Shown here in pieces: positions 1 through 64,000 of a stretch of 64,000 nucleotides of DNA. A program made the position numbers and the translations under genes. Every line of letters starts with the position of its first letter. The stretch's first letter is position 1. The notes beneath the pieces are model-generated. The model saw only the letters and a program-made list of their open reading frames with translations, made no database searches and was not told where the DNA came from. The DNA comes from Acetobacter cerevisiae (GTDB lineage: Bacteria; Pseudomonadota; Alphaproteobacteria; Acetobacterales; Acetobacteraceae): the NCBI RefSeq assembly GCF_001580535.1, contig NZ_LHZA01000156.1, positions 62,001 through 126,000 on the forward strand, in the 5' to 3' direction.

Positions 1-1
1 A

Positions 2-1201
2 CTCGCCAGCATGATCCCCATTGCCGGCAGCGCCTACACCTACGCCTACGTCACGCTGGGTGAGCTGATGGCGTGGATTATCGGCTGGGATCTGGTTCTG
101 GAATACGCAGTGGGTGCCGCTACGGTAGCGGTCAGCTGGTCACGCTATGTGGTCTCGTTGCTGGATTCGTGGGGCCTTGTGCTCCCTCCACGCCTGACAG
201 CCTCCCCTTTTGAGACCGTGCAGATGCCAGACGGCAGCCTGACAGTCGGGCTGATGAACTTGCCCGCCGTCTTCATCATCGGGCTGGTCTCCATGATCCT
301 CATCCGCGGCATCTCCCAGTCTGCCAAGGTCAATGCCGTCATCGTCGTCATCAAGCTGCTGGTGATTGCTGCCTTTATCGGGTTTGGCATTTCCTACATC
401 CATCCGGCCAACTACCACCCCTTCATCCCGCCGAATGACGGCACGTTCGGCCATTATGGCTGGTCCGGCATCATGCGGGCCGCGGGCACAATCTTCTTCG
501 CCTATGTCGGGTTTGATGCGGTTTCCACCACAGCGCAGGAAACCAAGAATCCGGCGCGGGATATGCCCATCGGCATTCTGGGCAGCCTGCTGGTCTGCTC
601 GCTGGCCTATATCGCGTTCTCCTTCGTCATGACCGGTCTGGTCAATTACAAGGACATGCTGGGTGATGCCGCCCCGGTTGCCACCGCCATTAACCGCACG
701 CCCTACCACTGGCTGCAACTGGCAGTAAAAATCGGCATTATCTGCGGCTTTACCTCTGTGCTCATGGGCATGCTGCTGGGCCAGAGCCGGGTGTTTTTTG
801 CGATGTCACGAGACGGCCTGCTGCCGCCCATGTTCAGCCGCACGCATCCGAAGTTCCAGACGCCTTGGCTGTCCAACATCTTCTTCATGATCATCACCTG
901 CCTGCTCAGCGCCTTTCTGCCCATTTCCGACCTTGGGCATATGACGTCCATCGGCACTCTGCTGGCCTTTGTGCTGGTCTGTGCGGGCGTGATGGTGCTG
1001 CGCCGCAAATCTCCGGATGCTCCCCGCGCCTTCCGCGTACCGGGCGGGGATCTCATCCCTGTGCTGGGCATTCTCAGCTGCTCCGCCGTCATGATCTCAC
1101 TGGACAAGCTGACATGGATCCGGCTGGTCGTGTGGCTGGCCATCGGCATGGCCATCTATCTGGGTTACGGGCGCTATCGCAGCGTTCTTGCGCGGTCCTG
1201 A
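2..1201 (+). CDS. Amino acid permease, APC superfamily (5' end outside window)
   Basis: Integral membrane transporter for amino acids, probably of the cationic amino-acid transporter (YfnA-like) branch of the APC superfamily. The frame is open to the first bases of the window (L-A-S before the Met at 11), and the family-typical SMIPIAGSAYTYAYV segment shows that the Met at 11 is internal, so the N-terminal helices are missing. About ten hydrophobic segments remain. The conserved stretch around GTIFFAYVGFDAV followed by QETKNPARDMP, seen near residues 160-190 of the visible part, is diagnostic of this branch. It ends 142 bases before hemB on the same strand. The substrate cannot be named from sequence. 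Confidence 0.88.
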   Translation, partial: LASMIPIAGSAYTYAYVTLGELMAWIIGWDLVLEYAVGAATVAVSWSRYVVSLLDSWGLVLPPRLTASPFETVQMPDGSLTVGLMNLPAVFIIGLVSMILIRGISQSAKVNAVIVVIKLLVIAAFIGFGISYIHPANYHPFIPPNDGTFGHYGWSGIMRAAGTIFFAYVGFDAVSTTAQETKNPARDMPIGILGSLLVCSLAYIAFSFVMTGLVNYKDMLGDAAPVATAINRTPYHWLQLAVKIGIICGFTSVLMGMLLGQSRVFFAMSRDGLLPPMFSRTHPKFQTPWLSNIFFMIITCLLSAFLPISDLGHMTSIGTLLAFVLVCAGVMVLRRKSPDAPRAFRVPGGDLIPVLGILSCSAVMISLDKLTWIRLVVWLAIGMAIYLGYGRYRSVLARS

Positions 1202-1343
1202 CTCCCGCGCGCATGGGGTTGCATAACGCGGGAAGCGGCGCATACTCGCTTCCCGCTGTTCACCCCCGTCGGGTTTCTGCCTGATCTGGCCTCGCATTGC
1301 CCGGCCCATCAGGCCCGCCCGACACGCAATGGAGATCCCGCCC

Positions 1344-2348
1344 ATGCTGGCTGGTCGCTTCCCTCAGGCCCGCCCTCGCCGTAACCGGTTTGATGATTTC
1401 ACGCGCAGACTGGTCGCTGAATCCTCTCTGGGCATCAATAATCTGATCTGGCCGATTTTCTTCATGGAGGGTACCAACTCCGTGACAGATGTGGCCTCCA
1501 TGCCCGGCGTGCAACGCGTCACGCTGGACCGGCTGGCCACCCATGTTGAACCTGCCGCCAAACTGGGTATTCCTGCACTGGCCCTGTTCCCCATCACACC
1601 GCCTGAAGCCCGGAATGAAACAGGCTCCGAAGCCCTGAACCCGGACAACCTGATGTGCCGGGCCGCGCGCCTTCTGAAAAAAGAATTCCCCAATGTGGGT
1701 CTGATTGGCGACGTGGCGCTGGACCCCTACACCAGCCATGGTCATGACGGCATTATCCGGAATGGCTATGTGGTGAATGATGAGTCCGTCACCATTCTCG
1801 CTCAGCAGGCTGTTAATCAGGCTGCTGCCGGGGTGGATATCCTTGCTCCGTCCGACATGATGGACGGACGCATTGGCAGCTTCCGCACGGAACTGGACAA
1901 GAACGGGTTTGTTGATACCCGCATCATGTCCTATGCCGCCAAATATGCCAGCGCCTTCTACGGTCCGTTCCGTGATGCTCTGGGCTCCGGGGGGCTCCTG
2001 AAAGGCGACAAGAAGACCTACCAGATGGACCCCGCCAACAGCGATGAAGCTCTGCGTGAAGTGGAGATGGATATTGCCGAGGGCGCGGACATGGTCATGG
2101 TCAAGCCGGGCCTGCCGTATCTGGACATCATCCGCCGCGTGCGGGACACGTTTGCCGTGCCGACCTTCGCTTATCAGGTCTCCGGTGAATATGCGATGCT
2201 GATGGCCGCCATCCAGAATGGCTGGCTGGACCATGAGCGCGCCGTAATGGAAAGCCTGCTGGCCTTCCGCCGCGCTGGTGCTCATGGCGTGCTGACGTAC
2301 TTTGCGATTGAAGCCGCAGAGCGCATCAAACAGACATACGGCGTCTGA
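1344..2348 (+). CDS. hemB: Delta-aminolevulinic acid dehydratase (porphobilinogen synthase)
   Basis: Cytoplasmic enzyme that condenses two 5-aminolevulinate molecules to porphobilinogen, the second common step of haem and corrinoid synthesis. The two Schiff-base lysines are visible in SYAAKYASAFYGP (K200) and MVMVKPGLPYLD (K254). The segment VALDPYTSHGHDG carries Asp/Ala where zinc-type enzymes have cysteines, so this is the Zn-independent, Mg-type form. The start at 1344 is preferred because GGAG lies eight bases upstream; an in-frame ATG at 1329 has no evident ribosome site. The gene supplies the tetrapyrrole precursor used by the cob genes further along the window. Confidence 0.97.
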   Translation: MLAGRFPQARPRRNRFDDFTRRLVAESSLGINNLIWPIFFMEGTNSVTDVASMPGVQRVTLDRLATHVEPAAKLGIPALALFPITPPEARNETGSEALNPDNLMCRAARLLKKEFPNVGLIGDVALDPYTSHGHDGIIRNGYVVNDESVTILAQQAVNQAAAGVDILAPSDMMDGRIGSFRTELDKNGFVDTRIMSYAAKYASAFYGPFRDALGSGGLLKGDKKTYQMDPANSDEALREVEMDIAEGADMVMVKPGLPYLDIIRRVRDTFAVPTFAYQVSGEYAMLMAAIQNGWLDHERAVMESLLAFRRAGAHGVLTYFAIEAAERIKQTYGV

Positions 2349-2354
2349 ACAGCA

Positions 2355-2375
2355 GCCGAAGCCCCGCGCTTCGGC
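2355..2375 (+). terminator. Possible terminator after hemB
   Basis: Perfect 8-bp stem GCCGAAGC/GCTTCGGC with a 5-base loop, starting seven bases after the hemB stop. It is followed by TTCC rather than a clear T-run, so termination may be partial. Confidence 0.4.
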
Positions 2376-2505
2376 TTCCGCCCGCATCGCCTTTCTGTGA
2401 AACCTGTTTTGGCCGGAAAGCCAGTGCGTTACGGGCGGCGTTCCTGTTACAGTCTGGCAGGCTGTTTGTTTTACCAGCCTGCCACTCCTTTTCCGGACAT
2501 GACGT

Positions 2506-3231
2506 ATGGTTTCTACACTGCGGCAATCGCAGTTTTTCTACACCACAGCGCCCCAGCCCTGCCCTTATCTACCGGGACAGATGGAGCGGAAGGTGATTGC
2601 GGATCTCGCCGTCCCCAATGCGGACGCCCTGCATAACCGCCTCTCCCGCGCTGGCTTCCGGCGCAGCCATACGCTGGCTTATGCGCCTGTGTGCGCCACC
2701 TGTTCGGCCTGCACGCCTATCCGCATTCCCGTGCATCGCTTTGAACCAGACCGCACGCAGCGGCGCACCCTGCGCCACAATGCCGATCTGCACGCCATGC
2801 GCATCCCGCCCATCACCACGCCGGAACAATACGCCCTCTTCCGCCGCTATCAGATAGCACGCCATACGGACGGTGACATGGCCACCATGACGGGAGAAGA
2901 CTATCGCAGCATGGTGGAAGACACACCCGTGGAAACCATGCTGTTTGAATTTCGAACAGAAGCGGGTGAACTGATGATTGTCAGCCTGATTGACCGGCTG
3001 GAAGATGGGCTGTCGGCTGTCTACAGCTTCTATAACCCGGACCTGCCCCGTCGTTCACTCGGTAGTCTGGCCGTGCTGTTCCTTATTGAGGAAACCGCAC
3101 GCCTTGGCCTGCCTTACCTGTATCTGGGTTACTGGATTCAGAAAAGCCGGAAGATGTCCTACAAATCCCGCTTCCAGCCTGCCGAAATCCTGACCCACGG
3201 CGTCTGGCACACGCTGGATGCTGAGGCGTAA
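2506..3231 (+). CDS. bpt: Aspartate/glutamate leucyltransferase
   Basis: Aminoacyl-tRNA-protein transferase that adds leucine from Leu-tRNA to proteins with N-terminal Asp or Glu, marking them for ClpS/ClpAP degradation (bacterial N-degron pathway). At 241 aa it has the usual length. The N-terminal half carries the CPYLPGQMERK segment and the cysteine-rich AYAPVCATCSACTPIRIPV block; the C-terminal GNAT-like half has YLYLGYWIQKSRKMSYKSRF, which is characteristic of Bpt/ATE1-type transferases. It is convergent with parC, the stop codons being nine bases apart. The family is often annotated as arginyltransferase; bacterial members of this type use leucine. Confidence 0.93.
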   Translation: MVSTLRQSQFFYTTAPQPCPYLPGQMERKVIADLAVPNADALHNRLSRAGFRRSHTLAYAPVCATCSACTPIRIPVHRFEPDRTQRRTLRHNADLHAMRIPPITTPEQYALFRRYQIARHTDGDMATMTGEDYRSMVEDTPVETMLFEFRTEAGELMIVSLIDRLEDGLSAVYSFYNPDLPRRSLGSLAVLFLIEETARLGLPYLYLGYWIQKSRKMSYKSRFQPAEILTHGVWHTLDAEA

Positions 3232-3240
3232 TACTCCTGT

Positions 3241-5454
3241 TCAGGCTTTCTTGAGCGCCCAGGAGGGGGCTTCCTTACCCACAGCGGCGCGTTTCCCCAC
3301 CCAGGTCTGAAGGTCAGCAAACGGACGCAGGCGCACGTTGCCGGGCCATAGCAGGCCATCCTCAGCTTTAAAGACAACTGCATTCTTCAGGGACTCACTG
3401 GCTTTGGCATATTTCTGCAAGCCAACACCCAGACCACGCCCCATGACCGGCAGTTGCTCCAGCGGGAAAATCAGGAAGCGACGGTTACTGCCCAGCACAG
3501 CAACCTGATCACCTTCTGCAGGCACGCAGAGTTGTGCGCTTTCCTCGCCCTTCAGGTTAAGTACCTGACGGCCTGAACGCTTTTCCGCCACCATGCTCTC
3601 TTCGTCCACCAGCATGCCGCGCCCGGCGCTGGAGGCGACAAGGCGACGCGCACCGGCCTGCACCGGGAACACGGTAATCACGTCTTCATCGTTCGAGAGA
3701 TCAAACAGCAAACGCACTGGCTGGCCATCGCCACGCCCTCGCGGCAGGTCCGCACCTTTCACGGTAAAGGCGCGCCCATCTGTGCCGAAGAAGCACAATT
3801 TATCTGTGCTCTGGCAAGGCACCGCAAGGCGCAACCCGTCGCCTTCCTTGAACTTCTGGTTCTCCAGATCAACAGCATGGCCTTTCACAGCCCGCACCCA
3901 GCCTTTCTGAGACAGGATGAGGGTCAGAGGCTCACGCTCCACCGTTTCCACTACGGAGATATCAATGGGAGCCGGAGCGGACTGGAGCGTGCTGCGCCGT
4001 TTGCCCAGCTGACCTTGCCCGAATTTCTTGACCATGCCCTCAAGTTCGCGCCCGATACGGGACCAGCGCTTCTTCTCGTCACCCAGCAGCGTTTCCAGTT
4101 CGGCCTTCTCGGCTGAAAGCGCGTCATGCTCCTTGCGGATTTCCAGCTCTTCCAGCCGGCGCAGGCTCCGCAGCCGCATATTGAGCACAGACTCGGCCTG
4201 CAGATCGGTCAGTGAGAACGTGGCAATCAGGCTGGCCTTCGCATCATCTTCTTCACGAATAATGCGAATGACCTCATCCAGATTCAGATAAACTGCCAGG
4301 AAACCTGCCAGAATTTCCAGCCGACGCAGGACAGCGTCCAGACGGTGGCGGCTCCGACGCTCCAGCACCACATGGCGATGGTCCAGCCAGGCACGCAGAA
4401 CGTCCTTCAGGCCCATAACACCCGGTGCGCGGTCCGCGCTCAGCACGTTCATGTTCAGCGGGAAGCGGCTTTCCAGCGTGGTCGCCCGGAAGAGGGTTTC
4501 CATCAGCACTTCTGGCTCAATGCCGCGTGTTTTTGGCTCCAGAACCAGCCGGATTTCATCCGTGCTTTCATCCCGAATGTCGCCCAGAAGCGGCAGCTTC
4601 TTCTGCTCCAGAAGATCGGCAATCTGCTCAATCAGACGAGATTTCTGCACCTGATACGGAATTTCGGTGACAATAATCTGCCAGGTGCCAAAACGCCCCT
4701 GTTCGACTTCCCACCGCGCCCGCATGCGGAAGCCACCACGCCCTGTCTCATAGGCTTTCAGAATGGCGTCCGAATCTTCAACAATCAGGCCACCAGTCGG
4801 GAAGTCCGGCCCCGGCATCAACGCCAGCAGTTCAGCCGTGGTACTGTCTGGCTTACGGGCCAGCAGTGCAGCAGCCGCACAGACTTCGGCAGCATTATGC
4901 GGCGGAATGCTGGTGGCCATCCCCACAGCAATCCCGGCCGCACCATTGGCCAGCAGGTTCGGGAAAGCTGCTGGCAACACAACCGGTTCCTGCTCTTCAC
5001 CATCATAGGTCGGGCGGAAATCGACGGCATCATCTTCAATACCGTCCAGCAGAGCCTTGGCGACTTCGGTCAGCCGCGCTTCCGTGTATCGCATGGCGGC
5101 GGCGTTATCGCCGTCAATAGAACCGAAGTTCCCCTGCCCTTCCACCAGCGGGTAGCGAGCGGCAAATTCCTGCGCCAGACGCACAAGGGCCTCATAGACC
5201 GAGGCATCCCCATGCGGATGGAATTTACCAATAACGTCACCAACCACACGGGCGCATTTCTTGAAGCCGGAGGACGGGTCCAGCTTGAGCTGGTGCATGG
5301 CGTAAACAAGCCTGCGATGCACTGGCTTGAGGCCATCCCGCACATCAGGCAGCGAGCGCGACATGATGGTGGACAGCGCATAGGCCAGATACCGTTCACT
5401 AAGCGCATCCGCCAGTTTGGTATCCTCAATATGGCCTTCAAATGTCTCGCTCAT
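3241..5454 (-). CDS. parC: DNA topoisomerase IV subunit A
   Basis: Breakage-reunion subunit of topoisomerase IV, which decatenates daughter chromosomes together with ParE. The active-site tyrosine is in [10 protein letters not shown] (Y123 from this start), preceded by the [15 protein letters not shown] quinolone-pocket motif. The length (737 aa) and the C-terminal beta-pinwheel region favour ParC over the longer GyrA. The start at 5454 is chosen because GGAGCAGGAA sits just upstream; an in-frame ATG at 5487 would add 11 residues. The residue equivalent to E. coli Ser80 is Ala. It is the last gene of a minus-strand run after rpsB, tsf and recO. Confidence 0.95.
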
Positions 5455-5522
5455 TTCCTGCTCCCCAGACCCAATGCCGGCTCTCATACAGCCTGAGACA
5501 TAACGCTGTGGCGCGTTTTGTT

Positions 5523-6323
5523 CTAGTCTCCTTCTTCTTCAGGCGTCTCATTCGGCTGTCCGGCAAGGCGCGCCACACGATCCACCAGCCGCTCCCGCGC
5601 TGCGGGCAGGGGGCGATGCCGCTGTCCGAAGGCGTCCCGCGCCAGAAAATGACCTGTCAGCCGCAACCCGGACAGCCAGTCCTCCGGTGTGCCGGTTTCC
5701 TCCTCAGACAGCAGGAAGGACGGAAGCGGCAAAAGCCTGTCTTTCCATTCCCCGGCACCGTCTTCAGACACCGCTTTTCCTGTTTTGGGGGATACATAGG
5801 CGAGGCCCGTTGTGGCGCCTGTCACTGCGCAAGCGGAAAAATCGAGACCAAAGCCAAGTTCCGTCAGCAAAGCGCATTCCCAGCGCACCACATCCGGCAG
5901 CCCTTCCCGCTCGGACACGGCGGGGTCAAACCCCAGAAAACTGAGAAGTTTTACCGTTTTGGCAAACAGTATCGGGCACGGCTCACCTTCCGGTAAAGCC
6001 GCATCGGCCAGCACACAGACGGACTGGACCATGGCCAGCGTGAGCGGCGCATCCAGCAACCGGAAGCCGCAGCCATACAGTAATTCACCCGAAAGCCGGA
6101 CGATGCCGCCGGCAGAGCGAGCCTGAAAACGGGTTTTAACCAGATTTCCCGGCTGCCATAACGCGCTGCCTGCACGGGATCTGGCCCCATAAACCACACC
6201 GCGCACCAGCCCGTTTTCTTCTGTCAGCACATGCACACGGGCGTTATTTTCGCCCAGCAAGGCCGCAGAAAGCACAAGGGCGGGAGCCTCCCTGTCGAAG
6301 GAAGTCCCGCCCTGTTGCATCAT
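5523..6323 (-). CDS. recO: DNA repair protein RecO
   Basis: RecO helps RecF/RecR load RecA onto SSB-coated single-stranded DNA. The N-terminal OB-fold begins near [34 protein letters not shown], the pattern seen in RecO of alphaproteobacteria, followed by the helical domain. Its 266 aa is normal for the family. There is no recognisable four-cysteine zinc motif, as is usual in this class. It lies 18 bases downstream of tsf and 68 bases upstream of parC, all on the minus strand. Confidence 0.9.
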
Positions 6324-6341
6324 CGTGCAGAAACGCCTGAC

Positions 6342-7247
6342 TTAGACGCCGGAAACCTTGGCCACTTCAGCAGCAAAGTCGTCGGCTTCTTTTTCAATGC
6401 CTTCGCCCAGCTGGAAGCGGTCAAAGCCAACCAGCTTCACGCCAGCTTTCTCCAGAACTTTCTTCACGCGGCTTTCACCGTCATGCACCCACACCTGCTC
6501 CAGAAGAACAACTTCTTCATAGAACTTGCGGATACGACCTTCGACCATCTTTTCGATGATGGCTTCCGGCTTGCCGGAGTCTTTCGCCTGGTCGATCAGC
6601 ACAGCGCGTTCACGCTCAACTTCAGCCTGATCAAGGCTGGTCACGTCCAGAGCGGACGGACGCGTTGCAGCAACATGCATGCCAATCTGACGGCCGAGCT
6701 GGGTAATGGCGTCAGAAGCAGACGGAGCTTCCAGAGCAGCCAGAACACCAATCTTGCCAACGCCCGGGCGCAGGGCACCGTGCACATACGTTGCCACAAC
6801 GCCAGACGGCACCGTGAACACGCGAGCACGACGCAGGGACATGTTCTCACCAATGGTGGCGATCAGGTGCGTCAGTTCGTCAGCAACGGTGCGGCCGCTG
6901 GCCAGCGTTGCTGCCTTGATAGCTTCCAGATCGTCACCGACCTTAAGAGCAACCTGAGCAACAGATTCAACAAAGCTCTGGAACGCTTCGTTACGGGCCA
7001 CAAAGTCCGTCTCGGCGTTCACTTCAACCATGGCTGCTTTTTTGTCTTCGGATGCAACAGCAACCAGACCTTCAGCAGCGGTACGGCCGGACTTCTTGGC
7101 AGCAGCCGCAAGGCCCTTGGTGCGCAGCCAGTCAACGGCACCTTCAATTTCACCGTTGGACTCGTTCAGAGCCTTTTTGCAGTCCATCATGCCTGCGCCC
7201 GTTTTTTCGCGCAGTTCTTTGACCAGTGCAGCGGTAATGGCCGCCAT
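6342..7247 (-). CDS. tsf: Translation elongation factor Ts
   Basis: Guanine-nucleotide exchange factor for EF-Tu. The N-terminal UBA-like domain has [19 protein letters not shown], a family signature, and the EF-Tu-contacting [10 protein letters not shown] stretch follows (about residues 80-90). The length of 301 aa is typical. It is downstream of rpsB in the conserved rpsB-tsf order, separated by 128 bases that contain two strong hairpins. AAGGAGATGAACT directly before the ATG supplies a ribosome site. Confidence 0.98.
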
Positions 7248-7331
7248 AGTTCATCTCCTTAAAAACCGGAACGCGCCCCTGAGGGCGCGCACAGGGCTGT
7301 CATGCCTATGTGCAGGCATCTATCGTATCTG

Positions 7332-7364
7332 AAAAACCGGCCCGGCAGATCATGCTCGGGCCGG
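7332..7364 (-). terminator. Terminator/attenuator-like hairpin between rpsB and tsf
   Basis: On the minus strand CCGGCCC and GGGCCGG (7337-7343 and 7358-7364) form a 7-bp GC stem with a 14-base loop followed by TTTTTC, just after the rpsB stop. A second perfect stem, CGCGCCC/GGGCGCG (7272-7289), lies closer to tsf. Together they could terminate part of the rpsB transcripts before tsf. Confidence 0.5.
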
Positions 7365-7375
7365 CCAGCAAAACT

Positions 7376-8185
7376 TTAGTTTGCAGCAGGTGCCGGAACA
7401 GCAGCAGCTTCAGGCGCTGCAGCCGGAACTTCTGCTTCCAGAGCCGGGTCAACCGGCAGTTCTTCAGCCGCACCGAAATCCTGGCCAGAAGCGCCCAGTT
7501 CAGCGGAGATCCCGTCCAGAACGGAAGAGGAGACCAGATCGCAATACAGGGAGATGGCGCGGATGGCGTCATCGTTACCCGGAACCGGGAAGGTCACGCC
7601 CTTGGGGTCAGAGTTGCTGTCCAGAATCGCCACAACCGGAATGCCCAGCTTGTTGGCTTCTTCAACAGCCAGCTTTTCCTTGTTGGTGTCGATGATGAAC
7701 AGGATGTCGGGCAGACCGCCCATTTCCTTGATCCCGCCGAGGGAGCGTTCGAGCTTGTCACGGGCGCGGGTCAGTTCAAGAATTTCTTTCTTGGTCAGAC
7801 CGGACGTGCCGCCGTCCAGCGTTTCTTCAATCTGGCGCAGACGCTTGATGGAACCCGTAATGGTCTTCCAGTTCGTCAGCATGCCACCCAGCCAGCGGTG
7901 GTTGACGTAATACTGACCGCAGCGCTTTGCAGCTTCAGCAATCGGTTCTGCTGCGGCGCGCTTGGTGCCAACAAACAGAACGCGGCCACCACCGGCAACA
8001 GTGTTGCGGATTGCCTGCAGGGCGCGGTCAAGCAGGCCAACAGTCTGCTGAAGGTCGATAATGTGGACCTGGTTACGCACACCGAAGAGGTATGGCTCCA
8101 TCCGCGGGTTCCAGCGGCGGGTGTGGTGACCGAAGTGAACACCAGCTTCAAGCAGCTGGCGGAGTGTGAAATCTGGCATCGCCAT
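7376..8185 (-). CDS. rpsB: 30S ribosomal protein S2
   Basis: Small-subunit ribosomal protein S2. The N-terminal [16 protein letters not shown] segment, [17 protein letters not shown] and WLGGMLTNW are standard S2 signatures. The 269 aa include an Ala/Pro-rich tail of about 25 residues, common in alphaproteobacterial S2. It is followed by tsf. The 164 bases upstream, up to the Rieske oxygenase gene, should hold its promoter and leader, although no unmistakable promoter boxes were found there. Confidence 0.98.
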
Positions 8186-8349
8186 GGGGCGTATTCCTAC
8201 CTTATCTGGTTAATCCTCCGCGAAGCACGGCCCCTTTACTGTTCAGGGCACCAGAAGGTGTATGGCTTCGCGTGCGTAGTCCCGGCCTGGGCCAAGCGAT
8301 GCCGATATGGCGGTTTTCGCTGGCCCTTGCAAGGCAAAAATGCGGGTTA

Positions 8350-9453
8350 TCAGCCCTCTTTAATGGGTTTGGCGTTTGCGTTGGGCACACCTTTGCGGGC
8401 CAGGAGGGCCCGCAGAGCCTTCACAATAGGGAAGACTTCAATATTGTGGTCACCCCCAAGCTCACGCCAGGCCTTCTGTTCCAGTTCCACAATTTCCCGG
8501 TCTTCTTCAAAGATACGGTGCGTGAAGATCCCCAGAACCGGCCAGGCCATATCCAGCAGAAAGCCCCATTTGGGCTTCTTGACGGAGAGCAGACCAAACG
8601 TCTGGGTGCCCAGCTGGTCAGACCCCAGCGGCACATAGGCCACCCACAGGTCCATCACCAGATCACCATCTTTGTCATGAATTTGCAGAGTCTGGTACGG
8701 GTAGGTGGTGCGGATGGAGACAATTTCCTCCACCGGCTGTTCCTGCCCTTCAATCTCACGATGCTTGCCGAAAATCAGCGCTTCAGCCAGCGGCTGGTTG
8801 CCACCCTTACGGGCAAAGCTGTACCGGGCTTCCTGAAAGTTCTCGCCCTTGTCCTGCCCCATGAAGCGGGCCGTGATGGAGCCCATCTGCCGCCGGTGCA
8901 GGAACTGATGGTTCATGTCCATCAGGTTCTCGTGCATGAAGGTATAATGGCATTTCAGACGCGGGTGAAAGCGGCGGGTCTTGAATTCCGGGTTTTCAAC
9001 CTGCGCGATGTCGGGCATCGGCACGCTGTCCGCCAGAGCAGGATCTCCGGGGAACACAAAAATCAGACCGCTTTTTTCCCGACAGGGATAAGACTTAACA
9101 GGCCGTCCCACCCCTTCCTTATTCAGGTAAGGCACCGTGACGCACTGGCCCGCACGGTCAAACGCCCAGCCATGATAGCAGCATTTGATGCAGTCACCTT
9201 CGACCTTCCCCTTGCTCAGGGGCACCTGCCGATGGGCACAGCGGTCTTCCAACGCATAAACCGGACCATTTTCCGGACGAATCAAGGCAATGGGGTGCCC
9301 TGCATACCGGGCAGGAAAAGTCTTCCCCGGGCGCACCTTGTGCGACCACGCAATGGGATACCAGAAATTCGGATCACAATCGATCTGCCGCAGATCATAC
9401 TCCGGGGCAGAGACCTGTTCAGCCGGTTTTTCTTTGACTGCTTCTTCCTGCAT
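8350..9453 (-). CDS. Rieske [2Fe-2S] aromatic-ring-hydroxylase-type oxygenase
   Basis: Rieske non-haem iron oxygenase alpha subunit, 367 aa. The Rieske cluster ligands are seen as C72-x-H74 and C91-x2-H94 within CAHRQVPLS and CCYHGW. The catalytic iron site is represented by ENLMDMNHQFLH (D179, H182, H186); the spacing between histidines is H-x3-H, one residue shorter than the usual H-x4-H. No ferredoxin or reductase gene is adjacent, so electron partners must come from elsewhere. It resembles the single-component VanA/ketosteroid-hydroxylase style more than two-subunit dioxygenases. The substrate is unknown. Confidence 0.82.
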   Translation of the reverse strand: MQEEAVKEKPAEQVSAPEYDLRQIDCDPNFWYPIAWSHKVRPGKTFPARYAGHPIALIRPENGPVYALEDRCAHRQVPLSKGKVEGDCIKCCYHGWAFDRAGQCVTVPYLNKEGVGRPVKSYPCREKSGLIFVFPGDPALADSVPMPDIAQVENPEFKTRRFHPRLKCHYTFMHENLMDMNHQFLHRRQMGSITARFMGQDKGENFQEARYSFARKGGNQPLAEALIFGKHREIEGQEQPVEEIVSIRTTYPYQTLQIHDKDGDLVMDLWVAYVPLGSDQLGTQTFGLLSVKKPKWGFLLDMAWPVLGIFTHRIFEEDREIVELEQKAWRELGGDHNIEVFPIVKALRALLARKGVPNANAKPIKEG

Positions 9454-9604
9454 GGGTCACCTCTCACATTACCAGAGGCGAATGCGCAAAAAAACGGCAC
9501 CACCTCACCGGGTCATGCCGTCTAGGATTGGTCTTTCCCCCAGGATCAGACAAGCCCCACCTCTGCATGCCAGATTAGCAAGGGATTAGCGTATTATAAA
9601 GGAA

Positions 9605-9637
9605 GAGCCCTCTGCTCCACTGAGAAACAAAGGGCTC
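9605..9637 (-). terminator. Probable terminator of the small secreted protein gene
   Basis: GAGCCCT and AGGGCTC form a 7-bp stem; on the minus strand it is followed by TTCCTTTATAAT, eleven bases after the stop codon of the upstream gene. Confidence 0.5.
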
Positions 9638-9648
9638 CAGAACATTTT

Positions 9649-10020
9649 TTATTTAGGCGAATGCGGCAGGGGGTAGTGCTTACGGGGCTTGGTCGGCTGA
9701 TCAGGCTTTTCGGTTTTTGGGCCCGGAGTTGTGGTGCCGCGGTTCGTCGTCGAGTCCTGACCATTGCCACCATTGGACGGCGGCTGCGTCCCGGGCTGTT
9801 CGGCCTCGGTGCGCGGGTTGTTCCAGAGTTTATGAGACGGCTCGACCCGATTGCCGTTCTCGTCCTTGGCCGCAGGCGGCACCTTACCAACCTGAGACGC
9901 CGCAGAATTTGCGGTCGGCGCGCCGGGAACCGAATCACTCTGCGTTGTCTGCGCCAACGCAAGCGTCGGGGCCATCAGCATGGAAACAGCCAGAGTCATG
10001 GAATACAGTTTTGAAGACAT
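9649..10020 (-). CDS. Small secreted Pro/Thr/Asn-rich protein of unknown function
   Basis: A 123-aa protein with a clear Sec signal peptide: a short basic start, a hydrophobic core around MTLAVSMLMAPTLALA, and a predicted cut after ALA-QT near residue 24. The mature part is low complexity, rich in Pro, Thr, Gly, Asn and Lys, with no recognisable domain, and ends KPRKHYPLPHSPK. It has its own terminator-like hairpin and is flanked by unrelated genes. It is probably periplasmic or extracellular and disordered. No function is proposed. Confidence 0.72.
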   Translation of the reverse strand: MSSKLYSMTLAVSMLMAPTLALAQTTQSDSVPGAPTANSAASQVGKVPPAAKDENGNRVEPSHKLWNNPRTEAEQPGTQPPSNGGNGQDSTTNRGTTTPGPKTEKPDQPTKPRKHYPLPHSPK

Positions 10021-10134
10021 GGGATATCCTCCCGTTCAAGATGTAGATACGCACTCATGCCTCTAACGAGGCCTTTCCGGAAAGGTTGCCTTTCCTTATT
10101 TACAGAGCACACCTGCCAGAACGGAAAGGCGGCC

Positions 10135-10959
10135 TCACGCTCCCCCACATGCGGGCAGCGGTATGTCCAGCGCAGCACATAGCCTGCTCAGACCGGCCGC
10201 GGACTGTCTGACCGATGCACCATCAAACGCCTTCACCTGTCGCACACTCAGACTGTTAATCAGGTAAAGTCCCTCTGCGGCCTTCAGTCGCGCCAGAGAG
10301 AGAGACTCTTCCCGCAACAGCCCCGCTTGCAACAGCACGGCCCGCGCAACTCCGGGCAATGCCCCCTCCCCCACCGAAGGCGTAAAAAACTCGCCCCCCT
10401 CCTGAATCACCACCGTGCTGATGGGGGTTTCTGCCACCCTCCCCCTCACGTTCAGCAACAAGGCTTCATCACACCCAGCCCGCATGGCCTCCTGCCGGGC
10501 CAGAATATTAGGCAGGTAATTCAGGCTTTTCAGACGATTTAAGGGGGATAACTCATCACGCCGAATGGTTTGGCTTGTCATGAGGGAGACCGATGACACC
10601 GTTGCCTGCCCTGCCGTAGCCGTCATAAAAACGGTAGGCTCTCCCTGCTGTAGCGGCAAAAGCCCTCTCGGAGCCACACCCCGTGTGACTGTCAGACGGG
10701 CAGAGCCGTTTTGCACATCCGTTGCCTGCAAAAGCGCCTGCGCGGCCTGCGCCACTGTCGCCGCATCAGGAACTGCCAACCCAAGCACCGCTCCCCCATG
10801 CTGCAAACGCTGCATATGCAAATCCAGATGGCGCACACGTCCATTTTGCACACGGAGCGTTTCAAACAGGCCATCCCCCAGCGTCAGCCCCCGATCCGTC
10901 AGACTAACATGCGCCTGTGCAGCCTCACACAGATGCCCATTCAGCCAGACCAGACTCAT
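10135..10959 (-). CDS. pabC: Aminodeoxychorismate lyase (class IV aminotransferase fold)
   Basis: PLP enzyme that releases pyruvate from 4-amino-4-deoxychorismate to give p-aminobenzoate for folate. The fold-type IV pattern is visible: LTDRGLTLGDGLFETLRVQNG at the N-terminus, the PLP lysine in LNRLKSLNYLPN, and DEALLLNVRGRVAET. Its start overlaps the end of pabB by four bases (ATGA), which implies coupled translation and supports PabC rather than a branched-chain or D-amino-acid aminotransferase. Confidence 0.87.
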   Translation of the reverse strand: MSLVWLNGHLCEAAQAHVSLTDRGLTLGDGLFETLRVQNGRVRHLDLHMQRLQHGGAVLGLAVPDAATVAQAAQALLQATDVQNGSARLTVTRGVAPRGLLPLQQGEPTVFMTATAGQATVSSVSLMTSQTIRRDELSPLNRLKSLNYLPNILARQEAMRAGCDEALLLNVRGRVAETPISTVVIQEGGEFFTPSVGEGALPGVARAVLLQAGLLREESLSLARLKAAEGLYLINSLSVRQVKAFDGASVRQSAAGLSRLCAALDIPLPACGGA

Positions 10960-12371
10960 GCCTCATCTCCAAAAAGTGCCCGGAAAGGAGCCACTTTCAG
11001 GCGCATTTCTTCATATTCCTTTTGAGCGTCAGAGAGAATGGTAATCCCCCCACCTGCGGCCAGTGTCAGAGAGTCCGTTCTCCGGACAAGGGTTCGAATA
11101 ATCACGGAACTTTCCAAACGACCATCTACCCCGACACAGAGCACGCTCCCGCAATAAGCCCCACGCGGAGAGGCTTCCAGTTCTTCAATAATTTCCATAG
11201 CCCGATGCTTGGGGGCGCCCGTCACAGAGCCGGGTGGCAGGGTAGCACGCAGCAGGTCAAACACATCCCGCCCGGCCTCCAGTTCTCCCCGCACTTCAGA
11301 CACCAGATGATGCACATGGGCAAAGCGTTCCACCCTGAGAAATTCCGGCACGCTCATGCTCCCAACCCGCGCCACACGGCCGATATCATGCCGCATGAGG
11401 TCCACAATCATCAGGTTTTCAGCCCGTTCCTTGTCATCTGCGCTCAAACTAGCCGCAAAAACGTCATCCTCTTCCGGCGTCTGCCCGCGCGGGGCTGTAC
11501 CCTTGATGGGCCGGGATGTCACAACGCCCTGCGCGTCACACTGCAAAAACCGCTCCGGTGACGTGGAATGTAACGCGTATCCCGCCCCGCAGGACAAATA
11601 CGCGCCAAAGGGGGCCGGAGCCTTCTGACGCAGAGCCAGATACAACGCCGTATTTGAAAATTCTTTTGGGAACGCAGAAAAATAGCGCCCCGTGATATTC
11701 ACCTGAAAAATATCCCCGGCGGCGATATATGCTTTAGCGCGCTCTATGGCCTCGCAATACGATGCGCGGGACTGATCGAGACGAAACTGCACCCGAGGCA
11801 CATCTGGCAAATCAACCGAGCCTTCAGGCACAGCCTCCCATGCCGCGACATGCGCCGTAACCTGCTGGTCCCCAGCGGTATCCTGATCCCCCTCCGACAC
11901 AACGCCCGTAATAAACGCACGTTTTGAAAGACGATCCCACACAAAGGCATGATCGTAAAAACCGGAAGCCCAGTCCGGCTCATCCTGCGCAGAGTGACGG
12001 GGCGAAATATGTTCCAGCTGCTGCCCAAGACCGTATCCTGCAAACCCGATCCATCCACCGTAAAATGGCAGTTCCGGCATCTCCTCCGGCTCATCTGCAC
12101 GAACCACAGCAGACGGCATGGCCTGCCGTAGCCGGGCAAACAACGCATCTGGCGTAAAGGGAACAGGCGGTTCGGCATTCTGAAAAATTTGCCTATCCTG
12201 CACCACAAGACTCTGACGCGGCGTTCGGCAAAAAATCTGCCAGCGACTGCGGCCTTCTACCGGTCCGCCACTATCCAGAAACGCACACCACGGCGCATCT
12301 CCCCATGCTGCAAACACAGCCTCTGGCTCACGCCAGGCCAGTTCCTTTACCCAGACCCGTGCCGTGACCAT
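10956..12371 (-). CDS. pabB: Aminodeoxychorismate synthase component I
   Basis: Chorismate-binding enzyme that makes 4-amino-4-deoxychorismate with the PabA glutaminase. The C-terminal two thirds hold the chorismate-binding domain with YIAAGDIFQVNITGR, the SPERFL segment, GTAPRG and LMIVDLMRHDIGRVA, and the ending AGGGITILSDAQKEYEE. The N-terminal part, about 170 residues, is the usual less conserved domain. No glutaminase gene is in the window. It is 13 bases downstream of dnaE and overlaps pabC, so dnaE-pabB-pabC are probably cotranscribed. Confidence 0.9.
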   Translation of the reverse strand: MVTARVWVKELAWREPEAVFAAWGDAPWCAFLDSGGPVEGRSRWQIFCRTPRQSLVVQDRQIFQNAEPPVPFTPDALFARLRQAMPSAVVRADEPEEMPELPFYGGWIGFAGYGLGQQLEHISPRHSAQDEPDWASGFYDHAFVWDRLSKRAFITGVVSEGDQDTAGDQQVTAHVAAWEAVPEGSVDLPDVPRVQFRLDQSRASYCEAIERAKAYIAAGDIFQVNITGRYFSAFPKEFSNTALYLALRQKAPAPFGAYLSCGAGYALHSTSPERFLQCDAQGVVTSRPIKGTAPRGQTPEEDDVFAASLSADDKERAENLMIVDLMRHDIGRVARVGSMSVPEFLRVERFAHVHHLVSEVRGELEAGRDVFDLLRATLPPGSVTGAPKHRAMEIIEELEASPRGAYCGSVLCVGVDGRLESSVIIRTLVRRTDSLTLAAGGGITILSDAQKEYEEMRLKVAPFRALFGDEA

Positions 12372-12384
12372 ATGTTTTGCAACC

Positions 12385-15300
12385 TCAGACCTGTTCTACG
12401 CGGGAAATACCTTCCAGCATTTTGAGCCTTTGCCCCAGAAGCGGTGTAACCCGATACCCACCGCGCAAACGGATTTCCACATCACAGGTTTCTGCAACGC
12501 CCGGCAGCAGGACAATCCGGCTGGAACCACCTTTCTGCTCGGTCAGGATTTCATTCAGGCGCGGCAAGGCACCTTCCTGCTCCACCCATATCCGCAACTC
12601 ACTTTTTGCCTGCGCTGCGGCCTGCTCAAGCTCCACAATATCCGTCGCTGTAATGCGCATTGCCTCGCCTTCCAGCTTCAGGTCCGCCGTTACCAAAACA
12701 GCAGTGCCAGCCGTAAGGCTTTCGCGCACACGGGTCAGAACTTCAGAAAATACGGTCACTTCACAGCCACCGGAGGAGTCTGAAAGCCGGACCCATGCCA
12801 TCTTGTTGCCGGTGCGGGTCGGGCGTTCCTTACGGTCCACCACACAGCCCGCAATGCGCACACGGCCTACCCCGGCTTCCGCCGCTGAGAGCAGACCAGA
12901 ACAGCGCGTCACATCCAGCCGACGCAGCACAGTGCCGTAGGAATCCAGCGGATGGGCCGTCATATGGAAGCCAATCGCTTCGGCTTCCATGGCCAGACGC
13001 TCGAACTCCGGCCAGTCCTGACATTTTGCAAGACGTAGCGGCTCAACATGGCCACCGCCGCCAAACAGGCCAATCTGGCCAGAAGCCGCCTCCTGCGCCT
13101 GACTTTGCGCCCGTCGCAGAATAGTATCAGCCGAGTTAAACGCCAGCGCCCGGTTTTTATCCAGACATTCAAACGCCCCGGCTTTTGCCAGATTTTCCAT
13201 TTGCATGCGATTGATCTGCTTGGGGTCAATCCGCATGGCAAAATCTGCCAGATCCTTGAACGGTTTGTTCCCACGCGTTGCCACAAGGGCTTCCATCGCG
13301 CTGAACCCAACCTTTTTGACGGCTGCCAACGCATAACGAATCCCGTGGGTGCCATCCGGCAACGTCTCGACCGAGAAGTCCGCTTCGGATTTATTCACAT
13401 CCGGCGGCAGAACCTTAATACCCATCCGCTCGGCTTCCTGCCGCAGAGCCGCCAGCTTTTCCGTCCGCTCCCGCGCCAGAGACATACAACCAGCAAGGAA
13501 CGCCACCGGATGATTAGCCTTCATCCACGCTGTCTGATACGAAACTAATGCGTAAGCTGCGGCATGGGATTTATTGAAGCCGTAGTCGGCAAATTTCGCC
13601 ATGAGGTCAAACACCTCAACGGCTTTATCCCGGTCAATCCCGCGCTTGACGGCCCCTTCCGTGAAAATCTCGCGCTGGGTATCCATTTCCGCACGGATTT
13701 TCTTACCCATGGCACGCCGCAGCAAGTCAGCACCGCCGAGGCTGTAGCCCGCCATTTTCTGGGCAATCTGCATCACCTGTTCCTGATAGACCATGATGCC
13801 ATAGGTCTCTTCAAGAATATCGCGGATTTCCTCGTGCGGCGGCTCCCACGCTTCCCCGTGCTTTCTGCGGCAATAATCAGGAATGTTTGCCATCGGGCCG
13901 GGACGATACAGCGCCACAGCCGCAATCAGATCTTCCAGACGGGTGGGACGCATCTGTTTGAGAACATCACGCATCCCGGCGCCTTCAAACTGGAAGACAC
14001 CCGCCGTATCGCCGTTACTGAGCATGTCGTAGGTGGCCGGGTCGTTCAGCGGAATACGGCTGAGATCAACCTCAATCCCCATTTTCTTGAGGAAGCCAAC
14101 GCCCCTTTGCAAAATGGTCAGCGTTGTCAGCCCCAGAAAGTCGAACTTGACCAGCCCCGCCTGCTCAACAAACTTCATGTTGTACTGCGTGACGAGCATG
14201 TCGCTTTTCGGGTCTCGGTAGAGCGGCACCAGCTCTACCAGAGGCCTGTCGCCAATCACCACACCGGCGGCGTGGGTACTGGCATGGCGGAACAGCCCTT
14301 CAATCTGCTGGCCAATTTCCAGCAGGCGGCGCAACGCTTCATCATTGTCGCGCATTTCCTGAAGTTTCGGCTCTCCGGCAATAGCTTCCTTCAGTGTGGT
14401 CGGTTTAGCCGGGTTGTTTGGAATGAGCTCCGCGACCCGGTTAACCATGCCGTACGGCAGACCCAGCACACGCCCCACGTCACGCACCGCAGCACGCGCC
14501 TGCAACTTACCGAAAGTGATAATCTGCGCCACACGATCTGGCCCGTATTCCCGGCGCACATAGGCAATCACCTCATCTCGCCGGTCCTGACAGAAATCGA
14601 TATCAAAGTCAGGCATGGAAACACGTTCGGGGTTTAGAAACCGTTCGAACAGCAGGTTGAAAGGGATCGGGTCGATATCAGTAATGGTCAGCGCCCATGC
14701 CGCCAGAGAGCCTGCGCCCGACCCACGCCCCGGCCCCACCGGAATATCATGCGCCTTCCCCCACTGGATGAAGTCCGCAACGATCATGAAGTAACCGGGG
14801 AACCCCATGCGGGAGATAATATCCAGCTCAAACGTCAGCCGGTCTTTATATTTCTGCCGGGTTTCCTCATCCATGGTCATGCCGGAAAGGCGCTTTTCCA
14901 GCCCTTCCCATGCCATAGCGCGCAGCGTTTCGTCTTCCGTTGCCCCTTCTCGCACTTTTGGGCAAACTGGCAGCAGCGGCTTGCGGGTTTCAACTTTAAT
15001 CGCGCAGCGCCGGGCGATTTCCAGCGTATTGTCACAGGCGTCAGGCAGATCGGCAAACAGAGCGCGCATCATTTCCGGCGGTTTGAACCAATGCTCCGGC
15101 GTCACACGCCAGCGGTCCCGCTCCGCCATGGTCCGACCCTGCGCGATACAGATCAGCGCGTCATGCGCCTCGTACATTTCCGGGCGCGGGAAAAAACATT
15201 CATTGGTCGCCACCAGCGGCAGTCCGAACTCATCCGCCAGCGCCAGCACACCCGGCTCCACCGCTTTTTCCACCGCCAGATTGTGGCGATGCAGCTCGAC

Positions 15301-15804
15301 AATCAGGCGGTCACCAAAGGCTTCCTTCGCCTGCGCCAGCCAGCGTTCGGCTTCGTCCTTCTGTCCATCGGCCAGCATCTGGAAAACCGGGCCACGTGTG
15401 CCACCTGTTAGCAGCAGCAGCCCCTCCGAGCGCTCACACATCACTTCCATGCTGATAACCGGATCAGCCGGGTCGGACTCTCTAAAGCCTGTGGAGGACA
15501 GATATTGCAGGTTGGCCAGCCCCACCTCGTTCTGCGCGAGCATGACAATCGGCTCAGACGGAGAACCTGGCTTGTCGTTGCGTGACGGCAGGCCCAGCTG
15601 ACAGCCAATAATTGGCTGAATGCCGCTCTTGCTGGTGTACTGCGAGAACTCCAGTGCCCCGAAGAGATTGCCCGAATCCGTGATAGCGACGGCGGGCATC
15701 CGCATCTCTTTGGTCAGAGAAACCATCTCCGGCACACGAATGGCCCCCTGGCTCAGGGAGTAAGCGGAATGGACACGGAGATGAACGAAATCGGCGTAAG
15801 ACAT
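12385..15804 (-). CDS. dnaE: DNA polymerase III alpha subunit
   Basis: Replicative polymerase catalytic subunit of the DnaE1 class, about 1139 aa. The N-terminal PHP domain begins FVHLRVHSAYSLSQGAI. The polymerase active-site aspartates are in MPDFDIDFCQDRRDE near residue 400; the helix-hairpin-helix and C-terminal OB-fold (RIAGCVVDRKERPTRTGNKM) follow. The start MSYADF at 15804 matches the usual beginning of the PHP domain; an in-frame ATG at 15840 would add 12 residues. It is divergent from cbiD, whose start is about 90 bases away. Confidence 0.97.
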   Translation of the reverse strand: MSYADFVHLRVHSAYSLSQGAIRVPEMVSLTKEMRMPAVAITDSGNLFGALEFSQYTSKSGIQPIIGCQLGLPSRNDKPGSPSEPIVMLAQNEVGLANLQYLSSTGFRESDPADPVISMEVMCERSEGLLLLTGGTRGPVFQMLADGQKDEAERWLAQAKEAFGDRLIVELHRHNLAVEKAVEPGVLALADEFGLPLVATNECFFPRPEMYEAHDALICIAQGRTMAERDRWRVTPEHWFKPPEMMRALFADLPDACDNTLEIARRCAIKVETRKPLLPVCPKVREGATEDETLRAMAWEGLEKRLSGMTMDEETRQKYKDRLTFELDIISRMGFPGYFMIVADFIQWGKAHDIPVGPGRGSGAGSLAAWALTITDIDPIPFNLLFERFLNPERVSMPDFDIDFCQDRRDEVIAYVRREYGPDRVAQIITFGKLQARAAVRDVGRVLGLPYGMVNRVAELIPNNPAKPTTLKEAIAGEPKLQEMRDNDEALRRLLEIGQQIEGLFRHASTHAAGVVIGDRPLVELVPLYRDPKSDMLVTQYNMKFVEQAGLVKFDFLGLTTLTILQRGVGFLKKMGIEVDLSRIPLNDPATYDMLSNGDTAGVFQFEGAGMRDVLKQMRPTRLEDLIAAVALYRPGPMANIPDYCRRKHGEAWEPPHEEIRDILEETYGIMVYQEQVMQIAQKMAGYSLGGADLLRRAMGKKIRAEMDTQREIFTEGAVKRGIDRDKAVEVFDLMAKFADYGFNKSHAAAYALVSYQTAWMKANHPVAFLAGCMSLARERTEKLAALRQEAERMGIKVLPPDVNKSEADFSVETLPDGTHGIRYALAAVKKVGFSAMEALVATRGNKPFKDLADFAMRIDPKQINRMQMENLAKAGAFECLDKNRALAFNSADTILRRAQSQAQEAASGQIGLFGGGGHVEPLRLAKCQDWPEFERLAMEAEAIGFHMTAHPLDSYGTVLRRLDVTRCSGLLSAAEAGVGRVRIAGCVVDRKERPTRTGNKMAWVRLSDSSGGCEVTVFSEVLTRVRESLTAGTAVLVTADLKLEGEAMRITATDIVELEQAAAQAKSELRIWVEQEGALPRLNEILTEQKGGSSRIVLLPGVAETCDVEIRLRGGYRVTPLLGQRLKMLEGISRVEQV

Positions 15805-15895
15805 ACCCCGTTCTATCACACCCTCCGGGGCCTGCGTCACCTTACAAATGCTTATCTGGATACCGCCCCACGCCCGGATGCTTTACAACCGCCCT

Positions 15896-16990
15896 ATGGA
15901 ACATACGGGAACAGAGCTACGCCGGGGCTGGACCACCGGAAGCTGCGCAACAGCCGCCGCAAAAGCCGCATGGCTGACGCTCCTGGGGCACGAGCCTCCG
16001 GCCAGTGTGACCATTACGCTCCCCGGCGGCCAACGCCCCACCTTTGCCATTTGCCGAACTGGTCTGGACAACGGGCATCCCTTTGCCGAGGTGGTGAAAG
16101 ATGCGGGTGATGACCCGGACATCACCCACGGGGCCGTTATCCGCGCCACGGTTCGCCGCCTGCCTGCGGGTTCCGGCGTGCAGTTTCGGGCTGGCCCGGG
16201 TGTTGGCATGGTCACACGCCCCGGCCTGCCCATTCCCCCCGGTGAGCCAGCCATTAATCCCACCCCGCGCGCCATGATCCGCACAGCCCTGACCGAAGCC
16301 AACGGCGGCACCCTTCCTGACGCAGAGGTCACGCTTTCCATTGAGGATGGGGCCAGACTGGCAGAGCGCACCCTCAACCGCCGCCTCGGCATTACCGGCG
16401 GCCTTTCTGTTCTGGGCACAACCGGCATTGTCGTGCCGTTTTCCTGCGCTGCGTGGATCGACAGTATTCATCGCGGCATTGATGTCGCCCGCGCAGAAGG
16501 CCTGACGCATATTGCAGGCTCTACCGGCAATGTTTCAGAAAAAGCCGTTCAGAAATTCTATGGCTTGCCTGATACAGCGCTGATTGAAATGGGTGATTTT
16601 GTCGGCGGTATGTTGAAATACCTGCGCCGCCACCCCGTACCACGCCTGACCATTGCGGGTGGCATTGCCAAAATGACCAAACTTGGTCAGAGCAAGCTGG
16701 ACCTGCACTCCAAACGCGGACAGGCCGACATGGGCGCACTGGCACAGCTTGCCGCAACAGGGGGCGCCCCTGCACCCATAACAGACGCCATTGCGGCCAG
16801 CCCCACTGTGGCCGAGGCTTTTCTCTTAGCCTCCTCTGCACACATCCCGCTTGGCACGCTCATCGCACAGTCAGCCCAGCACACGGTTCTGGAGACCCTT
16901 GCCCCAGCCCCCTGCGCGGTGGACGTGATGGTGTTTGACCGTTCAGGCCAATGTGTTGGACAGGCCGGCCCTTCCCTGCCCCAAACCTGA
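15896..16990 (+). CDS. cbiD: Cobalt-precorrin-5B (C1)-methyltransferase
   Basis: SAM-dependent methyltransferase acting at C-1 of the corrin ring during cobalamin synthesis. The N-terminal RRGWTTGSCATAAAKAAW motif is the hallmark of CbiD. The central GITGGLSVLGTTGIV and GNVSEKAVQKFYGL segments and the C-terminal MTKLGQSKLDLHSKRGQAD also fit, as does the length of 364 aa. The start at 15896 places the family motif about 11 residues in; in-frame ATGs at 15848 and 15878 are alternatives. It is convergent with cobM with a one-base gap. Its presence with CobG is discussed under findings. Confidence 0.95.
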   Translation: MEHTGTELRRGWTTGSCATAAAKAAWLTLLGHEPPASVTITLPGGQRPTFAICRTGLDNGHPFAEVVKDAGDDPDITHGAVIRATVRRLPAGSGVQFRAGPGVGMVTRPGLPIPPGEPAINPTPRAMIRTALTEANGGTLPDAEVTLSIEDGARLAERTLNRRLGITGGLSVLGTTGIVVPFSCAAWIDSIHRGIDVARAEGLTHIAGSTGNVSEKAVQKFYGLPDTALIEMGDFVGGMLKYLRRHPVPRLTIAGGIAKMTKLGQSKLDLHSKRGQADMGALAQLAATGGAPAPITDAIAASPTVAEAFLLASSAHIPLGTLIAQSAQHTVLETLAPAPCAVDVMVFDRSGQCVGQAGPSLPQT

Positions 16991-16991
16991 T

Positions 16992-17744
16992 TTAGCTCCG
17001 GAAGCGCCGCCGATAATCCGGGTTATACAAAGCGCTTTCCCGAAAGTCTTTTTCCGCCAGAGCAGGTCCCACCAGCACGAGAGCTGTGCGTTCCACCGGG
17101 TTTTGCGCCAGTTCTGCTTCAATCGTGCTCAGTGTGCCGCGCAACACGAGTTGGTCTGGCCATGTCGCCCGCGCCACAATGGCGACAGGGCAATCTGCCC
17201 CGTAAAAAGGCGTCAGTTCCTGCACGATCTTTCCCAGCGCATGAATGGCCAGATGAATAGCCAGCGTCGCACCTGTGGCCGCAAACGCCGCCAGTGTTTC
17301 ACGCTCCGGCATGGCGGATGCCCGGCCCGTCATACGCGTCAGCACAACACTCTGAGCCACACCCGGCATGGTCAATTCCCGCCCCAGAACAGAGGCCGCA
17401 GCCGCAAAGGCGGGTACACCCGGCACCATGCTCCACGGAATCCCCAGCCGGTCCAGCCGACGCGTCTGTTCCGCAACGGCACTGTAAATGGACAAATCGC
17501 CTGAATGCATGCGGGCTACATCGTGCCCTTCCGCATGAGCTTTGGCATATTCCGCTTCAATCTCATCCAGAGAGAGTGGGGCCGTATCCACCAGCCGCGT
17601 GACCTCGGCGCAAAATTTCAGCATATCCGGTGGCACAATGGAGCCTGCATACAGGCACACCGGGCAACGCTCCAGCAGATCGCGCCCCCGGAGCGTTAGC
17701 AAATCCGCAGCCCCGGGGCCGGCCCCAATAAAATAAACCGTCAT
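16992..17744 (-). CDS. cobM: Precorrin-4 C11-methyltransferase
   Basis: Tetrapyrrole methylase fold enzyme that methylates C-11 of precorrin-4. The start is [20 protein letters not shown], with the GAGPGA SAM-binding loop; [16 protein letters not shown] and [14 protein letters not shown] are CobM/CbiF signatures. The start at 17744 is fixed by this motif and by the ATGA overlap with cobE; the frame stays open upstream but codes nothing family-like. It is the third gene of cobL-cobE-cobM. Confidence 0.95.
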
Positions 17745-18121
17745 TTCGTTTCCTCTCCTTCCGCCACCGCACAGGTTATGCCCGCATGCGCTTGCCGCAG
17801 CACGCGCAACCACGCACCCGGCCCAGCTCCAGCCAGTGCGCAGCCTTCTGCCACAGAGGCAAAACCTGTTTCCTGCAAAGCTCTTTCTGAAACTGTTTGG
17901 CAAATATTCTGCACGCCCCGCAATGCGTCATCCGAAACCCAGAACAGAGGGACGCCAAGCAGCGAGGCCACTTCCTCCGGTAACGCTTCACCGTGCCGAA
18001 AGCCCGGAACTGCCAGATATGTCAAAGCAGTGGCCTTATTCTCTTGCACCACCTGCCGCACAAAAGTCGCTGCCTCGGTCGCGCTGGCCGAGTTGCTCCA
18101 TCCCATCCCGGCCACGCTCAT
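17741..18121 (-). CDS. cobE: Cobalamin biosynthesis protein CobE (CbiG C-terminal domain)
   Basis: Small protein of 126 aa equivalent to the C-terminal domain of CbiG. It begins [20 protein letters not shown]; CbiG/CobE proteins start with a similar G-x-G-x-S pattern. The [14 protein letters not shown] and [11 protein letters not shown] segments fit the family. CobE is required in aerobic cobalamin synthesis but its chemistry is not settled. It overlaps cobL (ATGA at 18118-18121) and cobM (ATGA at 17741-17744), so the three are translationally coupled. Confidence 0.85.
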
Positions 18122-19344
18122 GAATGATCTTCCGATTTCCACGCAACCCACTGCGTCACACTCATAGCCGGACGAAAACCGTGCATCTGCCCGACCCCTT
18201 CCATGCGAGAGACCGCCAGACGAGTAAGGGTACCGCCCCATTCCTGCACCGCCTGCATCAGCCGTGCTTCTGTTTCCATCACCACGGCATTGACCACAAG
18301 TCGACCGCCGGGTTTGAGCGTCTCCCATGCGCCTTCCAGAACACCAGTCCGACTCCCGCCCCCACCAATGAAAATAGCATCCGGGCGTTCCAGATTTTCA
18401 AACCCCTGTGGCGCACGCGCTTCCACAACCTGCAAATCAGGCACACCCAGATGCAGGGCATTCCGGGCAATCCGTGCAGCCCGTTCCGGCACGGGTTCAA
18501 GCGTGATGGTGCGGCAGGACGGGTCTGCCAGCATCCACTCAATCCCTACAGAGCCAGAGCCGCCCCCCACATCCCACAGCAATTCCCCGGCACGCGGGGC
18601 AAGAGACGAAAGCGTCACCGCACGAATTTCGCGTTTCGTCATCTGCCCGTCATGCTCGAAGCAGGAATCCGGCAGGCCCGAAGTCAGAGAAAGGCTAAAC
18701 GTCCGGCTGTCCGGTACAATCTCCAGCGCCAGAATAGTCAGCCTGCCGGGAGAGACGGGCACACCCTCCCGCGCCGCAAAATCATAACGGCGTTCCTTTG
18801 GTCCACCGAGCGCTTCAAGCGCATGGCAACGCGTGCGGCCAAAGCCTGACTCCGTCAGCCATTCCGCAAGCTGAGCCGGAGACTGCTCATCCGCACACAG
18901 CACCATCAAACGCGCACCGGGCTGCAAAAAGGGCTTCATGCGGTGCATATTGCGCCCACACAAAGACACCACCCGACAGTCCTGCAAGGCCCAACCAAGA
19001 CGCGCGCAGGCCAGAGATATGGAAGAAGGCGCTGGCAGGCACAACATCTCCTCGGACTGCACATGCTTGGCAAGCGTTGCCCCAACGCCGTAGAAAAACG
19101 GATCACCCGACGCCAGAACCACAACGGGCGTACCCCGCCGCGCCAGAATAGCGTCAACTCCTTTTTGAAAAGGTGACGGCCAGACCGCCGTTTCTCCGTG
19201 AATACCCTTTGCCGCCAGTTCCAGGTGCCGCGCGCCTCCCACAACATACGACGCATGAGAGAGCAGTGTGCGGGCAGCAGGACTCAGGCCGTCCAGACCA
19301 TCCTCCCCAATACCGATCAGCGTCAGCCAGACATCAGACATCAC
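18118..19344 (-). CDS. cobL: Precorrin-6Y C5,15-methyltransferase (decarboxylating), CbiE-CbiT fusion
   Basis: Bifunctional methyltransferase acting at C-5 and C-15 with loss of the C-12 acetate carboxyl. The N-terminal half (about 1-200) is the CbiE tetrapyrrole-methylase domain with LIGIGEDGLDGLSPAA and LASGDPFFYGVGATLAKH. The C-terminal half is the CbiT class I methyltransferase with LLWDVGGGSGSVGIEWML. The total of 408 aa equals the usual fused CobL. It is the first gene of cobL-cobE-cobM and is divergent from cobK; the 125-base gap carries an inverted repeat GGTTCCGC/GCGGAACC (19357 and 19408). Confidence 0.95.
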   Translation of the reverse strand: MMSDVWLTLIGIGEDGLDGLSPAARTLLSHASYVVGGARHLELAAKGIHGETAVWPSPFQKGVDAILARRGTPVVVLASGDPFFYGVGATLAKHVQSEEMLCLPAPSSISLACARLGWALQDCRVVSLCGRNMHRMKPFLQPGARLMVLCADEQSPAQLAEWLTESGFGRTRCHALEALGGPKERRYDFAAREGVPVSPGRLTILALEIVPDSRTFSLSLTSGLPDSCFEHDGQMTKREIRAVTLSSLAPRAGELLWDVGGGSGSVGIEWMLADPSCRTITLEPVPERAARIARNALHLGVPDLQVVEARAPQGFENLERPDAIFIGGGGSRTGVLEGAWETLKPGGRLVVNAVVMETEARLMQAVQEWGGTLTRLAVSRMEGVGQMHGFRPAMSVTQWVAWKSEDHS

Positions 19345-19469
19345 ATCTCTCTCCCCGGTTCCGCGCTGGTGCGCATTACGTTCCGCACCTTTCCGAACAC
19401 CCGACTTGCGGAACCTCCGTCCCGATCGTTATGGAAAGACGCATACAGTTCTTCAGGATACAGCACGCC

Positions 19470-20276
19470 ATGCCCTTTTCTGCCGCCTCTGCCCCCGTGC
19501 CTGTGTTGATTCTGGGCGGCACGACGGAAGCCTCCCGCGTATGCCGTCTGCTGGAACATCACCCTGCTTTTACCCCCACCCTCTCGCTGGCTGGCGTGAC
19601 TAAAAATCCGCATCTTCCCAATATCGCTGTCAGGATTGACGGGTTTGGAGGCGTAGAGGGGCTGAAAGACTGGCTGAATCAGCATGCCATTCAGGCGGTG
19701 ATTGACGCCACGCACCCCTTTGCAGCCACTATGAGCCAACATGTGGCCGCAGCGTGCGCGGAACTGGCGCTCCCGGTGCTGCGGCTGGAACGCCCGGCGT
19801 GGTTGCCTACGCCGCAAGACCATTGGTACAGCGTGCCCAACCTGACCGCCGCTGCCAGCCTTCTGGCTGACCCTGCGGGTTTTGGACAGCGCCCCTTGCG
19901 GGTTTTTCTGACAACCGGACGTAAGGAGGTCGCGCCATTTTGCGCTGCCCCGCAACACACCTATCTGCTGCGCTCCATTGATGCCCCAGACCCGGCAAGC
20001 CTGCCCCCGCACACCACATGCCTGTCCGCGCGTGGACCGTTTGATTACGCGGCAGAACTGGCCGTGATGCAGGCGCATCATATTGATATTCTGGTCACTA
20101 AAAATTCTGGTGGAAACGCGACCTTTCCAAAACTGGAAGCGGCCCGCTCCCTGCATTGCCCGGTGATTATGGTCGAGCGCCCGCCACACCCCGCCTGCCC
20201 GCGCGTAGACACGCCTGAAGAGGCTATGGTGTGGCTGCAAACGCATCAGACTGCTTCCACCTTGCGCGACGTATAA
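19470..20276 (+). CDS. cobK: Precorrin-6A reductase
   Basis: NADPH-dependent reductase converting precorrin-6A to precorrin-6B. The N-terminal VPVLILGGTTEASRVCRLL is the family nucleotide-binding start, and AVIDATHPFAATMSQH, PVLRLERPAW and VTKNSGGNATFPKLEAAR are CobK/CbiJ signatures. About 268 aa from this start. The frame is open far upstream, but only the Met at 19470 sits directly before the conserved start. Its last 31 bases overlap the 3' end of cobJ on the opposite strand. Confidence 0.94.
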   Translation: MPFSAASAPVPVLILGGTTEASRVCRLLEHHPAFTPTLSLAGVTKNPHLPNIAVRIDGFGGVEGLKDWLNQHAIQAVIDATHPFAATMSQHVAAACAELALPVLRLERPAWLPTPQDHWYSVPNLTAAASLLADPAGFGQRPLRVFLTTGRKEVAPFCAAPQHTYLLRSIDAPDPASLPPHTTCLSARGPFDYAAELAVMQAHHIDILVTKNSGGNATFPKLEAARSLHCPVIMVERPPHPACPRVDTPEEAMVWLQTHQTASTLRDV

Positions 20277-21004
20277 AACCACACACTTCCGTCCGGTCGG
20301 GGGATCAGATGACTAGCCACACAGCCAATCAGCACCAGCGTGCTCATATCCGCCCATGTGGCATCCGCTTGCGCCAAAGTGGAGAGACGTACAGCTTCAT
20401 CTTCCCGCCCAATAGCCCGTGCGAACGCTACGGGGATTGATCCGGGCAGGCATCCGCGCAAATGGTCCAGAGCCTCGCCCAACTGGGTCGGGCGCGCTTT
20501 GGAGCGCGGATTATACAGGGCAATCACAAACCCGGCCTCTGCGGCCAGAGCCAGCCTGCGCAAAACAACTGACCAGGGCTTAAGATTATCGGAAAGAGAC
20601 ATCACGCAGAAATCACCCCCCAACGGTGCCCCCAGCCGTGCGGCTGCGGCCAGAACTGCGCTGACGCCGGGAATAACCGTGATCTCAAGCGCGCGCCATT
20701 CCTGCGGCCCGTGGTCCACGGCCTCAAACACGGCGCTAGCCATACCGAACACGCCTGCATCGCCACCGGACACAACAGCAACATGCCGCCCCTGCATGGC
20801 CATTTCCAGCGCATGACGGGCGCGCTCCAGTTCGACCCGGTTATCGGAGCTGTGCCGCACAACGGATGCCGGTGCCTCAACCCGCTGCACATACGGCCCA
20901 TAACCAACCAGATCCGTCGCCCGACTGAGCGCCTGATCGGCCTGCGGCGTACGCTGGAGCACGTTACCGGGCCCTAACCCGATAATGGTGACAGACCCTG
21001 TCAT
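20246..21004 (-). CDS. cobJ: Precorrin-3B C17-methyltransferase
   Basis: Ring-contraction enzyme that methylates C-17 of precorrin-3B. SVTIIGLGPGNVLQRTPQA carries the SAM-binding loop, DLVGYGPYVQRV is a CobJ/CbiH signature, and VVSGGDAGVFGMA is the second tetrapyrrole-methylase loop. The start at 21004 follows the conserved motif and gives a four-base overlap with cobI. It is the last gene of cobG-cobH-cobI-cobJ. The residue count (252) matches a stand-alone CobJ. Confidence 0.95.
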   Translation of the reverse strand: MTGSVTIIGLGPGNVLQRTPQADQALSRATDLVGYGPYVQRVEAPASVVRHSSDNRVELERARHALEMAMQGRHVAVVSGGDAGVFGMASAVFEAVDHGPQEWRALEITVIPGVSAVLAAAARLGAPLGGDFCVMSLSDNLKPWSVVLRRLALAAEAGFVIALYNPRSKARPTQLGEALDHLRGCLPGSIPVAFARAIGREDEAVRLSTLAQADATWADMSTLVLIGCVASHLIPRPDGSVWFYTSRKVEAV

Positions 21005-21729
21005 CGCACACCCTTTCTGCCGGGCACCAGCGCCAGAGAAAAATAGGGCGCAGGCCCCTCCTGCTCCGCCAGAGGCAAACACCGCGCCTCCGGCTGTGTG
21101 CCACGCTCCACATAAACGGCGTCTGGCAAACGCCCGGCCTGTGTAAGCGCCTTACGCAATTTTGGCATATTGCGGCCAATCTTCATCACCACAGCGGCAT
21201 CAGCTTTTTCCAGCCAGTGCGCCAGATCCTCCTCCGGCATGGTCGCGGGCAGCACGCACAACACATCGTCCCCATGCGTCATAGGGCGCGCCGCCTGTGA
21301 CCAGCACCCGCTCATGGCGGAAATACCCGGCACGACCTGCGTTGCAAAGCGGCTGCGCAGGCGGTCAAACAAATACATGGACGAGCCATACAGAAAGGGG
21401 TCACCTTCACAGAGCAGAGCCACATCCTTCCCCTGCTCCAGAACCACGGTCAGATCCTGCGCGCAGCGATCATAAAACGCGTTCATATTCTTATGATACG
21501 CTGGATCTTTAACCGAAAGTTCCGTTGTAAACGGATAAGCCAGCCGTATTTCCTGCGTCGTTGGGGCAATATGAGCCTGAGCAATACGCCGGGCATGGCC
21601 CTGTGTGTCATGCCGACAGAAATACGCTACTACCGGCGCGGCCTGCAGAACTTTGACTGCGCGCAACGTCATCAGGTCCGGGTCACCCGGCCCAACGCCC
21701 ACCACATGCAATGTGCCGTGCGCCATCAC
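21001..21729 (-). CDS. cobI: Precorrin-2 C20-methyltransferase
   Basis: SAM-dependent enzyme methylating C-20 of precorrin-2 to give precorrin-3[23 protein letters not shown] is the family start, followed by [19 protein letters not shown] and [20 protein letters not shown]. It has 242 aa. It overlaps cobH (21726-21729) and cobJ (21001-21004) by four bases each, indicating one transcript with coupled translation. Confidence 0.95.
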
Positions 21730-22355
21730 TCAGCCTCACTTGCCAGCGCGTTCACAGCCGCTGCGGCCATGGCGCTACCTCCCAGCCGCCCATGCACAAC
21801 CAGCCAGGGCACATCATGCCTTTTTGCAAGAGCCTCCTTGGATTCCGCTGCCCCCACAAAGCCAACCGGCAACCCGATAATAACCGCAGGCTTCGGTGCG
21901 CCAGCATCAAGCAGTTCCAGCAAATGGAACAGCGCCGTGGGAGCGTTGCCAATCGCGACCACGGCCCCGGCCAGTTTCTCTCCCCACAAATCCAGCGCCG
22001 CCGCAGAGCGGGTATTGCCAATCTCTTTAGACAGTTCCGGTGTGCGGGGATCACGCAAAGTGCAGACTACCGCATTGTCCGCAGGCAGACGGGCGCGTGT
22101 AACGCCATGCGCAACCATCTCGGAATCACAGAGAATGGCACAGGATTTTTTAAGGGATGCTCTGGCTGAAGAGACGAAATCCGCCGTCATCGCCACAGAC
22201 TGCGCAACTTCCACCATGCCGCACGCATGAATAATCCGCACGACAACCTGCGCCTGCTCCGGTGAAAATCCGCTCAGATCCGCTTCTGCCCGAATGGTGG
22301 CAAAGGAGCGTTTATAAATAGCGGCTCCATCCCGAATATAGTCATAAGCCTGCAT
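21726..22355 (-). CDS. cobH: Precorrin-8X methylmutase
   Basis: Moves the methyl group from C-11 to C-12 to form hydrogenobyrinic acid. The catalytic histidine motif is in [17 protein letters not shown], and the ending region has [21 protein letters not shown], both typical of CobH/CbiC. At 209 aa it is full length. It starts two bases after the cobG stop and overlaps cobI by four bases. Confidence 0.95.
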
Positions 22356-22357
22356 AC

Positions 22358-23590
22358 TTAAACGTCTCCTTTCGGCAGAGCCTGCAAAAAGGCTCTGACA
22401 TCCTCAGTTTTTGGCAGAATACGGCTCGGCTCATCACTGGCCCCGCCATGCAGCACCACGCCATAGCCCCCGGCTCCGGCAACAAGTGTGACCGTTGCGG
22501 CACCCGGATGCGCACAGCCCTTGCGACAGCCCGATACATGCATGTCTGCTTTATCGGGGAGAAACTGCGCGAGGGCTAATGCATCCCGCCCCACATCACC
22601 CGCAGCCTGTGCGCATCCCGGCGCGCCAATGCAGGCGTAAACATGCAAGCGTGCGTCGTCAGGGTCCGTAATCATTCCGGAAATTTCAGGATTTTTTTTC
22701 AGTCCGTGAAAAATCAATCCTGACCACGGCGTCATCCGCAATATACCATCCCCTTCCTGCGCAACCTGTGCGCAGGCACGGAGCGTTGCTGCCGTCAGAC
22801 GTCCTAACGGCGCTACCGCTGCATAAATGGAGCCTGTGAGATAGCCCGCCAGCGTGCCGGGCCGATTTTCGCCTTGCATTGCCACCACAGGGGCAGGCCC
22901 GCACGTCAGTCCTATTGCAGCAAACAGAGATTGCCCTACAGAAGGCATTCGAAGCGGCCTCTGCGTTTCACCCCGTTTTATAAAAGCTGCTGCCAGAGCA
23001 AGTGCTGTTTGCACGGCATCCTGCACGGTCTGCGGCTCTGAGCAGCGGTTCCCACATACGACCCGCCAGCCAGCTTGTGCTGAGACCGGACCATCGGCAG
23101 CCTGTACCATAATATCGGCGAGCAGAGAGCCTGCCGGGAAAAACCCTCCACCGTCGACGCAAAAACCAAATTTATCAGGCAGAGCAGAAAGAGACGGATG
23201 GTCTATCAGACCGCTCCGCAGTGTCTCAGCGCACAGCAACGCCTCTGCGGCACAGACAGAGTCTATACCCGCCAGAGGGGAAACCTGAAGAGCCAGACGG
23301 CGCTCGGCCTCCGGGTCAGCCTGCCCCAGACCCGCCGCGATCATACGGTGCGGAAAAGCCTGCGCAGCCTCCAGACCAAAACCGCGCAGTTGCACGTTTC
23401 CTCGGTTTGTCAGGCTGATCTGCCCATTGCCGTCCTGCTCCGCAACATCTGCCAGAAGATGAGCCTGCGCTGCACTCATCCGGCCCAGAGGCGGACGCAC
23501 ACGCACTAGCCAGCCGTCCGCTGCCTGCATGGGCGCAAACAGGCCGGGACACCATCCTTTGACCACAGGTACAGAAAATGCGGCCGACAT
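22358..23590 (-). CDS. cobG: Precorrin-3B synthase (oxygen-dependent)
   Basis: Iron-sulphur monooxygenase of the nitrite/sulphite reductase family that prepares precorrin-3A for ring contraction using O2, a marker of the aerobic cobalamin route. The N-terminal half-domain carries [18 protein letters not shown] and [15 protein letters not shown]; the C-terminal cluster cysteines are in IGAPGCAQA and [12 protein letters not shown]. The ATG at 23590 is preferred to the in-frame GTG at 23596 because AAGG lies just upstream. It is the first gene of cobGHIJ and is preceded by a cobalamin riboswitch. Confidence 0.94.
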
Positions 23591-23733
23591 GAACACCCTT
23601 CAGGCAACACACCGCACAAAGCAGCATGGGGGTGCAGTTCTGAGGCCGACCGGACAAGCCAAACGGTAACGCGCACGTCAACGCGCCATCACGCACCGGA
23701 CACCCCGCCGGACATGACACTCCAGAAAATCAG

Positions 23734-23955
23734 ATGGCAGGTCTCCTGGCTGATGACACAAAACCACCGGTATTCCGGCGGCTTTCGCTTGTTCCATACC
23801 TTCCCGGAAAAATCTCCAGTGGCAAAGCACTCTGCGGCAGAGTGCTGGAACACGCCTGATGTCACATACAGTTGCGGGGGCAGCGACGGCCAAGAAACAG
23901 CGGAGTTCTCACCGTACTTCCCTTTTTCATCCCAAAGCGGGAACCATCGCGTCCT
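23734..23955 (-). promoter_or_regulatory. Cobalamin riboswitch upstream of cobG
   Basis: Read on the minus strand, the leader contains in order a GGTTCCC..GGGAA stem, GGTGAGAACTCCGCTG, the core CCCCGCAACTGTATG, GCCACTGG, CCGGGAAGG, and finally the B12 box AGCCAGGAGACCTGCC (23736-23752). These are the conserved blocks of the AdoCbl-class riboswitch in their normal order. About 145 bases separate the B12 box from the cobG start, room for an expression platform, possibly by sequestering the ribosome site. It probably represses cobGHIJ when B12 is plentiful. Confidence 0.93.
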
Positions 23956-24081
23956 GTTAAGCAGGCTCTCCGGGAGATGTCAAAACACTGTGTACGCAGC
24001 CCTGCACTCTTGAAAGAAAGGCCCTGTGCCGCCAGCTCTCAAAGGGCTTACGCCCCACCTGCCACACGCACGGAGAACAGA

Positions 24082-25140
24082 ATGATGCAGTATCGCCAGC
24101 TCGGTCGGTCCGGCCTGCGTATTTCCGCCTTTACCCTTGGCACCATGACATTCGGCGGCAAAGGCGCTTTTGCCAAGACCGGCAATACCGATACAGCCGG
24201 GGCTCGCCGCCTGATTGATCTGTGTCTGGATGCCGGCATCAACATGTTTGACACAGCAGACGTGTATTCCTCTGGAGAGTCCGAAACCATTCTGGGAGAA
24301 GCACTCAAAGGCCGAGCACAGGAAACTCTGGTGACCACCAAGGCCCGCTTCCGCATGCAGGACGGCCCGAATGGGGAAGGCTCCTCCCGCCTGCACCTGA
24401 TTGCCGCGTGTGAAGCCAGCCTGAAGCGTCTGGGCCGTGACCATATCGACCTGTATTATCTGCATGAGTGGGACGGCCTGACCCCGCTGGATGAAACGCT
24501 GGAAGCGTTGGATACCCTCACCCGTGCAGGCAAAATCCGCTATGCGGGCGTTTCCAATTTCTCCGGCTGGCAGCTGATGAAGGCGCTTTCGGTCGCCGAG
24601 CGGAACAGGCTGATTGCCCCGGTCTCCCAGCAGATTTACTACTCTCTGCAAGCGCGGGATGCGGAATATGAACTGTTACCCGCCGCCGTTGATCAGGGCA
24701 TTGGCGTACAGGTCTGGAGTCCGCTGGCGGGTGGCCTGCTGTCTGGAAAATATCGCCGCAACAAACCAACACCACAGGGCCGCCAGCTTGAAGATTTTGG
24801 CGAACCCCCGGTGCATGACAAGGAAAAGCTGTTCGACATTGTCGAAGTGCTGATTGCTGTTGGGGAAGAACATGGCGTTTCCGCCGCCCAGATCGCGCTG
24901 ACATGGACCATGCACCGCCCGGCCATTACGTCTGTCATTATCGGCGCCCGCACGGAAGAGCAGCTGAAAGACAACCTGAAAGCGGCCGAACTGGTGCTGT
25001 CGGAAGACCAGTTGAACCGCCTGAATCAGGCCAGCCTGCCGCCCCTGCTCTATCCGTACTGGCATCAGGCCAGCACGGCCGCCAGCCGGCTGAGCGCGGC
25101 GGACCGGGTGCTGCTGGAACCGTTCCTGAAAACACAGTAA
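24082..25140 (+). CDS. Aldo/keto reductase
   Basis: NAD(P)H-dependent oxidoreductase with a (beta/alpha)8 barrel, about 352 aa. The catalytic tetrad can be read as D and Y in NMFDTADVYSSGESE, K in LVTTKARF and H in YYLHEWDG. The coenzyme-binding end is VIIGARTEEQLKDNL. The start MMQYRQLGRSGLRISAF follows GGAG (24072-24075); the frame continues upstream into the riboswitch region without family similarity. It is related to the YajO/AKR group with broad aldehyde or ketone substrates. It is divergent from the cob operon. Confidence 0.92.
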   Translation: MMQYRQLGRSGLRISAFTLGTMTFGGKGAFAKTGNTDTAGARRLIDLCLDAGINMFDTADVYSSGESETILGEALKGRAQETLVTTKARFRMQDGPNGEGSSRLHLIAACEASLKRLGRDHIDLYYLHEWDGLTPLDETLEALDTLTRAGKIRYAGVSNFSGWQLMKALSVAERNRLIAPVSQQIYYSLQARDAEYELLPAAVDQGIGVQVWSPLAGGLLSGKYRRNKPTPQGRQLEDFGEPPVHDKEKLFDIVEVLIAVGEEHGVSAAQIALTWTMHRPAITSVIIGARTEEQLKDNLKAAELVLSEDQLNRLNQASLPPLLYPYWHQASTAASRLSAADRVLLEPFLKTQ

Positions 25141-25154
25141 GACGGGCGCAGGCC

Positions 25155-25215
25155 GGACAGCCGCCCGCTCGGTTTTCTCGTGCACAAACTGTGCGGGCGG
25201 CTGTCCTTCCCTTTT
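25155..25215 (+). terminator. Terminator after the aldo/keto reductase gene
   Basis: A perfect 14-bp stem, GGACAGCCGCCCGC with GCGGGCGGCTGTCC (25155-25168 and 25193-25206), followed by TTCCCTTTT, lies between the reductase and panC. Confidence 0.8.
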
Positions 25216-25235
25216 ATCGCAAACCGGGATGCGTC

Positions 25236-26075
25236 ATGAAGCTTGTGAGAACCAGACACGAACTGGCCGAAATTGTCACGCAGTGGCACCATGAGGGTGA
25301 AACAATCGGGCTGGTGCCCACCATGGGGTCTTTGCACGAAGGCCATCTGACCCTGGTGCGCGCGCTGGATGGCAAAGCCACCCGGCGGATTGTGACGATT
25401 TTCGTCAACCCGATCCAGTTCAACAACCCGGATGATTTCCAGCTTTACCCACGCGGTCTGGAGGCAGACGAAGCCCTTCTGGCAGAAACCGGTGTGGTGG
25501 ATGTTCTATATGCCCCGGATGAAACGCAGATTTATCCACCCGGCTTTTGCACCCGCATCAGCGTGTCCGGGCCAGACCGGATGCTGTGCGGCGGAGACCG
25601 GCCCGGCCATTTTGATGGCGTTGCAACCGTTGTCACCAAACTGTTTATGCAAACCCGCGCCAATATCGCGGCTTTTGGGGAAAAAGATTTCCAGCAGCTC
25701 TGCATTATCCGTCGGGTGGTGACGGATCTCGACCTGCCTCTCACTATCCTGCCGGTTCCCACCGTGCGGGAAGCGGATCATCTGGCTTTATCCTCACGGA
25801 ATAAACGCCTCACCCCGGCCCAGCGGGAACAAGCCAGCCATCTGCCAAAGGCTCTGATGGACTGCCTTGCGGCTCTGAAAGCTGGCCAGCCTGTTACCGC
25901 CGCTCTGGAACACTGCACACAGACCCTGAAAGACGCGGGTTTTACCGTGCACTATCTGGATCTGCGCTCTGAAAAATCACTCGGCACTGTTGAAAAGGCC
26001 GAGGCTGGCGCACGGCTTTTTGTTGCTGCCAGTCTGGGCGATGTCCGGCTGATTGATAACATGCCGGTGGTCTGA
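25236..26075 (+). CDS. panC: Pantothenate synthetase
   Basis: ATP-dependent ligase joining pantoate and beta-alanine to make pantothenate, the precursor of CoA. VPTMGSLHEGHLTLVR carries the HIGH-like HEGH motif, and FGEKDFQQLCIIRRVVTDL and LALSSRNKRLTPAQR are PanC signatures. It has 279 aa. The start at 25236 precedes the conserved MKLVRTRHEL beginning; the upstream frame runs through the previous gene region and its terminator and is not coding. panB and panD are not in the window. Confidence 0.96.
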   Translation: MKLVRTRHELAEIVTQWHHEGETIGLVPTMGSLHEGHLTLVRALDGKATRRIVTIFVNPIQFNNPDDFQLYPRGLEADEALLAETGVVDVLYAPDETQIYPPGFCTRISVSGPDRMLCGGDRPGHFDGVATVVTKLFMQTRANIAAFGEKDFQQLCIIRRVVTDLDLPLTILPVPTVREADHLALSSRNKRLTPAQREQASHLPKALMDCLAALKAGQPVTAALEHCTQTLKDAGFTVHYLDLRSEKSLGTVEKAEAGARLFVAASLGDVRLIDNMPVV

Positions 26076-26104
26076 AACTATTTTGCACACACAGGGAAAA
26101 CCCC

Positions 26105-26455
26105 ATGACGATTACACGCCTTGACCCCGAAGAACGCCTGACAGGCGCAGTAATTTACAACGGACTGGTGCATCTGGCCGGTCAGGTCGCAGATGATGCC
26201 TCTGCGGATGCAGAAGGCCAGATGGCGGACATTCTGCGGCAGGTTGATGCCCTTCTGGCCAAAGCCGGCACAGATAAAAGCCGCCTGCTCTCCGTGCAGA
26301 TTTTTCTGGCGGATATGAACGATATGGCAGGCATGAACCGGGCATGGGATGCCTGGCTGGACCGTGACAACAAACCTGCCCGCGCCACCGTGGAAGCCAA
26401 ACTCGCCAACCCGGACTGGCGCGTAGAACTGACCGGCATCGCCGCTCTGCGCTGA
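26105..26455 (+). CDS. RidA family protein (YjgF/YER057c/UK114)
   Basis: Small homotrimeric deaminase-family protein, 116 aa; RidA members hydrolyse reactive 2-aminoacrylate-type imines. VIYNGLVHLAGQVADDA at the N-terminus and VQIFLADMNDMAGMNRAWDAWL in the middle are family signatures. The canonical RidA arginine appears in the PARATVEAKLANPDWRVEL region. It follows panC by 29 bases and ends at a strong hairpin. It may belong to a RidA subgroup rather than archetypal RidA. Confidence 0.88.
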   Translation: MTITRLDPEERLTGAVIYNGLVHLAGQVADDASADAEGQMADILRQVDALLAKAGTDKSRLLSVQIFLADMNDMAGMNRAWDAWLDRDNKPARATVEAKLANPDWRVELTGIAALR

Positions 26456-26464
26456 GGCTGACAA

Positions 26465-26512
26465 AAAGGCTGCTTTCTTCCAGGTAGAACGGAAAAGAGC
26501 AGCCTTTCTGGT
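26465..26512 (+). terminator. Terminator after the RidA-family gene
   Basis: AAAGGCTGCT and AGCAGCCTTT (26465-26474 and 26498-26507) form a 10-bp stem ending in TTTCTGGTCT, nine bases after the stop codon. Confidence 0.7.
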
Positions 26513-26729
26513 CTCATAAACACATAGCGCCGCCCATAGCGGATTTGCCATGACGGATGCTTTGAGCAGATTGTTTGGGGAGCACATATAGCGCAGCACT
26601 CTGTGACTGAGACGGTCAGCCAGAACACGTTACGCAAGAATCAGAGCAACAGACCCATCAACGCAAACTTCATGGCAAAATGCCACAGCTTACAGCGTGA
26701 AAATCTATTTTGAATTTTAGGAAAAAGGC

Positions 26730-26805
26730 TGGCTCCCGAAGTAGGACTCGAACCTACGACCCAGCGATTAACAGTCGCTTGCTCTACCAACTGAGCTATT
26801 CGGGA
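26730..26805 (-). tRNA. tRNA-Asn (anticodon GTT)
   Basis: Read on the minus strand, a 76-base cloverleaf: acceptor arms TCCCGAA and TTCGGGA, discriminator G and encoded CCA; D-arm AGCTCAGTTGGTAGAGC; anticodon arm GCGACTGTTAATCGC with anticodon GTT; and T-arm GTAGGTTCGAACCTAC. A TTTTT run follows the 3' end (26721-26725 on the plus strand). No other tRNA gene was found in the window. Confidence 0.97.
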
Positions 26806-26817
26806 TCAGCGAGGCAT

Positions 26818-26847
26818 CGTATAACCGTGATCCGGGGGTGCCGTAAA
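26818..26847 (-). promoter_or_regulatory. Probable promoter of tRNA-Asn
   Basis: On the minus strand TTTACG (-35-like) and TATACG (-10-like) are separated by 18 bases; transcription would begin only a few bases before the tRNA 5' end. Confidence 0.5.
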
Positions 26848-26926
26848 CCCCCTTTTTTCATTTTTTTTGTGTTGCATGTTTTTATGAGCAGACGACGCTG
26901 AAAACCCCGCGTGGTAAGAAAGAAGC

Positions 26927-27973
26927 ATGAGCGCACAAGGACCTTCCTCCGACCCGGCCTTCCGCCGCCGAATTGTTCTGACCAGCCTTGCCGGGCTGGC
27001 CATAGCGGGAGCCGTGGGTGCGTTTGAACACCACGCGCATAATCGGCCACCACGCAAGCAGCCGGATGGCCAGTATCGCAAACTCAAGCTGATCTGGCCG
27101 CACTCGGACACAGCCCCGGTGCTGGCCGTTGCGTATCAGAAAGGGTTTTTTGCCCGCTACAGTCTGGATGTGGAAAGCGTTTCCACCCCGCAAAACGGGA
27201 ATGAAGCCCTGGATGCGTTGGCAGCAGGTAAAGCGGACTATGCCGTCGCGCCTGCGTTAACCTGGCTCCCTCGTCTGTATGGCGGTCTGCCTGCCAGCCT
27301 CATACTGGGCATTCAGCCCGGCACCTTCCGTCTGCTGGTGCGACGGGGGGCAAACATCACCCGGCTGGACCAGCTTGTGGGTCGCACAGTGGCCATGCCG
27401 GATAAGAATGCTGCGGATAAATTTTTCTTCGCCATCATGATGCGCCGCAAGGGCATTAATGCCATGGGCGGCATTACCTGGACTGATATGCCAGCAGACC
27501 AGATGGTTGACTCCGCCCGCGCCCACACCATTGATGCCGTCGTGGCGCATGACCCGCTGGCCTGGCAACTGCTGAACGGCCATGCGGACTTGTTTTCTGA
27601 ACTGGTTGGCAGCAACACAGGCCATTATGCAGACCGCACCAGCCTAATCCTCGGGGCCTCAAAGGCCGCGCTGGACGCGGACCCGGATGCTGCAACCGCC
27701 CTGACTCTTGCTCTGCGAGATGCCGCAAAATGGGCCAATCAGCACCGGGATGAAGCCGCGACACTCGTCGCAGATGACTCCGCAGATGTCAGCACCGATG
27801 CCATGCGCGCCATGCTGCATCATCAACCCGCCATCAGCCCGGTGACGGGTCATGCACTACGCGAGCAGATGGCCCAGTATTGTGATGAATTGCAACTGAT
27901 CGGCCTGCTCCCTGATACAGAAGCCGCCTCTGCGATTGCCCGGCGTTCGACCCGCAATGTGCTGAACGGCTGA
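26927..27973 (+). CDS. Orphan periplasmic solute-binding protein (SsuA/TauA/NMT1-like)
   Basis: Substrate-binding component of an ABC importer of the nitrate/sulphonate/taurine/thiamine-precursor type, 348 aa. The N-terminus FRRRIVLTSLAGLAIAGA is a signal peptide with a twin-arginine-like start. The mature part shows KLIWPHSDTAPVLAVAYQKGFFARYSLDVE, the typical entry to the first lobe, and QLVGRTVAMPDKNAADKFF at the inter-lobe region. No ATPase or permease gene is adjacent; the next gene is an EamA exporter on the other strand. The ligand cannot be inferred. Confidence 0.8.
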   Translation: MSAQGPSSDPAFRRRIVLTSLAGLAIAGAVGAFEHHAHNRPPRKQPDGQYRKLKLIWPHSDTAPVLAVAYQKGFFARYSLDVESVSTPQNGNEALDALAAGKADYAVAPALTWLPRLYGGLPASLILGIQPGTFRLLVRRGANITRLDQLVGRTVAMPDKNAADKFFFAIMMRRKGINAMGGITWTDMPADQMVDSARAHTIDAVVAHDPLAWQLLNGHADLFSELVGSNTGHYADRTSLILGASKAALDADPDAATALTLALRDAAKWANQHRDEAATLVADDSADVSTDAMRAMLHHQPAISPVTGHALREQMAQYCDELQLIGLLPDTEAASAIARRSTRNVLNG

Positions 27974-27977
27974 TTTG

Positions 27978-28892
27978 TCAGGACAGTTCAGGGTCTTTCT
28001 TGCGGCGCGGTAGCCGGATTTCACTCGCCAGAACACCGAGCACAATCAGCCCAGCGCCCGCTATGGCCAGTGGCGGCAGACGCTCCCCGGCAAGACGCCC
28101 CACAAGTCCGGCCCAGACCGGCTCCCCTGCGTAAATAACCGTCGCCCGCGTGGCGGAAATGGTTTTCTGCGCCCAGTTCATGGCGAACTGGATGACCGCA
28201 CTCATCACCCCCAGCCCCACACCGGACGCCACCCATACCCATGAGAAAGCCGGGATATGTTCACCCGCTACCGGCATGAAGGCCAGCGCCAGAATGCCAG
28301 CCACCAGCAACTGCACAATGGTCACGCGGCGACTATCCACGCGCAGCGCGTAGCGGCTGATCAGAATGATTTCACCCGCTATGGAGACTGCGCCGAGCAA
28401 GGTCGCAATCTCACCGGGGCTGAAGCTCAGGCCGCTGGCGGCATCCGACCCGGTCAGGCAGATCAAACCGACGAAAGCAATCAGAACGCCCACCCAGCTC
28501 ATCATATGCGGCCTGCGTTTGAGCACGGCCCACTGCAAAAACGGCACCATCGGCACGTACAGAGCCGTGATAAAAGCGGACTGACTGCTGGAAATGGTTT
28601 TCAGGCCCAGCGTCTGGAACGTGTAGCCCAGAAAGACGCCAACCCCGATCATGCACCCGGCCTTCAGCTCATACCGCGTCATCCCCGCCAGAGATTTGCG
28701 GAACAGCAACAGGGACATCAGGCCAGCCGTAAGAAACCGTACGCCCACAAAAAACAGCGGGCCAGTATGTTCCATGGTATGGTGGATGATCAGGAACGTT
28801 GCCCCCCACAGCATGGTGATCAGGACAAGTATGATCTCCTGTTTCGACAGAAACTTGACGTGAGAGCCAGAGGCGGGTGGAGTCTTGATCAT
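27978..28892 (-). CDS. DMT-superfamily transporter (EamA family)
   Basis: Ten-helix inner-membrane transporter of the drug/metabolite superfamily, 304 aa, with two EamA repeats. The first repeat starts ILVLITMLWGATFLIIHHTM, and the second contains EIILISRYALRVDSRRV and YAGEPVWAGLVGRLAGERL. Such proteins export amino acids, nucleobases or drugs; the substrate is unknown. It is divergent from an XRE-cupin regulator gene with only 14 bases between the start codons, so the regulator probably controls it. Confidence 0.9.
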   Translation of the reverse strand: MIKTPPASGSHVKFLSKQEIILVLITMLWGATFLIIHHTMEHTGPLFFVGVRFLTAGLMSLLLFRKSLAGMTRYELKAGCMIGVGVFLGYTFQTLGLKTISSSQSAFITALYVPMVPFLQWAVLKRRPHMMSWVGVLIAFVGLICLTGSDAASGLSFSPGEIATLLGAVSIAGEIILISRYALRVDSRRVTIVQLLVAGILALAFMPVAGEHIPAFSWVWVASGVGLGVMSAVIQFAMNWAQKTISATRATVIYAGEPVWAGLVGRLAGERLPPLAIAGAGLIVLGVLASEIRLPRRKKDPELS

Positions 28893-28906
28893 AGTTAGCA
28901 GCGTAT

Positions 28907-29476
28907 ATGGGCACTATAATGCACAATCAACCCCCACGATCTGATGTTTTGAAATATGTGGGGACAAATCTGCGTCGCCTGCGCAAAGACGCCGGCCTCA
29001 GTCAGGAAGCTTTGGCCAATGCGTCCGGCATCAGCCGCCGCATGATTGTGAGTCTGGAAGCCGGGACCGCCAATATCAGTCTGGGCAGTCTGGACCGTCT
29101 GGCAGAAGCACTGGACACAACCTTTCTCAAGCTGGTGAGCAATCCGGACCGCGAATTACGCCGCATTGAGGAAGTGATGTGGCGGGGCAAAACACCCTCC
29201 AGCAAAGCAACCTTGCTTGGGGCGGCCCCCGCCCGGCAGGATACGCAGCTGTGGCTATGGTCTCTTGCACCGGGGGAACGCTATGTGGCGGAACCCGACC
29301 CGGAAGGCTGGCATGAAATGATTTTTGTGCTGGACGGCACACTCACCATTGAGTTCGATACAGAGACTCAACTAGTGAATGCGAACGATTTTACAATTTA
29401 TAACAGCGCCCAGAATTACGCCTACCTGAACGCAGGCAAGAAAGCCGTGCGCTTCCTGCGCACGGTTTCATCCTGA
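28907..29476 (+). CDS. XRE-family transcriptional regulator with C-terminal cupin domain
   Basis: DNA-binding regulator, 189 aa. The helix-turn-helix lies at residues 15-70 (VGTNLRRLRKDAGLSQEALANASGISRRMIVSLEAG); the cupin sensor domain occupies about 110-185 (GWHEMIFVLDGTLTIEFDTE). Two in-frame starts exist, 28907 and 28919; a TATAAT at 28915-28920 overlaps the second. It is divergently arranged with the EamA transporter and is a likely local regulator responding to a small ligand bound by the cupin. Confidence 0.9.
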   Translation: MGTIMHNQPPRSDVLKYVGTNLRRLRKDAGLSQEALANASGISRRMIVSLEAGTANISLGSLDRLAEALDTTFLKLVSNPDRELRRIEEVMWRGKTPSSKATLLGAAPARQDTQLWLWSLAPGERYVAEPDPEGWHEMIFVLDGTLTIEFDTETQLVNANDFTIYNSAQNYAYLNAGKKAVRFLRTVSS

Positions 29477-29494
29477 AGAAAAAGGGCGACCTGT

Positions 29495-30700
29495 TCAGCG
29501 CAGATTGCTGACAAAACGCTCCAGACGCTGGCAGGCTTCCATCAGGTCGGCATCACTCGTGGCACAGGACAGACGCAAATAGGGCGACTGCCCGAACGCA
29601 CTGCCCGGCACGGCGGCAACATATTCCTCTTCCAGCAACGCCAGCGCAAAATCATGATCTGTTTCCAGCCGGGCACCGCCCGCACTGGTCTGCCCCAGAC
29701 ACCCGGCCACACCCGGATACGCATAAAATGCGCCTTCCGGCATAGCGCAGGTCAGACCGGGAATGCGACGCAGCGCATCCACCACCATCTGCCGGCGGCG
29801 GGCATAGGTTGCGGCCATTTCCTGCACCAGATCCGCCGGACCATCCAGCGCCGCCGCAGCAGCAGCCTGAGCAATAGTGCAAATGCCGGACGTGGCATTC
29901 CCCTGCACTCCCCGCATGGCGGCAATCAGGTCTTTCGGCCCACCGGCAAAACCAACGCGCCAGCCTGTCATGGCATAGGCTTTGGACACACCATTCAGCG
30001 TGATGATGCGGTCTTTCAGATCGGGTGCCACAGCAGCCAGTGAGGCTGAACGCACACCGTCAAACACCAGATGTTCGTAAATCTCGTCCGACAAAACCCA
30101 AAGATCAGGATGCTGACGGACGATTTCGGCAATCGCCTCAAGCTCCTGCGCCGTCATCACCGCCCCGGTGGGATTATTGGGGAAGTTCAGCACAAGCCAG
30201 CGCGACTTCGGCGTGAGGGCCGTAGCAAGAGCCTCGGCTTTCAGCTTGAAGCCATCTTCCTCACGGCACGGCACCGTGACCGGCACACCGCCAAACATGC
30301 GGGCAATTAGCGGATAGCTGACCCAATAGGGTGCAGGCACAACCACTTCATCACCGGGGTTCAGCGTCGCCATGAAGGCGTTGAAAATCACCTGCTTGCC
30401 GCCATTGGAGACCATGATCTCATCCGGCGCGTAATCCAGACCGTTTTCCCGCGTGAATTTACGGGCAATAGCGGCTTTCAGGGCTGGTGTGCCGTCAACC
30501 GGCGGATATTTGGTCTGCCCGGCCAGAGCCGCCGCATGGGCAGCTTCCACCACAGCCGGGGGCGTGGGGAAGTCGGGTTCCCCCAGCGCCAGAGAAATAA
30601 CCGGCTTGCCTTCCGCCCGCAGCGCACGGGCACGACGCGCCATTTCAATAGTGGCAGGAGCAGGCAGCCCCTCCAGCCGACGGGCGAAAGACCGGGCCAT
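29495..30700 (-). CDS. Class I pyridoxal-phosphate aminotransferase (aspartate aminotransferase-like), copy 2
   Basis: PLP aminotransferase of the AspC-like subgroup Igamma, 401 aa. Visible signatures are ISLALGEPDFPTPPAVVEAA, VSNGGKQVIFNAFMA, LNFPNNPTGAVM, the PLP lysine in [18 protein letters not shown], and the carboxylate-binding arginine near PYLRLSCATSD. It lies four bases downstream of a closely similar aminotransferase gene, so the pair looks like a tandem duplication in one transcript. Likely substrates are aspartate/2-oxoglutarate or other amino acids. Confidence 0.9.
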   Translation of the reverse strand: MARSFARRLEGLPAPATIEMARRARALRAEGKPVISLALGEPDFPTPPAVVEAAHAAALAGQTKYPPVDGTPALKAAIARKFTRENGLDYAPDEIMVSNGGKQVIFNAFMATLNPGDEVVVPAPYWVSYPLIARMFGGVPVTVPCREEDGFKLKAEALATALTPKSRWLVLNFPNNPTGAVMTAQELEAIAEIVRQHPDLWVLSDEIYEHLVFDGVRSASLAAVAPDLKDRIITLNGVSKAYAMTGWRVGFAGGPKDLIAAMRGVQGNATSGICTIAQAAAAAALDGPADLVQEMAATYARRRQMVVDALRRIPGLTCAMPEGAFYAYPGVAGCLGQTSAGGARLETDHDFALALLEEEYVAAVPGSAFGQSPYLRLSCATSDADLMEACQRLERFVSNLR

Positions 30701-30704
30701 ACTC

Positions 30705-32003
<1,299 letters not shown>

Positions 32004-32102
32004 TTAATGCGCTTCTGCCTCCGGCGGAACCGGCGAAACCGCGTCTGTCGTCAAATTTTATGAAAAATCATTTAAAAATGACTGGAGGAAATCTCAGAAT
32101 GC

Positions 32103-32993
32103 TCACCCAAAAACGCCGGGATACCCGGCAGCCTGCCGCACCTCTTCCGGTGTCATCCCTGCGTCCCGCATCGCACGAACAGCTTTGGCTCCATCCCGTT
32201 TGGAAAGACGCCGCCCCTCCGCATCACACAACAACGGATGAAACAGATAAGCCGGTGCGGGCCAGCCCATAAGGGCCTGTATCAACCGGTGCAGGTCCGT
32301 CGCGGGGCGCAGATCCTCCCCGCGTGTGACGAGCGTGACGCCCTGTGCGACATCATCATGCGTGACACACAGATGGTAAGAGGCAGGCACATCCCGTCTG
32401 GCCAGCACAACATCCCCAAACAACTCCGGCTGGCAATAGACAGTGCCGCGCTCAAGGTCTGTATAAGTCAGCGGCCAGTTGGATGAAGCCTGCGCCCTGA
32501 CCCGCTCCAGCGCCCGCGCCCGCGCCATATCCAGCCGCAACACATGCGGCTTTCCCTCCGCCAGAGCGGCGGCCCGTGCGTCTAGCGACAAATGGCGGCA
32601 GGTGCCGGGGTAGCGCAGACTGCCATCGGGCGCGGCATGCGGGGCGGACATCATGCCCGCAGACTCTCGTGCAATATCAGACCGGGTGCAGAAACACGGA
32701 TACAGCACCCCCATCTGGTCAAGCTGCTCCAGCGTTGCATGATAGGCGGCCATATTGGCAGATTGTCGCAAAATAGGACGGGCAGAGCGTAAGCCGAGCC
32801 ACTCCAGATCTTCCAGCAGAGCCGTGGCGTAACTCTCCCGGCAGCGTTGCGGGTCAATATCTTCCATCCGCACAATCCAGATGCCGTTCGGCCCTTTATG
32901 GGTCCAGCCTGCCAGAGCAGATGCCACATGCCCCAGATGCAAAAAGCCGGTGGGGCTGGGAGCAAAACGGGTCACCCATGAGGATTCCGTCAT
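32103..32993 (-). CDS. gluQ: Glutamyl-Q tRNA(Asp) synthetase
   Basis: Truncated glutamyl-tRNA-synthetase paralogue that attaches glutamate to queuosine in the anticodon of tRNA-Asp. It retains the catalytic core: TRFAPSPTGFLHLGHVASAL with the HLGH signature, RMEDIDPQRCRES, and RRLSKRDGAKAVRAM, a KMSKS-like loop. It lacks the anticodon-binding domain, which fits the 296-aa length. Cysteines at YPCFC and YPGTC could be zinc ligands. The start at 32993 (MTESSWVTRFAPS) is preferred to 33002. Confidence 0.93.
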   Translation of the reverse strand: MTESSWVTRFAPSPTGFLHLGHVASALAGWTHKGPNGIWIVRMEDIDPQRCRESYATALLEDLEWLGLRSARPILRQSANMAAYHATLEQLDQMGVLYPCFCTRSDIARESAGMMSAPHAAPDGSLRYPGTCRHLSLDARAAALAEGKPHVLRLDMARARALERVRAQASSNWPLTYTDLERGTVYCQPELFGDVVLARRDVPASYHLCVTHDDVAQGVTLVTRGEDLRPATDLHRLIQALMGWPAPAYLFHPLLCDAEGRRLSKRDGAKAVRAMRDAGMTPEEVRQAAGYPGVFG

Positions 32994-33197
32994 GAGGCAC
33001 ACCTGAGGAGAACAGCACGCATAAAACTCTCACAAAATGATAATAATACTGTTTTGTTAAATACTTAGGCCATTTCTTGCGGGAAACCAATCTATCTGCA
33101 ATACTCAGCCCAACACTGATCTCGACGACGCACTTCTGACGGCGTTCTGTTACGAGTTTTTACGCCAGCTTTTGGAAGTTGCGCCCTCACCTGCACC

Positions 33198-33204
33198 AAG
33201 GAGG
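33198..33204 (+). promoter_or_regulatory. Strong ribosome-binding site selecting a TTG start
   Basis: AAGGAGG, six bases before TTG at 33211, is the best Shine-Dalgarno match near this gene, whereas the upstream in-frame ATG at 33172 has none. Confidence 0.75.
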
Positions 33205-33210
33205 CGCGTC

Positions 33211-33774
33211 TTGGCTGACGGCAGTACGATAAATTTCCCTGCTCTGGTGTTGAATGCGGATTTTCGTCCGCTCTCCTACTTCCCACTATCCCTATGGTCC
33301 TGGCAGGATACCATTAAAGCTGTGTGCCTCGACCGGGTTTCCGTGCTGAGTGAGTATGATGCAGAAGTGCATTCCCCCCACCAGACCTTTCGCCTCCCCA
33401 GCGTGATTGCGCTGAAGGACTATGTGCCGTCTGCCCGCAAACCGGCCTTTACCCGTTTTAATGTTTTCCTGCGTGACAATTTTTCCTGCCAGTATTGTGG
33501 GGACAAGCACCCCACGCAGGACCTGACGTTTGACCACGTCATCCCCCGCTGCAAAGGCGGTCGCACCACGTGGGAAAATGTCGTAACGGCCTGCGGGATC
33601 TGTAACCTGCGCAAAGGCCCGCACCTGCCCCACAGCATCAATATGCTGCCCCGGCAGCGCCCTGTGCGCCCTACCTCATGGCAGTTGCAGGATAATGGCC
33701 GGGCCTTCCCGCCCAATTACCTGCATGAAAGCTGGCGTGACTATTTGTATTGGGACACAGAGCTGGACAGCTGA
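33211..33774 (+). CDS. HNH endonuclease family protein
   Basis: A 187-aa protein (TTG start) of the HNH nuclease family that is widely conserved in alphaproteobacteria. The N-terminal half (FPALVLNADFRPLSYFPLS, then LDRVSVLSEYD) is typical of this chromosomal HNH type. The HNH module has zinc-type cysteines CQYCG and CGICNLRKG around the LTFDHVIPRCKGG core, with the catalytic DH. The TTG at 33211 is backed by AAGGAGG. The cellular role is unknown; there is no sign of a phage or restriction context. Confidence 0.88.
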   Translation: MADGSTINFPALVLNADFRPLSYFPLSLWSWQDTIKAVCLDRVSVLSEYDAEVHSPHQTFRLPSVIALKDYVPSARKPAFTRFNVFLRDNFSCQYCGDKHPTQDLTFDHVIPRCKGGRTTWENVVTACGICNLRKGPHLPHSINMLPRQRPVRPTSWQLQDNGRAFPPNYLHESWRDYLYWDTELDS

Positions 33775-33780
33775 GCGCCT

Positions 33781-34089
33781 TTATTTGGTGTAGCTATAAC
33801 CATATTCATCCGCCTGCTTTTGCAGGTCCGGGGCATCTTTCAGATTCAGCGGCAGCGGGTGCGCGCCTTTTTCACCCAGAATGAAGTTGTGGTTGCTCAT
33901 ACGCTGGCATGTGTTGGCCGCCAGCGGGAAACTGAGGAACATCGGGCCTTTCATCTGATTTCTCAGGCAGGACACATCCGTATCCAGCAAAGGCTTACGG
34001 CCTATTTCAGAAGAACATCCGCCCAGCAGCGTAAGGCCGGTGAGCATAATTCCAAAGCCGATTGTCTTCTTGTTCCGTCTCACAACCAC
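33781..34089 (-). CDS. Small lipoprotein of unknown function
   Basis: About 102 aa with a lipoprotein signal: a basic start VVVRRNKK, a hydrophobic core, and the lipobox LLGGC followed by SSE. The GTG at 34089 is proposed as start because AGGAAAAGG lies five bases upstream and gives a normal-length signal peptide; a GTG at 34083 and an ATG at 34122 are alternatives. The mature region has two further cysteines (VSCLRN and NTCQRM) and no known domain. It is convergent with the HNH gene. Confidence 0.7.
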   Translation of the reverse strand: MVVRRNKKTIGFGIMLTGLTLLGGCSSEIGRKPLLDTDVSCLRNQMKGPMFLSFPLAANTCQRMSNHNFILGEKGAHPLPLNLKDAPDLQKQADEYGYSYTK

Positions 34090-34230
34090 GCTGACCTTTT
34101 CCTCGCCACTCTGCGCCGACATCCAAACGCCGGATAGGGCTGCCTACCCTGCCATGCCTTGCGTTGTGCGCCTAGTATAAGGCTTGGCAAATCGCCCCCG
34201 TGCGGACCGCATGACAGAGCCGGTTTTGCT

Positions 34231-34443
34231 TTATCCGACGTCGAAACCCGCTCCAAGAATGGCGTTCTGCAAGGAGGAAATCCCTGCTCTTGCAGGATCA
34301 TACACAATTTTCACCTCGCCCGTGGCAAGGTTGACGTCTGTGCTTTGCACCCCATCCACAGCAGCCAGAGCCCGTTTTATGGCGGAGACGCAACCATCAC
34401 AGGTCATGCCTTCCACCATAAAGCTTGTTTCTGTGGTTGCCAT
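34231..34443 (-). CDS. CopZ-like heavy-metal-associated domain protein
   Basis: A 70-aa ferredoxin-fold metallochaperone. The copper-binding motif is VEGMTCDGCVSAIKRAL (M-x-C-x2-C), and the rest follows the HMA pattern ending ILGAGFDVG. It likely delivers Cu(I) to a P-type ATPase or regulator encoded elsewhere, as none is adjacent. The start at 34443 is fixed by MATTETSFMVEG; the longer open frame upstream is not family-like. Confidence 0.88.
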   Translation of the reverse strand: MATTETSFMVEGMTCDGCVSAIKRALAAVDGVQSTDVNLATGEVKIVYDPARAGISSLQNAILGAGFDVG

Positions 34444-34637
34444 TGTCGCGTTATCCCTTGTTGAAATCTGATTTCTGGCTACTTGCCGCCAGAATAAACC
34501 GCATTCTAGACCATCCGCTGCCCTTGCCAAAAGCCCTGCTCCGGCAAAACGTGTTGATTCCTCTTCAGATGGGGACAGAGTTACAAAAGCGGTCTTTTGC
34601 GGGTGCCCCCTCGGCAGAGCACGTTGTGCAGAGTAAG

Positions 34638-35327
34638 ATGCATCCCATGCCGGATATGCCCTCTCTTTCTGCCGCGTTGCAGCCTCAGCCTGAACCCTGC
34701 TGGCGGGATACGCCGGTGCATCGCCTGATGTTGACAGCCCTGCTGAACGAACTGGACGCCACACTCCTCAGCACATCCAGCGCCACCCGGACGTTGGAAG
34801 ACTGGAGCATGCGGCATCATCTGGCTCCCACCCCGATAGTACGTGCCATCTGCCAGAAAACCCCTCCTCGCCCTTGCCCGGCAGCACTGCGAGATGCCCT
34901 ACGCCTGCCTGCAGAGGCCGCGCCAGACACCCTGCGTTACAGACATGTCCGGCTAATGTGTGGAAATCTCACGCTCTCGGATGCAGAAAACTGGTATCTG
35001 CCCAGCCGCCTGACGGATGAGATGAATAGAGAGCTGGATACCACTGAGACCCCGTTTGGGCGCGTCACAGCCCCTCTGGCCTTTACGCGCCGCCTTGTGC
35101 AGGCCGAGCGCGTGTGGTCTCCGCTGCCGTTGGGGTGGGAACTGACCCCCCTGTCGACAGGCTCAGATCAGCCTTTGACTTTTCCGCCTGTCCTGTTCCG
35201 GCATCATGCCGTGCTGTCCCGGCAGGATGGCACGCCCATCAGCGCGGTGATTGAAAGCTACACAGCCGGAGCCTTCTGCTTCCCGCCGCCGGCCATGCCA
35301 GACGTGCCCCAAACCTCCGCCCCATAA
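34638..35327 (+). CDS. Chorismate-lyase-like protein (UbiC superfamily), role unproven
   Basis: About 229 aa. The C-terminal 170 residues read like the UbiC/DUF98 fold: RYRHVRLMCGNLTLSDAENW (equivalent to the REV..LCG segment with the product-binding Arg), ETPFGRV (equivalent to the LG-PLG turn), and a final strand pair with QDGTPISAVIESYTAG that includes a Glu where UbiC has its catalytic-pocket Glu. It could supply 4-hydroxybenzoate for ubiquinone. In-frame Mets at 34569, 34638 and 34647 leave the start uncertain. Assignment is by motif reading only. Confidence 0.55.
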   Translation: MHPMPDMPSLSAALQPQPEPCWRDTPVHRLMLTALLNELDATLLSTSSATRTLEDWSMRHHLAPTPIVRAICQKTPPRPCPAALRDALRLPAEAAPDTLRYRHVRLMCGNLTLSDAENWYLPSRLTDEMNRELDTTETPFGRVTAPLAFTRRLVQAERVWSPLPLGWELTPLSTGSDQPLTFPPVLFRHHAVLSRQDGTPISAVIESYTAGAFCFPPPAMPDVPQTSAP

Positions 35328-35362
35328 AAAAAGCCTGAACCCACAAAGCAGGTTCAGGCTTT
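35325..35362 (-). terminator. Bidirectional terminator between the chorismate-lyase-like gene and hpnR
   Basis: AAAGCCTGAACC and GGTTCAGGCTTT form a 12-bp stem with a 9-base loop. On the minus strand it is followed by a run of seven T, a strong terminator for hpnR; the plus-strand gene ends at the same hairpin. Confidence 0.8.
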
Positions 35363-35386
35363 AGCTATCAGCTATCAGCTATCAGC
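35363..35386. repeat. 7-bp tandem repeat at the hpnR stop codon
   Basis: AGCTATC is repeated three times without error plus three more bases. On the hpnR strand the unit reads TGATAGC, so stop triplets occur in all three frames. The hpnR stop codon (35375-35377) lies inside the array. Confidence 0.9.
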
Positions 35387-36931
35387 GGCGCAGGCATCCT
35401 CAGTCATGCGGGTCTTATCAACAAACTGCTCTGTTGCATCATCCAGCGCACGTGTCTTACGGCCGCCCGGACCATGCACATACAGGTCTTTCCGGTCCAC
35501 GGAATCCACCACATCCGGTTGAATGGGCATCAGATAACGGGCCTTGCGCATATGGTCGGCCAGCTGAAGTTTGGGGTTGAAGACGGAATTAAACTTCCAC
35601 AGCATTTTCAGGAAGTTTGTCTGCCCCTTCAGCAGCAGGCGGCCTGCAATCCCGGCCGTATCTTTCAGCGCTTCCCAACCCATATGTTTGGTGTTGAGCA
35701 CCTGCTGGGTTTTCACCAGTTCTTCATAAAATTCCGGCAACGGCAGCTTGGTGGGCAGCACCGCATGCTGAATATCAAACAGGCGATAATCACGCGTCGT
35801 CAGGCGACGTGCTTCCTTGTGCCAGATTTCCGTGCCCGGATAGGGCGTGGTGACGGAAATATTGACGATTTCCGGAATTTCCAGACACCACTGCCGCACA
35901 GCCTCAAACCGGCCGCGATCCCAGTCCGGGTCGGCAATAATGTTAATGGCGACAATCAGGCCCAGCGAACGCGCGTAATCCAGCGCCTCAAAGTTCTTAT
36001 CCAGCGAGACACGCTTACGGAACTGCTTCAGCCCTTCTTCATCCACCGCTTCCATACCGATGAAGATGTAGGAGAGGCCAATTTCACTCCAGACCTTGAA
36101 CACTTCCTTGTTGCGCAGCAGCACGTCTGCCCGCGTCTCCAGATAGTATTCTTTCTTAATGCCGCGCTTCTTGATTTCATTGGCAATGGCCATGCCGTGC
36201 TCTTCGTGCACAAAGGCCACATCATCCACAATGAAGATGCCGGGTTCCTTGATCTCCTCCAGCTCATCCGCAATCACGGTCGGGCTGGCGGTACGGTAAG
36301 AGCGACCATAGAACGTCCATGCGGAGCAGAAGGTACAATCCCACGGGCAACCACGCGCAAACTCAATAGAAGCTGCCGGGTCCAGCGTGCCGATAAAATA
36401 CTTGTTGCGATGCCGCAGCAGGTCACGCGCCGGGCGGATATCGTTGAGCGATTCTACAAAGACCGGAGACGGGCCTTCCCCCGTCATGGTGACAACACCG
36501 GGGACAGTCAGCAGATCTTTCCCGTCTTCCAGCGCGCGCAGCAGCAGGCCGATGGAAGCGTCGCCCTCCCCTTTTAGAATGCAGTTCACAGCCCCTTCGG
36601 ACAGAGCCAGCACATCCCGCGCAATAAAGGAGACGGAATGCCCGCCAATAAACTGGAAAATATCGGGGTAGCGTACCCGTGTGGCGCGGCACAGATCGAT
36701 AATTTCCGGCACATTGGCCAGATAGTTGCCGGAGAAGCAGACAACATCAGGCTTAAAGCTTTCCAGAAGCTCCCAGTAATCCTTATGGGTTTCAACCTGC
36801 AGATCAATAATCTGCACGTCATGCCCGGCATCTCGCGCAGCGCCTGCCACCAGCTCCAGCCCGAGCGGCTCCAGCCGGAGAAAAACCTTGGTATACATGA
36901 GGGCGCTGGGATGAACCGCCAGGACTTTCAT
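35375..36931 (-). CDS. hpnR: B12-binding radical SAM methylase, probable hopanoid C-3 methylase
   Basis: Cobalamin-dependent radical SAM protein, 518 aa. The N-terminal part (1-150) has the B12-binding Rossmann-like fold beginning MKVLAVHPSALMYTKVF. The radical SAM cluster is C195-x3-C199-x2-C202 in CPWDCTFCSAW. Length, start motif and the C-terminal region fit HpnR, which methylates hopanoids at C-3; 3-methylhopanoids are known from Acetobacter. It is monocistronic, with a strong terminator at its end and a 437-base leader region. Other hopanoid genes are not in the window. A different B12-radical-SAM substrate cannot be excluded. Confidence 0.78.
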   Translation of the reverse strand: MKVLAVHPSALMYTKVFLRLEPLGLELVAGAARDAGHDVQIIDLQVETHKDYWELLESFKPDVVCFSGNYLANVPEIIDLCRATRVRYPDIFQFIGGHSVSFIARDVLALSEGAVNCILKGEGDASIGLLLRALEDGKDLLTVPGVVTMTGEGPSPVFVESLNDIRPARDLLRHRNKYFIGTLDPAASIEFARGCPWDCTFCSAWTFYGRSYRTASPTVIADELEEIKEPGIFIVDDVAFVHEEHGMAIANEIKKRGIKKEYYLETRADVLLRNKEVFKVWSEIGLSYIFIGMEAVDEEGLKQFRKRVSLDKNFEALDYARSLGLIVAINIIADPDWDRGRFEAVRQWCLEIPEIVNISVTTPYPGTEIWHKEARRLTTRDYRLFDIQHAVLPTKLPLPEFYEELVKTQQVLNTKHMGWEALKDTAGIAGRLLLKGQTNFLKMLWKFNSVFNPKLQLADHMRKARYLMPIQPDVVDSVDRKDLYVHGPGGRKTRALDDATEQFVDKTRMTEDACAADS

Positions 36932-37368
36932 GACATTCCTTTCCTATACGGGCGGCCACAGAAAGGCATGGCCTCTACCGGTTTGTCAGAATTTTTGAGT
37001 GTCGGATCATAAAGGATCAGCCGTCCACAACCTTGGTGCTGACAACCCACCACCCATGCGTGGAACAGATGTCTTCAGGCACGTTTCTAGGCAGGAAATA
37101 ACCCATAACTCTTTGTTATAGAATTATTTTTTCATCATTTCAGTTTCCGTTTAACCCCTCTTTTCGGGCTATCCGGTCTACTCATAACTTTTATGTGCTT
37201 TACGCAGGTGTCATCTTTCGGGCGGACTCATACGCCCCGTACACATCTGGCCCGTCCAGTTCCCAGAACGCTGTAACGCGTAGTGGGTTCCGGTCCGGGC
37301 CAGAGTGTCTCATGCCAGCGCGCTCATGCCCTCAGGCAAAAAGCGCGCTCCTTACATGAAAGACCTTC
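36932..37368. other. Intergenic region upstream of hpnR, no gene recognised
   Basis: 437 bases between hpnR (start) and ndk (end), both on the minus strand. It includes an AT-rich stretch at about 37105-37150 that could hold an hpnR promoter, but no convincing -35/-10 pair, RNA fold or coding frame was found. No T-tailed hairpin for ndk is obvious either. Confidence 0.6.
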
Positions 37369-37791
37369 TCAGGGAAGGATTTCGGTTTCCGCGAAGAAGA
37401 AGCGGATTTCATTGGCAGCGTTCTCGGCACTGTCGGAACCGTGCACGGAGTTGGCTTCAATGCTTTCAGCAAACTGAGCACGAATGGTGTGTGCTTCAGC
37501 TTTCTTCGGGTCCGTGGCACCCATGACGTCGCGGTTCTTGGCAACGGCGTTTTCGCCTTCCAGAACCTGCAGAACGACCGGGCCGGAGATCATGAAGGAC
37601 ACCAGATCGTTGTAGAACGGGCGTTCTTTATGCACAGCGTAAAACGCACCGGCCTGAGCCGGGGTCAGCTGGGCGCGCTTCTGCGCCACAATCTTCAGGC
37701 CAGCGTCTTCAAACACGGCATTGATCTTGCCGGTCAGGTTACGACGGGTGGCGTCGGGTTTGATGATGGAAAGAGTACGTTCTGTCGCCAT
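37369..37791 (-). CDS. ndk: Nucleoside diphosphate kinase
   Basis: Transfers the gamma-phosphate between nucleoside tri- and diphosphates through a phosphohistidine. [23 protein letters not shown] is the family start. The active-site histidine is in the segment [20 protein letters not shown] (NSVHGSD). It has 140 aa. AGGAGA, six bases before the ATG at 37791, decides the start over an in-frame ATG at 37806. It is divergent from the ABC-F gene. Confidence 0.97.
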
Positions 37792-37924
37792 GTGCGGTCT
37801 CCTCATTCATAATCGGGCCGCACAATAACGCGGCCTTTCAGCCTGCTCCTCTAGAGCATATTCGCGCAGGCTGGTAGGTACTTCACCAGATCAAAATAAG
37901 ATTCCAGCCAGAACGAGACCCCCG

Positions 37925-39817
37925 TTGAGCCTTCTTGTCATTTCCGACCTTACACTCCGCATTGCTGGCCGTACCCTTCTGGACCATGCAGACCTCTCCA
38001 TAGAACCGGGCCGCAAGGTGGGGCTTGTGGGGCGGAACGGGGCCGGAAAGTCCACCCTGCTGGGCGCCATTGCGGGGGATCTTGCGCCCGATGGCGGGGA
38101 GATCCGCCTCTCCTCCCGCGCCCGCATGGCGCGTGTGAAGCAGGAAGCCCCGGCCGACGGGGCCTCGCTGCTGGACACGGTTCTGGCGGGCGATACCGAA
38201 CGCACCGCCCTTTTGACCGAGGCCGACACCGCCACAGATCCCGTGCGCATTGCGGAAATTCATGAGCGTCTGCGCGCCATTCAGGCTGATAGCGCCCCGG
38301 CCCGTGCAGGCTCGGTGCTGGCTGGACTTGGCTTTAGTGCGGAGGCCCAGCGCCGCCCGGTGTCTGACTTTTCCGGCGGCTGGCGAATGCGTGTCTCTCT
38401 CGCCACCGCCTTGTTTCTAGAGCCTGACCTGCTGCTGCTGGATGAGCCGACCAACCATCTGGATCTGGAAGCGACTCTCTGGCTGGAAGGCTGGCTGACC
38501 CGTTTTTCCGGTGCGGCCCTGATTGTCAGCCATGATCGCGGGCTGCTGGATTCGTGTGTCGATGCCATTGCCCATCTGGACAAGGGCAAGCTCAGCCTGA
38601 CCCCCGGCGGCTATGAGAATTTTGTCCGAATCCGCACGGAGCAGGCGTTGCAGCAGGCCCGCGCTGCCGAGCGAATCGCTGCCCAGCGCGCCCATATGCA
38701 GTCCTTTGTGGACCGCTTCCGGGCCAAAGCTACCAAGGCACGACAAGCGCAGGCCCGCGTGAAGGCTCTGGAAAAGCTGCCGGTGATTGAAAGCGTGGTG
38801 GAAGACACCCCCACCCGCTTCGCCTTCCCGGAGCCGGAACAGCTGGCCCCGCCCATGTTCACGGCTAATCGCGTCACCATTGGGTATGGCACCACGCCCA
38901 TTCTCTCCAACCTGTCCTTCCGGCTGGATATGGAAGACCGGATTGCCCTGCTGGGTGCAAACGGGAACGGGAAATCCACCCTCGCCAAACTGATTGCCGG
39001 ACGTCTGGAACCCATGTCCGGCTCGGTTGAGCGCAACTCACGGTTGAAAATCGGCTATTTCGCCCAGCATCAGGCGGAAGAACTGGTGCTGCACCAAACC
39101 CCGATTGACCACATGGAACGCGCGCTTCCCAAAGCCCTCCCGCCTGTGGTCCGGGCGCAACTGGCGCGGTTTGGTCTGGATGCGGATCGGGCGGAAACCC
39201 CGGTCAAAGATCTCTCCGGGGGTGAAAAGGCTCGCCTGCTGCTGGCCCTTGCCACGCGTGATGCCCCGCAACTGCTGATTCTGGATGAACCGACCAACCA
39301 TCTGGATCTGGATGCGCGTGATGCGCTGGTTCGCGCCCTCTCAGAGTTTGAAGGCGCCGTGCTCCTCATCAGTCATGATCCGCATCTGGTGGAGATGGTG
39401 GCCGATCGGCTCTGGCTTGTCGCAGACGGCAAGGTGACGCCGTTTGACGGTGATATGGCGGATTATCGCCGCTGGCTGATTGAGCAAAACCGTGCGTCCA
39501 ACCGCAGTTCCAAGCAGGACACCTCCGCACACGCCAGCCGCAAGGATGACCGGCGGGAACGCGCTGAAGCCCGCAAGGCTCAGGCTCCCCTCCGCAAGAT
39601 TATTCGGGATGCGGAAGCGAAACTGGCCAAGCTGGCGACAGAACGCACGAAAATTGAAACCACTCTGGCTGACCCTGCTCTTTATGCAGACGGCAAGGCC
39701 GATGAGGTCACGCGCCTGAACACGCGCCTCGCCGCCATTGGTAAGGAACAGGCGGACCTGGAAGAACGCTGGCTGGAAGCCGAAGCGGAAATCGAAAGTG
39801 CCGCTGCGGAAGACTAA
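37925..39817 (+). CDS. ABC-F family ATPase (Uup/YheS-like)
   Basis: Cytosolic ABC-F protein, 630 aa, with two ATPase domains and no membrane segment; such proteins act on ribosomes or translation. Domain 1 has GRNGAGKST and LLLDEPTNHLD, domain 2 has GANGNGKST and LILDEPTNHLD, and the linker (about residues 240-300) is the basic helical P-site interaction region. The C-terminal 90 residues form an Arg/Lys/Ala-rich coiled coil. The start is TTG (37925), directly before the conserved MSLLVISDLTLRI. YheS- versus Uup-type cannot be settled by eye. Confidence 0.92.
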   Translation: MSLLVISDLTLRIAGRTLLDHADLSIEPGRKVGLVGRNGAGKSTLLGAIAGDLAPDGGEIRLSSRARMARVKQEAPADGASLLDTVLAGDTERTALLTEADTATDPVRIAEIHERLRAIQADSAPARAGSVLAGLGFSAEAQRRPVSDFSGGWRMRVSLATALFLEPDLLLLDEPTNHLDLEATLWLEGWLTRFSGAALIVSHDRGLLDSCVDAIAHLDKGKLSLTPGGYENFVRIRTEQALQQARAAERIAAQRAHMQSFVDRFRAKATKARQAQARVKALEKLPVIESVVEDTPTRFAFPEPEQLAPPMFTANRVTIGYGTTPILSNLSFRLDMEDRIALLGANGNGKSTLAKLIAGRLEPMSGSVERNSRLKIGYFAQHQAEELVLHQTPIDHMERALPKALPPVVRAQLARFGLDADRAETPVKDLSGGEKARLLLALATRDAPQLLILDEPTNHLDLDARDALVRALSEFEGAVLLISHDPHLVEMVADRLWLVADGKVTPFDGDMADYRRWLIEQNRASNRSSKQDTSAHASRKDDRRERAEARKAQAPLRKIIRDAEAKLAKLATERTKIETTLADPALYADGKADEVTRLNTRLAAIGKEQADLEERWLEAEAEIESAAAED

Positions 39818-39823
39818 GCCCCT

Positions 39824-41026
39824 TTAGCCCGCTCTGGCAGCTTCTTTCCCTGAGTCCCGCTTCTCACTCCAAAGAGAGAGCAGGAACAGGACAAGGCCGA
39901 CGCAGGACAGGATCATTCCGGCCCAGCCGGTTGCTGCGTCCCCGTAGCCCGCCACCAGCACAAGGCCGCCAAGCCAGGCCCCCAGGGCATTGGCCATATT
40001 AAAAGCCGCGTGATTCATGGAGGCCGCCAGTGTCTGGGCGTCTGCCGCCACATCCATAAGGCGCATCTGCATGGCAGGAGACAGCGCAATCCCACCGCCG
40101 AGCATAAAGACGGCAAGGGCTGTCAGCGGAATATTGGACGCCACCAGAGCAAACAGGCCCAGAGCCGCCGCATTCCAGATAAACGCGCCAATGGTGGCCC
40201 ATTTCAGGTTCTTATCCATGACAATGCCGCCAACCCATGCACCAACAAACATGCCCATCCCCCACAGGGACTGGAACAGCGGCACGGCCCAGATCGGCAC
40301 ATGCGTCACCTGCTGCAAGGTCAGAGAAAAATAGGTGTAGACGCAGAACATCCCGCCACACCCCACAGCCACCGTGCCAATAACAAACCATACCTGCTTG
40401 CGGGTAAAGGCTGCCAGCTCACCCAGAGCTGAATGGGCGCGGTTGGGTGAGTCATAGGGCACAAAAAGCTGAATCATGACGCAGCAAATGGCGCTGATCA
40501 GCCCGATAAGCAGATAAGACAGTCGCCAGCCAAAATAGGTACCCGCGTAACTGGCAAAAGGCGCGCCGAGGATATTGGCAATGGTCATGCCCGCAAAAAC
40601 ACGCCCGACAGCGCGGCCACGATAGCCACGCTCCACAAGTCCCGCTGCAACCAGAGCCGACACCCCCATAAAGGAGCCATGCGGCAGGCCAGTAATAAAA
40701 CGGGCAATCTCCAGCATGTGCAGAGACGTCGCACAGGTGCTCAGGCAGTTTGTCACAGCAAACCACGCCATCAGCACAACCATCAGGGAGCGGCGTGAAA
40801 AGCTGGCCCCCACCACAGACACCAGAGGTGCCCCAACCACAACACCCAAGGCGTAAGCGGAAATCGCCCCACCCGCCTGTGGCACGGTAACATGAAGACT
40901 GTCCGCCATCTGGGGCAAAAGCCCCATCGCTGCGAACTCGCCCGTTCCGATTGCAAATGTCCCCACCGCAAAAGCGAGAATGGCTTTTGAGGCCGCCTGA
41001 AGGCCTCCGTCGTTCCCGCCTGACAT
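39824..41026 (-). CDS. MFS transporter (AraJ/YdhP-like, DHA1 family)
   Basis: Twelve-helix major facilitator, 400 aa. The N-terminal AILAFAVGTFAIGTGEFAAMGLLPQMADSL is typical of the arabinose-efflux/chloramphenicol-resistance-like group. The A-motif equivalent and FITGLPHGSFMGVSALVAAGLV in helix 4-5 also match. Probable proton-linked efflux with unknown substrate. It is convergent with the ABC-F gene, six bases apart, and divergent from the AI-2E-type permease. Confidence 0.9.
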   Translation of the reverse strand: MSGGNDGGLQAASKAILAFAVGTFAIGTGEFAAMGLLPQMADSLHVTVPQAGGAISAYALGVVVGAPLVSVVGASFSRRSLMVVLMAWFAVTNCLSTCATSLHMLEIARFITGLPHGSFMGVSALVAAGLVERGYRGRAVGRVFAGMTIANILGAPFASYAGTYFGWRLSYLLIGLISAICCVMIQLFVPYDSPNRAHSALGELAAFTRKQVWFVIGTVAVGCGGMFCVYTYFSLTLQQVTHVPIWAVPLFQSLWGMGMFVGAWVGGIVMDKNLKWATIGAFIWNAAALGLFALVASNIPLTALAVFMLGGGIALSPAMQMRLMDVAADAQTLAASMNHAAFNMANALGAWLGGLVLVAGYGDAATGWAGMILSCVGLVLFLLSLWSEKRDSGKEAARAG

Positions 41027-41089
41027 CTTTACCCTAACTCCCTAACGTCCAAATGTTTTTGAATAGTCTCAATAGGAACATTTTATTAC

Positions 41090-41123
41090 AGAACAGACAA
41101 AAATATGTACTGTCCCCTGTTCT
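41090..41123. promoter_or_regulatory. Inverted repeat in the divergent MFS/AI-2E intergenic region
   Basis: AGAACAG (41090-41096) and CTGTTCT (41117-41123) are perfect inverted arms 20 bases apart in the 160-base AT-rich gap between two divergent transporter genes. A second small palindrome, TTGA-n6-TCAA, lies near 41060-41073. Either could be an operator; no regulator gene is adjacent. Confidence 0.35.
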
Positions 41124-41186
41124 CTGTCACCAAAATCCAGATCAGCCGTTACATAGTCCTTCCTAATCCTGAAAGACCTGCCTTCC

Positions 41187-42353
41187 ATGACGTCCGCTTC
41201 TGCCTCTCCCCCTGATTGTAACACTCCCCCCGCGCAGACTGAGGGCGATCAGGGTTCAGCCCAGCCTCCCGCCTGCCCCCTGACCGACGACAATACGGAT
41301 AACAGCGCCGGATGGCTGGGCAGCATTACCCATATTCTGCGCCTTACGCTGGGACTGGCCGTTATCGGGCTGATGGTGTGGCTGCTGGGTGACGTGCTGA
41401 CCATTCTGTTTGCGGCAACCCTGTTTGCGGTTGTGCTGCATGGTCTGTCCAAAATTCTGGTCAAGCACCTACGCCTGCCCTATGGCTGGTCCCTCACAGC
41501 GGTTGTTGCCGCTCTGATCGCAGCGGTTGCGTTGCTGATCTGGGGCAGTGGTCCCGCAATTGTCAGCGAGGCCGCCAAACTGCAGGACGCCCTGCGCCAG
41601 CAGGAAGCCTCTCTGCGCGCAACCTTGCAGACCAGCCCCACCGGCCAGATGATCCTGAACTATCTGCCAGCCTCCCTCGGCGGCAATCAGGGTGGTAACG
41701 GCAGCAGCCTCGCTTCGCTCGGGTCGCGCATTGCAGGCTCCATGACGGGCATTCTCGGCTCCGCCTTTGGCGCGGCAGGCACGATTGTGGTGATCCTGAT
41801 TGCCGGGCTGTATTTCGCCATGGATCCCGGCCTGTACGCCAACGGCGCGCTCCGGCTGGTGCCTGTGGCTCAGCGGCCCAGAGCCCGGACGCTGATGCTC
41901 CACGCCAGCCAGACCCTGTGGGCCTGGGTGGCCGGACAGTCTCTGGACATGCTGGTGGTGGGTGTTCTCTCCGGCGTTGGCCTCTGGTTTATCGGTGTGC
42001 CGCTGGCTCTGGCGCTGGGTGTACTGGCGGGGCTGTGTAACTTCATCCCCTATATCGGTGCGATCATGGGTGCTGTGCCTGCGCTGCTTCTGGCTTTGTC
42101 TCTGGGCACGCGGGAAACCATCATGGTGGCCGTGCTTTACAGCGTCATCCAGTTTTTTGAAGGGAACGTGCTGGCTCCCGTCATTCAGCGCCATGCCGTG
42201 CAGATGCCGCCCGCCATCACCGTGCTCTCTCAGACCCTGTTTGGTGCCATTCTGGGCTTCCCTGGCCTGATTTTTGCCTCTCCTCTGACCGCCGCCCTCC
42301 TCTCCATTTTCGACGGATTGACGCCACCTCTCTCAGATGACGAACGCGTATAA
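41187..42353 (+). CDS. AI-2E transporter family permease (PerM/TqsA-like)
   Basis: Polytopic inner-membrane protein, 388 aa, family UPF0118/AI-2E exporter. The first 50 residues are a polar Pro/Thr-rich cytoplasmic tail. The family core follows, with TLFAVVLHGLSKILVKHLRLPYGWSL, a periplasmic amphipathic stretch, and the diagnostic LAGLCNFIPYIGAIMGAVPAL and VIQFFEGNVLAPVIQRHAVQMPPAI. Family members have been linked to autoinducer-2 export and to Na+/H+ antiport; the substrate here is unknown. Confidence 0.92.
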   Translation: MTSASASPPDCNTPPAQTEGDQGSAQPPACPLTDDNTDNSAGWLGSITHILRLTLGLAVIGLMVWLLGDVLTILFAATLFAVVLHGLSKILVKHLRLPYGWSLTAVVAALIAAVALLIWGSGPAIVSEAAKLQDALRQQEASLRATLQTSPTGQMILNYLPASLGGNQGGNGSSLASLGSRIAGSMTGILGSAFGAAGTIVVILIAGLYFAMDPGLYANGALRLVPVAQRPRARTLMLHASQTLWAWVAGQSLDMLVVGVLSGVGLWFIGVPLALALGVLAGLCNFIPYIGAIMGAVPALLLALSLGTRETIMVAVLYSVIQFFEGNVLAPVIQRHAVQMPPAITVLSQTLFGAILGFPGLIFASPLTAALLSIFDGLTPPLSDDERV

Positions 42354-42425
42354 AAACTCCGTCGTGACAAACCGGTAGGAACACCGTAAGAATTTGGTAA
42401 TCACTTCCGGAGTCTGGGTCCCGAA

Positions 42426-43103
42426 ATGCGCATTCTTCTTGTTGAAGACGACCAAACAGTCAGAACTTTCATTGCTAAAGGCCTGTCCGAATCCGGGCAT
42501 CTTGTTGAGCAGGCTGAAAACGGCAAGGATGGTTTGTCACTCGCCACCAACGAGAATTTCGACATCATCATTCTCGACAGGATGCTTCCTGGCGGGGTGG
42601 ACGGCATTCATATTCTCGAAACGCTCCGGCGGCAGGGCAACGTAACCCCTGTCCTGCTGCTGTCTGCTCTGGCGGAAGTAGACGAGAAGGTTGCCGGCCT
42701 GAAAGCCGGTGGGGATGACTACGTCACCAAGCCTTTCTCCTTCAGTGAGCTTCAGGCACGTCTTGAAGCCCTCGTCCGGCGCAACCGGAACGAGGCCCAG
42801 CCGCAGACCCGCCTGATGGTCGGGGATCTGGAAATTGATCTGCTTGCCCGTGGCGTCAAACGCGCTGGCCAGAAGATTGACCTCCAGCCACGGGAATTCA
42901 GGCTGCTGGAATTCCTGATGCGCCATGCCGGGCAGGTCGTGACCCGCACCATGCTGCTGGAAGGCGTGTGGGATTATCATTTTGACCCGCAGACCAACGT
43001 GATTGACGTGCACGTCTCACGCCTGCGTCAGAAAATTGATAAGCCCTTTGGCCGTCCGCTGGTCCACACCATCCGGAACGCGGGGTATATGCTGCAGGAA
43101 TGA
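42426..43103 (+). CDS. OmpR/PhoB-family response regulator
   Basis: Two-component response regulator, 225 aa. The receiver domain (1-115) has the acidic pair EDD near residue 8, the phosphorylation site D51 in FDIIILDRMLPGG, and K in YVTKPFSFSELQAR. The C-terminal winged helix (130-222) has LDLQPREFRLLEFLMRHAGQVVTR and VDVHVSRLRQKIDKPF. It overlaps the sensor kinase gene by four bases (ATGA). The target genes are unknown; the secreted-protein/SIMPL pair downstream is a candidate. Confidence 0.95.
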   Translation: MRILLVEDDQTVRTFIAKGLSESGHLVEQAENGKDGLSLATNENFDIIILDRMLPGGVDGIHILETLRRQGNVTPVLLLSALAEVDEKVAGLKAGGDDYVTKPFSFSELQARLEALVRRNRNEAQPQTRLMVGDLEIDLLARGVKRAGQKIDLQPREFRLLEFLMRHAGQVVTRTMLLEGVWDYHFDPQTNVIDVHVSRLRQKIDKPFGRPLVHTIRNAGYMLQE

Positions 43104-44572
43104 GCAAGCCCGCTACCATTGCGTCCAGCCGCCCGCACTCAGGCTTTTTACGCCTGCGTTCGGTCAGCTTACGGTTTGCACTGGTTTACGGTACGCTTTT
43201 TATCTCCTCCGCCGTGCTGTTTCTCTCCTTTATCTGGTGGGGAACAGTCGGCCTGCTTGAACACCGGGTTGAGCAGGCCATCACGACCGATTCCCGCGCT
43301 CTGATGAATATCTGGGCAGAAGGCGGCCCCACTGGCTTGAGCATGATTATTGATGACAGGCTGGAACAGGACATTGATGACAATGCCCTGTATCTGCTTG
43401 TCAACAAGGACAACAAATGGGTTGCAGGCAATCTCGCAGAATGGCCACAACAGATTGCCTGTAACAATCACTGGTTCACCATGCCTGTCCAGCGCTCCTA
43501 TACGCAGGATATGGCTAAAGTCCGGGCGTATGCCCTTCCTGATGGCTACCGCCTGCTGATAGGCCGGGATATCAGTGGCCGCACACTGCTGCGCAAGATC
43601 GTGACCGACACGCTCCTCTGGGCATGTCTCATGGTTACCTTACTGGCAATCGGTGGTGGGTGGCTGGTCCGCCGTCTCTTCCGCCACGTTATCCACTCCA
43701 TCAGCCGCACCACGCAGGCCATTACTCGTGGCGACATGTCACGCCGTATGCCCGTACAGGGCTCGGATGATGAGCTGGATGAAATCGCCCTCACCATTAA
43801 CGAAATGCTGGAACGTATCAGCCGCCTGATGGACGGTGTCCGTCAGGTGTCCAACGCTATTGCGCATGATCTGCGTACGCCCATTACCCGCGCCCGGACG
43901 CAACTGGAAGATGCGGCGCTGCATGCAAAAAATGAGGATGAACTCCGGGCCGTCATTGAGCAGGCTGTGGGCAATCTGGACAATGTCACTTCCATCTGCG
44001 AGGCCCTGCTGCGTATTGCCCAGATTGAATCCGGCGCCCGCCGCTCCGCCTTTGTCCTGTTTGACCTGATCCCGGCTCTTCGGGATGTGTGCGAACTGTA
44101 TGAAGCGGTGGCCGACGAGCTGGGGCTCACTTTTGTACAGCATTTGCCAGACCACCTGCGTTTTTTTGGGGACCGCGCCATGTTCCAGCAGGCCGTCGCC
44201 AACCTGATGGATAACGCCATCAAATTCTCCCCTCCTAACGGCACAATCACCCTCTCAGCAAAAGTCCTCTCTACAGCGCGGCGCGCGGACGGCAGCTTTG
44301 GCAAACAACTCAGCCTCAGCGTAGCGGATGAAGGAATTGGAATGAGCGACGCTGATATGGCGCGTGCTTCCGAACGGTTTTTTCGGGCCGAGCAGGCCAG
44401 AAACACTCCCGGCTCCGGCCTGGGTCTGGCTTTGGTACAAGCTATTGTGCAGCTTCATGATGGGCAGTTGCAGCTGGCTTCTAACTCTCCAGGGCTAATA
44501 GCTCGTATTGAAGTTCCGCTGCCTGATACAGAAATTGTTCCGCTCACACAGCCCATCGCTGGCATTCATTAA
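43100..44572 (+). CDS. Sensor histidine kinase
   Basis: Membrane-bound sensor kinase, 490 aa. Two membrane helices (about 27-49 and 171-190) flank a periplasmic sensor of about 120 residues. HAMP follows (190-245), then HisKA with phosphoacceptor H256 in NAIAHDLRTPITRARTQL, and the HATPase domain with NLMDNAIKFSPPNGTI, DEGIGMSDAD and GSGLGLALVQAI. It pairs with the preceding regulator by overlap. The signal sensed is unknown. Confidence 0.95.
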   Translation: MSKPATIASSRPHSGFLRLRSVSLRFALVYGTLFISSAVLFLSFIWWGTVGLLEHRVEQAITTDSRALMNIWAEGGPTGLSMIIDDRLEQDIDDNALYLLVNKDNKWVAGNLAEWPQQIACNNHWFTMPVQRSYTQDMAKVRAYALPDGYRLLIGRDISGRTLLRKIVTDTLLWACLMVTLLAIGGGWLVRRLFRHVIHSISRTTQAITRGDMSRRMPVQGSDDELDEIALTINEMLERISRLMDGVRQVSNAIAHDLRTPITRARTQLEDAALHAKNEDELRAVIEQAVGNLDNVTSICEALLRIAQIESGARRSAFVLFDLIPALRDVCELYEAVADELGLTFVQHLPDHLRFFGDRAMFQQAVANLMDNAIKFSPPNGTITLSAKVLSTARRADGSFGKQLSLSVADEGIGMSDADMARASERFFRAEQARNTPGSGLGLALVQAIVQLHDGQLQLASNSPGLIARIEVPLPDTEIVPLTQPIAGIH

Positions 44573-44656
44573 TTTCTGCACGTTTAGCATAAATAAACCA
44601 TTACAAATTTTACTTTGCCTTGAAAAAGACATTGGCATTCTTAAAAATTATTAAGA

Positions 44657-45013
44657 ATGAGACGATCCCTGCCTTTCGCTTTGACGCTGACCTTAGGGAG
44701 CATCGCGGCAACAGCCATCTCCCCCCGGCTTTCAGCCCAAGCGATTCTCCCACCACCACCTCCTCCTCTGCTCGAGGGACGGCGTATCATGCCTCTAATG
44801 CCATCTCCCGAACCGGTGGTAATTACATCAGACAGTGTTGCCTTTTGTTTCCGGCTGTCTCGTGTCATTGAGACTTATAATAAAGGCACGCTGCCGTATA
44901 CAGTCAGACAGCTACAGGAAGAAGGGACTGATCTTTGCCGGCAGGGATTGGTGCGTTCCGGGCTGATCCGTCTGCGACGCGCCATTATCACCCTGAAAGG
45001 GACAACGCCTTAA
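44657..45013 (+). CDS. Small exported protein of unknown function
   Basis: A 118-aa protein with a Sec signal peptide (basic MRRS, hydrophobic core, cut near LSAQA). A proline run of about seven follows the cleavage site; the mature part has two cysteines and a helical C-terminal half with LRRAIITLKG. Its stop codon directly abuts the ATG of the SIMPL gene, so the two form a unit. There is no clear Shine-Dalgarno sequence; an AT-rich stretch with TTGAAA and TAAAAA 16 bases apart lies within 40 bases upstream, suggesting a very short leader. Confidence 0.72.
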   Translation: MRRSLPFALTLTLGSIAATAISPRLSAQAILPPPPPPLLEGRRIMPLMPSPEPVVITSDSVAFCFRLSRVIETYNKGTLPYTVRQLQEEGTDLCRQGLVRSGLIRLRRAIITLKGTTP

Positions 45014-45730
45014 ATGCGCCTCTCCTCTCGCCTCACCAGCCTTAGCGCTCTGGCCCTCGCTCTGACCGCTATTACCCCGGCGCTTGCTCTGGCTCAGAAC
45101 AAGCCGGAAGACAGCTATACCCGTCTGGAAATCAGCGGTTCCGGCTCTGTCAAGGCGGCTCCTGACCAGCTCATTGCCCGCTTCCGCGCGGAAAGCCGCG
45201 ATAAAACAGCCGCCGCTGCCCAGAAAGCCGTAAATACTCTGGTGCATCATGCTGTTGAGCAATCTGCCAAAACAGCCGGGGTCAAAGCCGCTGTGCTGCA
45301 ATATTCCGTCTCAGAAAATCGGCCAGACAAAGCCCCGGCATCCTGGACCGCCTCGCAGGCACTCACCTTTACTGCGCCCGATGGCTCCGGTCTGCTGCCG
45401 CTCACGGGTGATCTTCAGGGTGAAGGACTGATGCTGGAAGATCTTTCCTGGTCTCTTTCGCCGGAGAACCAGAAGAAACTGATGCTGGACGCTGAGAAAA
45501 ATGCTGTCGAGGATCTAAAAAAACAAGCCGACACGCTGGCGGCCTCTCTTGGCCTGCATGTGGTGCGCTTTGCATCAGTCTCCATGTCTAGCGGCGGATT
45601 CCCGCGCCCTGTCATGATGATGGCCATGGCGGCCCGTGGACCTGCAGACAGCGCCCCGCCACCGTCCAGCACGGCAGAAGTTCAGACTGTACGGGCCACT
45701 GCCAACGCCACGGTGCTGCTGGCACCGTAA
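45014..45730 (+). CDS. SIMPL domain-containing periplasmic protein (DUF541)
   Basis: Exported protein, 238 aa. The signal peptide ends in ALALAQ near residue 28. The SIMPL domain begins RLEISGSGSVKAAPDQLIARFR, and its later part has SWSLSPENQKKLMLDAEKNAVEDLKKQADTLAASLGL. Family members (YggE-like) are periplasmic and linked to oxidative-stress tolerance; the biochemistry is unknown. Translation is probably coupled to the upstream exported protein (zero-base gap). It ends at a bidirectional terminator. Confidence 0.87.
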   Translation: MRLSSRLTSLSALALALTAITPALALAQNKPEDSYTRLEISGSGSVKAAPDQLIARFRAESRDKTAAAAQKAVNTLVHHAVEQSAKTAGVKAAVLQYSVSENRPDKAPASWTASQALTFTAPDGSGLLPLTGDLQGEGLMLEDLSWSLSPENQKKLMLDAEKNAVEDLKKQADTLAASLGLHVVRFASVSMSSGGFPRPVMMMAMAARGPADSAPPPSSTAEVQTVRATANATVLLAP

Positions 45731-45775
45731 CGCTGAGGCGTGGGTATCGAACCTGCGCGGGCATGTCGTACCAAT

Positions 45776-45819
45776 AAAAAAAGCGCCTGTGCGAGGATAA
45801 CCCGCACAGGCGCTTTTTT
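45776..45819 (+). terminator. Bidirectional terminator between the SIMPL gene and infC
   Basis: GCGCCTGTGCG and CGCACAGGCGC (45783-45793 and 45803-45813) form an 11-bp stem flanked by seven A on the left and six T on the right, serving the SIMPL gene and infC. Confidence 0.85.
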
Positions 45820-45866
45820 GTGTCTGGTAAGGATGCAGGACGATGCCCTGCAACCCCAATCAGAGC

Positions 45867-46403
45867 TTAACGGGGTGCGAGCACCATGATCATCTGCCGG
45901 TTTTCAAGGCGCGGCATCTGCTCAACTTTAGCCTGCTCATCCATCTCGGTCCGGATACGCTCCAGAACTTTGATGCCCAGTTCCTGATGCGCCATTTCAC
46001 GGCCACGGAAACGCAGGGTGACTTTCACCTTGTCGCCATCACCCAGGAAGCTTTTCACAGAACGCATTTTAACCTGGTAGTCATTTTCGTCGATATTCGG
46101 ACGAACCTTGACTTCCTTGATCTCAATGACCTTCTGCTTTTTCCGGGCTTCGTTGCGCTTTTTCTGCTGCTCGTACTTGAACTTGCCGTAGTCAAGAATC
46201 TTGGCAACGGGCGGTTCTGCGTTCGGGCTAATCTCAAGAAGATCAAGTCCGACGCCATACGCGCGAGCCAGTGCATCGCGGGTCGACATGACACCCGCCA
46301 TCTCGCCTTCTTCGTCAATCAGACGAACCTGCGGTACGCGGATCTCTTCGTTAACACGTGGTCCCTCGCGGGTGGGCGGCGCGGGAATAGGGGGTCTGGC
46401 TAT
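45867..46403 (-). CDS. infC: Translation initiation factor IF-3, apparent AUA start
   Basis: IF-3, which proofreads start-codon selection on the 30S subunit, 178 aa from the proposed start. The N-domain reads [20 protein letters not shown], then [22 protein letters not shown]; the C-domain has [18 protein letters not shown] and [17 protein letters not shown]. The first ATG in frame (46301) would remove the conserved N-terminal block. Upstream there is no ATG, GTG or TTG before an in-frame TGA five codons back; an ATA at 46401-46403 lies six bases after AGGAG. E. coli infC uses AUU for autoregulation, so a rare AUA start is credible here. Confidence 0.9.
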
Positions 46404-46409
46404 GGTCAG

Positions 46410-46414
46410 CTCCT
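46410..46414 (-). promoter_or_regulatory. Shine-Dalgarno site selecting the AUA start of infC
   Basis: AGGAG on the minus strand, six bases before ATA. It is the only good ribosome site ahead of the conserved IF-3 N-domain. Confidence 0.75.
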
Positions 46415-46422
46415 GTCATGGA

Positions 46423-46457
46423 TAAAAAAACTAAACAGAAGCACCTCCCGGTGCCTC
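46423..46457 (-). terminator. Attenuator-like hairpin directly upstream of infC
   Basis: On the minus strand GAGGCACC and GGTGCTTC pair (8 bp, including one G-U) around a GGGA loop, followed by TGTTTAGTTTTTTT. The T-run ends nine bases before the infC Shine-Dalgarno site, leaving no room for a separate infC promoter downstream of it. Confidence 0.55.
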
Positions 46458-46559
46458 CGCTTACAGTGTTATTATGTGCGCAATTCTTAGCCGTTTATCA
46501 AGCATATCCGGCCAGAAAACAGACTCATTCCAGCCCTGCCAAAAACAAGGAGCCGAGTC

Positions 46560-48491
46560 TCACGCTTTTTTGCGCAGATCTGGCGGCGTTGCTTCCTCGG
46601 CAATGCGGGTCACAACCTCATTAAACCCAAAGGTTTCCTGATCTTTGCCACCGAGCCGGCGCATGGCGACGGTCCGCTCTTCCGCTTCCCGGCGGCCGAC
46701 CACCAGAATAATCGGCACACGGGCCACGCTATGCTCACGAATCTTGGAATTGATCTTGTCATTCCGCACGTCGGCTTCCGCAGCCAGACCGGCCGCACGC
46801 AGGGCAGCAGCCACTTCTTCCGCATAAGGTCCGGCATCACTGACGATAGACGCCACCACGACCTGCACCGGAGCGAGCCAGAGCGGGAAGCGGCCTGCAT
46901 GCTGCTCGATCAGAATACCAAGGAAGCGCTCAAAGGAGCCTAGAATAGCGCGGTGCAGCATGACGGGGCGATGACGGGCAGAATCTTCGCCAATATAGCT
47001 GGCATCGAGTCGTTCCGGCAGCACAAGGTCAACCTGCAGGGTGCCGCACTGCCAGTCACGCCCAATGGCATCACGCAGCACGAACTCCAGCTTCGGACCA
47101 TAGAACGCGCCCTCACCCGGATTATACTCATATGTCACACCGGCCACTTCACACGCTTCCTTCAGCGCGCTTTCGGCTTTGTCCCATGTTTCATCGCTGC
47201 CCGCCCGCTGTTCCGGCCGGTCTGCAAATTTCACACGGACATGCTCAAAGCCCAGATCCTTGTAGACTTCATGCAGCATCCGCACGAACTGCACGGTCTC
47301 ATCGGCAATCTGGTCTTCCGTACAGAAGATATGCGCATCATCCTGCGTAAAGCCGCGCACACGCATCAGACCATGCAGCGCACCAGAGGGCTCATACCGG
47401 TGGCATGCACCGAACTCGGCCATACGGATCGGCAGTTCACGGTAGGACCGCAGACCGTGGCGGAAAATCTGCACATGACACGGACAGTTCATGGGCTTGA
47501 GGGCGAGGGTCTTATCCTCATCCTCAACAGTCGCCACAAACATGTGGTGGCGATATTTGTCCCAGTGGCCAGACGCTTCCCACAGCCCACGGTCCAGAAG
47601 CTGCGGAGTGCGCACCTCCTGATACCCGCCACGGGTCTGCGCCCGGCGCATATAGTCCTGCAGCGCGCAATACAGACGCCAGCCTTTATGATGCCAGAAG
47701 ATCTGCCCCACCGCTTCTTCCTGAAAATGGAACAGGTCCATTTCCCGGCCAATACGGCGATGATCGCGGCGTTCGGCTTCTTCCAGCTGATGCAGGTGGG
47801 CGTCCAGCTCTTTCTGGTCGCGCCAGGCCGTGCCGTAAATACGGGTCAGCATGGGGTTGCGATGGTCACCGCGCCAGTAAGCGCCAGCCACCTTCATCAG
47901 TTTGAAGGCCGTGCCAACATCCTTAGTGTTCCGCAGATGCGGGCCACGGCACAGATCCAGCCATTCGCCCTGACGGTAGATGGAAATATCCTCATCTTCC
48001 GGCAGATCACGGATCAGCTCGGCTTTGAAGCGCTCACCTTTTTCTTCAAAGAAAGCGATGGCTTTATCCCGCGGCCAGACTTCACGCACGAACGGCTCGG
48101 CATTGGCCACAATTTCCTTCATCCGCGCTTCAATGGCGGAGAAGTCTTCCGGCGAGAACGGCTCGTTCCGGTAAAAATCGTAATAGAAGCCGTTTTCAAT
48201 GGACGGCCCGATGGTGACCTGCGTGCCGGGGAAGAGAGACTGCACAGCTTCGGCCAGCACATGGGCGGCGTCGTGCCGGATCATCTCCAGAGACTCCGGG
48301 TCCTTCCGGGTAATGAAGCGGACGGCAGCATCCTCGGCCACGGAGCGACCAATATCCTGCAGCGCGCCATTGACCTCCATGGCCAGTGCCGCTTTGGCCA
48401 GCCCCGGCCCGATGGCTTCGGCAATGGCCGTGCCCGTGACCGGCCCGTCAAAACTGCGAACGGATCCGTCAGGCAAGGTGATGGCAGGCAT
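46560..48491 (-). CDS. thrS: Threonyl-tRNA synthetase
   Basis: Class II aminoacyl-tRNA synthetase, 643 aa. It has the N-terminal TGS domain ([20 protein letters not shown]), the editing domain with [12 protein letters not shown], and the catalytic core with [34 protein letters not shown] and [12 protein letters not shown]. The zinc ligands are the Cys of NCPCH and the His of DDAHIF and MLHRA. The C-terminal anticodon-binding domain starts near [12 protein letters not shown]. It is followed by infC, the common thrS-infC order; rpmI and rplT do not follow here. Confidence 0.97.
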
Positions 48492-48536
48492 GGAAGAACT
48501 CCGGAGATCAAATGGTTGTAAAGGCTTTTAATGGCG

Positions 48537-49460
48537 TCAGGAGAGCGCGGCTGCAACCCTGTTGACGGAAAGTGTCGCCAGATCCCGCACAGAAAGCACA
48601 CAAACCTGCCCCGGCACGCGCTCGAGGGGGGCTGTGAGGGCGGGATTACTGTCCCCAGAAAACAAGACCACGCTGGGGCAGCCCATGATAGCGGCCAGAT
48701 GCATCGGCCCGGTATCATTCCCCACAGCAACCTGCGCCCGGGCCGCCAGACCGGCCAGTTCCGGCAGAGTGGTCTGGCCTGTCAGATCCAGCGCCTGCGG
48801 GCAGACCTGCCTGATCGCCTCCGCCAGGGGTTTATCGGCCCCACTTCCCACAACAACAGGGCGCAGTCCCCGGCTTTCAAACCGGGTTGCCAGTTCTGCA
48901 TACCGGCGCACAGGCCAGCGCTTGGCCGGGCGATGGGGGGAAGCTCCGGGCACAATCAGCCCATAGGGCACATCCAAATGCGCCCCCAGCTCTGCCAGCC
49001 ACGAGACATCCGGCAAAGGCACGTCTGGTATCCCGGCTCCCAGCAACTGATCGCGCTGGCGGGCGCGGGTATGCATGTCATTCCGCCGGGGATTGGCGTG
49101 CACCAGGGGAGAGCGCCCTACATGCCCGCACCACATCTTCGGGCGTCCGGCCAGCACATAATAGCGGGCCGTGCGGCTGGAGGTCTGAAGGTCATAGATC
49201 CGGTCGTAACCGCGCAGCTGTTGCCGCAACGCCAGCAAGGCCGGAAGATTGCCCCATGATGGACGCTGATCGACCTCAACCGCATCAAACCACGGGGAAA
49301 GACGGGCGAGTTCCACAAAGGGTGAGGTCGTCAGTAAGGTTATCTGTGCTGTGGGGTGTGCTGCCCGGATAGCCTGAAACGGCCCGAAGCTCTGCACAAA
49401 ATCCCCCAGCGCACCGAGCCGGATGACCAGAATACGGCGCAAACTCTGGGGTTGCGTCAC
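48537..49460 (-). CDS. Glycosyltransferase family 9 (heptosyltransferase-like)
   Basis: ADP-heptose:LPS-heptosyltransferase-like GT-B enzyme, 307 aa. The N-terminal RILVIRLGALGDFVQSFGPFQAIRAAHP and the C-terminal VAVGNDTGPMHLAAIMGCPSVVLFSGDSNP (nucleotide-sugar site) are GT9 signatures. It probably adds heptose or another sugar to lipopolysaccharide core. It overlaps the preceding TPR gene by four bases and lies 45 bases before thrS. Confidence 0.9.
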   Translation of the reverse strand: MTQPQSLRRILVIRLGALGDFVQSFGPFQAIRAAHPTAQITLLTTSPFVELARLSPWFDAVEVDQRPSWGNLPALLALRQQLRGYDRIYDLQTSSRTARYYVLAGRPKMWCGHVGRSPLVHANPRRNDMHTRARQRDQLLGAGIPDVPLPDVSWLAELGAHLDVPYGLIVPGASPHRPAKRWPVRRYAELATRFESRGLRPVVVGSGADKPLAEAIRQVCPQALDLTGQTTLPELAGLAARAQVAVGNDTGPMHLAAIMGCPSVVLFSGDSNPALTAPLERVPGQVCVLSVRDLATLSVNRVAAALS

Positions 49461-50338
49461 GGCGAATCCGGGTCAGCAGCCAGAACGGCCAGATCCTGCC
49501 GGGCCAGATCGGCCTCATGGCTGTCAGGGGAGAGGTCCAGCACATGCTGCCAGTCCGCCTGTGCGCCGGTGGCATCTCCTACCTGCTCCCGAATAATCCC
49601 GCGCTCCAGCAAAGCCGCAGCATCGTCCGGCATCCGCTGCAAGGCCAGCGTAATATGCTGGGTGGCTTTATCCAGTTGCCCGAGCCGCCGCTCAGCTGAG
49701 GCCAGCAGCACAAACGCCTCAGTGGGAGCTTCTGCGCCCCGCGCAACCAGCGCGGTCAGATCCGTCACCACAGCCCCGGTATTGCCCTGCTCAAGCAGGG
49801 CGCGCGCTTTGGCAAGCCGCAAATTCGTATCCCCGGGGCGAATGGACAGGCCATACGCGACGATATTCAGCGCGCCGGGCGGATTACCGGCAGAAAGCCA
49901 GGCTTCTGCGGCTTCTTCCGCCATCACAGCCCGCAGGCTGGCAGAACTTTCCGGGCCGGAGGGCGGCGCTTTGCGCACCAGATCATCCAGCTCCTGCGCC
50001 GCGTCCAGTTCATCGCCCAGTTCCAGCAGGGCCAGAGCATGGCAATGCCGGGCTTCCCTGTCTCCGCCGTGCTTCATCCAGTCCTGTGCGTAGTCCCGCG
50101 CACCGAAGGGGTCTTCTTCCACCATGCTCATGCACTCGGCCAGAGCCCATGTTTGCGGAGCCTCTTTGCCCCCATGGCCGGCGGTCATTCCCGTCCCCAC
50201 CTGCCCAACTGCGGGATGGGGCCGGATGGTGGCCGCGCTGGCCGGAACACCGGCCAGCAACAGGCCTACTCCGAGTGTCGCAGCAAATGGTGCGCAGCGC
50301 GCCGGAACGGACCGGACAGAGAAGGACAAGTGCGTCAT
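49457..50338 (-). CDS. Exported TPR-repeat protein
   Basis: Periplasmic or envelope protein of about 293 aa. A signal peptide (FAATLGVGLLLAGVPASAA) covers the first 35 residues. The rest is helical with several TPR-like units, for example RHCHALALLELGDELDAAQELDDLV and ALLERGIIREQVGDATGAQADWQHVLDLSPDSHEA. Translation is coupled to the GT9 gene by a four-base overlap, so an envelope-assembly role is likely. The start MTHLSF at 50338 is preferred to 50350. Confidence 0.82.
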   Translation of the reverse strand: MTHLSFSVRSVPARCAPFAATLGVGLLLAGVPASAATIRPHPAVGQVGTGMTAGHGGKEAPQTWALAECMSMVEEDPFGARDYAQDWMKHGGDREARHCHALALLELGDELDAAQELDDLVRKAPPSGPESSASLRAVMAEEAAEAWLSAGNPPGALNIVAYGLSIRPGDTNLRLAKARALLEQGNTGAVVTDLTALVARGAEAPTEAFVLLASAERRLGQLDKATQHITLALQRMPDDAAALLERGIIREQVGDATGAQADWQHVLDLSPDSHEADLARQDLAVLAADPDSP

Positions 50339-50445
50339 CTCTCTTTCCATAGCGCGGATACGGGCCGGGTGGTCAAGTCGGGCCAGAAGTGCGGATGTTC
50401 GCGGAAGAGTGTCTGTTGCCAGAAAACCATGCTAACAGCCCTAAT

Positions 50446-51657
50446 ATGACGATACCGCCACATTCCCCCGTCATCCTGCAAATTCTTCCCGCTCTGGAAC
50501 AGGGCGGCGTCGAACGGGGCACGCTGGAAATGGCGGATGCCATCACGCAGGCAGGCGGCACTGCTCTGGTGATGAGCGCTGGTGGCAGGCTGGTCCCTTC
50601 GCTGGAACGGCTGGGGGCGCAACACCACACCCTGCCCCGCTGTGGGAGCAAAAACCCGCTCTCCATTCTGCGCAACGCCGGCACGCTGGCGCGCTTTATC
50701 CGGCAGAATAATGTGGCCCTCGTCCATGCCCGCTCGCGCGCCCCGGCATGGGTGGCACGTCTGGCCTGCAACCGCACCGGCACCCCTTTTGTCACCACAT
50801 GGCATGGGGTGCATGCCAACAATTTCCCCGGCAAAAAGCGCTATAACGCCGTTCTGGCCTCTGGCGACCGGGTGATTGCCATCAGCCAACATATCGGCCA
50901 GCGGCTGGCGCAGGAGTATCATGTCGGATCCGACCGCCTACGGGTGATTCCGCGTGGCGCTGACATCACTCAGTTCAGCCCGGATGCTGTCAGCGGGCAG
51001 CGCGTACACCGGCTGGCTGAAAGCTGGGACGTGCCCGCAGGCGTTCCGGTTCTTCTCATGCCCGGCCGCCTGACAGAGTGGAAAGGCCAGCGTTTCCTGC
51101 TGGATGCTCTGGCACGCGTGAAGAAGACTGCCCCCATGACGCCCTGGGTCTGCGTGTTTGCGGGATCCTGTCCGCCCGGCCATGCCTATGGGGAAGCCCT
51201 TGTTGCCCATGCCCGCACGCTGGGCCTGACGGAACAGGTCCGGTTTGCCGGGCATTGTCAGGACATGCCGGCTGCCATGGCACTGGCCGCGCTGGTGATT
51301 ATTCCTTCCCTCCGACCAGAACCTTTCGGGCGCGTTGTGGTAGAAGCACAGGCCATGTCTCGCCCCGTGATCGTCACAGCCCATGGCGCGGCGCTGGAAA
51401 CGGTCCAGCATGGCCTCACCGGCCTGAGCGTTCCCCCCGGTGATGTTCAGGCACTGGCCGAGGCCATTGCCAGCATCCTGCACGCCGCACCTGATGCCCT
51501 GCACGCTATGGGAGAAGCCGCCCGCGCGACCGTGCTGGCCCACTACACGACCCACGCCATGCAGCAGGCGACCCTGAGCGTTTACGATGAGCTGCTCGGC
51601 ACCCAGCTCCATAAAAATGAGGCCACCCCCTTTCAGGACCAGTCCGTTGCAGGATAA
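50446..51657 (+). CDS. Glycosyltransferase family 4
   Basis: GT-B glycosyltransferase, 403 aa. The N-terminal ILQILPALEQGGVERGTLEMA carries the acceptor-side Gly-rich loop; the C-terminal EPFGRVVVEAQAMSRPVI has the E-x7-E donor-binding motif. VHARSRAPAWVARLACNRTGTPFVTTWHG also fits GT4. Likely role in lipopolysaccharide or exopolysaccharide assembly. The start at 50446 follows the family pattern. It is divergent from the TPR-GT9 pair. Confidence 0.92.
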   Translation: MTIPPHSPVILQILPALEQGGVERGTLEMADAITQAGGTALVMSAGGRLVPSLERLGAQHHTLPRCGSKNPLSILRNAGTLARFIRQNNVALVHARSRAPAWVARLACNRTGTPFVTTWHGVHANNFPGKKRYNAVLASGDRVIAISQHIGQRLAQEYHVGSDRLRVIPRGADITQFSPDAVSGQRVHRLAESWDVPAGVPVLLMPGRLTEWKGQRFLLDALARVKKTAPMTPWVCVFAGSCPPGHAYGEALVAHARTLGLTEQVRFAGHCQDMPAAMALAALVIIPSLRPEPFGRVVVEAQAMSRPVIVTAHGAALETVQHGLTGLSVPPGDVQALAEAIASILHAAPDALHAMGEAARATVLAHYTTHAMQQATLSVYDELLGTQLHKNEATPFQDQSVAG

Positions 51658-51714
51658 GGGATGCGGCCTGCCCGCCCGCTTTTTCCGACACCGGCCCGCT
51701 ATGGGGTGCCTGCC

Positions 51715-52536
51715 ATGACCAGCTCTCCACTTCCCTCCACTCCCCCATCACCCGTACTGACCAAAGTGCCGGAACGCATTGCCTTTATGGCCGCCCCGAC
51801 CGAGGTCGCCAGACACGAATTTGACCGCCTGACTCACCAGTATGGCAACTGCCATCCGGGAGAAGCTGATGTAGTTGTCTGCCTTGGAGGCGACGGCTTC
51901 ATGCTGGAAACGCTGCGCGTGGTGCTGGAGCAAAATCTGACCGTGCCGGTTTACGGGATGAACTGCGGCTCCGTCGGGTTCCTGATGAACCCGATGCTGG
52001 AAGACAATCTGCCCAAACGCCTGACCACCACTCAGGCCGCCACCCTGCACCCGCTGCGCATGACGGCCCGCACCCTGCAGGGAGACACGCATGAGGCTCT
52101 GGCCCTGAATGATGTCTTCCTGTTCCGCCAGACCCGTCAGGCCGCCAAAATCCGGGTGGATGTGGATGGCATGGTGCGTATGCCGGAGCTGATCTGCGAT
52201 GGCGCATTGCTGGCCACCCCGGCCGGCTCCACCGCCTATAATCTGTCCGCCCATGGGCCAATTGTCCCGCTTTCGGGCAATCTGCTGCCGCTGACCCCCA
52301 TCTGTCCGTTCCGCCCCCGGCGCTGGCGCGGCGCACTTCTGCCTTCTACGGCACAGGTGGGCTTTACCATTCTGGAAGCTGAAAAACGCCCGGTCGCGGC
52401 GGTGGCTGATTCGATTGAAATCCGCGATGTGGTCTCCGTGCATATTCATGAGGACCGCAATCTGGCCGTAACGGTGCTGTTTGACCCCGGCCAAACCCTG
52501 TCCGAACGCATTACCGCAGAGCAGTTTTCCGCCTGA
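51715..52536 (+). CDS. nadK: NAD kinase
   Basis: ATP-NAD 2'-phosphotransferase producing NADP. The GGDG motif is in [15 protein letters not shown], followed by [13 protein letters not shown] and the substrate-binding [17 protein letters not shown]. About 273 aa from this start. The start at 51715 is a choice among in-frame Mets at 51661, 51715 and 51784; the conserved fold begins at [10 protein letters not shown]. Confidence 0.95.
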
Positions 52537-52631
52537 TGCCCTACATTCGCCCCGTTAGGCACATAAAAGATCACTCTGAAGGGTGTTCTGCCATTTCACC
52601 CCGCCCCTCTTCTGGTTTAGTCTTGCCCGCA

Positions 52632-53486
52632 ATGCACAACTCTCATCTCCGACCGCGCCGTCTGACAGGATTGTGCGCCCTCCTCCTGCTGCCGACCTCG
52701 CTCGCGCATGCGCAGGTTGTCACCAATACGCAGGCACTGGATGAACTGGCGAGCAAGCACCCCGCCCCGGCTCATACCGCCCCGCATCCGGCTGCGCACA
52801 AGACAGCCCCCGCGCCCAAACGGGTTGCACCGAAGCCGGTCACCCAACCGCCGCTGGCGCACCCGGTCACGCCCGCTCCCGCAACCTCAGGAACACCTGC
52901 GGCTGCCACGCAGAGTGCGCCTGCCGCTACTACGGCTGCACCGCAAACCACACCAACTCCTGCTGCCAGCACCACAGCACCCGCAGGCAATGCCAAGCCG
53001 GCAACGCCCGCCCATCCACCAGTTCCGGCAACCATTCCGCTTGCACCGCCACCGGTGCCCCAACTCACGCCGGCTCCGCCCGATGTGGAACTCCACCCAT
53101 TCCCCATGCCGGCACAGCCTGCCATTGACGAAAAAGCCACCGGCACTGTGTCCACCATTCCAGGAGGTGTTCGGGTTACCTTTGCCGCCGGGGCCGCTAC
53201 GCTGAACCCCGAAACACATCAGGCTCTGCTGGGTTTTGCGCAGTCGCTGGCTGACAAGCCGCATGTGCGCGCCCTGATTGATGCCTATAGCTCCGGCGCT
53301 GTGGATGATCCGTCCCTGCCCCGCCGCATGTCCCTCTCTCGCGGGCTGGCGGCACGCAGCGTGCTGATGAATAGCGGCATTCCCTCCACCCGCATTTATC
53401 TGCGCGTCATCGGCCTGCCCAAAACCCCCGCCGATCATGGCGGGCAGGATTATATCGATATTTACCAGTCAGACGCTGTACCCTGA
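52632..53486 (+). CDS. Exported OmpA-family protein with Pro/Ala/Thr-rich linker
   Basis: About 284 aa. The signal peptide is LRPRRLTGLCALLLLPTSLAHA (residues 6-27), which fixes the start at 52632 although the frame is open to the nadK stop. Residues 45-180 are an Ala/Pro/Thr/His-rich, probably extended linker. The last 100 residues form an OmpA/Pal-type peptidoglycan-binding domain (VRVTFAAGAATLNPETHQALLGFAQ, then RMSLSRGLAARSVLMNSGIPSTRIYLRV). It precedes a MotA/MotB-like pair and probably works with it. Confidence 0.8.
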   Translation: MHNSHLRPRRLTGLCALLLLPTSLAHAQVVTNTQALDELASKHPAPAHTAPHPAAHKTAPAPKRVAPKPVTQPPLAHPVTPAPATSGTPAAATQSAPAATTAAPQTTPTPAASTTAPAGNAKPATPAHPPVPATIPLAPPPVPQLTPAPPDVELHPFPMPAQPAIDEKATGTVSTIPGGVRVTFAAGAATLNPETHQALLGFAQSLADKPHVRALIDAYSSGAVDDPSLPRRMSLSRGLAARSVLMNSGIPSTRIYLRVIGLPKTPADHGGQDYIDIYQSDAVP

Positions 53487-53518
53487 CGCCCTTCCTCTTC
53501 TAACCGGACCGGAACCAG

Positions 53519-54571
53519 ATGACGCGCCCCACACAGTATCTTTTCAGAATGATCGGGTTTCTCGTGTGTGTGGCGCTTGTCGCTGCAACATTGTGGCGGC
53601 CACTGCGGGATGCCTTCTTCAGCAACCCGCTGCTTGATGGTCTGATTCTGGGGATTCTGGCCATCGGTATTCTGTGGAATGTCGTGATGGTCCGCCGCCT
53701 GTTGCCGGAAGTAGGCTGGGTGGACGCCATTCGTCAGTCCCGCACCGGTCTGGCTGCCCTGCCGCCGCCGCGTATGCTGGCCCCGCTGGCCACGGCCCTC
53801 GGCACCCGCCCGGACCAGCGCGGTAACCCTGCCGCCCTTTCCACCCCCGCCATGCAGGCCGTGCTGGATTCCATCTCCGGCCGACTGGATGAAGGACGGG
53901 AAGTCTCCCGTTATCTTACGGGCCTGCTGATTTTTCTGGGGCTGCTGGGCACCTTCTACGGCCTGCTGCTGACTGTCGCCGCCATTGCGGACGTCATTAG
54001 CAACATGTCCGTCGGTGGTGGCGATCTGGACGCCATGTTCGCGCAGCTCAAAACCGGTCTGGCCAAGCCGCTGCATGGCATGAGCACGGCATTTTCCGGT
54101 TCTCTCTTCGGTCTGGCCAGTGCGCTGGTTCTGGGCTTTCTGGATCTGACCGCCGGGCAGGCGCAAAACCGCTTCTTTAATGAGCTGGAAGAATGGCTGG
54201 CGGAACAGACCCGCTTTGGCGCGCCCGCCGGCTCTGGCGTAGAAAGCACGACCTCCGTTCCGGCCTATATTCAGGCCTTGCTGGAACAAACGGCAGAAAA
54301 TCTGGAATCCCTGCAAAATCTGGTCCGCACCAGTGAGGCCCGGCGTGAGCGTGAAAGTGCTGTGCTGAGCAAGCTCTCTGACCGGCTGGAATCCACCGCA
54401 GGCCAGACAGAAGCCCTGCATAATATTGAACGCCTGCTGCAAACGCTGGTGCAGAACAATGAGGAAGGCCGCACCCGTATGACGACGGATCTGCGGAATG
54501 ATCTGCGTCTGCTGGCCCGCACTATTGCTGCGACAGCCGAGACTGCGCCCTCCGACCGGAAAGCACCCTGA
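53519..54571 (+). CDS. MotA/TolQ/ExbB-type proton-channel protein with coiled-coil tail
   Basis: Inner-membrane channel subunit, 350 aa. Hydrophobic segments lie near 10-25, 38-58, 133-160 and 200-225. The third has LIFLGLLGTFYGLLLTV and the fourth STAFSGSLFGLASALVLG, the MotA/TolQ/ExbB core. After residue 255 comes a long charged helical tail with SLQNLVRTSEARRERESAV and QTEALHNIERLLQTLVQNN, longer than in TolQ/ExbB. The start is two bases before the MotB-like gene's upstream neighbour gap, i.e. the pair is separated by two bases. It may form a proton-driven motor. Confidence 0.85.
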   Translation: MTRPTQYLFRMIGFLVCVALVAATLWRPLRDAFFSNPLLDGLILGILAIGILWNVVMVRRLLPEVGWVDAIRQSRTGLAALPPPRMLAPLATALGTRPDQRGNPAALSTPAMQAVLDSISGRLDEGREVSRYLTGLLIFLGLLGTFYGLLLTVAAIADVISNMSVGGGDLDAMFAQLKTGLAKPLHGMSTAFSGSLFGLASALVLGFLDLTAGQAQNRFFNELEEWLAEQTRFGAPAGSGVESTTSVPAYIQALLEQTAENLESLQNLVRTSEARRERESAVLSKLSDRLESTAGQTEALHNIERLLQTLVQNNEEGRTRMTTDLRNDLRLLARTIAATAETAPSDRKAP

Positions 54572-54573
54572 GC

Positions 54574-55554
54574 ATGGCCCGCCGCCGCAGAAAGCTGCAC
54601 GCCGGGCTTGATGCCTGGCCCGGCTATGTGGATGCGCTTTCCACGTTGCTGATGGTCGTTATTTTTGTGCTGCTGGTGTTTGTCATGGGCCAGACCCTGC
54701 TCTCCGCAGCGCTGAACCGGCGCGAGCATGTACTGGAAAAACTGGAAGGCCAGACGGCGGAACTCTCCCGCCAGCTTGATACGGAACACGCCCGCAACCA
54801 TGCCCTGGAAGACAGCGTGACCGGCCTGCAGGCCCAGCACACCCACGATACTGAGGCGCTTTCTGCCGAGACCACCGAAGCCGAAGCCGCCCGCAATGCC
54901 GCACAGGCCGCCAGCGCTCTGAGCGTTGCCGACCAGACGCGGGTGACGCAGCTGAATGATGAACTGACGGACCTGAACGCCCGTCTGGCTGCTCTGGCGC
55001 AGGCGCTCGATGTCTCGCAAAAAACCGTGCAGAACAAGGACGCCACCATTGGCGATCTTTCTGCAAAACTGAATACCGCTCTGGCAGACAAGGTCGGCCA
55101 GCTTAGCCGCTACCGCTCCGAATTTTTTGGCCGCCTGCGGGACATCCTGCACAACCAGAAGGGTGTGCATGTGGTGGGCGACCGCTTTGTGTTCCAGAGC
55201 GAAGTGCTGTTCCCGGTGGGGAGTGCTGAGCTTTCTAAGGAAGGCCAGTCAGAAATCCATACGCTGGCCCAGACCCTTAAAAGCGTGACCAGCCATATCC
55301 CTGCTGATATTCCGTGGATTTTGCGCGTGGATGGCCATGCTGACCGCCAGCCCATTCACACCGCCTTCCCCAGCAACTGGGAGCTCTCCAGCGCCCGCGC
55401 CATTACGGTGGTCAAACTGCTGGTCGCGGAAGGGATCAACCCGCACCATCTGGCGGCAACCGGCTTTGCGGACTATCAGCCGCTGGATACGGAAAGTAAC
55501 GCTGCCGCCTACGCCCGCAACCGCCGGATTGAATTCCGCCTAACGGACCGCTGA
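54574..55554 (+). CDS. MotB-like protein: one membrane helix, coiled coil, OmpA peptidoglycan-binding domain
   Basis: Partner of the preceding channel, 326 aa. A basic N-terminus (RRRRK) precedes one membrane helix, YVDALSTLLMVVIFVLLVFV, which contains an Asp at residue 20, the position of the proton-carrying Asp in MotB/ZorB. Residues 50-190 are coiled coil. The C-terminal 130 residues are an OmpA/MotB domain with RFVFQSEVLFPVGSAELSKEGQ, RVDGHADRQPI and NWELSSARAITVVKLL. No flagellar or Zorya effector genes are nearby. Confidence 0.87.
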   Translation: MARRRRKLHAGLDAWPGYVDALSTLLMVVIFVLLVFVMGQTLLSAALNRREHVLEKLEGQTAELSRQLDTEHARNHALEDSVTGLQAQHTHDTEALSAETTEAEAARNAAQAASALSVADQTRVTQLNDELTDLNARLAALAQALDVSQKTVQNKDATIGDLSAKLNTALADKVGQLSRYRSEFFGRLRDILHNQKGVHVVGDRFVFQSEVLFPVGSAELSKEGQSEIHTLAQTLKSVTSHIPADIPWILRVDGHADRQPIHTAFPSNWELSSARAITVVKLLVAEGINPHHLAATGFADYQPLDTESNAAAYARNRRIEFRLTDR

Positions 55555-55585
55555 GAACATTCCCTGCCGGGAGGCTTTGTGTCCC

Positions 55586-57076
55586 TTAACCCGGCAGTGT
55601 GAGGGTCTTGTCCCACACCAGCAGGATATGCCCGTCCACCGGCTCAACCATGCGGGCTGAGCCGAAGCGGATCTGTGCCTGAGCAGCCTGCGCGGGAGTA
55701 TCGCACAGAACAAAATTGCCGCCCTGCGTGTACCAGTCCCGTTTTGACAGGTAATGAAACGGCTTGATTTCGGCGCCAAATTCCACCGGCGCAATGCGCA
55801 CCTGATTGGGTAGACTGTTACTCGCGGCACTCCAGTAGGACGCAAAGCCTTGCGTGAGACCAAGACGGGCTAATTCCATATTGATGGGGAAATTCCGGTT
55901 TGTCTGCCAGATGTGCAAGGTTGGCGCAGGCACACTCAGCACCGCATAGACTGCCGCTCCTGCCAGCCCCATTGCCCGGCCGGCAGCAGGCAGAACCGTA
56001 TGCCGTGCCAGCAGAAGCGTCATCATCACATATGGGAACACGAAATAGCGGGTTGAGGCATCGTCAATCGCCAACTGACTGAGTGTAAACGCCCCGACCA
56101 TAATGCCGAGGCACAGCAACGCGGCATAATCAAACAGATCCAGCTGGCGCGTTTTACTCCGCGCAATGCGCACAACACCCCACAGCGCCAGCAGCAACAC
56201 GGCCAGATGGAGCAGTTCTTTCCCTGCGCCGTGCAGGGAAAACTCTTTTTCAAAAAAATACGCACCGAAGAAGTGCAGAACCCCGGAAACCAGCACGGAG
56301 AGATTATACCAAACCCGCGCCTGCCCGGCAAAAGACATGGTCCACAATCCCGGCACATGAAAAGCGCCGTTATGTGCCAGCACGGTTTTCAGCAGATGCG
56401 TCAGCCCCAGAGACGCCAGCACGCACAGCACCAGCCGCCCGTATTCCAGCCGACGCTTTTGCACGCTCAGCAGACCCACTGCACCCAGAACGGGAAGGAC
56501 AAAGCAGTATTTTACAATGTCATCACTGGCGAGGCACAGGACCAGCAGCACAACAAACACGGTCCACACCGCCGGTTTCTCCTGCCTGATCTGCGCAAAA
56601 ATCAGCAACCAGCAGACCAGAACCCCCACATAGGCACCCATATGGATGCAGGGGATCAGCATCATCTGCACACCAAAGGCCGTGGGGGCTGCAACCAGAG
56701 CCAGCCACCACCATGCCCCAGCCGGAGCCATGATCCGACAGATCCGGAAAGCCAGCAGCACCAAAGCGGCCAACAGCATGGCCGGCACCAGATAGTAAAA
56801 AGACAGATGCCAGCCTGCCAGACCCGCCAGTACAACGTATGGAAGCGTTTCTGTTGCATAGTAGGATTCAGCGGAAAGGTCCCAGCCATGCAGCAGACCA
56901 TTCTCATGCAGGATGTCCTGCGCCTCCAGCACAGCGGAGGCACTGTCTGAATTAAGCGGCAGGGTGGCCGCCAGAGACATGTAAAAGCCGGACAGCACGA
57001 CAAAAGCCAGCAGATAGCCAAAGCTCTTCTTGCTGATCTGTTTGAATAGTACAGACACTCTTGCTCTCTCAAACAC
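55586..57076 (-). CDS. Polytopic membrane protein, possible GT-C-type glycosyltransferase
   Basis: A 496-aa protein with about 10-12 membrane helices. After the first helix a periplasmic loop has LNSDSASAVLEAQDILHENGLLHGWDL, reminiscent of the catalytic acidic loop of GT-C glycosyltransferases. The C-terminal 90 residues are a soluble domain (IKPFHYLSKRDWYTQGG). No named family is certain. Nearby GT9 and GT4 genes make a role in surface glycan or lipid modification plausible. Confidence 0.65.
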   Translation of the reverse strand: MFERARVSVLFKQISKKSFGYLLAFVVLSGFYMSLAATLPLNSDSASAVLEAQDILHENGLLHGWDLSAESYYATETLPYVVLAGLAGWHLSFYYLVPAMLLAALVLLAFRICRIMAPAGAWWWLALVAAPTAFGVQMMLIPCIHMGAYVGVLVCWLLIFAQIRQEKPAVWTVFVVLLVLCLASDDIVKYCFVLPVLGAVGLLSVQKRRLEYGRLVLCVLASLGLTHLLKTVLAHNGAFHVPGLWTMSFAGQARVWYNLSVLVSGVLHFFGAYFFEKEFSLHGAGKELLHLAVLLLALWGVVRIARSKTRQLDLFDYAALLCLGIMVGAFTLSQLAIDDASTRYFVFPYVMMTLLLARHTVLPAAGRAMGLAGAAVYAVLSVPAPTLHIWQTNRNFPINMELARLGLTQGFASYWSAASNSLPNQVRIAPVEFGAEIKPFHYLSKRDWYTQGGNFVLCDTPAQAAQAQIRFGSARMVEPVDGHILLVWDKTLTLPG

Positions 57077-57129
57077 TGGCTTTCCCCCAAACGCAGTGGA
57101 AATTTTTTCAAGCTTTAACAGCCAGCACT

Positions 57130-57633
57130 TTACCGCTGGAGGCGCTGCAATTTCTCATACCGGGCAATCACACGCTTACGCCGCAGGCCGGACAACCGCT
57201 GAATCCAGAAAATCCCGTTCAGCTGATCAATCTCATGCTGGTGGCAGGCCGCCCGCAGGCCCTCCGCCTCCTCCACATGAGTAACGCCATCCAGATCCTG
57301 ATACTGCACCCGCACTTTGGCGGCCCGCTCGATCAGATCCGTCACGCCCGGCATGGAGACACTGCCCTCTTCCGGCCGGACCGTTTCTTCCGACAGCCAG
57401 ATGATGTCCGGGTTCACATAAATCTGGGGCTGCGGAGCATCGGGGAGTTCAAGCACCACCACACGTTGCGCCACGCCAATATGCGGGCCGGTCATACCAA
57501 TACCCGGTGCGGCCCGCATGCTGTCGAGAATATCCTGCGCCAGAGCGGACAGACCATCATCAAAAAGCGTCACAGGAGCGGCTACCTGCCGCAAACGCTG
57601 GTCAGGAAAACGGACAATCGGGCAAATTGTCAT
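57130..57633 (-). CDS. Peptide-deformylase-like protein with altered active-site motifs
   Basis: Homologue of peptide deformylase, 167 aa, the family length. All three signature motifs are changed: motif 1 reads GIGMTGPH (Gln to His51), motif 2 EGSVS (metal-ligand Cys to Ser91), and motif 3 HEIDQ (second metal His to Gln137). The catalytic Glu134 is kept. Motif reading says canonical deformylase activity is unlikely, as in type III PDF-like proteins, so a true def gene is expected elsewhere. It sits 12 bases from an alpha/beta hydrolase gene on the same strand. Confidence 0.8.
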   Translation of the reverse strand: MTICPIVRFPDQRLRQVAAPVTLFDDGLSALAQDILDSMRAAPGIGMTGPHIGVAQRVVVLELPDAPQPQIYVNPDIIWLSEETVRPEEGSVSMPGVTDLIERAAKVRVQYQDLDGVTHVEEAEGLRAACHQHEIDQLNGIFWIQRLSGLRRKRVIARYEKLQRLQR

Positions 57634-57645
57634 AGCGAGGGGCTG

Positions 57646-58212
57646 TCAGGCATGCGTCAGCAGATCAAGCAGTTGAGGAAACTGTTCGTGCCCCTCACGC
57701 CCCAGAAAATGCCCACCACCCGGCACTTGCAGCGTTGTGGTGTGCAGAGACGCGGCAAGAGCCTGAGACTGGCGCGGGTCCACAATCCCATCATTGTCGG
57801 AAAAGACAGACGCCCGAAACGCACTCCGCCGCTGCAAGTCCTCATAATCCAGAGTGCTATCCGTAAAGGCATCCAGTTCCGGCAGGGTCTGAAGATGTTT
57901 ATCGAACCCGGAAACCAGAACATAGCCCCCAACCGTCTCGCCTTTGGGGCGGAACATCAGATGACGCAGGAGGGTCACGCACCCAAGGCTGTGGCCAATC
58001 AAAACCGTCTGGTTGTTCAGGTGCGGCAGAAGCGTATCCAGAGCCTCGGCCCAGGCTTCAGGCTCCGGGGCCTGAGAAGATGGCAGAGCGGGCACAGAGA
58101 CCGTGGCTCCGCGCTGTTCTAACTGCTTTTTAAGCCAAGGGAACCAGTGCGCATCAGGATTGGCCAGATAACCATGGACAATCACATACTGTCTTGAGGA
58201 CAAATCAGGCAT
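57646..58212 (-). CDS. RBBP9/YdeN family alpha/beta hydrolase
   Basis: Small serine hydrolase, 188 aa. The N-terminal YVIVHGYLANPDAHWFPWLKKQL is typical of the RBBP9/YdeN family. The nucleophile elbow is GHSLGC (TVLIGHSLGCVTLL); the catalytic Asp is probably in DNDGIVDPRQS and the His in VPGGGHFLGREG. The substrate is unknown. It shares orientation with the deformylase-like gene, rnhA and thrB. Confidence 0.88.
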   Translation of the reverse strand: MPDLSSRQYVIVHGYLANPDAHWFPWLKKQLEQRGATVSVPALPSSQAPEPEAWAEALDTLLPHLNNQTVLIGHSLGCVTLLRHLMFRPKGETVGGYVLVSGFDKHLQTLPELDAFTDSTLDYEDLQRRSAFRASVFSDNDGIVDPRQSQALAASLHTTTLQVPGGGHFLGREGHEQFPQLLDLLTHA

Positions 58213-58236
58213 CTTCTGCTCCGGACAGCGCGACGC

Positions 58237-58749
58237 TCAGCTCGCGGTTTTCATGGCCTCTTCGACGGTTTTCCGGGCTTCGGTGGCGAGTTCATCCACG
58301 CGCTCATTTTCCGGCACACCGGAATGGCCCTTCACCCAATGCCATGAGACATCATGCTGTTTGGCCGCATCCAGCAAACGCCGCCACAAATCCATATTGG
58401 CAACCGGGTCACCCGAGGCATTCCGCCAGTTGCGCCGCACCCAGCCCGTATGCCAGCGCGTAATACCGTTGCGCACATATTCGCTGTCCGTATGCAGCCG
58501 CACTGTGCAGGGGCGCTTGAGGGCTTCCAGCGCTTCCGCCGCCGCCGTCAGTTCCATACGGTTATTGGTCGTGGCTTCTTCCCCACCAGAAAGCTCACGC
58601 TCTACGCCTTTAAAGCGCAGCAGCACCCCCCAGCCACCGGGGCCGGGGTTGGGGCGGCACCCGCCATCTGTCCAGACTTCCACAACCTGCTGAGAAGGCT
58701 GTTCCGCCGACTGCTCGGCGGGGGCGCTCATTTCAGAATCCGTAGCCAT
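58237..58749 (-). CDS. rnhA: Ribonuclease HI
   Basis: Endonuclease for the RNA strand of RNA-DNA hybrids, 170 aa. The four catalytic acids are visible: Asp in [17 protein letters not shown], Glu in NNRMELTAA, Asp in LHTDSEYV and Asp in NERVDELA. An extra polar N-terminus of about 20 residues precedes the fold. Its 5' end overlaps the thrB 3' end by 17 bases from this start; an internal Met at 58731 would remove the overlap. Confidence 0.96.
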
Positions 58750-59707
58750 CGACCGTCTCCGTTGCCAGATGGAAGCGCAGGCGCTTGAGGTAATCCAGCG
58801 GGTCTTTAGGGGTTACCAGCGCATCTGCTGGCGTGTTGATCCAGTCATACAGCCGCGTCAGCAGGAAGCGCATGGCGGCACCCCGGGCCAGAATCGGCAG
58901 CGCCTGCCGTTCTGCGGCACTCAGCGGGCGCACAGACTCATAGCCCTGCACCAACTGGCGGCCGAATGTGACGTTGAATGACCCATCGCCTTCAAAACAC
59001 CAGGCATTGAGGCAGATGGCGATGTCATAGGCCAGAAAATCCGTGCAGGCGAAATAGAAATCAATCAGCCCGGAGACGGTTTTACGAAGGAAGAAAACAT
59101 TATCGGGGAACAGATCCGCATGGATCTGCCCATGAGGGAGCGCAGGATTTGCGCCCTGCCCCGGCCAGTGCGGCAGAATGTGCGTAAAGGCCGCGTCCAG
59201 TTCCGCCAGCAGGCCGGGATGCACCGCATCCGCCCCCGCCCGGCAGGAGTCCAGCAGCGGCTGCCATGCGTCCGGCCCCAGAGCGTTGGGGCGCACAGGC
59301 GTATAGCTCCGCCCGGCCTCATGCAGCTGAGCCAGCGCCTGCCCAAGCGGGCGGCAATGCTCCTGCCGGATTTTACGCGGCCATACACCGGGGAGAAAGG
59401 TTGTAATGGCCGCAGGCCGCCCTGCGAGTGTGCCGAGCGTCTGCCCGGCTGTACTAACCACCGGCTGCGGGCAGGAAACACCCTCCCCCGCCAGATGCTG
59501 CATGAGCCCCAGAAACCACGGGAGTTCCTGCGCATTCACCCGCTTTTCATACAGCGTGAGGATAAAATCCCCCTGCGTGGTGCGCAGCTGAAAATTGCTG
59601 TTTTCCACACCCTCGGCAATGCCGCGAAACGCCACCAGATTCCCAATGGCGTAATCGCTCAGAAAAGCCTCAAGGGCTTCATCGCTCACATCTGTATAAA
59701 CGGCCAT
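58733..59707 (-). CDS. thrB: Homoserine kinase (APH-fold ThrB)
   Basis: ATP-dependent kinase of threonine synthesis, of the aminoglycoside-phosphotransferase-fold type found in proteobacteria, 324 aa. The N-terminal [29 protein letters not shown], the catalytic HADLFPDNV and the metal-binding Asp in [15 protein letters not shown] are present. It is placed between ispH and rnhA, an order common in alphaproteobacteria. Confidence 0.95.
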
Positions 59708-59722
59708 CCTTCTGCGCTGCCC

Positions 59723-60721
59723 TCAGCCCAGAGGAGCAGGCAGGCGGAAGATCACGCTTTCTTCCTTCACCGTGCGCTCATCAATGCACAGGGTGTAACG
59801 CTTGGCCATTTCGGCCACCATTTCCTGCACCAGTGCTTCCGGAGCAGAGGCACCCGCCGTAATGCCCAGCGTGTTCACGCCTTCCAGTACGGACCAGTCC
59901 AGCGCATCCAGACGCTGCACCAGCAGAGCACGCGGTGCGCCGGAGCGCTCGGCCACTTCCCGCAGGCGCTGGGAGTTGGAGGAGTTGGGGGAGCCGATCA
60001 CAATCACCAGATCGCATTCCGGCGCAATGGCCTTCACTGCTTCCTGACGGTTGGTGGTGGCGTAGCAGATATCCTCGCGCTTCGGCCCCTCAATCAGCGG
60101 GAAGCGTTCGCGCAGGATGTCCACGATCTCAGCCGTATCATCTACGGAGAGCGTGGTCTGCGTGATAAAGGCCAGACGGGAGGGATCAGCCGGCTGCACG
60201 GTGCGGGCTTCTTCCGCATCGTTAATCAGCGTAACCGCACCGACGGGCAGCTGGCCCATAGTGCCCACCACTTCAGGATGCCCGGCATGGCCGATCATCA
60301 GGATATGGCGGCTTTCCGGGCCACCTCCGGCAAAATGACGCTCGGCCTCGCGGTGCACTTTGGACACCAGCGGGCAGGTTGCATCCAGATACAGCAGGTT
60401 GCGGCGTTCCGCCTCAGCCGGGACCGTTTTGGGCACACCATGGGCAGAAAATACGACGTGGCCATCAGGCGGAACCTCATCCAGTTCCTCGACAAAAATG
60501 GCACCCTGCGCTTCCAGAGCTTCCACAACCGTACGGTTGTGGACAATTTCATGACGCACATAAACAGGTGCGCCGTAGCGACGGATGGCTTCTTCCACCA
60601 CGCGGATTGCGCGGTCTACCCCGGCGCAGAACCCACGCGGACCAGCGAGAAGAACCTTAAGAGACTTGCCATGCGGGGCCTGTGCGGGCTCCTGTGTGGC
60701 GGCGGGAGTTTGATCGGGCAT
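59723..60721 (-). CDS. ispH: 4-Hydroxy-3-methylbut-2-enyl diphosphate reductase
   Basis: Last enzyme of the MEP isoprenoid route, forming IPP and DMAPP, which also feed hopanoid synthesis. The three [4Fe-4S] cysteines are in [20 protein letters not shown] and [21 protein letters not shown] and FSAHGVP are further signatures. About 332 aa. The start at 60721 ([10 protein letters not shown]) gives the usual short N-terminus; an in-frame Met at 60775 is less likely. Confidence 0.97.
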
Positions 60722-60961
60722 GGTGTTCCCCAAACTTGCGGCGGACGGTATAGAAAAAACAGCTATAAGAAGCATAAGTAAGGTAGGCTATGCCCGAAAC
60801 CCTGAGCAGGTCGCGGTCACCGTGGCCATGGCCTACGCAAAGCGAGGTGGTGATGCAACCCGTTTTCCGGCATTGTGGCCAGCACAACCCTGCTTGATGT
60901 CTATGTTTTGCTCGTTTTTTATCTGTTCAACCCCCTCTAACCGATAATTCCGGATTTGCAC

Positions 60962-61552
60962 ATGTCCCAAGACCTTTCTCATCCACGCCGCCTGCTGCCC
61001 CGCTTTGCGGTGTCAGGTCTTGCGGCTCTTGGCCTGCTGACCACCCTTGGTGGCTGCGGGGATGAGGAAAACGCCTCCATTGCCTTTGCCCCCTCCTGCC
61101 CGCTCACACATATTCCGCCGGAAGCTGCGGATTACTATCTGTATGACGGCAAGACCGCGACCTTCCCGCATCTGATCACGCGGGCGAGCATCCTGAAATT
61201 ACAGGGGGATTGTCTGGGCGCCGGGCCGAAGGATCTGAAAACCCGAATCGCTTTGCGTTTTGTAGTCAGCCACGGGCCGGCCGCCGCTGGCAGCACCGTC
61301 ACGCTGCCCTGGTTTATTGCCGTGCTGCATGGGGACAGAATTGTGAACAAGCATGTGTTCAAACACACGTTCCAGTTCCCGGCCAACCTCTCCAGCATTA
61401 CCAGCGACAGCAAGGTCGTGACGGTCGATCTGCCCATTCCGCCCAAGAACATAGACTCGGATTACCGGTTTGAAGTGGGCTTCCAGCTCACCAAAGAGCA
61501 GCTGGACTATAACGAAAAGCATCTGAAAAAAGTTGACTATCAGGCTTACTAA
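60962..61552 (+). CDS. Lipoprotein of unknown function
   Basis: About 196 aa with a lipoprotein signal: SHPRRLLPRFAVSGLAALGLLTTLGGC, lipobox LGGC, then GDEEN. The mature part is globular with SCPLTHIPPEAADYYLYDG and FQFPANLSSITSDSKVVTVDLPIPPK; no family is recognised. It is monocistronic and ends at a long hairpin. Probably envelope-anchored. The start at 60962 (MSQDL) or 60956 cannot be separated. Confidence 0.75.
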   Translation: MSQDLSHPRRLLPRFAVSGLAALGLLTTLGGCGDEENASIAFAPSCPLTHIPPEAADYYLYDGKTATFPHLITRASILKLQGDCLGAGPKDLKTRIALRFVVSHGPAAAGSTVTLPWFIAVLHGDRIVNKHVFKHTFQFPANLSSITSDSKVVTVDLPIPPKNIDSDYRFEVGFQLTKEQLDYNEKHLKKVDYQAY

Positions 61553-61562
61553 AGCCTGAAAC

Positions 61563-61606
61563 GGCAGCCATCCTGTCTAACACGTGCGCCGGTGTGGATG
61601 GCTGCC
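61563..61606 (+). terminator. Hairpin between the lipoprotein gene and the ABC1-kinase gene
   Basis: A perfect 11-bp stem GGCAGCCATCC/GGATGGCTGCC with a 22-base loop lies between the convergent genes; there is no T-run, so it is a weak or factor-dependent terminator at best. Confidence 0.4.
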
Positions 61607-61648
61607 AGCCTGCCCTGTTACCCCTCAAAGGGTAGACCGCAGAGCAGG

Positions 61649-63010
61649 TTAGCTGACAGGCGTTGCCGGGAAGCGCGCAGCCTCAACGGCAGCTTTCTGG
61701 CGAGCAGCCAAAGCGGCTTCATCAAAGTCCTGCACGATCTCATGAAAGAGTTCGTACCAGTTCATCTTAACCTTCAGACGCATGAAGACTGAGCCCAGCC
61801 CCACGGCGGAACGGTCCACGAGCACAAACTCCCGCGGCAGGCGCACGCCGCCTGTGCGTTGCAGGCCTTCATGCACTTTGGACAGGATTTCACGCCCCAG
61901 AGCGGGATTGTTGCCTTCCTGAATATACCGCACGCGGTTATCCATCAGCGGTTCATACAGGAACCCGGCCCACTCGTTCAGGACGTCGATCTTTTCCGGG
62001 GTCAGGTCCGTAAAGCCCCACGCGGCATAGGCTTGCGTAGCCAGTTCCTTATCCTTGGTCTGCAAGGCCCGGTAGAGGTCGATATTCCCCTTGATGAAGG
62101 ACGGATTGAAAATCCGGATCGCCCCGAAGTCCAGCAGGTTCAGCCCGTAATCATCCCGCACGGTGAAATTCCCCATATGGGGGTCTCCATGCACCACGCC
62201 ATACTGATACAGCGGCACATACCAGGCGCGGAACAACGTGCGGGCAATCTTCTGCTTCTGCTCTTCCGTCAGGCCTGCCTGAATAACGGCGTTCAGGCCA
62301 CGCCCGTTGACCCATTCCATGGTCAGCAGGCGGCGCGTGCAGAGTTCATCAATCGGAGCGGGCACCGTCACTTCCGGACAGTCAGCCAAAGCGGTCCGAT
62401 ACAGCCGCATGTTGGCGGCCTCACGCAGATAATCGAGCTCTTCGCGCAGGCGCTCCGCAAGCTCTTCCACCACATCATCCTGACGGATGGCGTTATCCAG
62501 CCGGTGGTAAACCCCAATGGCCATACGGAACTGGCGCAAATCGGCTTCCACCGCCGCATTCATATCCGGATATTGCAGCTTGCACGCAACCTGTCGGCCA
62601 TCGGCCAGCACGGCTTTATGCACCTGCCCAAGGCTGGCGGCCGCTGCGGCTTCCCGCCCGAAGGAGCGGAAATTCCGTTCCCAGCCAGCCCCCAGTTCCG
62701 CCGTCATGCGGCGGCGCACAAAGTTCCAGCCCATAGGCGGGGCATTGGCCTGCAACTGGGCCAGCTCTTCCGCATATTCCTCCGGCAGCGCGCCGGGGAT
62801 GGTGGAGAGGAGCTGAGCCGCCTTCATCAGCGGCCCTTTCAGACCACCGAGAATGGATTTCAGATCTTCCGCATGCGAGGCGCCGCCTGAGCGAATCCCC
62901 ATTTTGTGCCCGGCAAGGCGGGCGGCAATACCACCCACGGTGCCGGTTGTCTGGACCATGCGGCGCAGCTCACCAAAAACGCCGCTATTGTCCAAGTCCC
63001 GTTCAGCCAT
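61649..63010 (-). CDS. ABC1/ADCK-family atypical kinase (UbiB/AarF-like)
   Basis: Atypical protein-kinase-like ATPase, 453 aa; the family supports ubiquinone or lipid metabolism. The A-rich loop is AAAAASLGQVHKA, the ATP-binding Lys is in VACKLQYPDM, the catalytic segment is HGDPHMGNFTV and the metal-binding Asp is in LLDFGAIR. The KxGQ motif appears as KAAQ (LMKAAQLLSTIPGALPEEYA). It lies directly after pepF on the minus strand. Whether it is the ubiquinone UbiB or a paralogue is undecided. Confidence 0.87.
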   Translation of the reverse strand: MAERDLDNSGVFGELRRMVQTTGTVGGIAARLAGHKMGIRSGGASHAEDLKSILGGLKGPLMKAAQLLSTIPGALPEEYAEELAQLQANAPPMGWNFVRRRMTAELGAGWERNFRSFGREAAAAASLGQVHKAVLADGRQVACKLQYPDMNAAVEADLRQFRMAIGVYHRLDNAIRQDDVVEELAERLREELDYLREAANMRLYRTALADCPEVTVPAPIDELCTRRLLTMEWVNGRGLNAVIQAGLTEEQKQKIARTLFRAWYVPLYQYGVVHGDPHMGNFTVRDDYGLNLLDFGAIRIFNPSFIKGNIDLYRALQTKDKELATQAYAAWGFTDLTPEKIDVLNEWAGFLYEPLMDNRVRYIQEGNNPALGREILSKVHEGLQRTGGVRLPREFVLVDRSAVGLGSVFMRLKVKMNWYELFHEIVQDFDEAALAARQKAAVEAARFPATPVS

Positions 63011-63011
63011 G

Positions 63012-64000
63012 TTACGCCTGCTCCAGCTGATCGATAAAGCCGGAGATCACATCCAGCCCCTTGCGCCAGAAGCCCGGGTCGGACGCATCCAGCCCGAACG
63101 GTGCCAGCAGTTCCTTGTGGCGTTTGGTGCCACCGGCTTCCAGCATGGCAATATATTTATCCTGGAAACCCGACGCGCCCTCACTGAACACGCCATACAG
63201 CGCATTCACCAGACAATCGCCAAACGCGTAGGCGTAAACATAGAACGGCGAGTGAATGAAGTGCGGGATATACGCCCAGAAGACGTCGTACTCAGGCGTA
63301 AAATTGAAGATCGGCCCGAGGCTTTCCGTCTGCACCTGCAACCAGATTTCGCCAATCCGCTCCGGCAGGAGCTCACCGGATTTACGTTCATCATGCACGC
63401 GGGTTTCAAACTCGTAGAACGCAATCTGGCGCACCACAGTGTTGAGCATATCTTCCACTTTGCCGGCCAGCAGGGTGCGCTTGCGGGCCGGGTCCGTTTC
63501 CGCATCCAGCAAGGACTGGAAGGTGAGCATTTCCCCAAACACGCTCGCCGTTTCCGCAAGCGTCAGCGGGGTATTGGACTGGAAGTAGCCCTGCTTTGCC
63601 GCCAGAACCTGATGCACGCCATGGCCCAGTTCATGCGCCAGCGTCATCACGTCGCGCGTGCGGCCATGATAGTTCAGCAGGATAAACGGATGCGCAGACG
63701 GCACGGTGGGGTGTGCAAACGCGCCCGGAGACTTGCCGGGAGCAGGCGGCACATCAATCCACGGATGCGTCAGGAAGGTATTGATCACCTTACCCATACG
63801 CGGGTCAAAGCCATCATAGGCTTTCTGCACAATCTGCTTAGCTTCCTCCCACGGGATTTTGCGGTCTTCACAGCCGGGCAGCGGGGCGTTGCGGTCCCAG
63901 TGCTCCAGCTTATCCAGCCCCATCCATTTCGCTTTGAGGGCGTAATAGCGATGCGCAAGGCGCGGATAATCTTCCCGCACGGCGGAGACCAGCGCATCCA
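63012..64000 (-). CDS. pepF: Oligoendopeptidase F, M3 family (5' end outside window)
   Basis: Zinc metallopeptidase of family M3 that degrades short peptides in the cytoplasm. About 330 C-terminal residues are visible; the frame continues unbroken to the window edge (DALVSAVREDYPRLAHRYYALKAKW), so the N-terminal half is missing and the Val codon near 63980 is not the real start. The active site HELGH is in TLAHELGHGVHQ. FIHSPFYVYAYAFGDCLVNALY and the ending GLDVISGFIDQLEQ are PepF signatures. Its stop lies just before the ABC1-kinase start. Confidence 0.93.
   Translation of the reverse strand, partial: DALVSAVREDYPRLAHRYYALKAKWMGLDKLEHWDRNAPLPGCEDRKIPWEEAKQIVQKAYDGFDPRMGKVINTFLTHPWIDVPPAPGKSPGAFAHPTVPSAHPFILLNYHGRTRDVMTLAHELGHGVHQVLAAKQGYFQSNTPLTLAETASVFGEMLTFQSLLDAETDPARKRTLLAGKVEDMLNTVVRQIAFYEFETRVHDERKSGELLPERIGEIWLQVQTESLGPIFNFTPEYDVFWAYIPHFIHSPFYVYAYAFGDCLVNALYGVFSEGASGFQDKYIAMLEAGGTKRHKELLAPFGLDASDPGFWRKGLDVISGFIDQLEQA

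Follow-up and report, generated by a model that had tools for sequence, protein, structure and literature searches.

A very likely AUA start codon for infC in Acetobacter cerevisiae, conserved in the genus and apparently inherited with the other non-NUG starts of Alphaproteobacteria

The analyzed window, a stretch of 64,000 nucleotides from the Acetobacter cerevisiae contig NZ_LHZA01000156.1, carries on its minus strand the gene infC (45867..46403), which encodes translation initiation factor IF-3 (IF3) and comprises 178 aa when read from an ATA codon. Its 5' neighbor on the same strand is thrS (46560..48491), assigned to threonyl-tRNA synthetase by the Pfam domains tRNA-synt_2b, HGTP_anticodon, tRNA_SAD, and TGS. 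The infC product scored 247.9 bits against TIGR00168, being the single, intact IF3 match in the whole genome, and residues 17-182 of the translation P0001 aligned with a solved IF3 at an E value of 2.5e-59. Profile and alignment evidence thus identified an IF3-encoding gene, as an autocontrolled infC of the E. coli type requires, and the nearest named relatives, belonging to Gluconacetobacter, Komagataeibacter, and Acetobacter, were 90-92% identical. The operon thrS-infC-rpmI-rplT, typical of that type without defining it, is absent here: the adjacency of thrS and infC is present, rplT is located on contig C35, away from infC, and the next long open frame 3' of infC is convergent. A search of the region 44000-50000 with Rfam at gathering thresholds returned no match.

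The initial annotation had stated that the conserved IF-3 N-terminal block reaches 34 codons 5' of the first ATG, that no ATG, GTG, or TTG precedes it back to an in-frame TGA, and that an ATA lies six bases after AGGAG; all three statements were borne out on the minus strand. With the upstream block included, the infC product covered 70 of 70 positions of the Pfam family IF3_N (111.6 bits) and 85 of the 86 positions of IF3_C, whereas the product read from the first in-frame ATG (46299..46301, 34 codons 3' of the ATA) retained only IF3_N positions 20-70 (76.9 bits) and lost the first 19, which marks this ATG as a false start cutting into the IF3 N-domain. Zero ATG, GTG, or TTG codons occur in frame between that ATG, where a mechanical caller restricted to these three codons places the start, and the TGA at 46416..46418, which bars starts further 5'. 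The Shine-Dalgarno (SD) sequence AGGAG (46410..46414), recognized from the sequence and its relatives, is separated by the six bases CTGACC from the proposed AUA start codon (46401..46403), which is itself supported by conservation in the genus and in Alphaproteobacteria. Eight ATA/ATT/ATC codons in the window have AGGAG or GGAGG 4-9 bases 5' and at least 100 open codons; since the infC codon is the only one of these SD-backed candidates that lacks an in-frame ATG, GTG, or TTG upstream, its site does not appear to be a chance occurrence. Even when three mismatches are tolerated, the 21-base pattern CAGGAGCTGACCATAGCCAGA has a single occurrence in the window, and 100 shuffles gave 0.00 on average.

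The alignment of the start among relatives, which the initial annotation had proposed, showed ATA in the start column of all 49 genomes of the genus, exactly 13 codons 5' of the GPRVN motif. The SD block and the ATA were nearly invariant within the genus, and the DNA further 5' was variable. Across codons 2-34, variable sites numbered 17, 10, and 32 at codon positions 1, 2, and 3 (33 each), closely resembling the 15, 10, and 32 observed in codons 35-67, whereas the 45 nt 5' of the ATA showed no coding pattern (13, 15, and 13 variable sites of 15 each); translation therefore starts at, or very near, the ATA. Each of the eight Ile columns conserved in the genus uses more than one codon; the start column has a single one, with a third base A in 49/49. 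An SD run of at least 4 was present at the start in all 42 distinct genus sequences, the interval from the upstream stop to the start being free of ATG, GTG, and TTG in only 32 of these 42, window included. As a separate observation, the infC frame of Asaia astilbis JCM 15831 (L048) is interrupted a few codons 5' of the PRVN block, with an ATA in another frame, probably through an assembly error.

The comparison was then widened to 267 alphaproteobacterial loci, in which the start column held ATA in 211, ATC in 35, ATT in 17, and CTG in two, the remaining two being the frameshifted L048 and the unaligned L250, which by eye appears to start with ATG; one of ATA, ATC, or ATT thus occupied the column in 263 of the 267. 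These counts include 129 class loci, drawn from the better-scoring matches among the 276 of 289 class genomes with a match, nine loci from the phylum search, four of which repeat genomes already in the set, and 80 named loci, all counted as alphaproteobacterial, including one labelled Nitrosovibrio (L039) that is 80% identical; the genome under study, retrieved again as L001, was excluded. In five ATT loci, MAFFT had put ACC or CCC in the start column, and the call was shifted one codon to the ATT beside it. The two CTG loci, L045 and L047, belong to Roseomonas (start codon at 3013), and CTG has been reported as IF3-sensitive. Beyond the start codon, the 247 distinct genes starting with ATA, ATC, or ATT used ATA for 104 of 2515 Ile codons. 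At the start itself, an SD run of at least 4 was found in 242 of the 247 distinct sequences; among in-frame positions further downstream, 596 of 3705 had one. The interval from the upstream stop to the start lacked ATG, GTG, and TTG in 169/247, and an ATG, GTG, or TTG followed the AUH codon within fewer than 15 codons in 71/247, so that those sequences alone could not exclude a nearby canonical start.

We additionally applied a rule in which the SD alone decides between ATA/ATT/ATC and ATG/GTG/TTG. Across 258 loci, this rule selected ATA/ATT/ATC in 242, ATG/GTG/TTG in eight (two of them in the genus), both in four, and none in four, and its within-gene control on the same 258 loci gave 30, 39, and 10 for ATA/ATT/ATC, ATG/GTG/TTG, and both. 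In the genus members L008 and L013 it prefers a TTG situated 3' of an SD-like GGAGG that belongs to the leader hairpin; in the window, a stop codon intervenes. A further 60 class genomes, outside the 129 class loci counted above, contributed 47 loci, which the rule divided into 26 with ATA/ATT/ATC, eight with ATG/GTG/TTG, three with both, and 10 with no SD-backed candidate or no candidate; genome size was 0.6-1.6 Mb in 31 of the 47. With only 26 of these loci assigned to ATA/ATT/ATC, the loop seems to be dispensable in places. The 13 of 289 class genomes in which the class search found no infC match again yielded none on a repeat search within the 60. In the divergent alphaproteobacterial genomes of 0.6-1.6 Mb represented by L250, L305, L311, L312, L316, L317, and L329, infC apparently starts from ATG or TTG. 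A non-NUG infC start is therefore the rule in Alphaproteobacteria, and its apparent losses fall among genomes that are divergent or reduced. By comparison of relatives (the invariant genus ATA, the coding-like codons 2-34, and the SD-only rule), the AUA start put forward by the initial annotation is strongly supported, and infC of A. cerevisiae very likely starts at the AUA at 46403-46401.

Other readings of the start were weighed against the same data. A start at the CTG at 46409-46407, two codons 5' of the ATA, would make use of a possibly IF3-sensitive codon positioned after the in-frame TGA, and CTG itself occupies the start column in the two Roseomonas loci; this CTG, however, abuts the SD with zero spacer and is not conserved in the genus (C at position -5 in 20/49, T at position -4 in 6/49), and the stop codon found directly 5' of the ATH codon in 23 of the 247 distinct alphaproteobacterial sequences also argues against it, leaving it very improbable. 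That translation begins instead at ATG 46301, with an untranslated block upstream, agrees with the output of the mechanical caller and with the internal ATG from which infC is annotated in Azospirillum lipoferum, but the deletion of 19 of the 70 IF3_N positions and the evolution of the upstream block as coding sequence make it extremely improbable. A missing ATG caused by sequencing error, frameshift, or pseudogene formation could be imagined for a single genome, and the frame of the Asaia astilbis locus is broken near the same point; the identical ATA in all 49 genus genomes and the one intact IF3 gene in this genome leave such an explanation with virtually no credence, and conservation refutes it. 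An out-of-frame ATG at 46419-46417 was rejected, as it has no SD by eye and is missing in several genus members (e.g., L008, L011, and L013). Elsewhere in the window, a second candidate non-canonical start, a CTG at 2477 on the minus strand opening the frame 2477-1263 with an SD-like site and no upstream NTG, was dropped: the frame matched no Pfam family and showed stops inside the match in eight of nine matching genomes other than its own, which makes it probably a shadow reading frame.

The distribution of start codons bears on the origin of this start. In 20 loci of other Pseudomonadota read by eye, ATT, ATC, or ATA stood beside the SD in 19, and the remaining one (L267) resembles GTG. On the IF3 tree, parsimony required 35 start-codon changes over 242 rows, whereas 100 shuffles of the labels averaged 50.6 changes and never fell below 46; when only the 239 ATA, ATC, and ATT rows were retained, 32 changes were required, and the rows outside this class comprised one ATG (L250) and two CTG. 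Nearly all switching therefore stays among ATA, ATC, and ATT, although the number of changes may be too high, since the tree represents a single short protein, IF3 without its first residues (L048 and L062 excluded). The initial annotation had regarded the AUA as an independent version of the E. coli loop, which the data do not support: independent invention implies NUG in sister lineages and a derived AUA here, and instead ATA, ATC, or ATT was found in 263/267 alphaproteobacterial and 19/20 other Pseudomonadota loci. With so many non-NUG loci, shared descent with switching among AUA, AUC, and AUU is simpler than separate invention, and the start in A. cerevisiae would accordingly be an inherited one with an occasional third-base change.

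The best explanation for these features, which we hold to be highly probable, is that infC is translated from AUA as fMet and repressed by IF3 through an inherited loop of the E. coli type with a different codon. The AGGAG six bases 5' would position the ribosome to start at the AUA, which the usual initiator tRNA would decode as fMet; because the AUA lacks a third-base G, IF3 would destabilize the initiation complexes formed on it. When free IF3 is abundant, infC would be poorly translated, and when it is scarce, translation would rise, so that the loop would correspond to the AUU loop of E. coli using another codon of the same IF3-sensitive class. In E. coli, infC starts at AUU (PMC5472188, PMC5559785), and its translation is reported to go down with excess IF3 and up with its shortage (PMC5472188). 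The A. cerevisiae locus resembles that system in having the IF3 gene 3' of thrS, a strong SD, and a non-NUG start near the N-terminus; by comparative evidence, it presents two traits of the E. coli type, a start codon without a 3' G near the IF3 N-terminus and an SD at normal spacing. In the E. coli-type control locus (L341), infC is annotated from ATT and followed by rpmI-rplT, in contrast to the AUA and the rplT on another contig here. Comparison among relatives supports the start position and its conservation, and the E. coli homology makes it plausible that IF3 controls the AUA start of its own gene.

The AUA might alternatively do nothing more than fix a low constitutive translation rate, with IF3 feedback absent in this lineage. 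Such a reading is in line with the non-canonical starts of three other genes in S. aureus, which gave about 10% of the expression of an AUG reporter in poor medium, one of them reaching up to 30% in rich medium (PMC13009471), and no IF3 titration for Acetobacteraceae stood among the titles listed by the literature search. On the other side, the discrimination of IF3 against start codons without a 3' G is described as general in PMC4611024, and the protein aligns along its full length with a solved IF3, so that we consider a constitutive rate without feedback improbable.

A conserved leader element supplies another potential level of control. On the minus strand, a promoter-like pair TTGATA / CATAAT with a spacer of 19 (46471..46501) coincides with a GCACATA[AC]T element that 43 of the 49 leaders in the genus carry and is a putative infC promoter; the pair was not among the hits of a consensus promoter scanner that accepts only spacers of 16-18. 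Between the promoter-like site and the SD, on the same strand, lies a terminator-like hairpin with a T-rich tail (46422..46463; stem 46463-46432, 14 pairs). On account of this position, of the fold of the 62-nt leader (z -4.21), and of the pairing preserved in 82.9% of cells across the 30 leaders, compared with 43.7-51.4% when the partner was slid, one may ask whether the hairpin is the principal regulator of infC, acting either by termination or by switching the SD between a free and a hidden state. The covariation alignment used 30 of the 42 distinct genus leaders (L158 and L159 being absent from the list), the 12 excluded belonging to a group with other hairpins or being mis-cut (L018), and its covariation score of 0.352 exceeded all 500 shuffles and all slid versions. 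Nine pairs were changed on both sides, a number within the range of the slid versions (6-11), so that the alignment supports the pairing and, to a lesser degree, compensatory change. When a 96-nt stretch is folded to its minimum energy, the 3' arm of the hairpin pairs alternatively with ACAGGAGC and hides the infC SD, but this fold was no better than shuffles (z -0.87), and a search for covariation of the SD-hiding pairing found none. Four of the excluded leaders, folded singly, gave z values of -1.60 to +0.49, and only 20 of 49 genus leaders have five consecutive T close to the start. Control of infC mainly through the hairpin is thus unlikely in our estimation, and a leader switch acting on the infC SD might be taken as a lead only; the conserved genus hairpin may add a second, RNA-level layer of control, or it may simply be the thrS terminator.

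Non-NUG infC starts are known from several lineages. The closest parallel in codon is S. aureus, where the same gene starts at the same AUA, as mapped by retapamulin ribosome profiling (Ribo-Ret), and where the authors suggest autoregulation (PMC13009471); that organism belongs to a distant phylum, and its start is experimental, whereas ours is comparative. The infC of Streptomyces starts at ATC, IF3 repressing there the non-canonical start of sigR (PMC5472188), and that of Xanthomonas at ATT, with peptide evidence 5' of the annotated start (PMC5559785); both are non-NUG like the present start, but differ from it in third base and lineage. An AUU start has likewise been reported for B. subtilis infC (PMC1805508), and misannotation is described as frequent (PMC5472188). 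Public plasmid and chromid records hold homologs from other genera with an annotated non-NUG start, namely ATA in Azospirillum brasilense (L340) and Falsirhodobacter algicola and ATT in Sinorhizobium meliloti. The pifC gene of Rhodobacter sphaeroides, reportedly described by Babic et al. in 1997, may also start at AUA. In the record of Azospirillum lipoferum 4B (L337, NC_016588.1), infC is annotated from an internal ATG, as opposed to the ATA of A. brasilense. Our literature search, with subscription literature mostly out of reach, showed no paper on the infC start in Acetobacteraceae among the titles listed. The infC of A. cerevisiae belongs, as an ordinary and conserved case, to a regulatory design that is known and in part already annotated in public records; the mechanism is not new.

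The choice among AUA, AUC, and AUU followed lineages. Among named loci with a recorded order, Hyphomicrobiales had nine ATT and two ATC, and Rhodobacterales had 23 ATA and two ATC; given these tallies and the ATA fixed in the genus, lineages seem to hold on to a particular codon. At the 82 loci with a GC3 of at least 0.8, the start was ATA in 56, ATC in 15, and ATT in 11. Selection for the exact codon AUA as the alphaproteobacterial infC start, for example in setting the IF3 threshold or the growth-rate response, is a tentative proposal to which we give somewhat less than even chances. Reading from the AUA gives the correct N-terminus to an essential protein, which callers based on ATG, GTG, and TTG truncate. 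With the feedback reasoned here from E. coli, the textbook design would be an old one, kept across Alphaproteobacteria with a lineage-specific choice of AUA, AUU, or AUC, and this choice poses a simple, testable question, namely whether the third base tunes the control by IF3.
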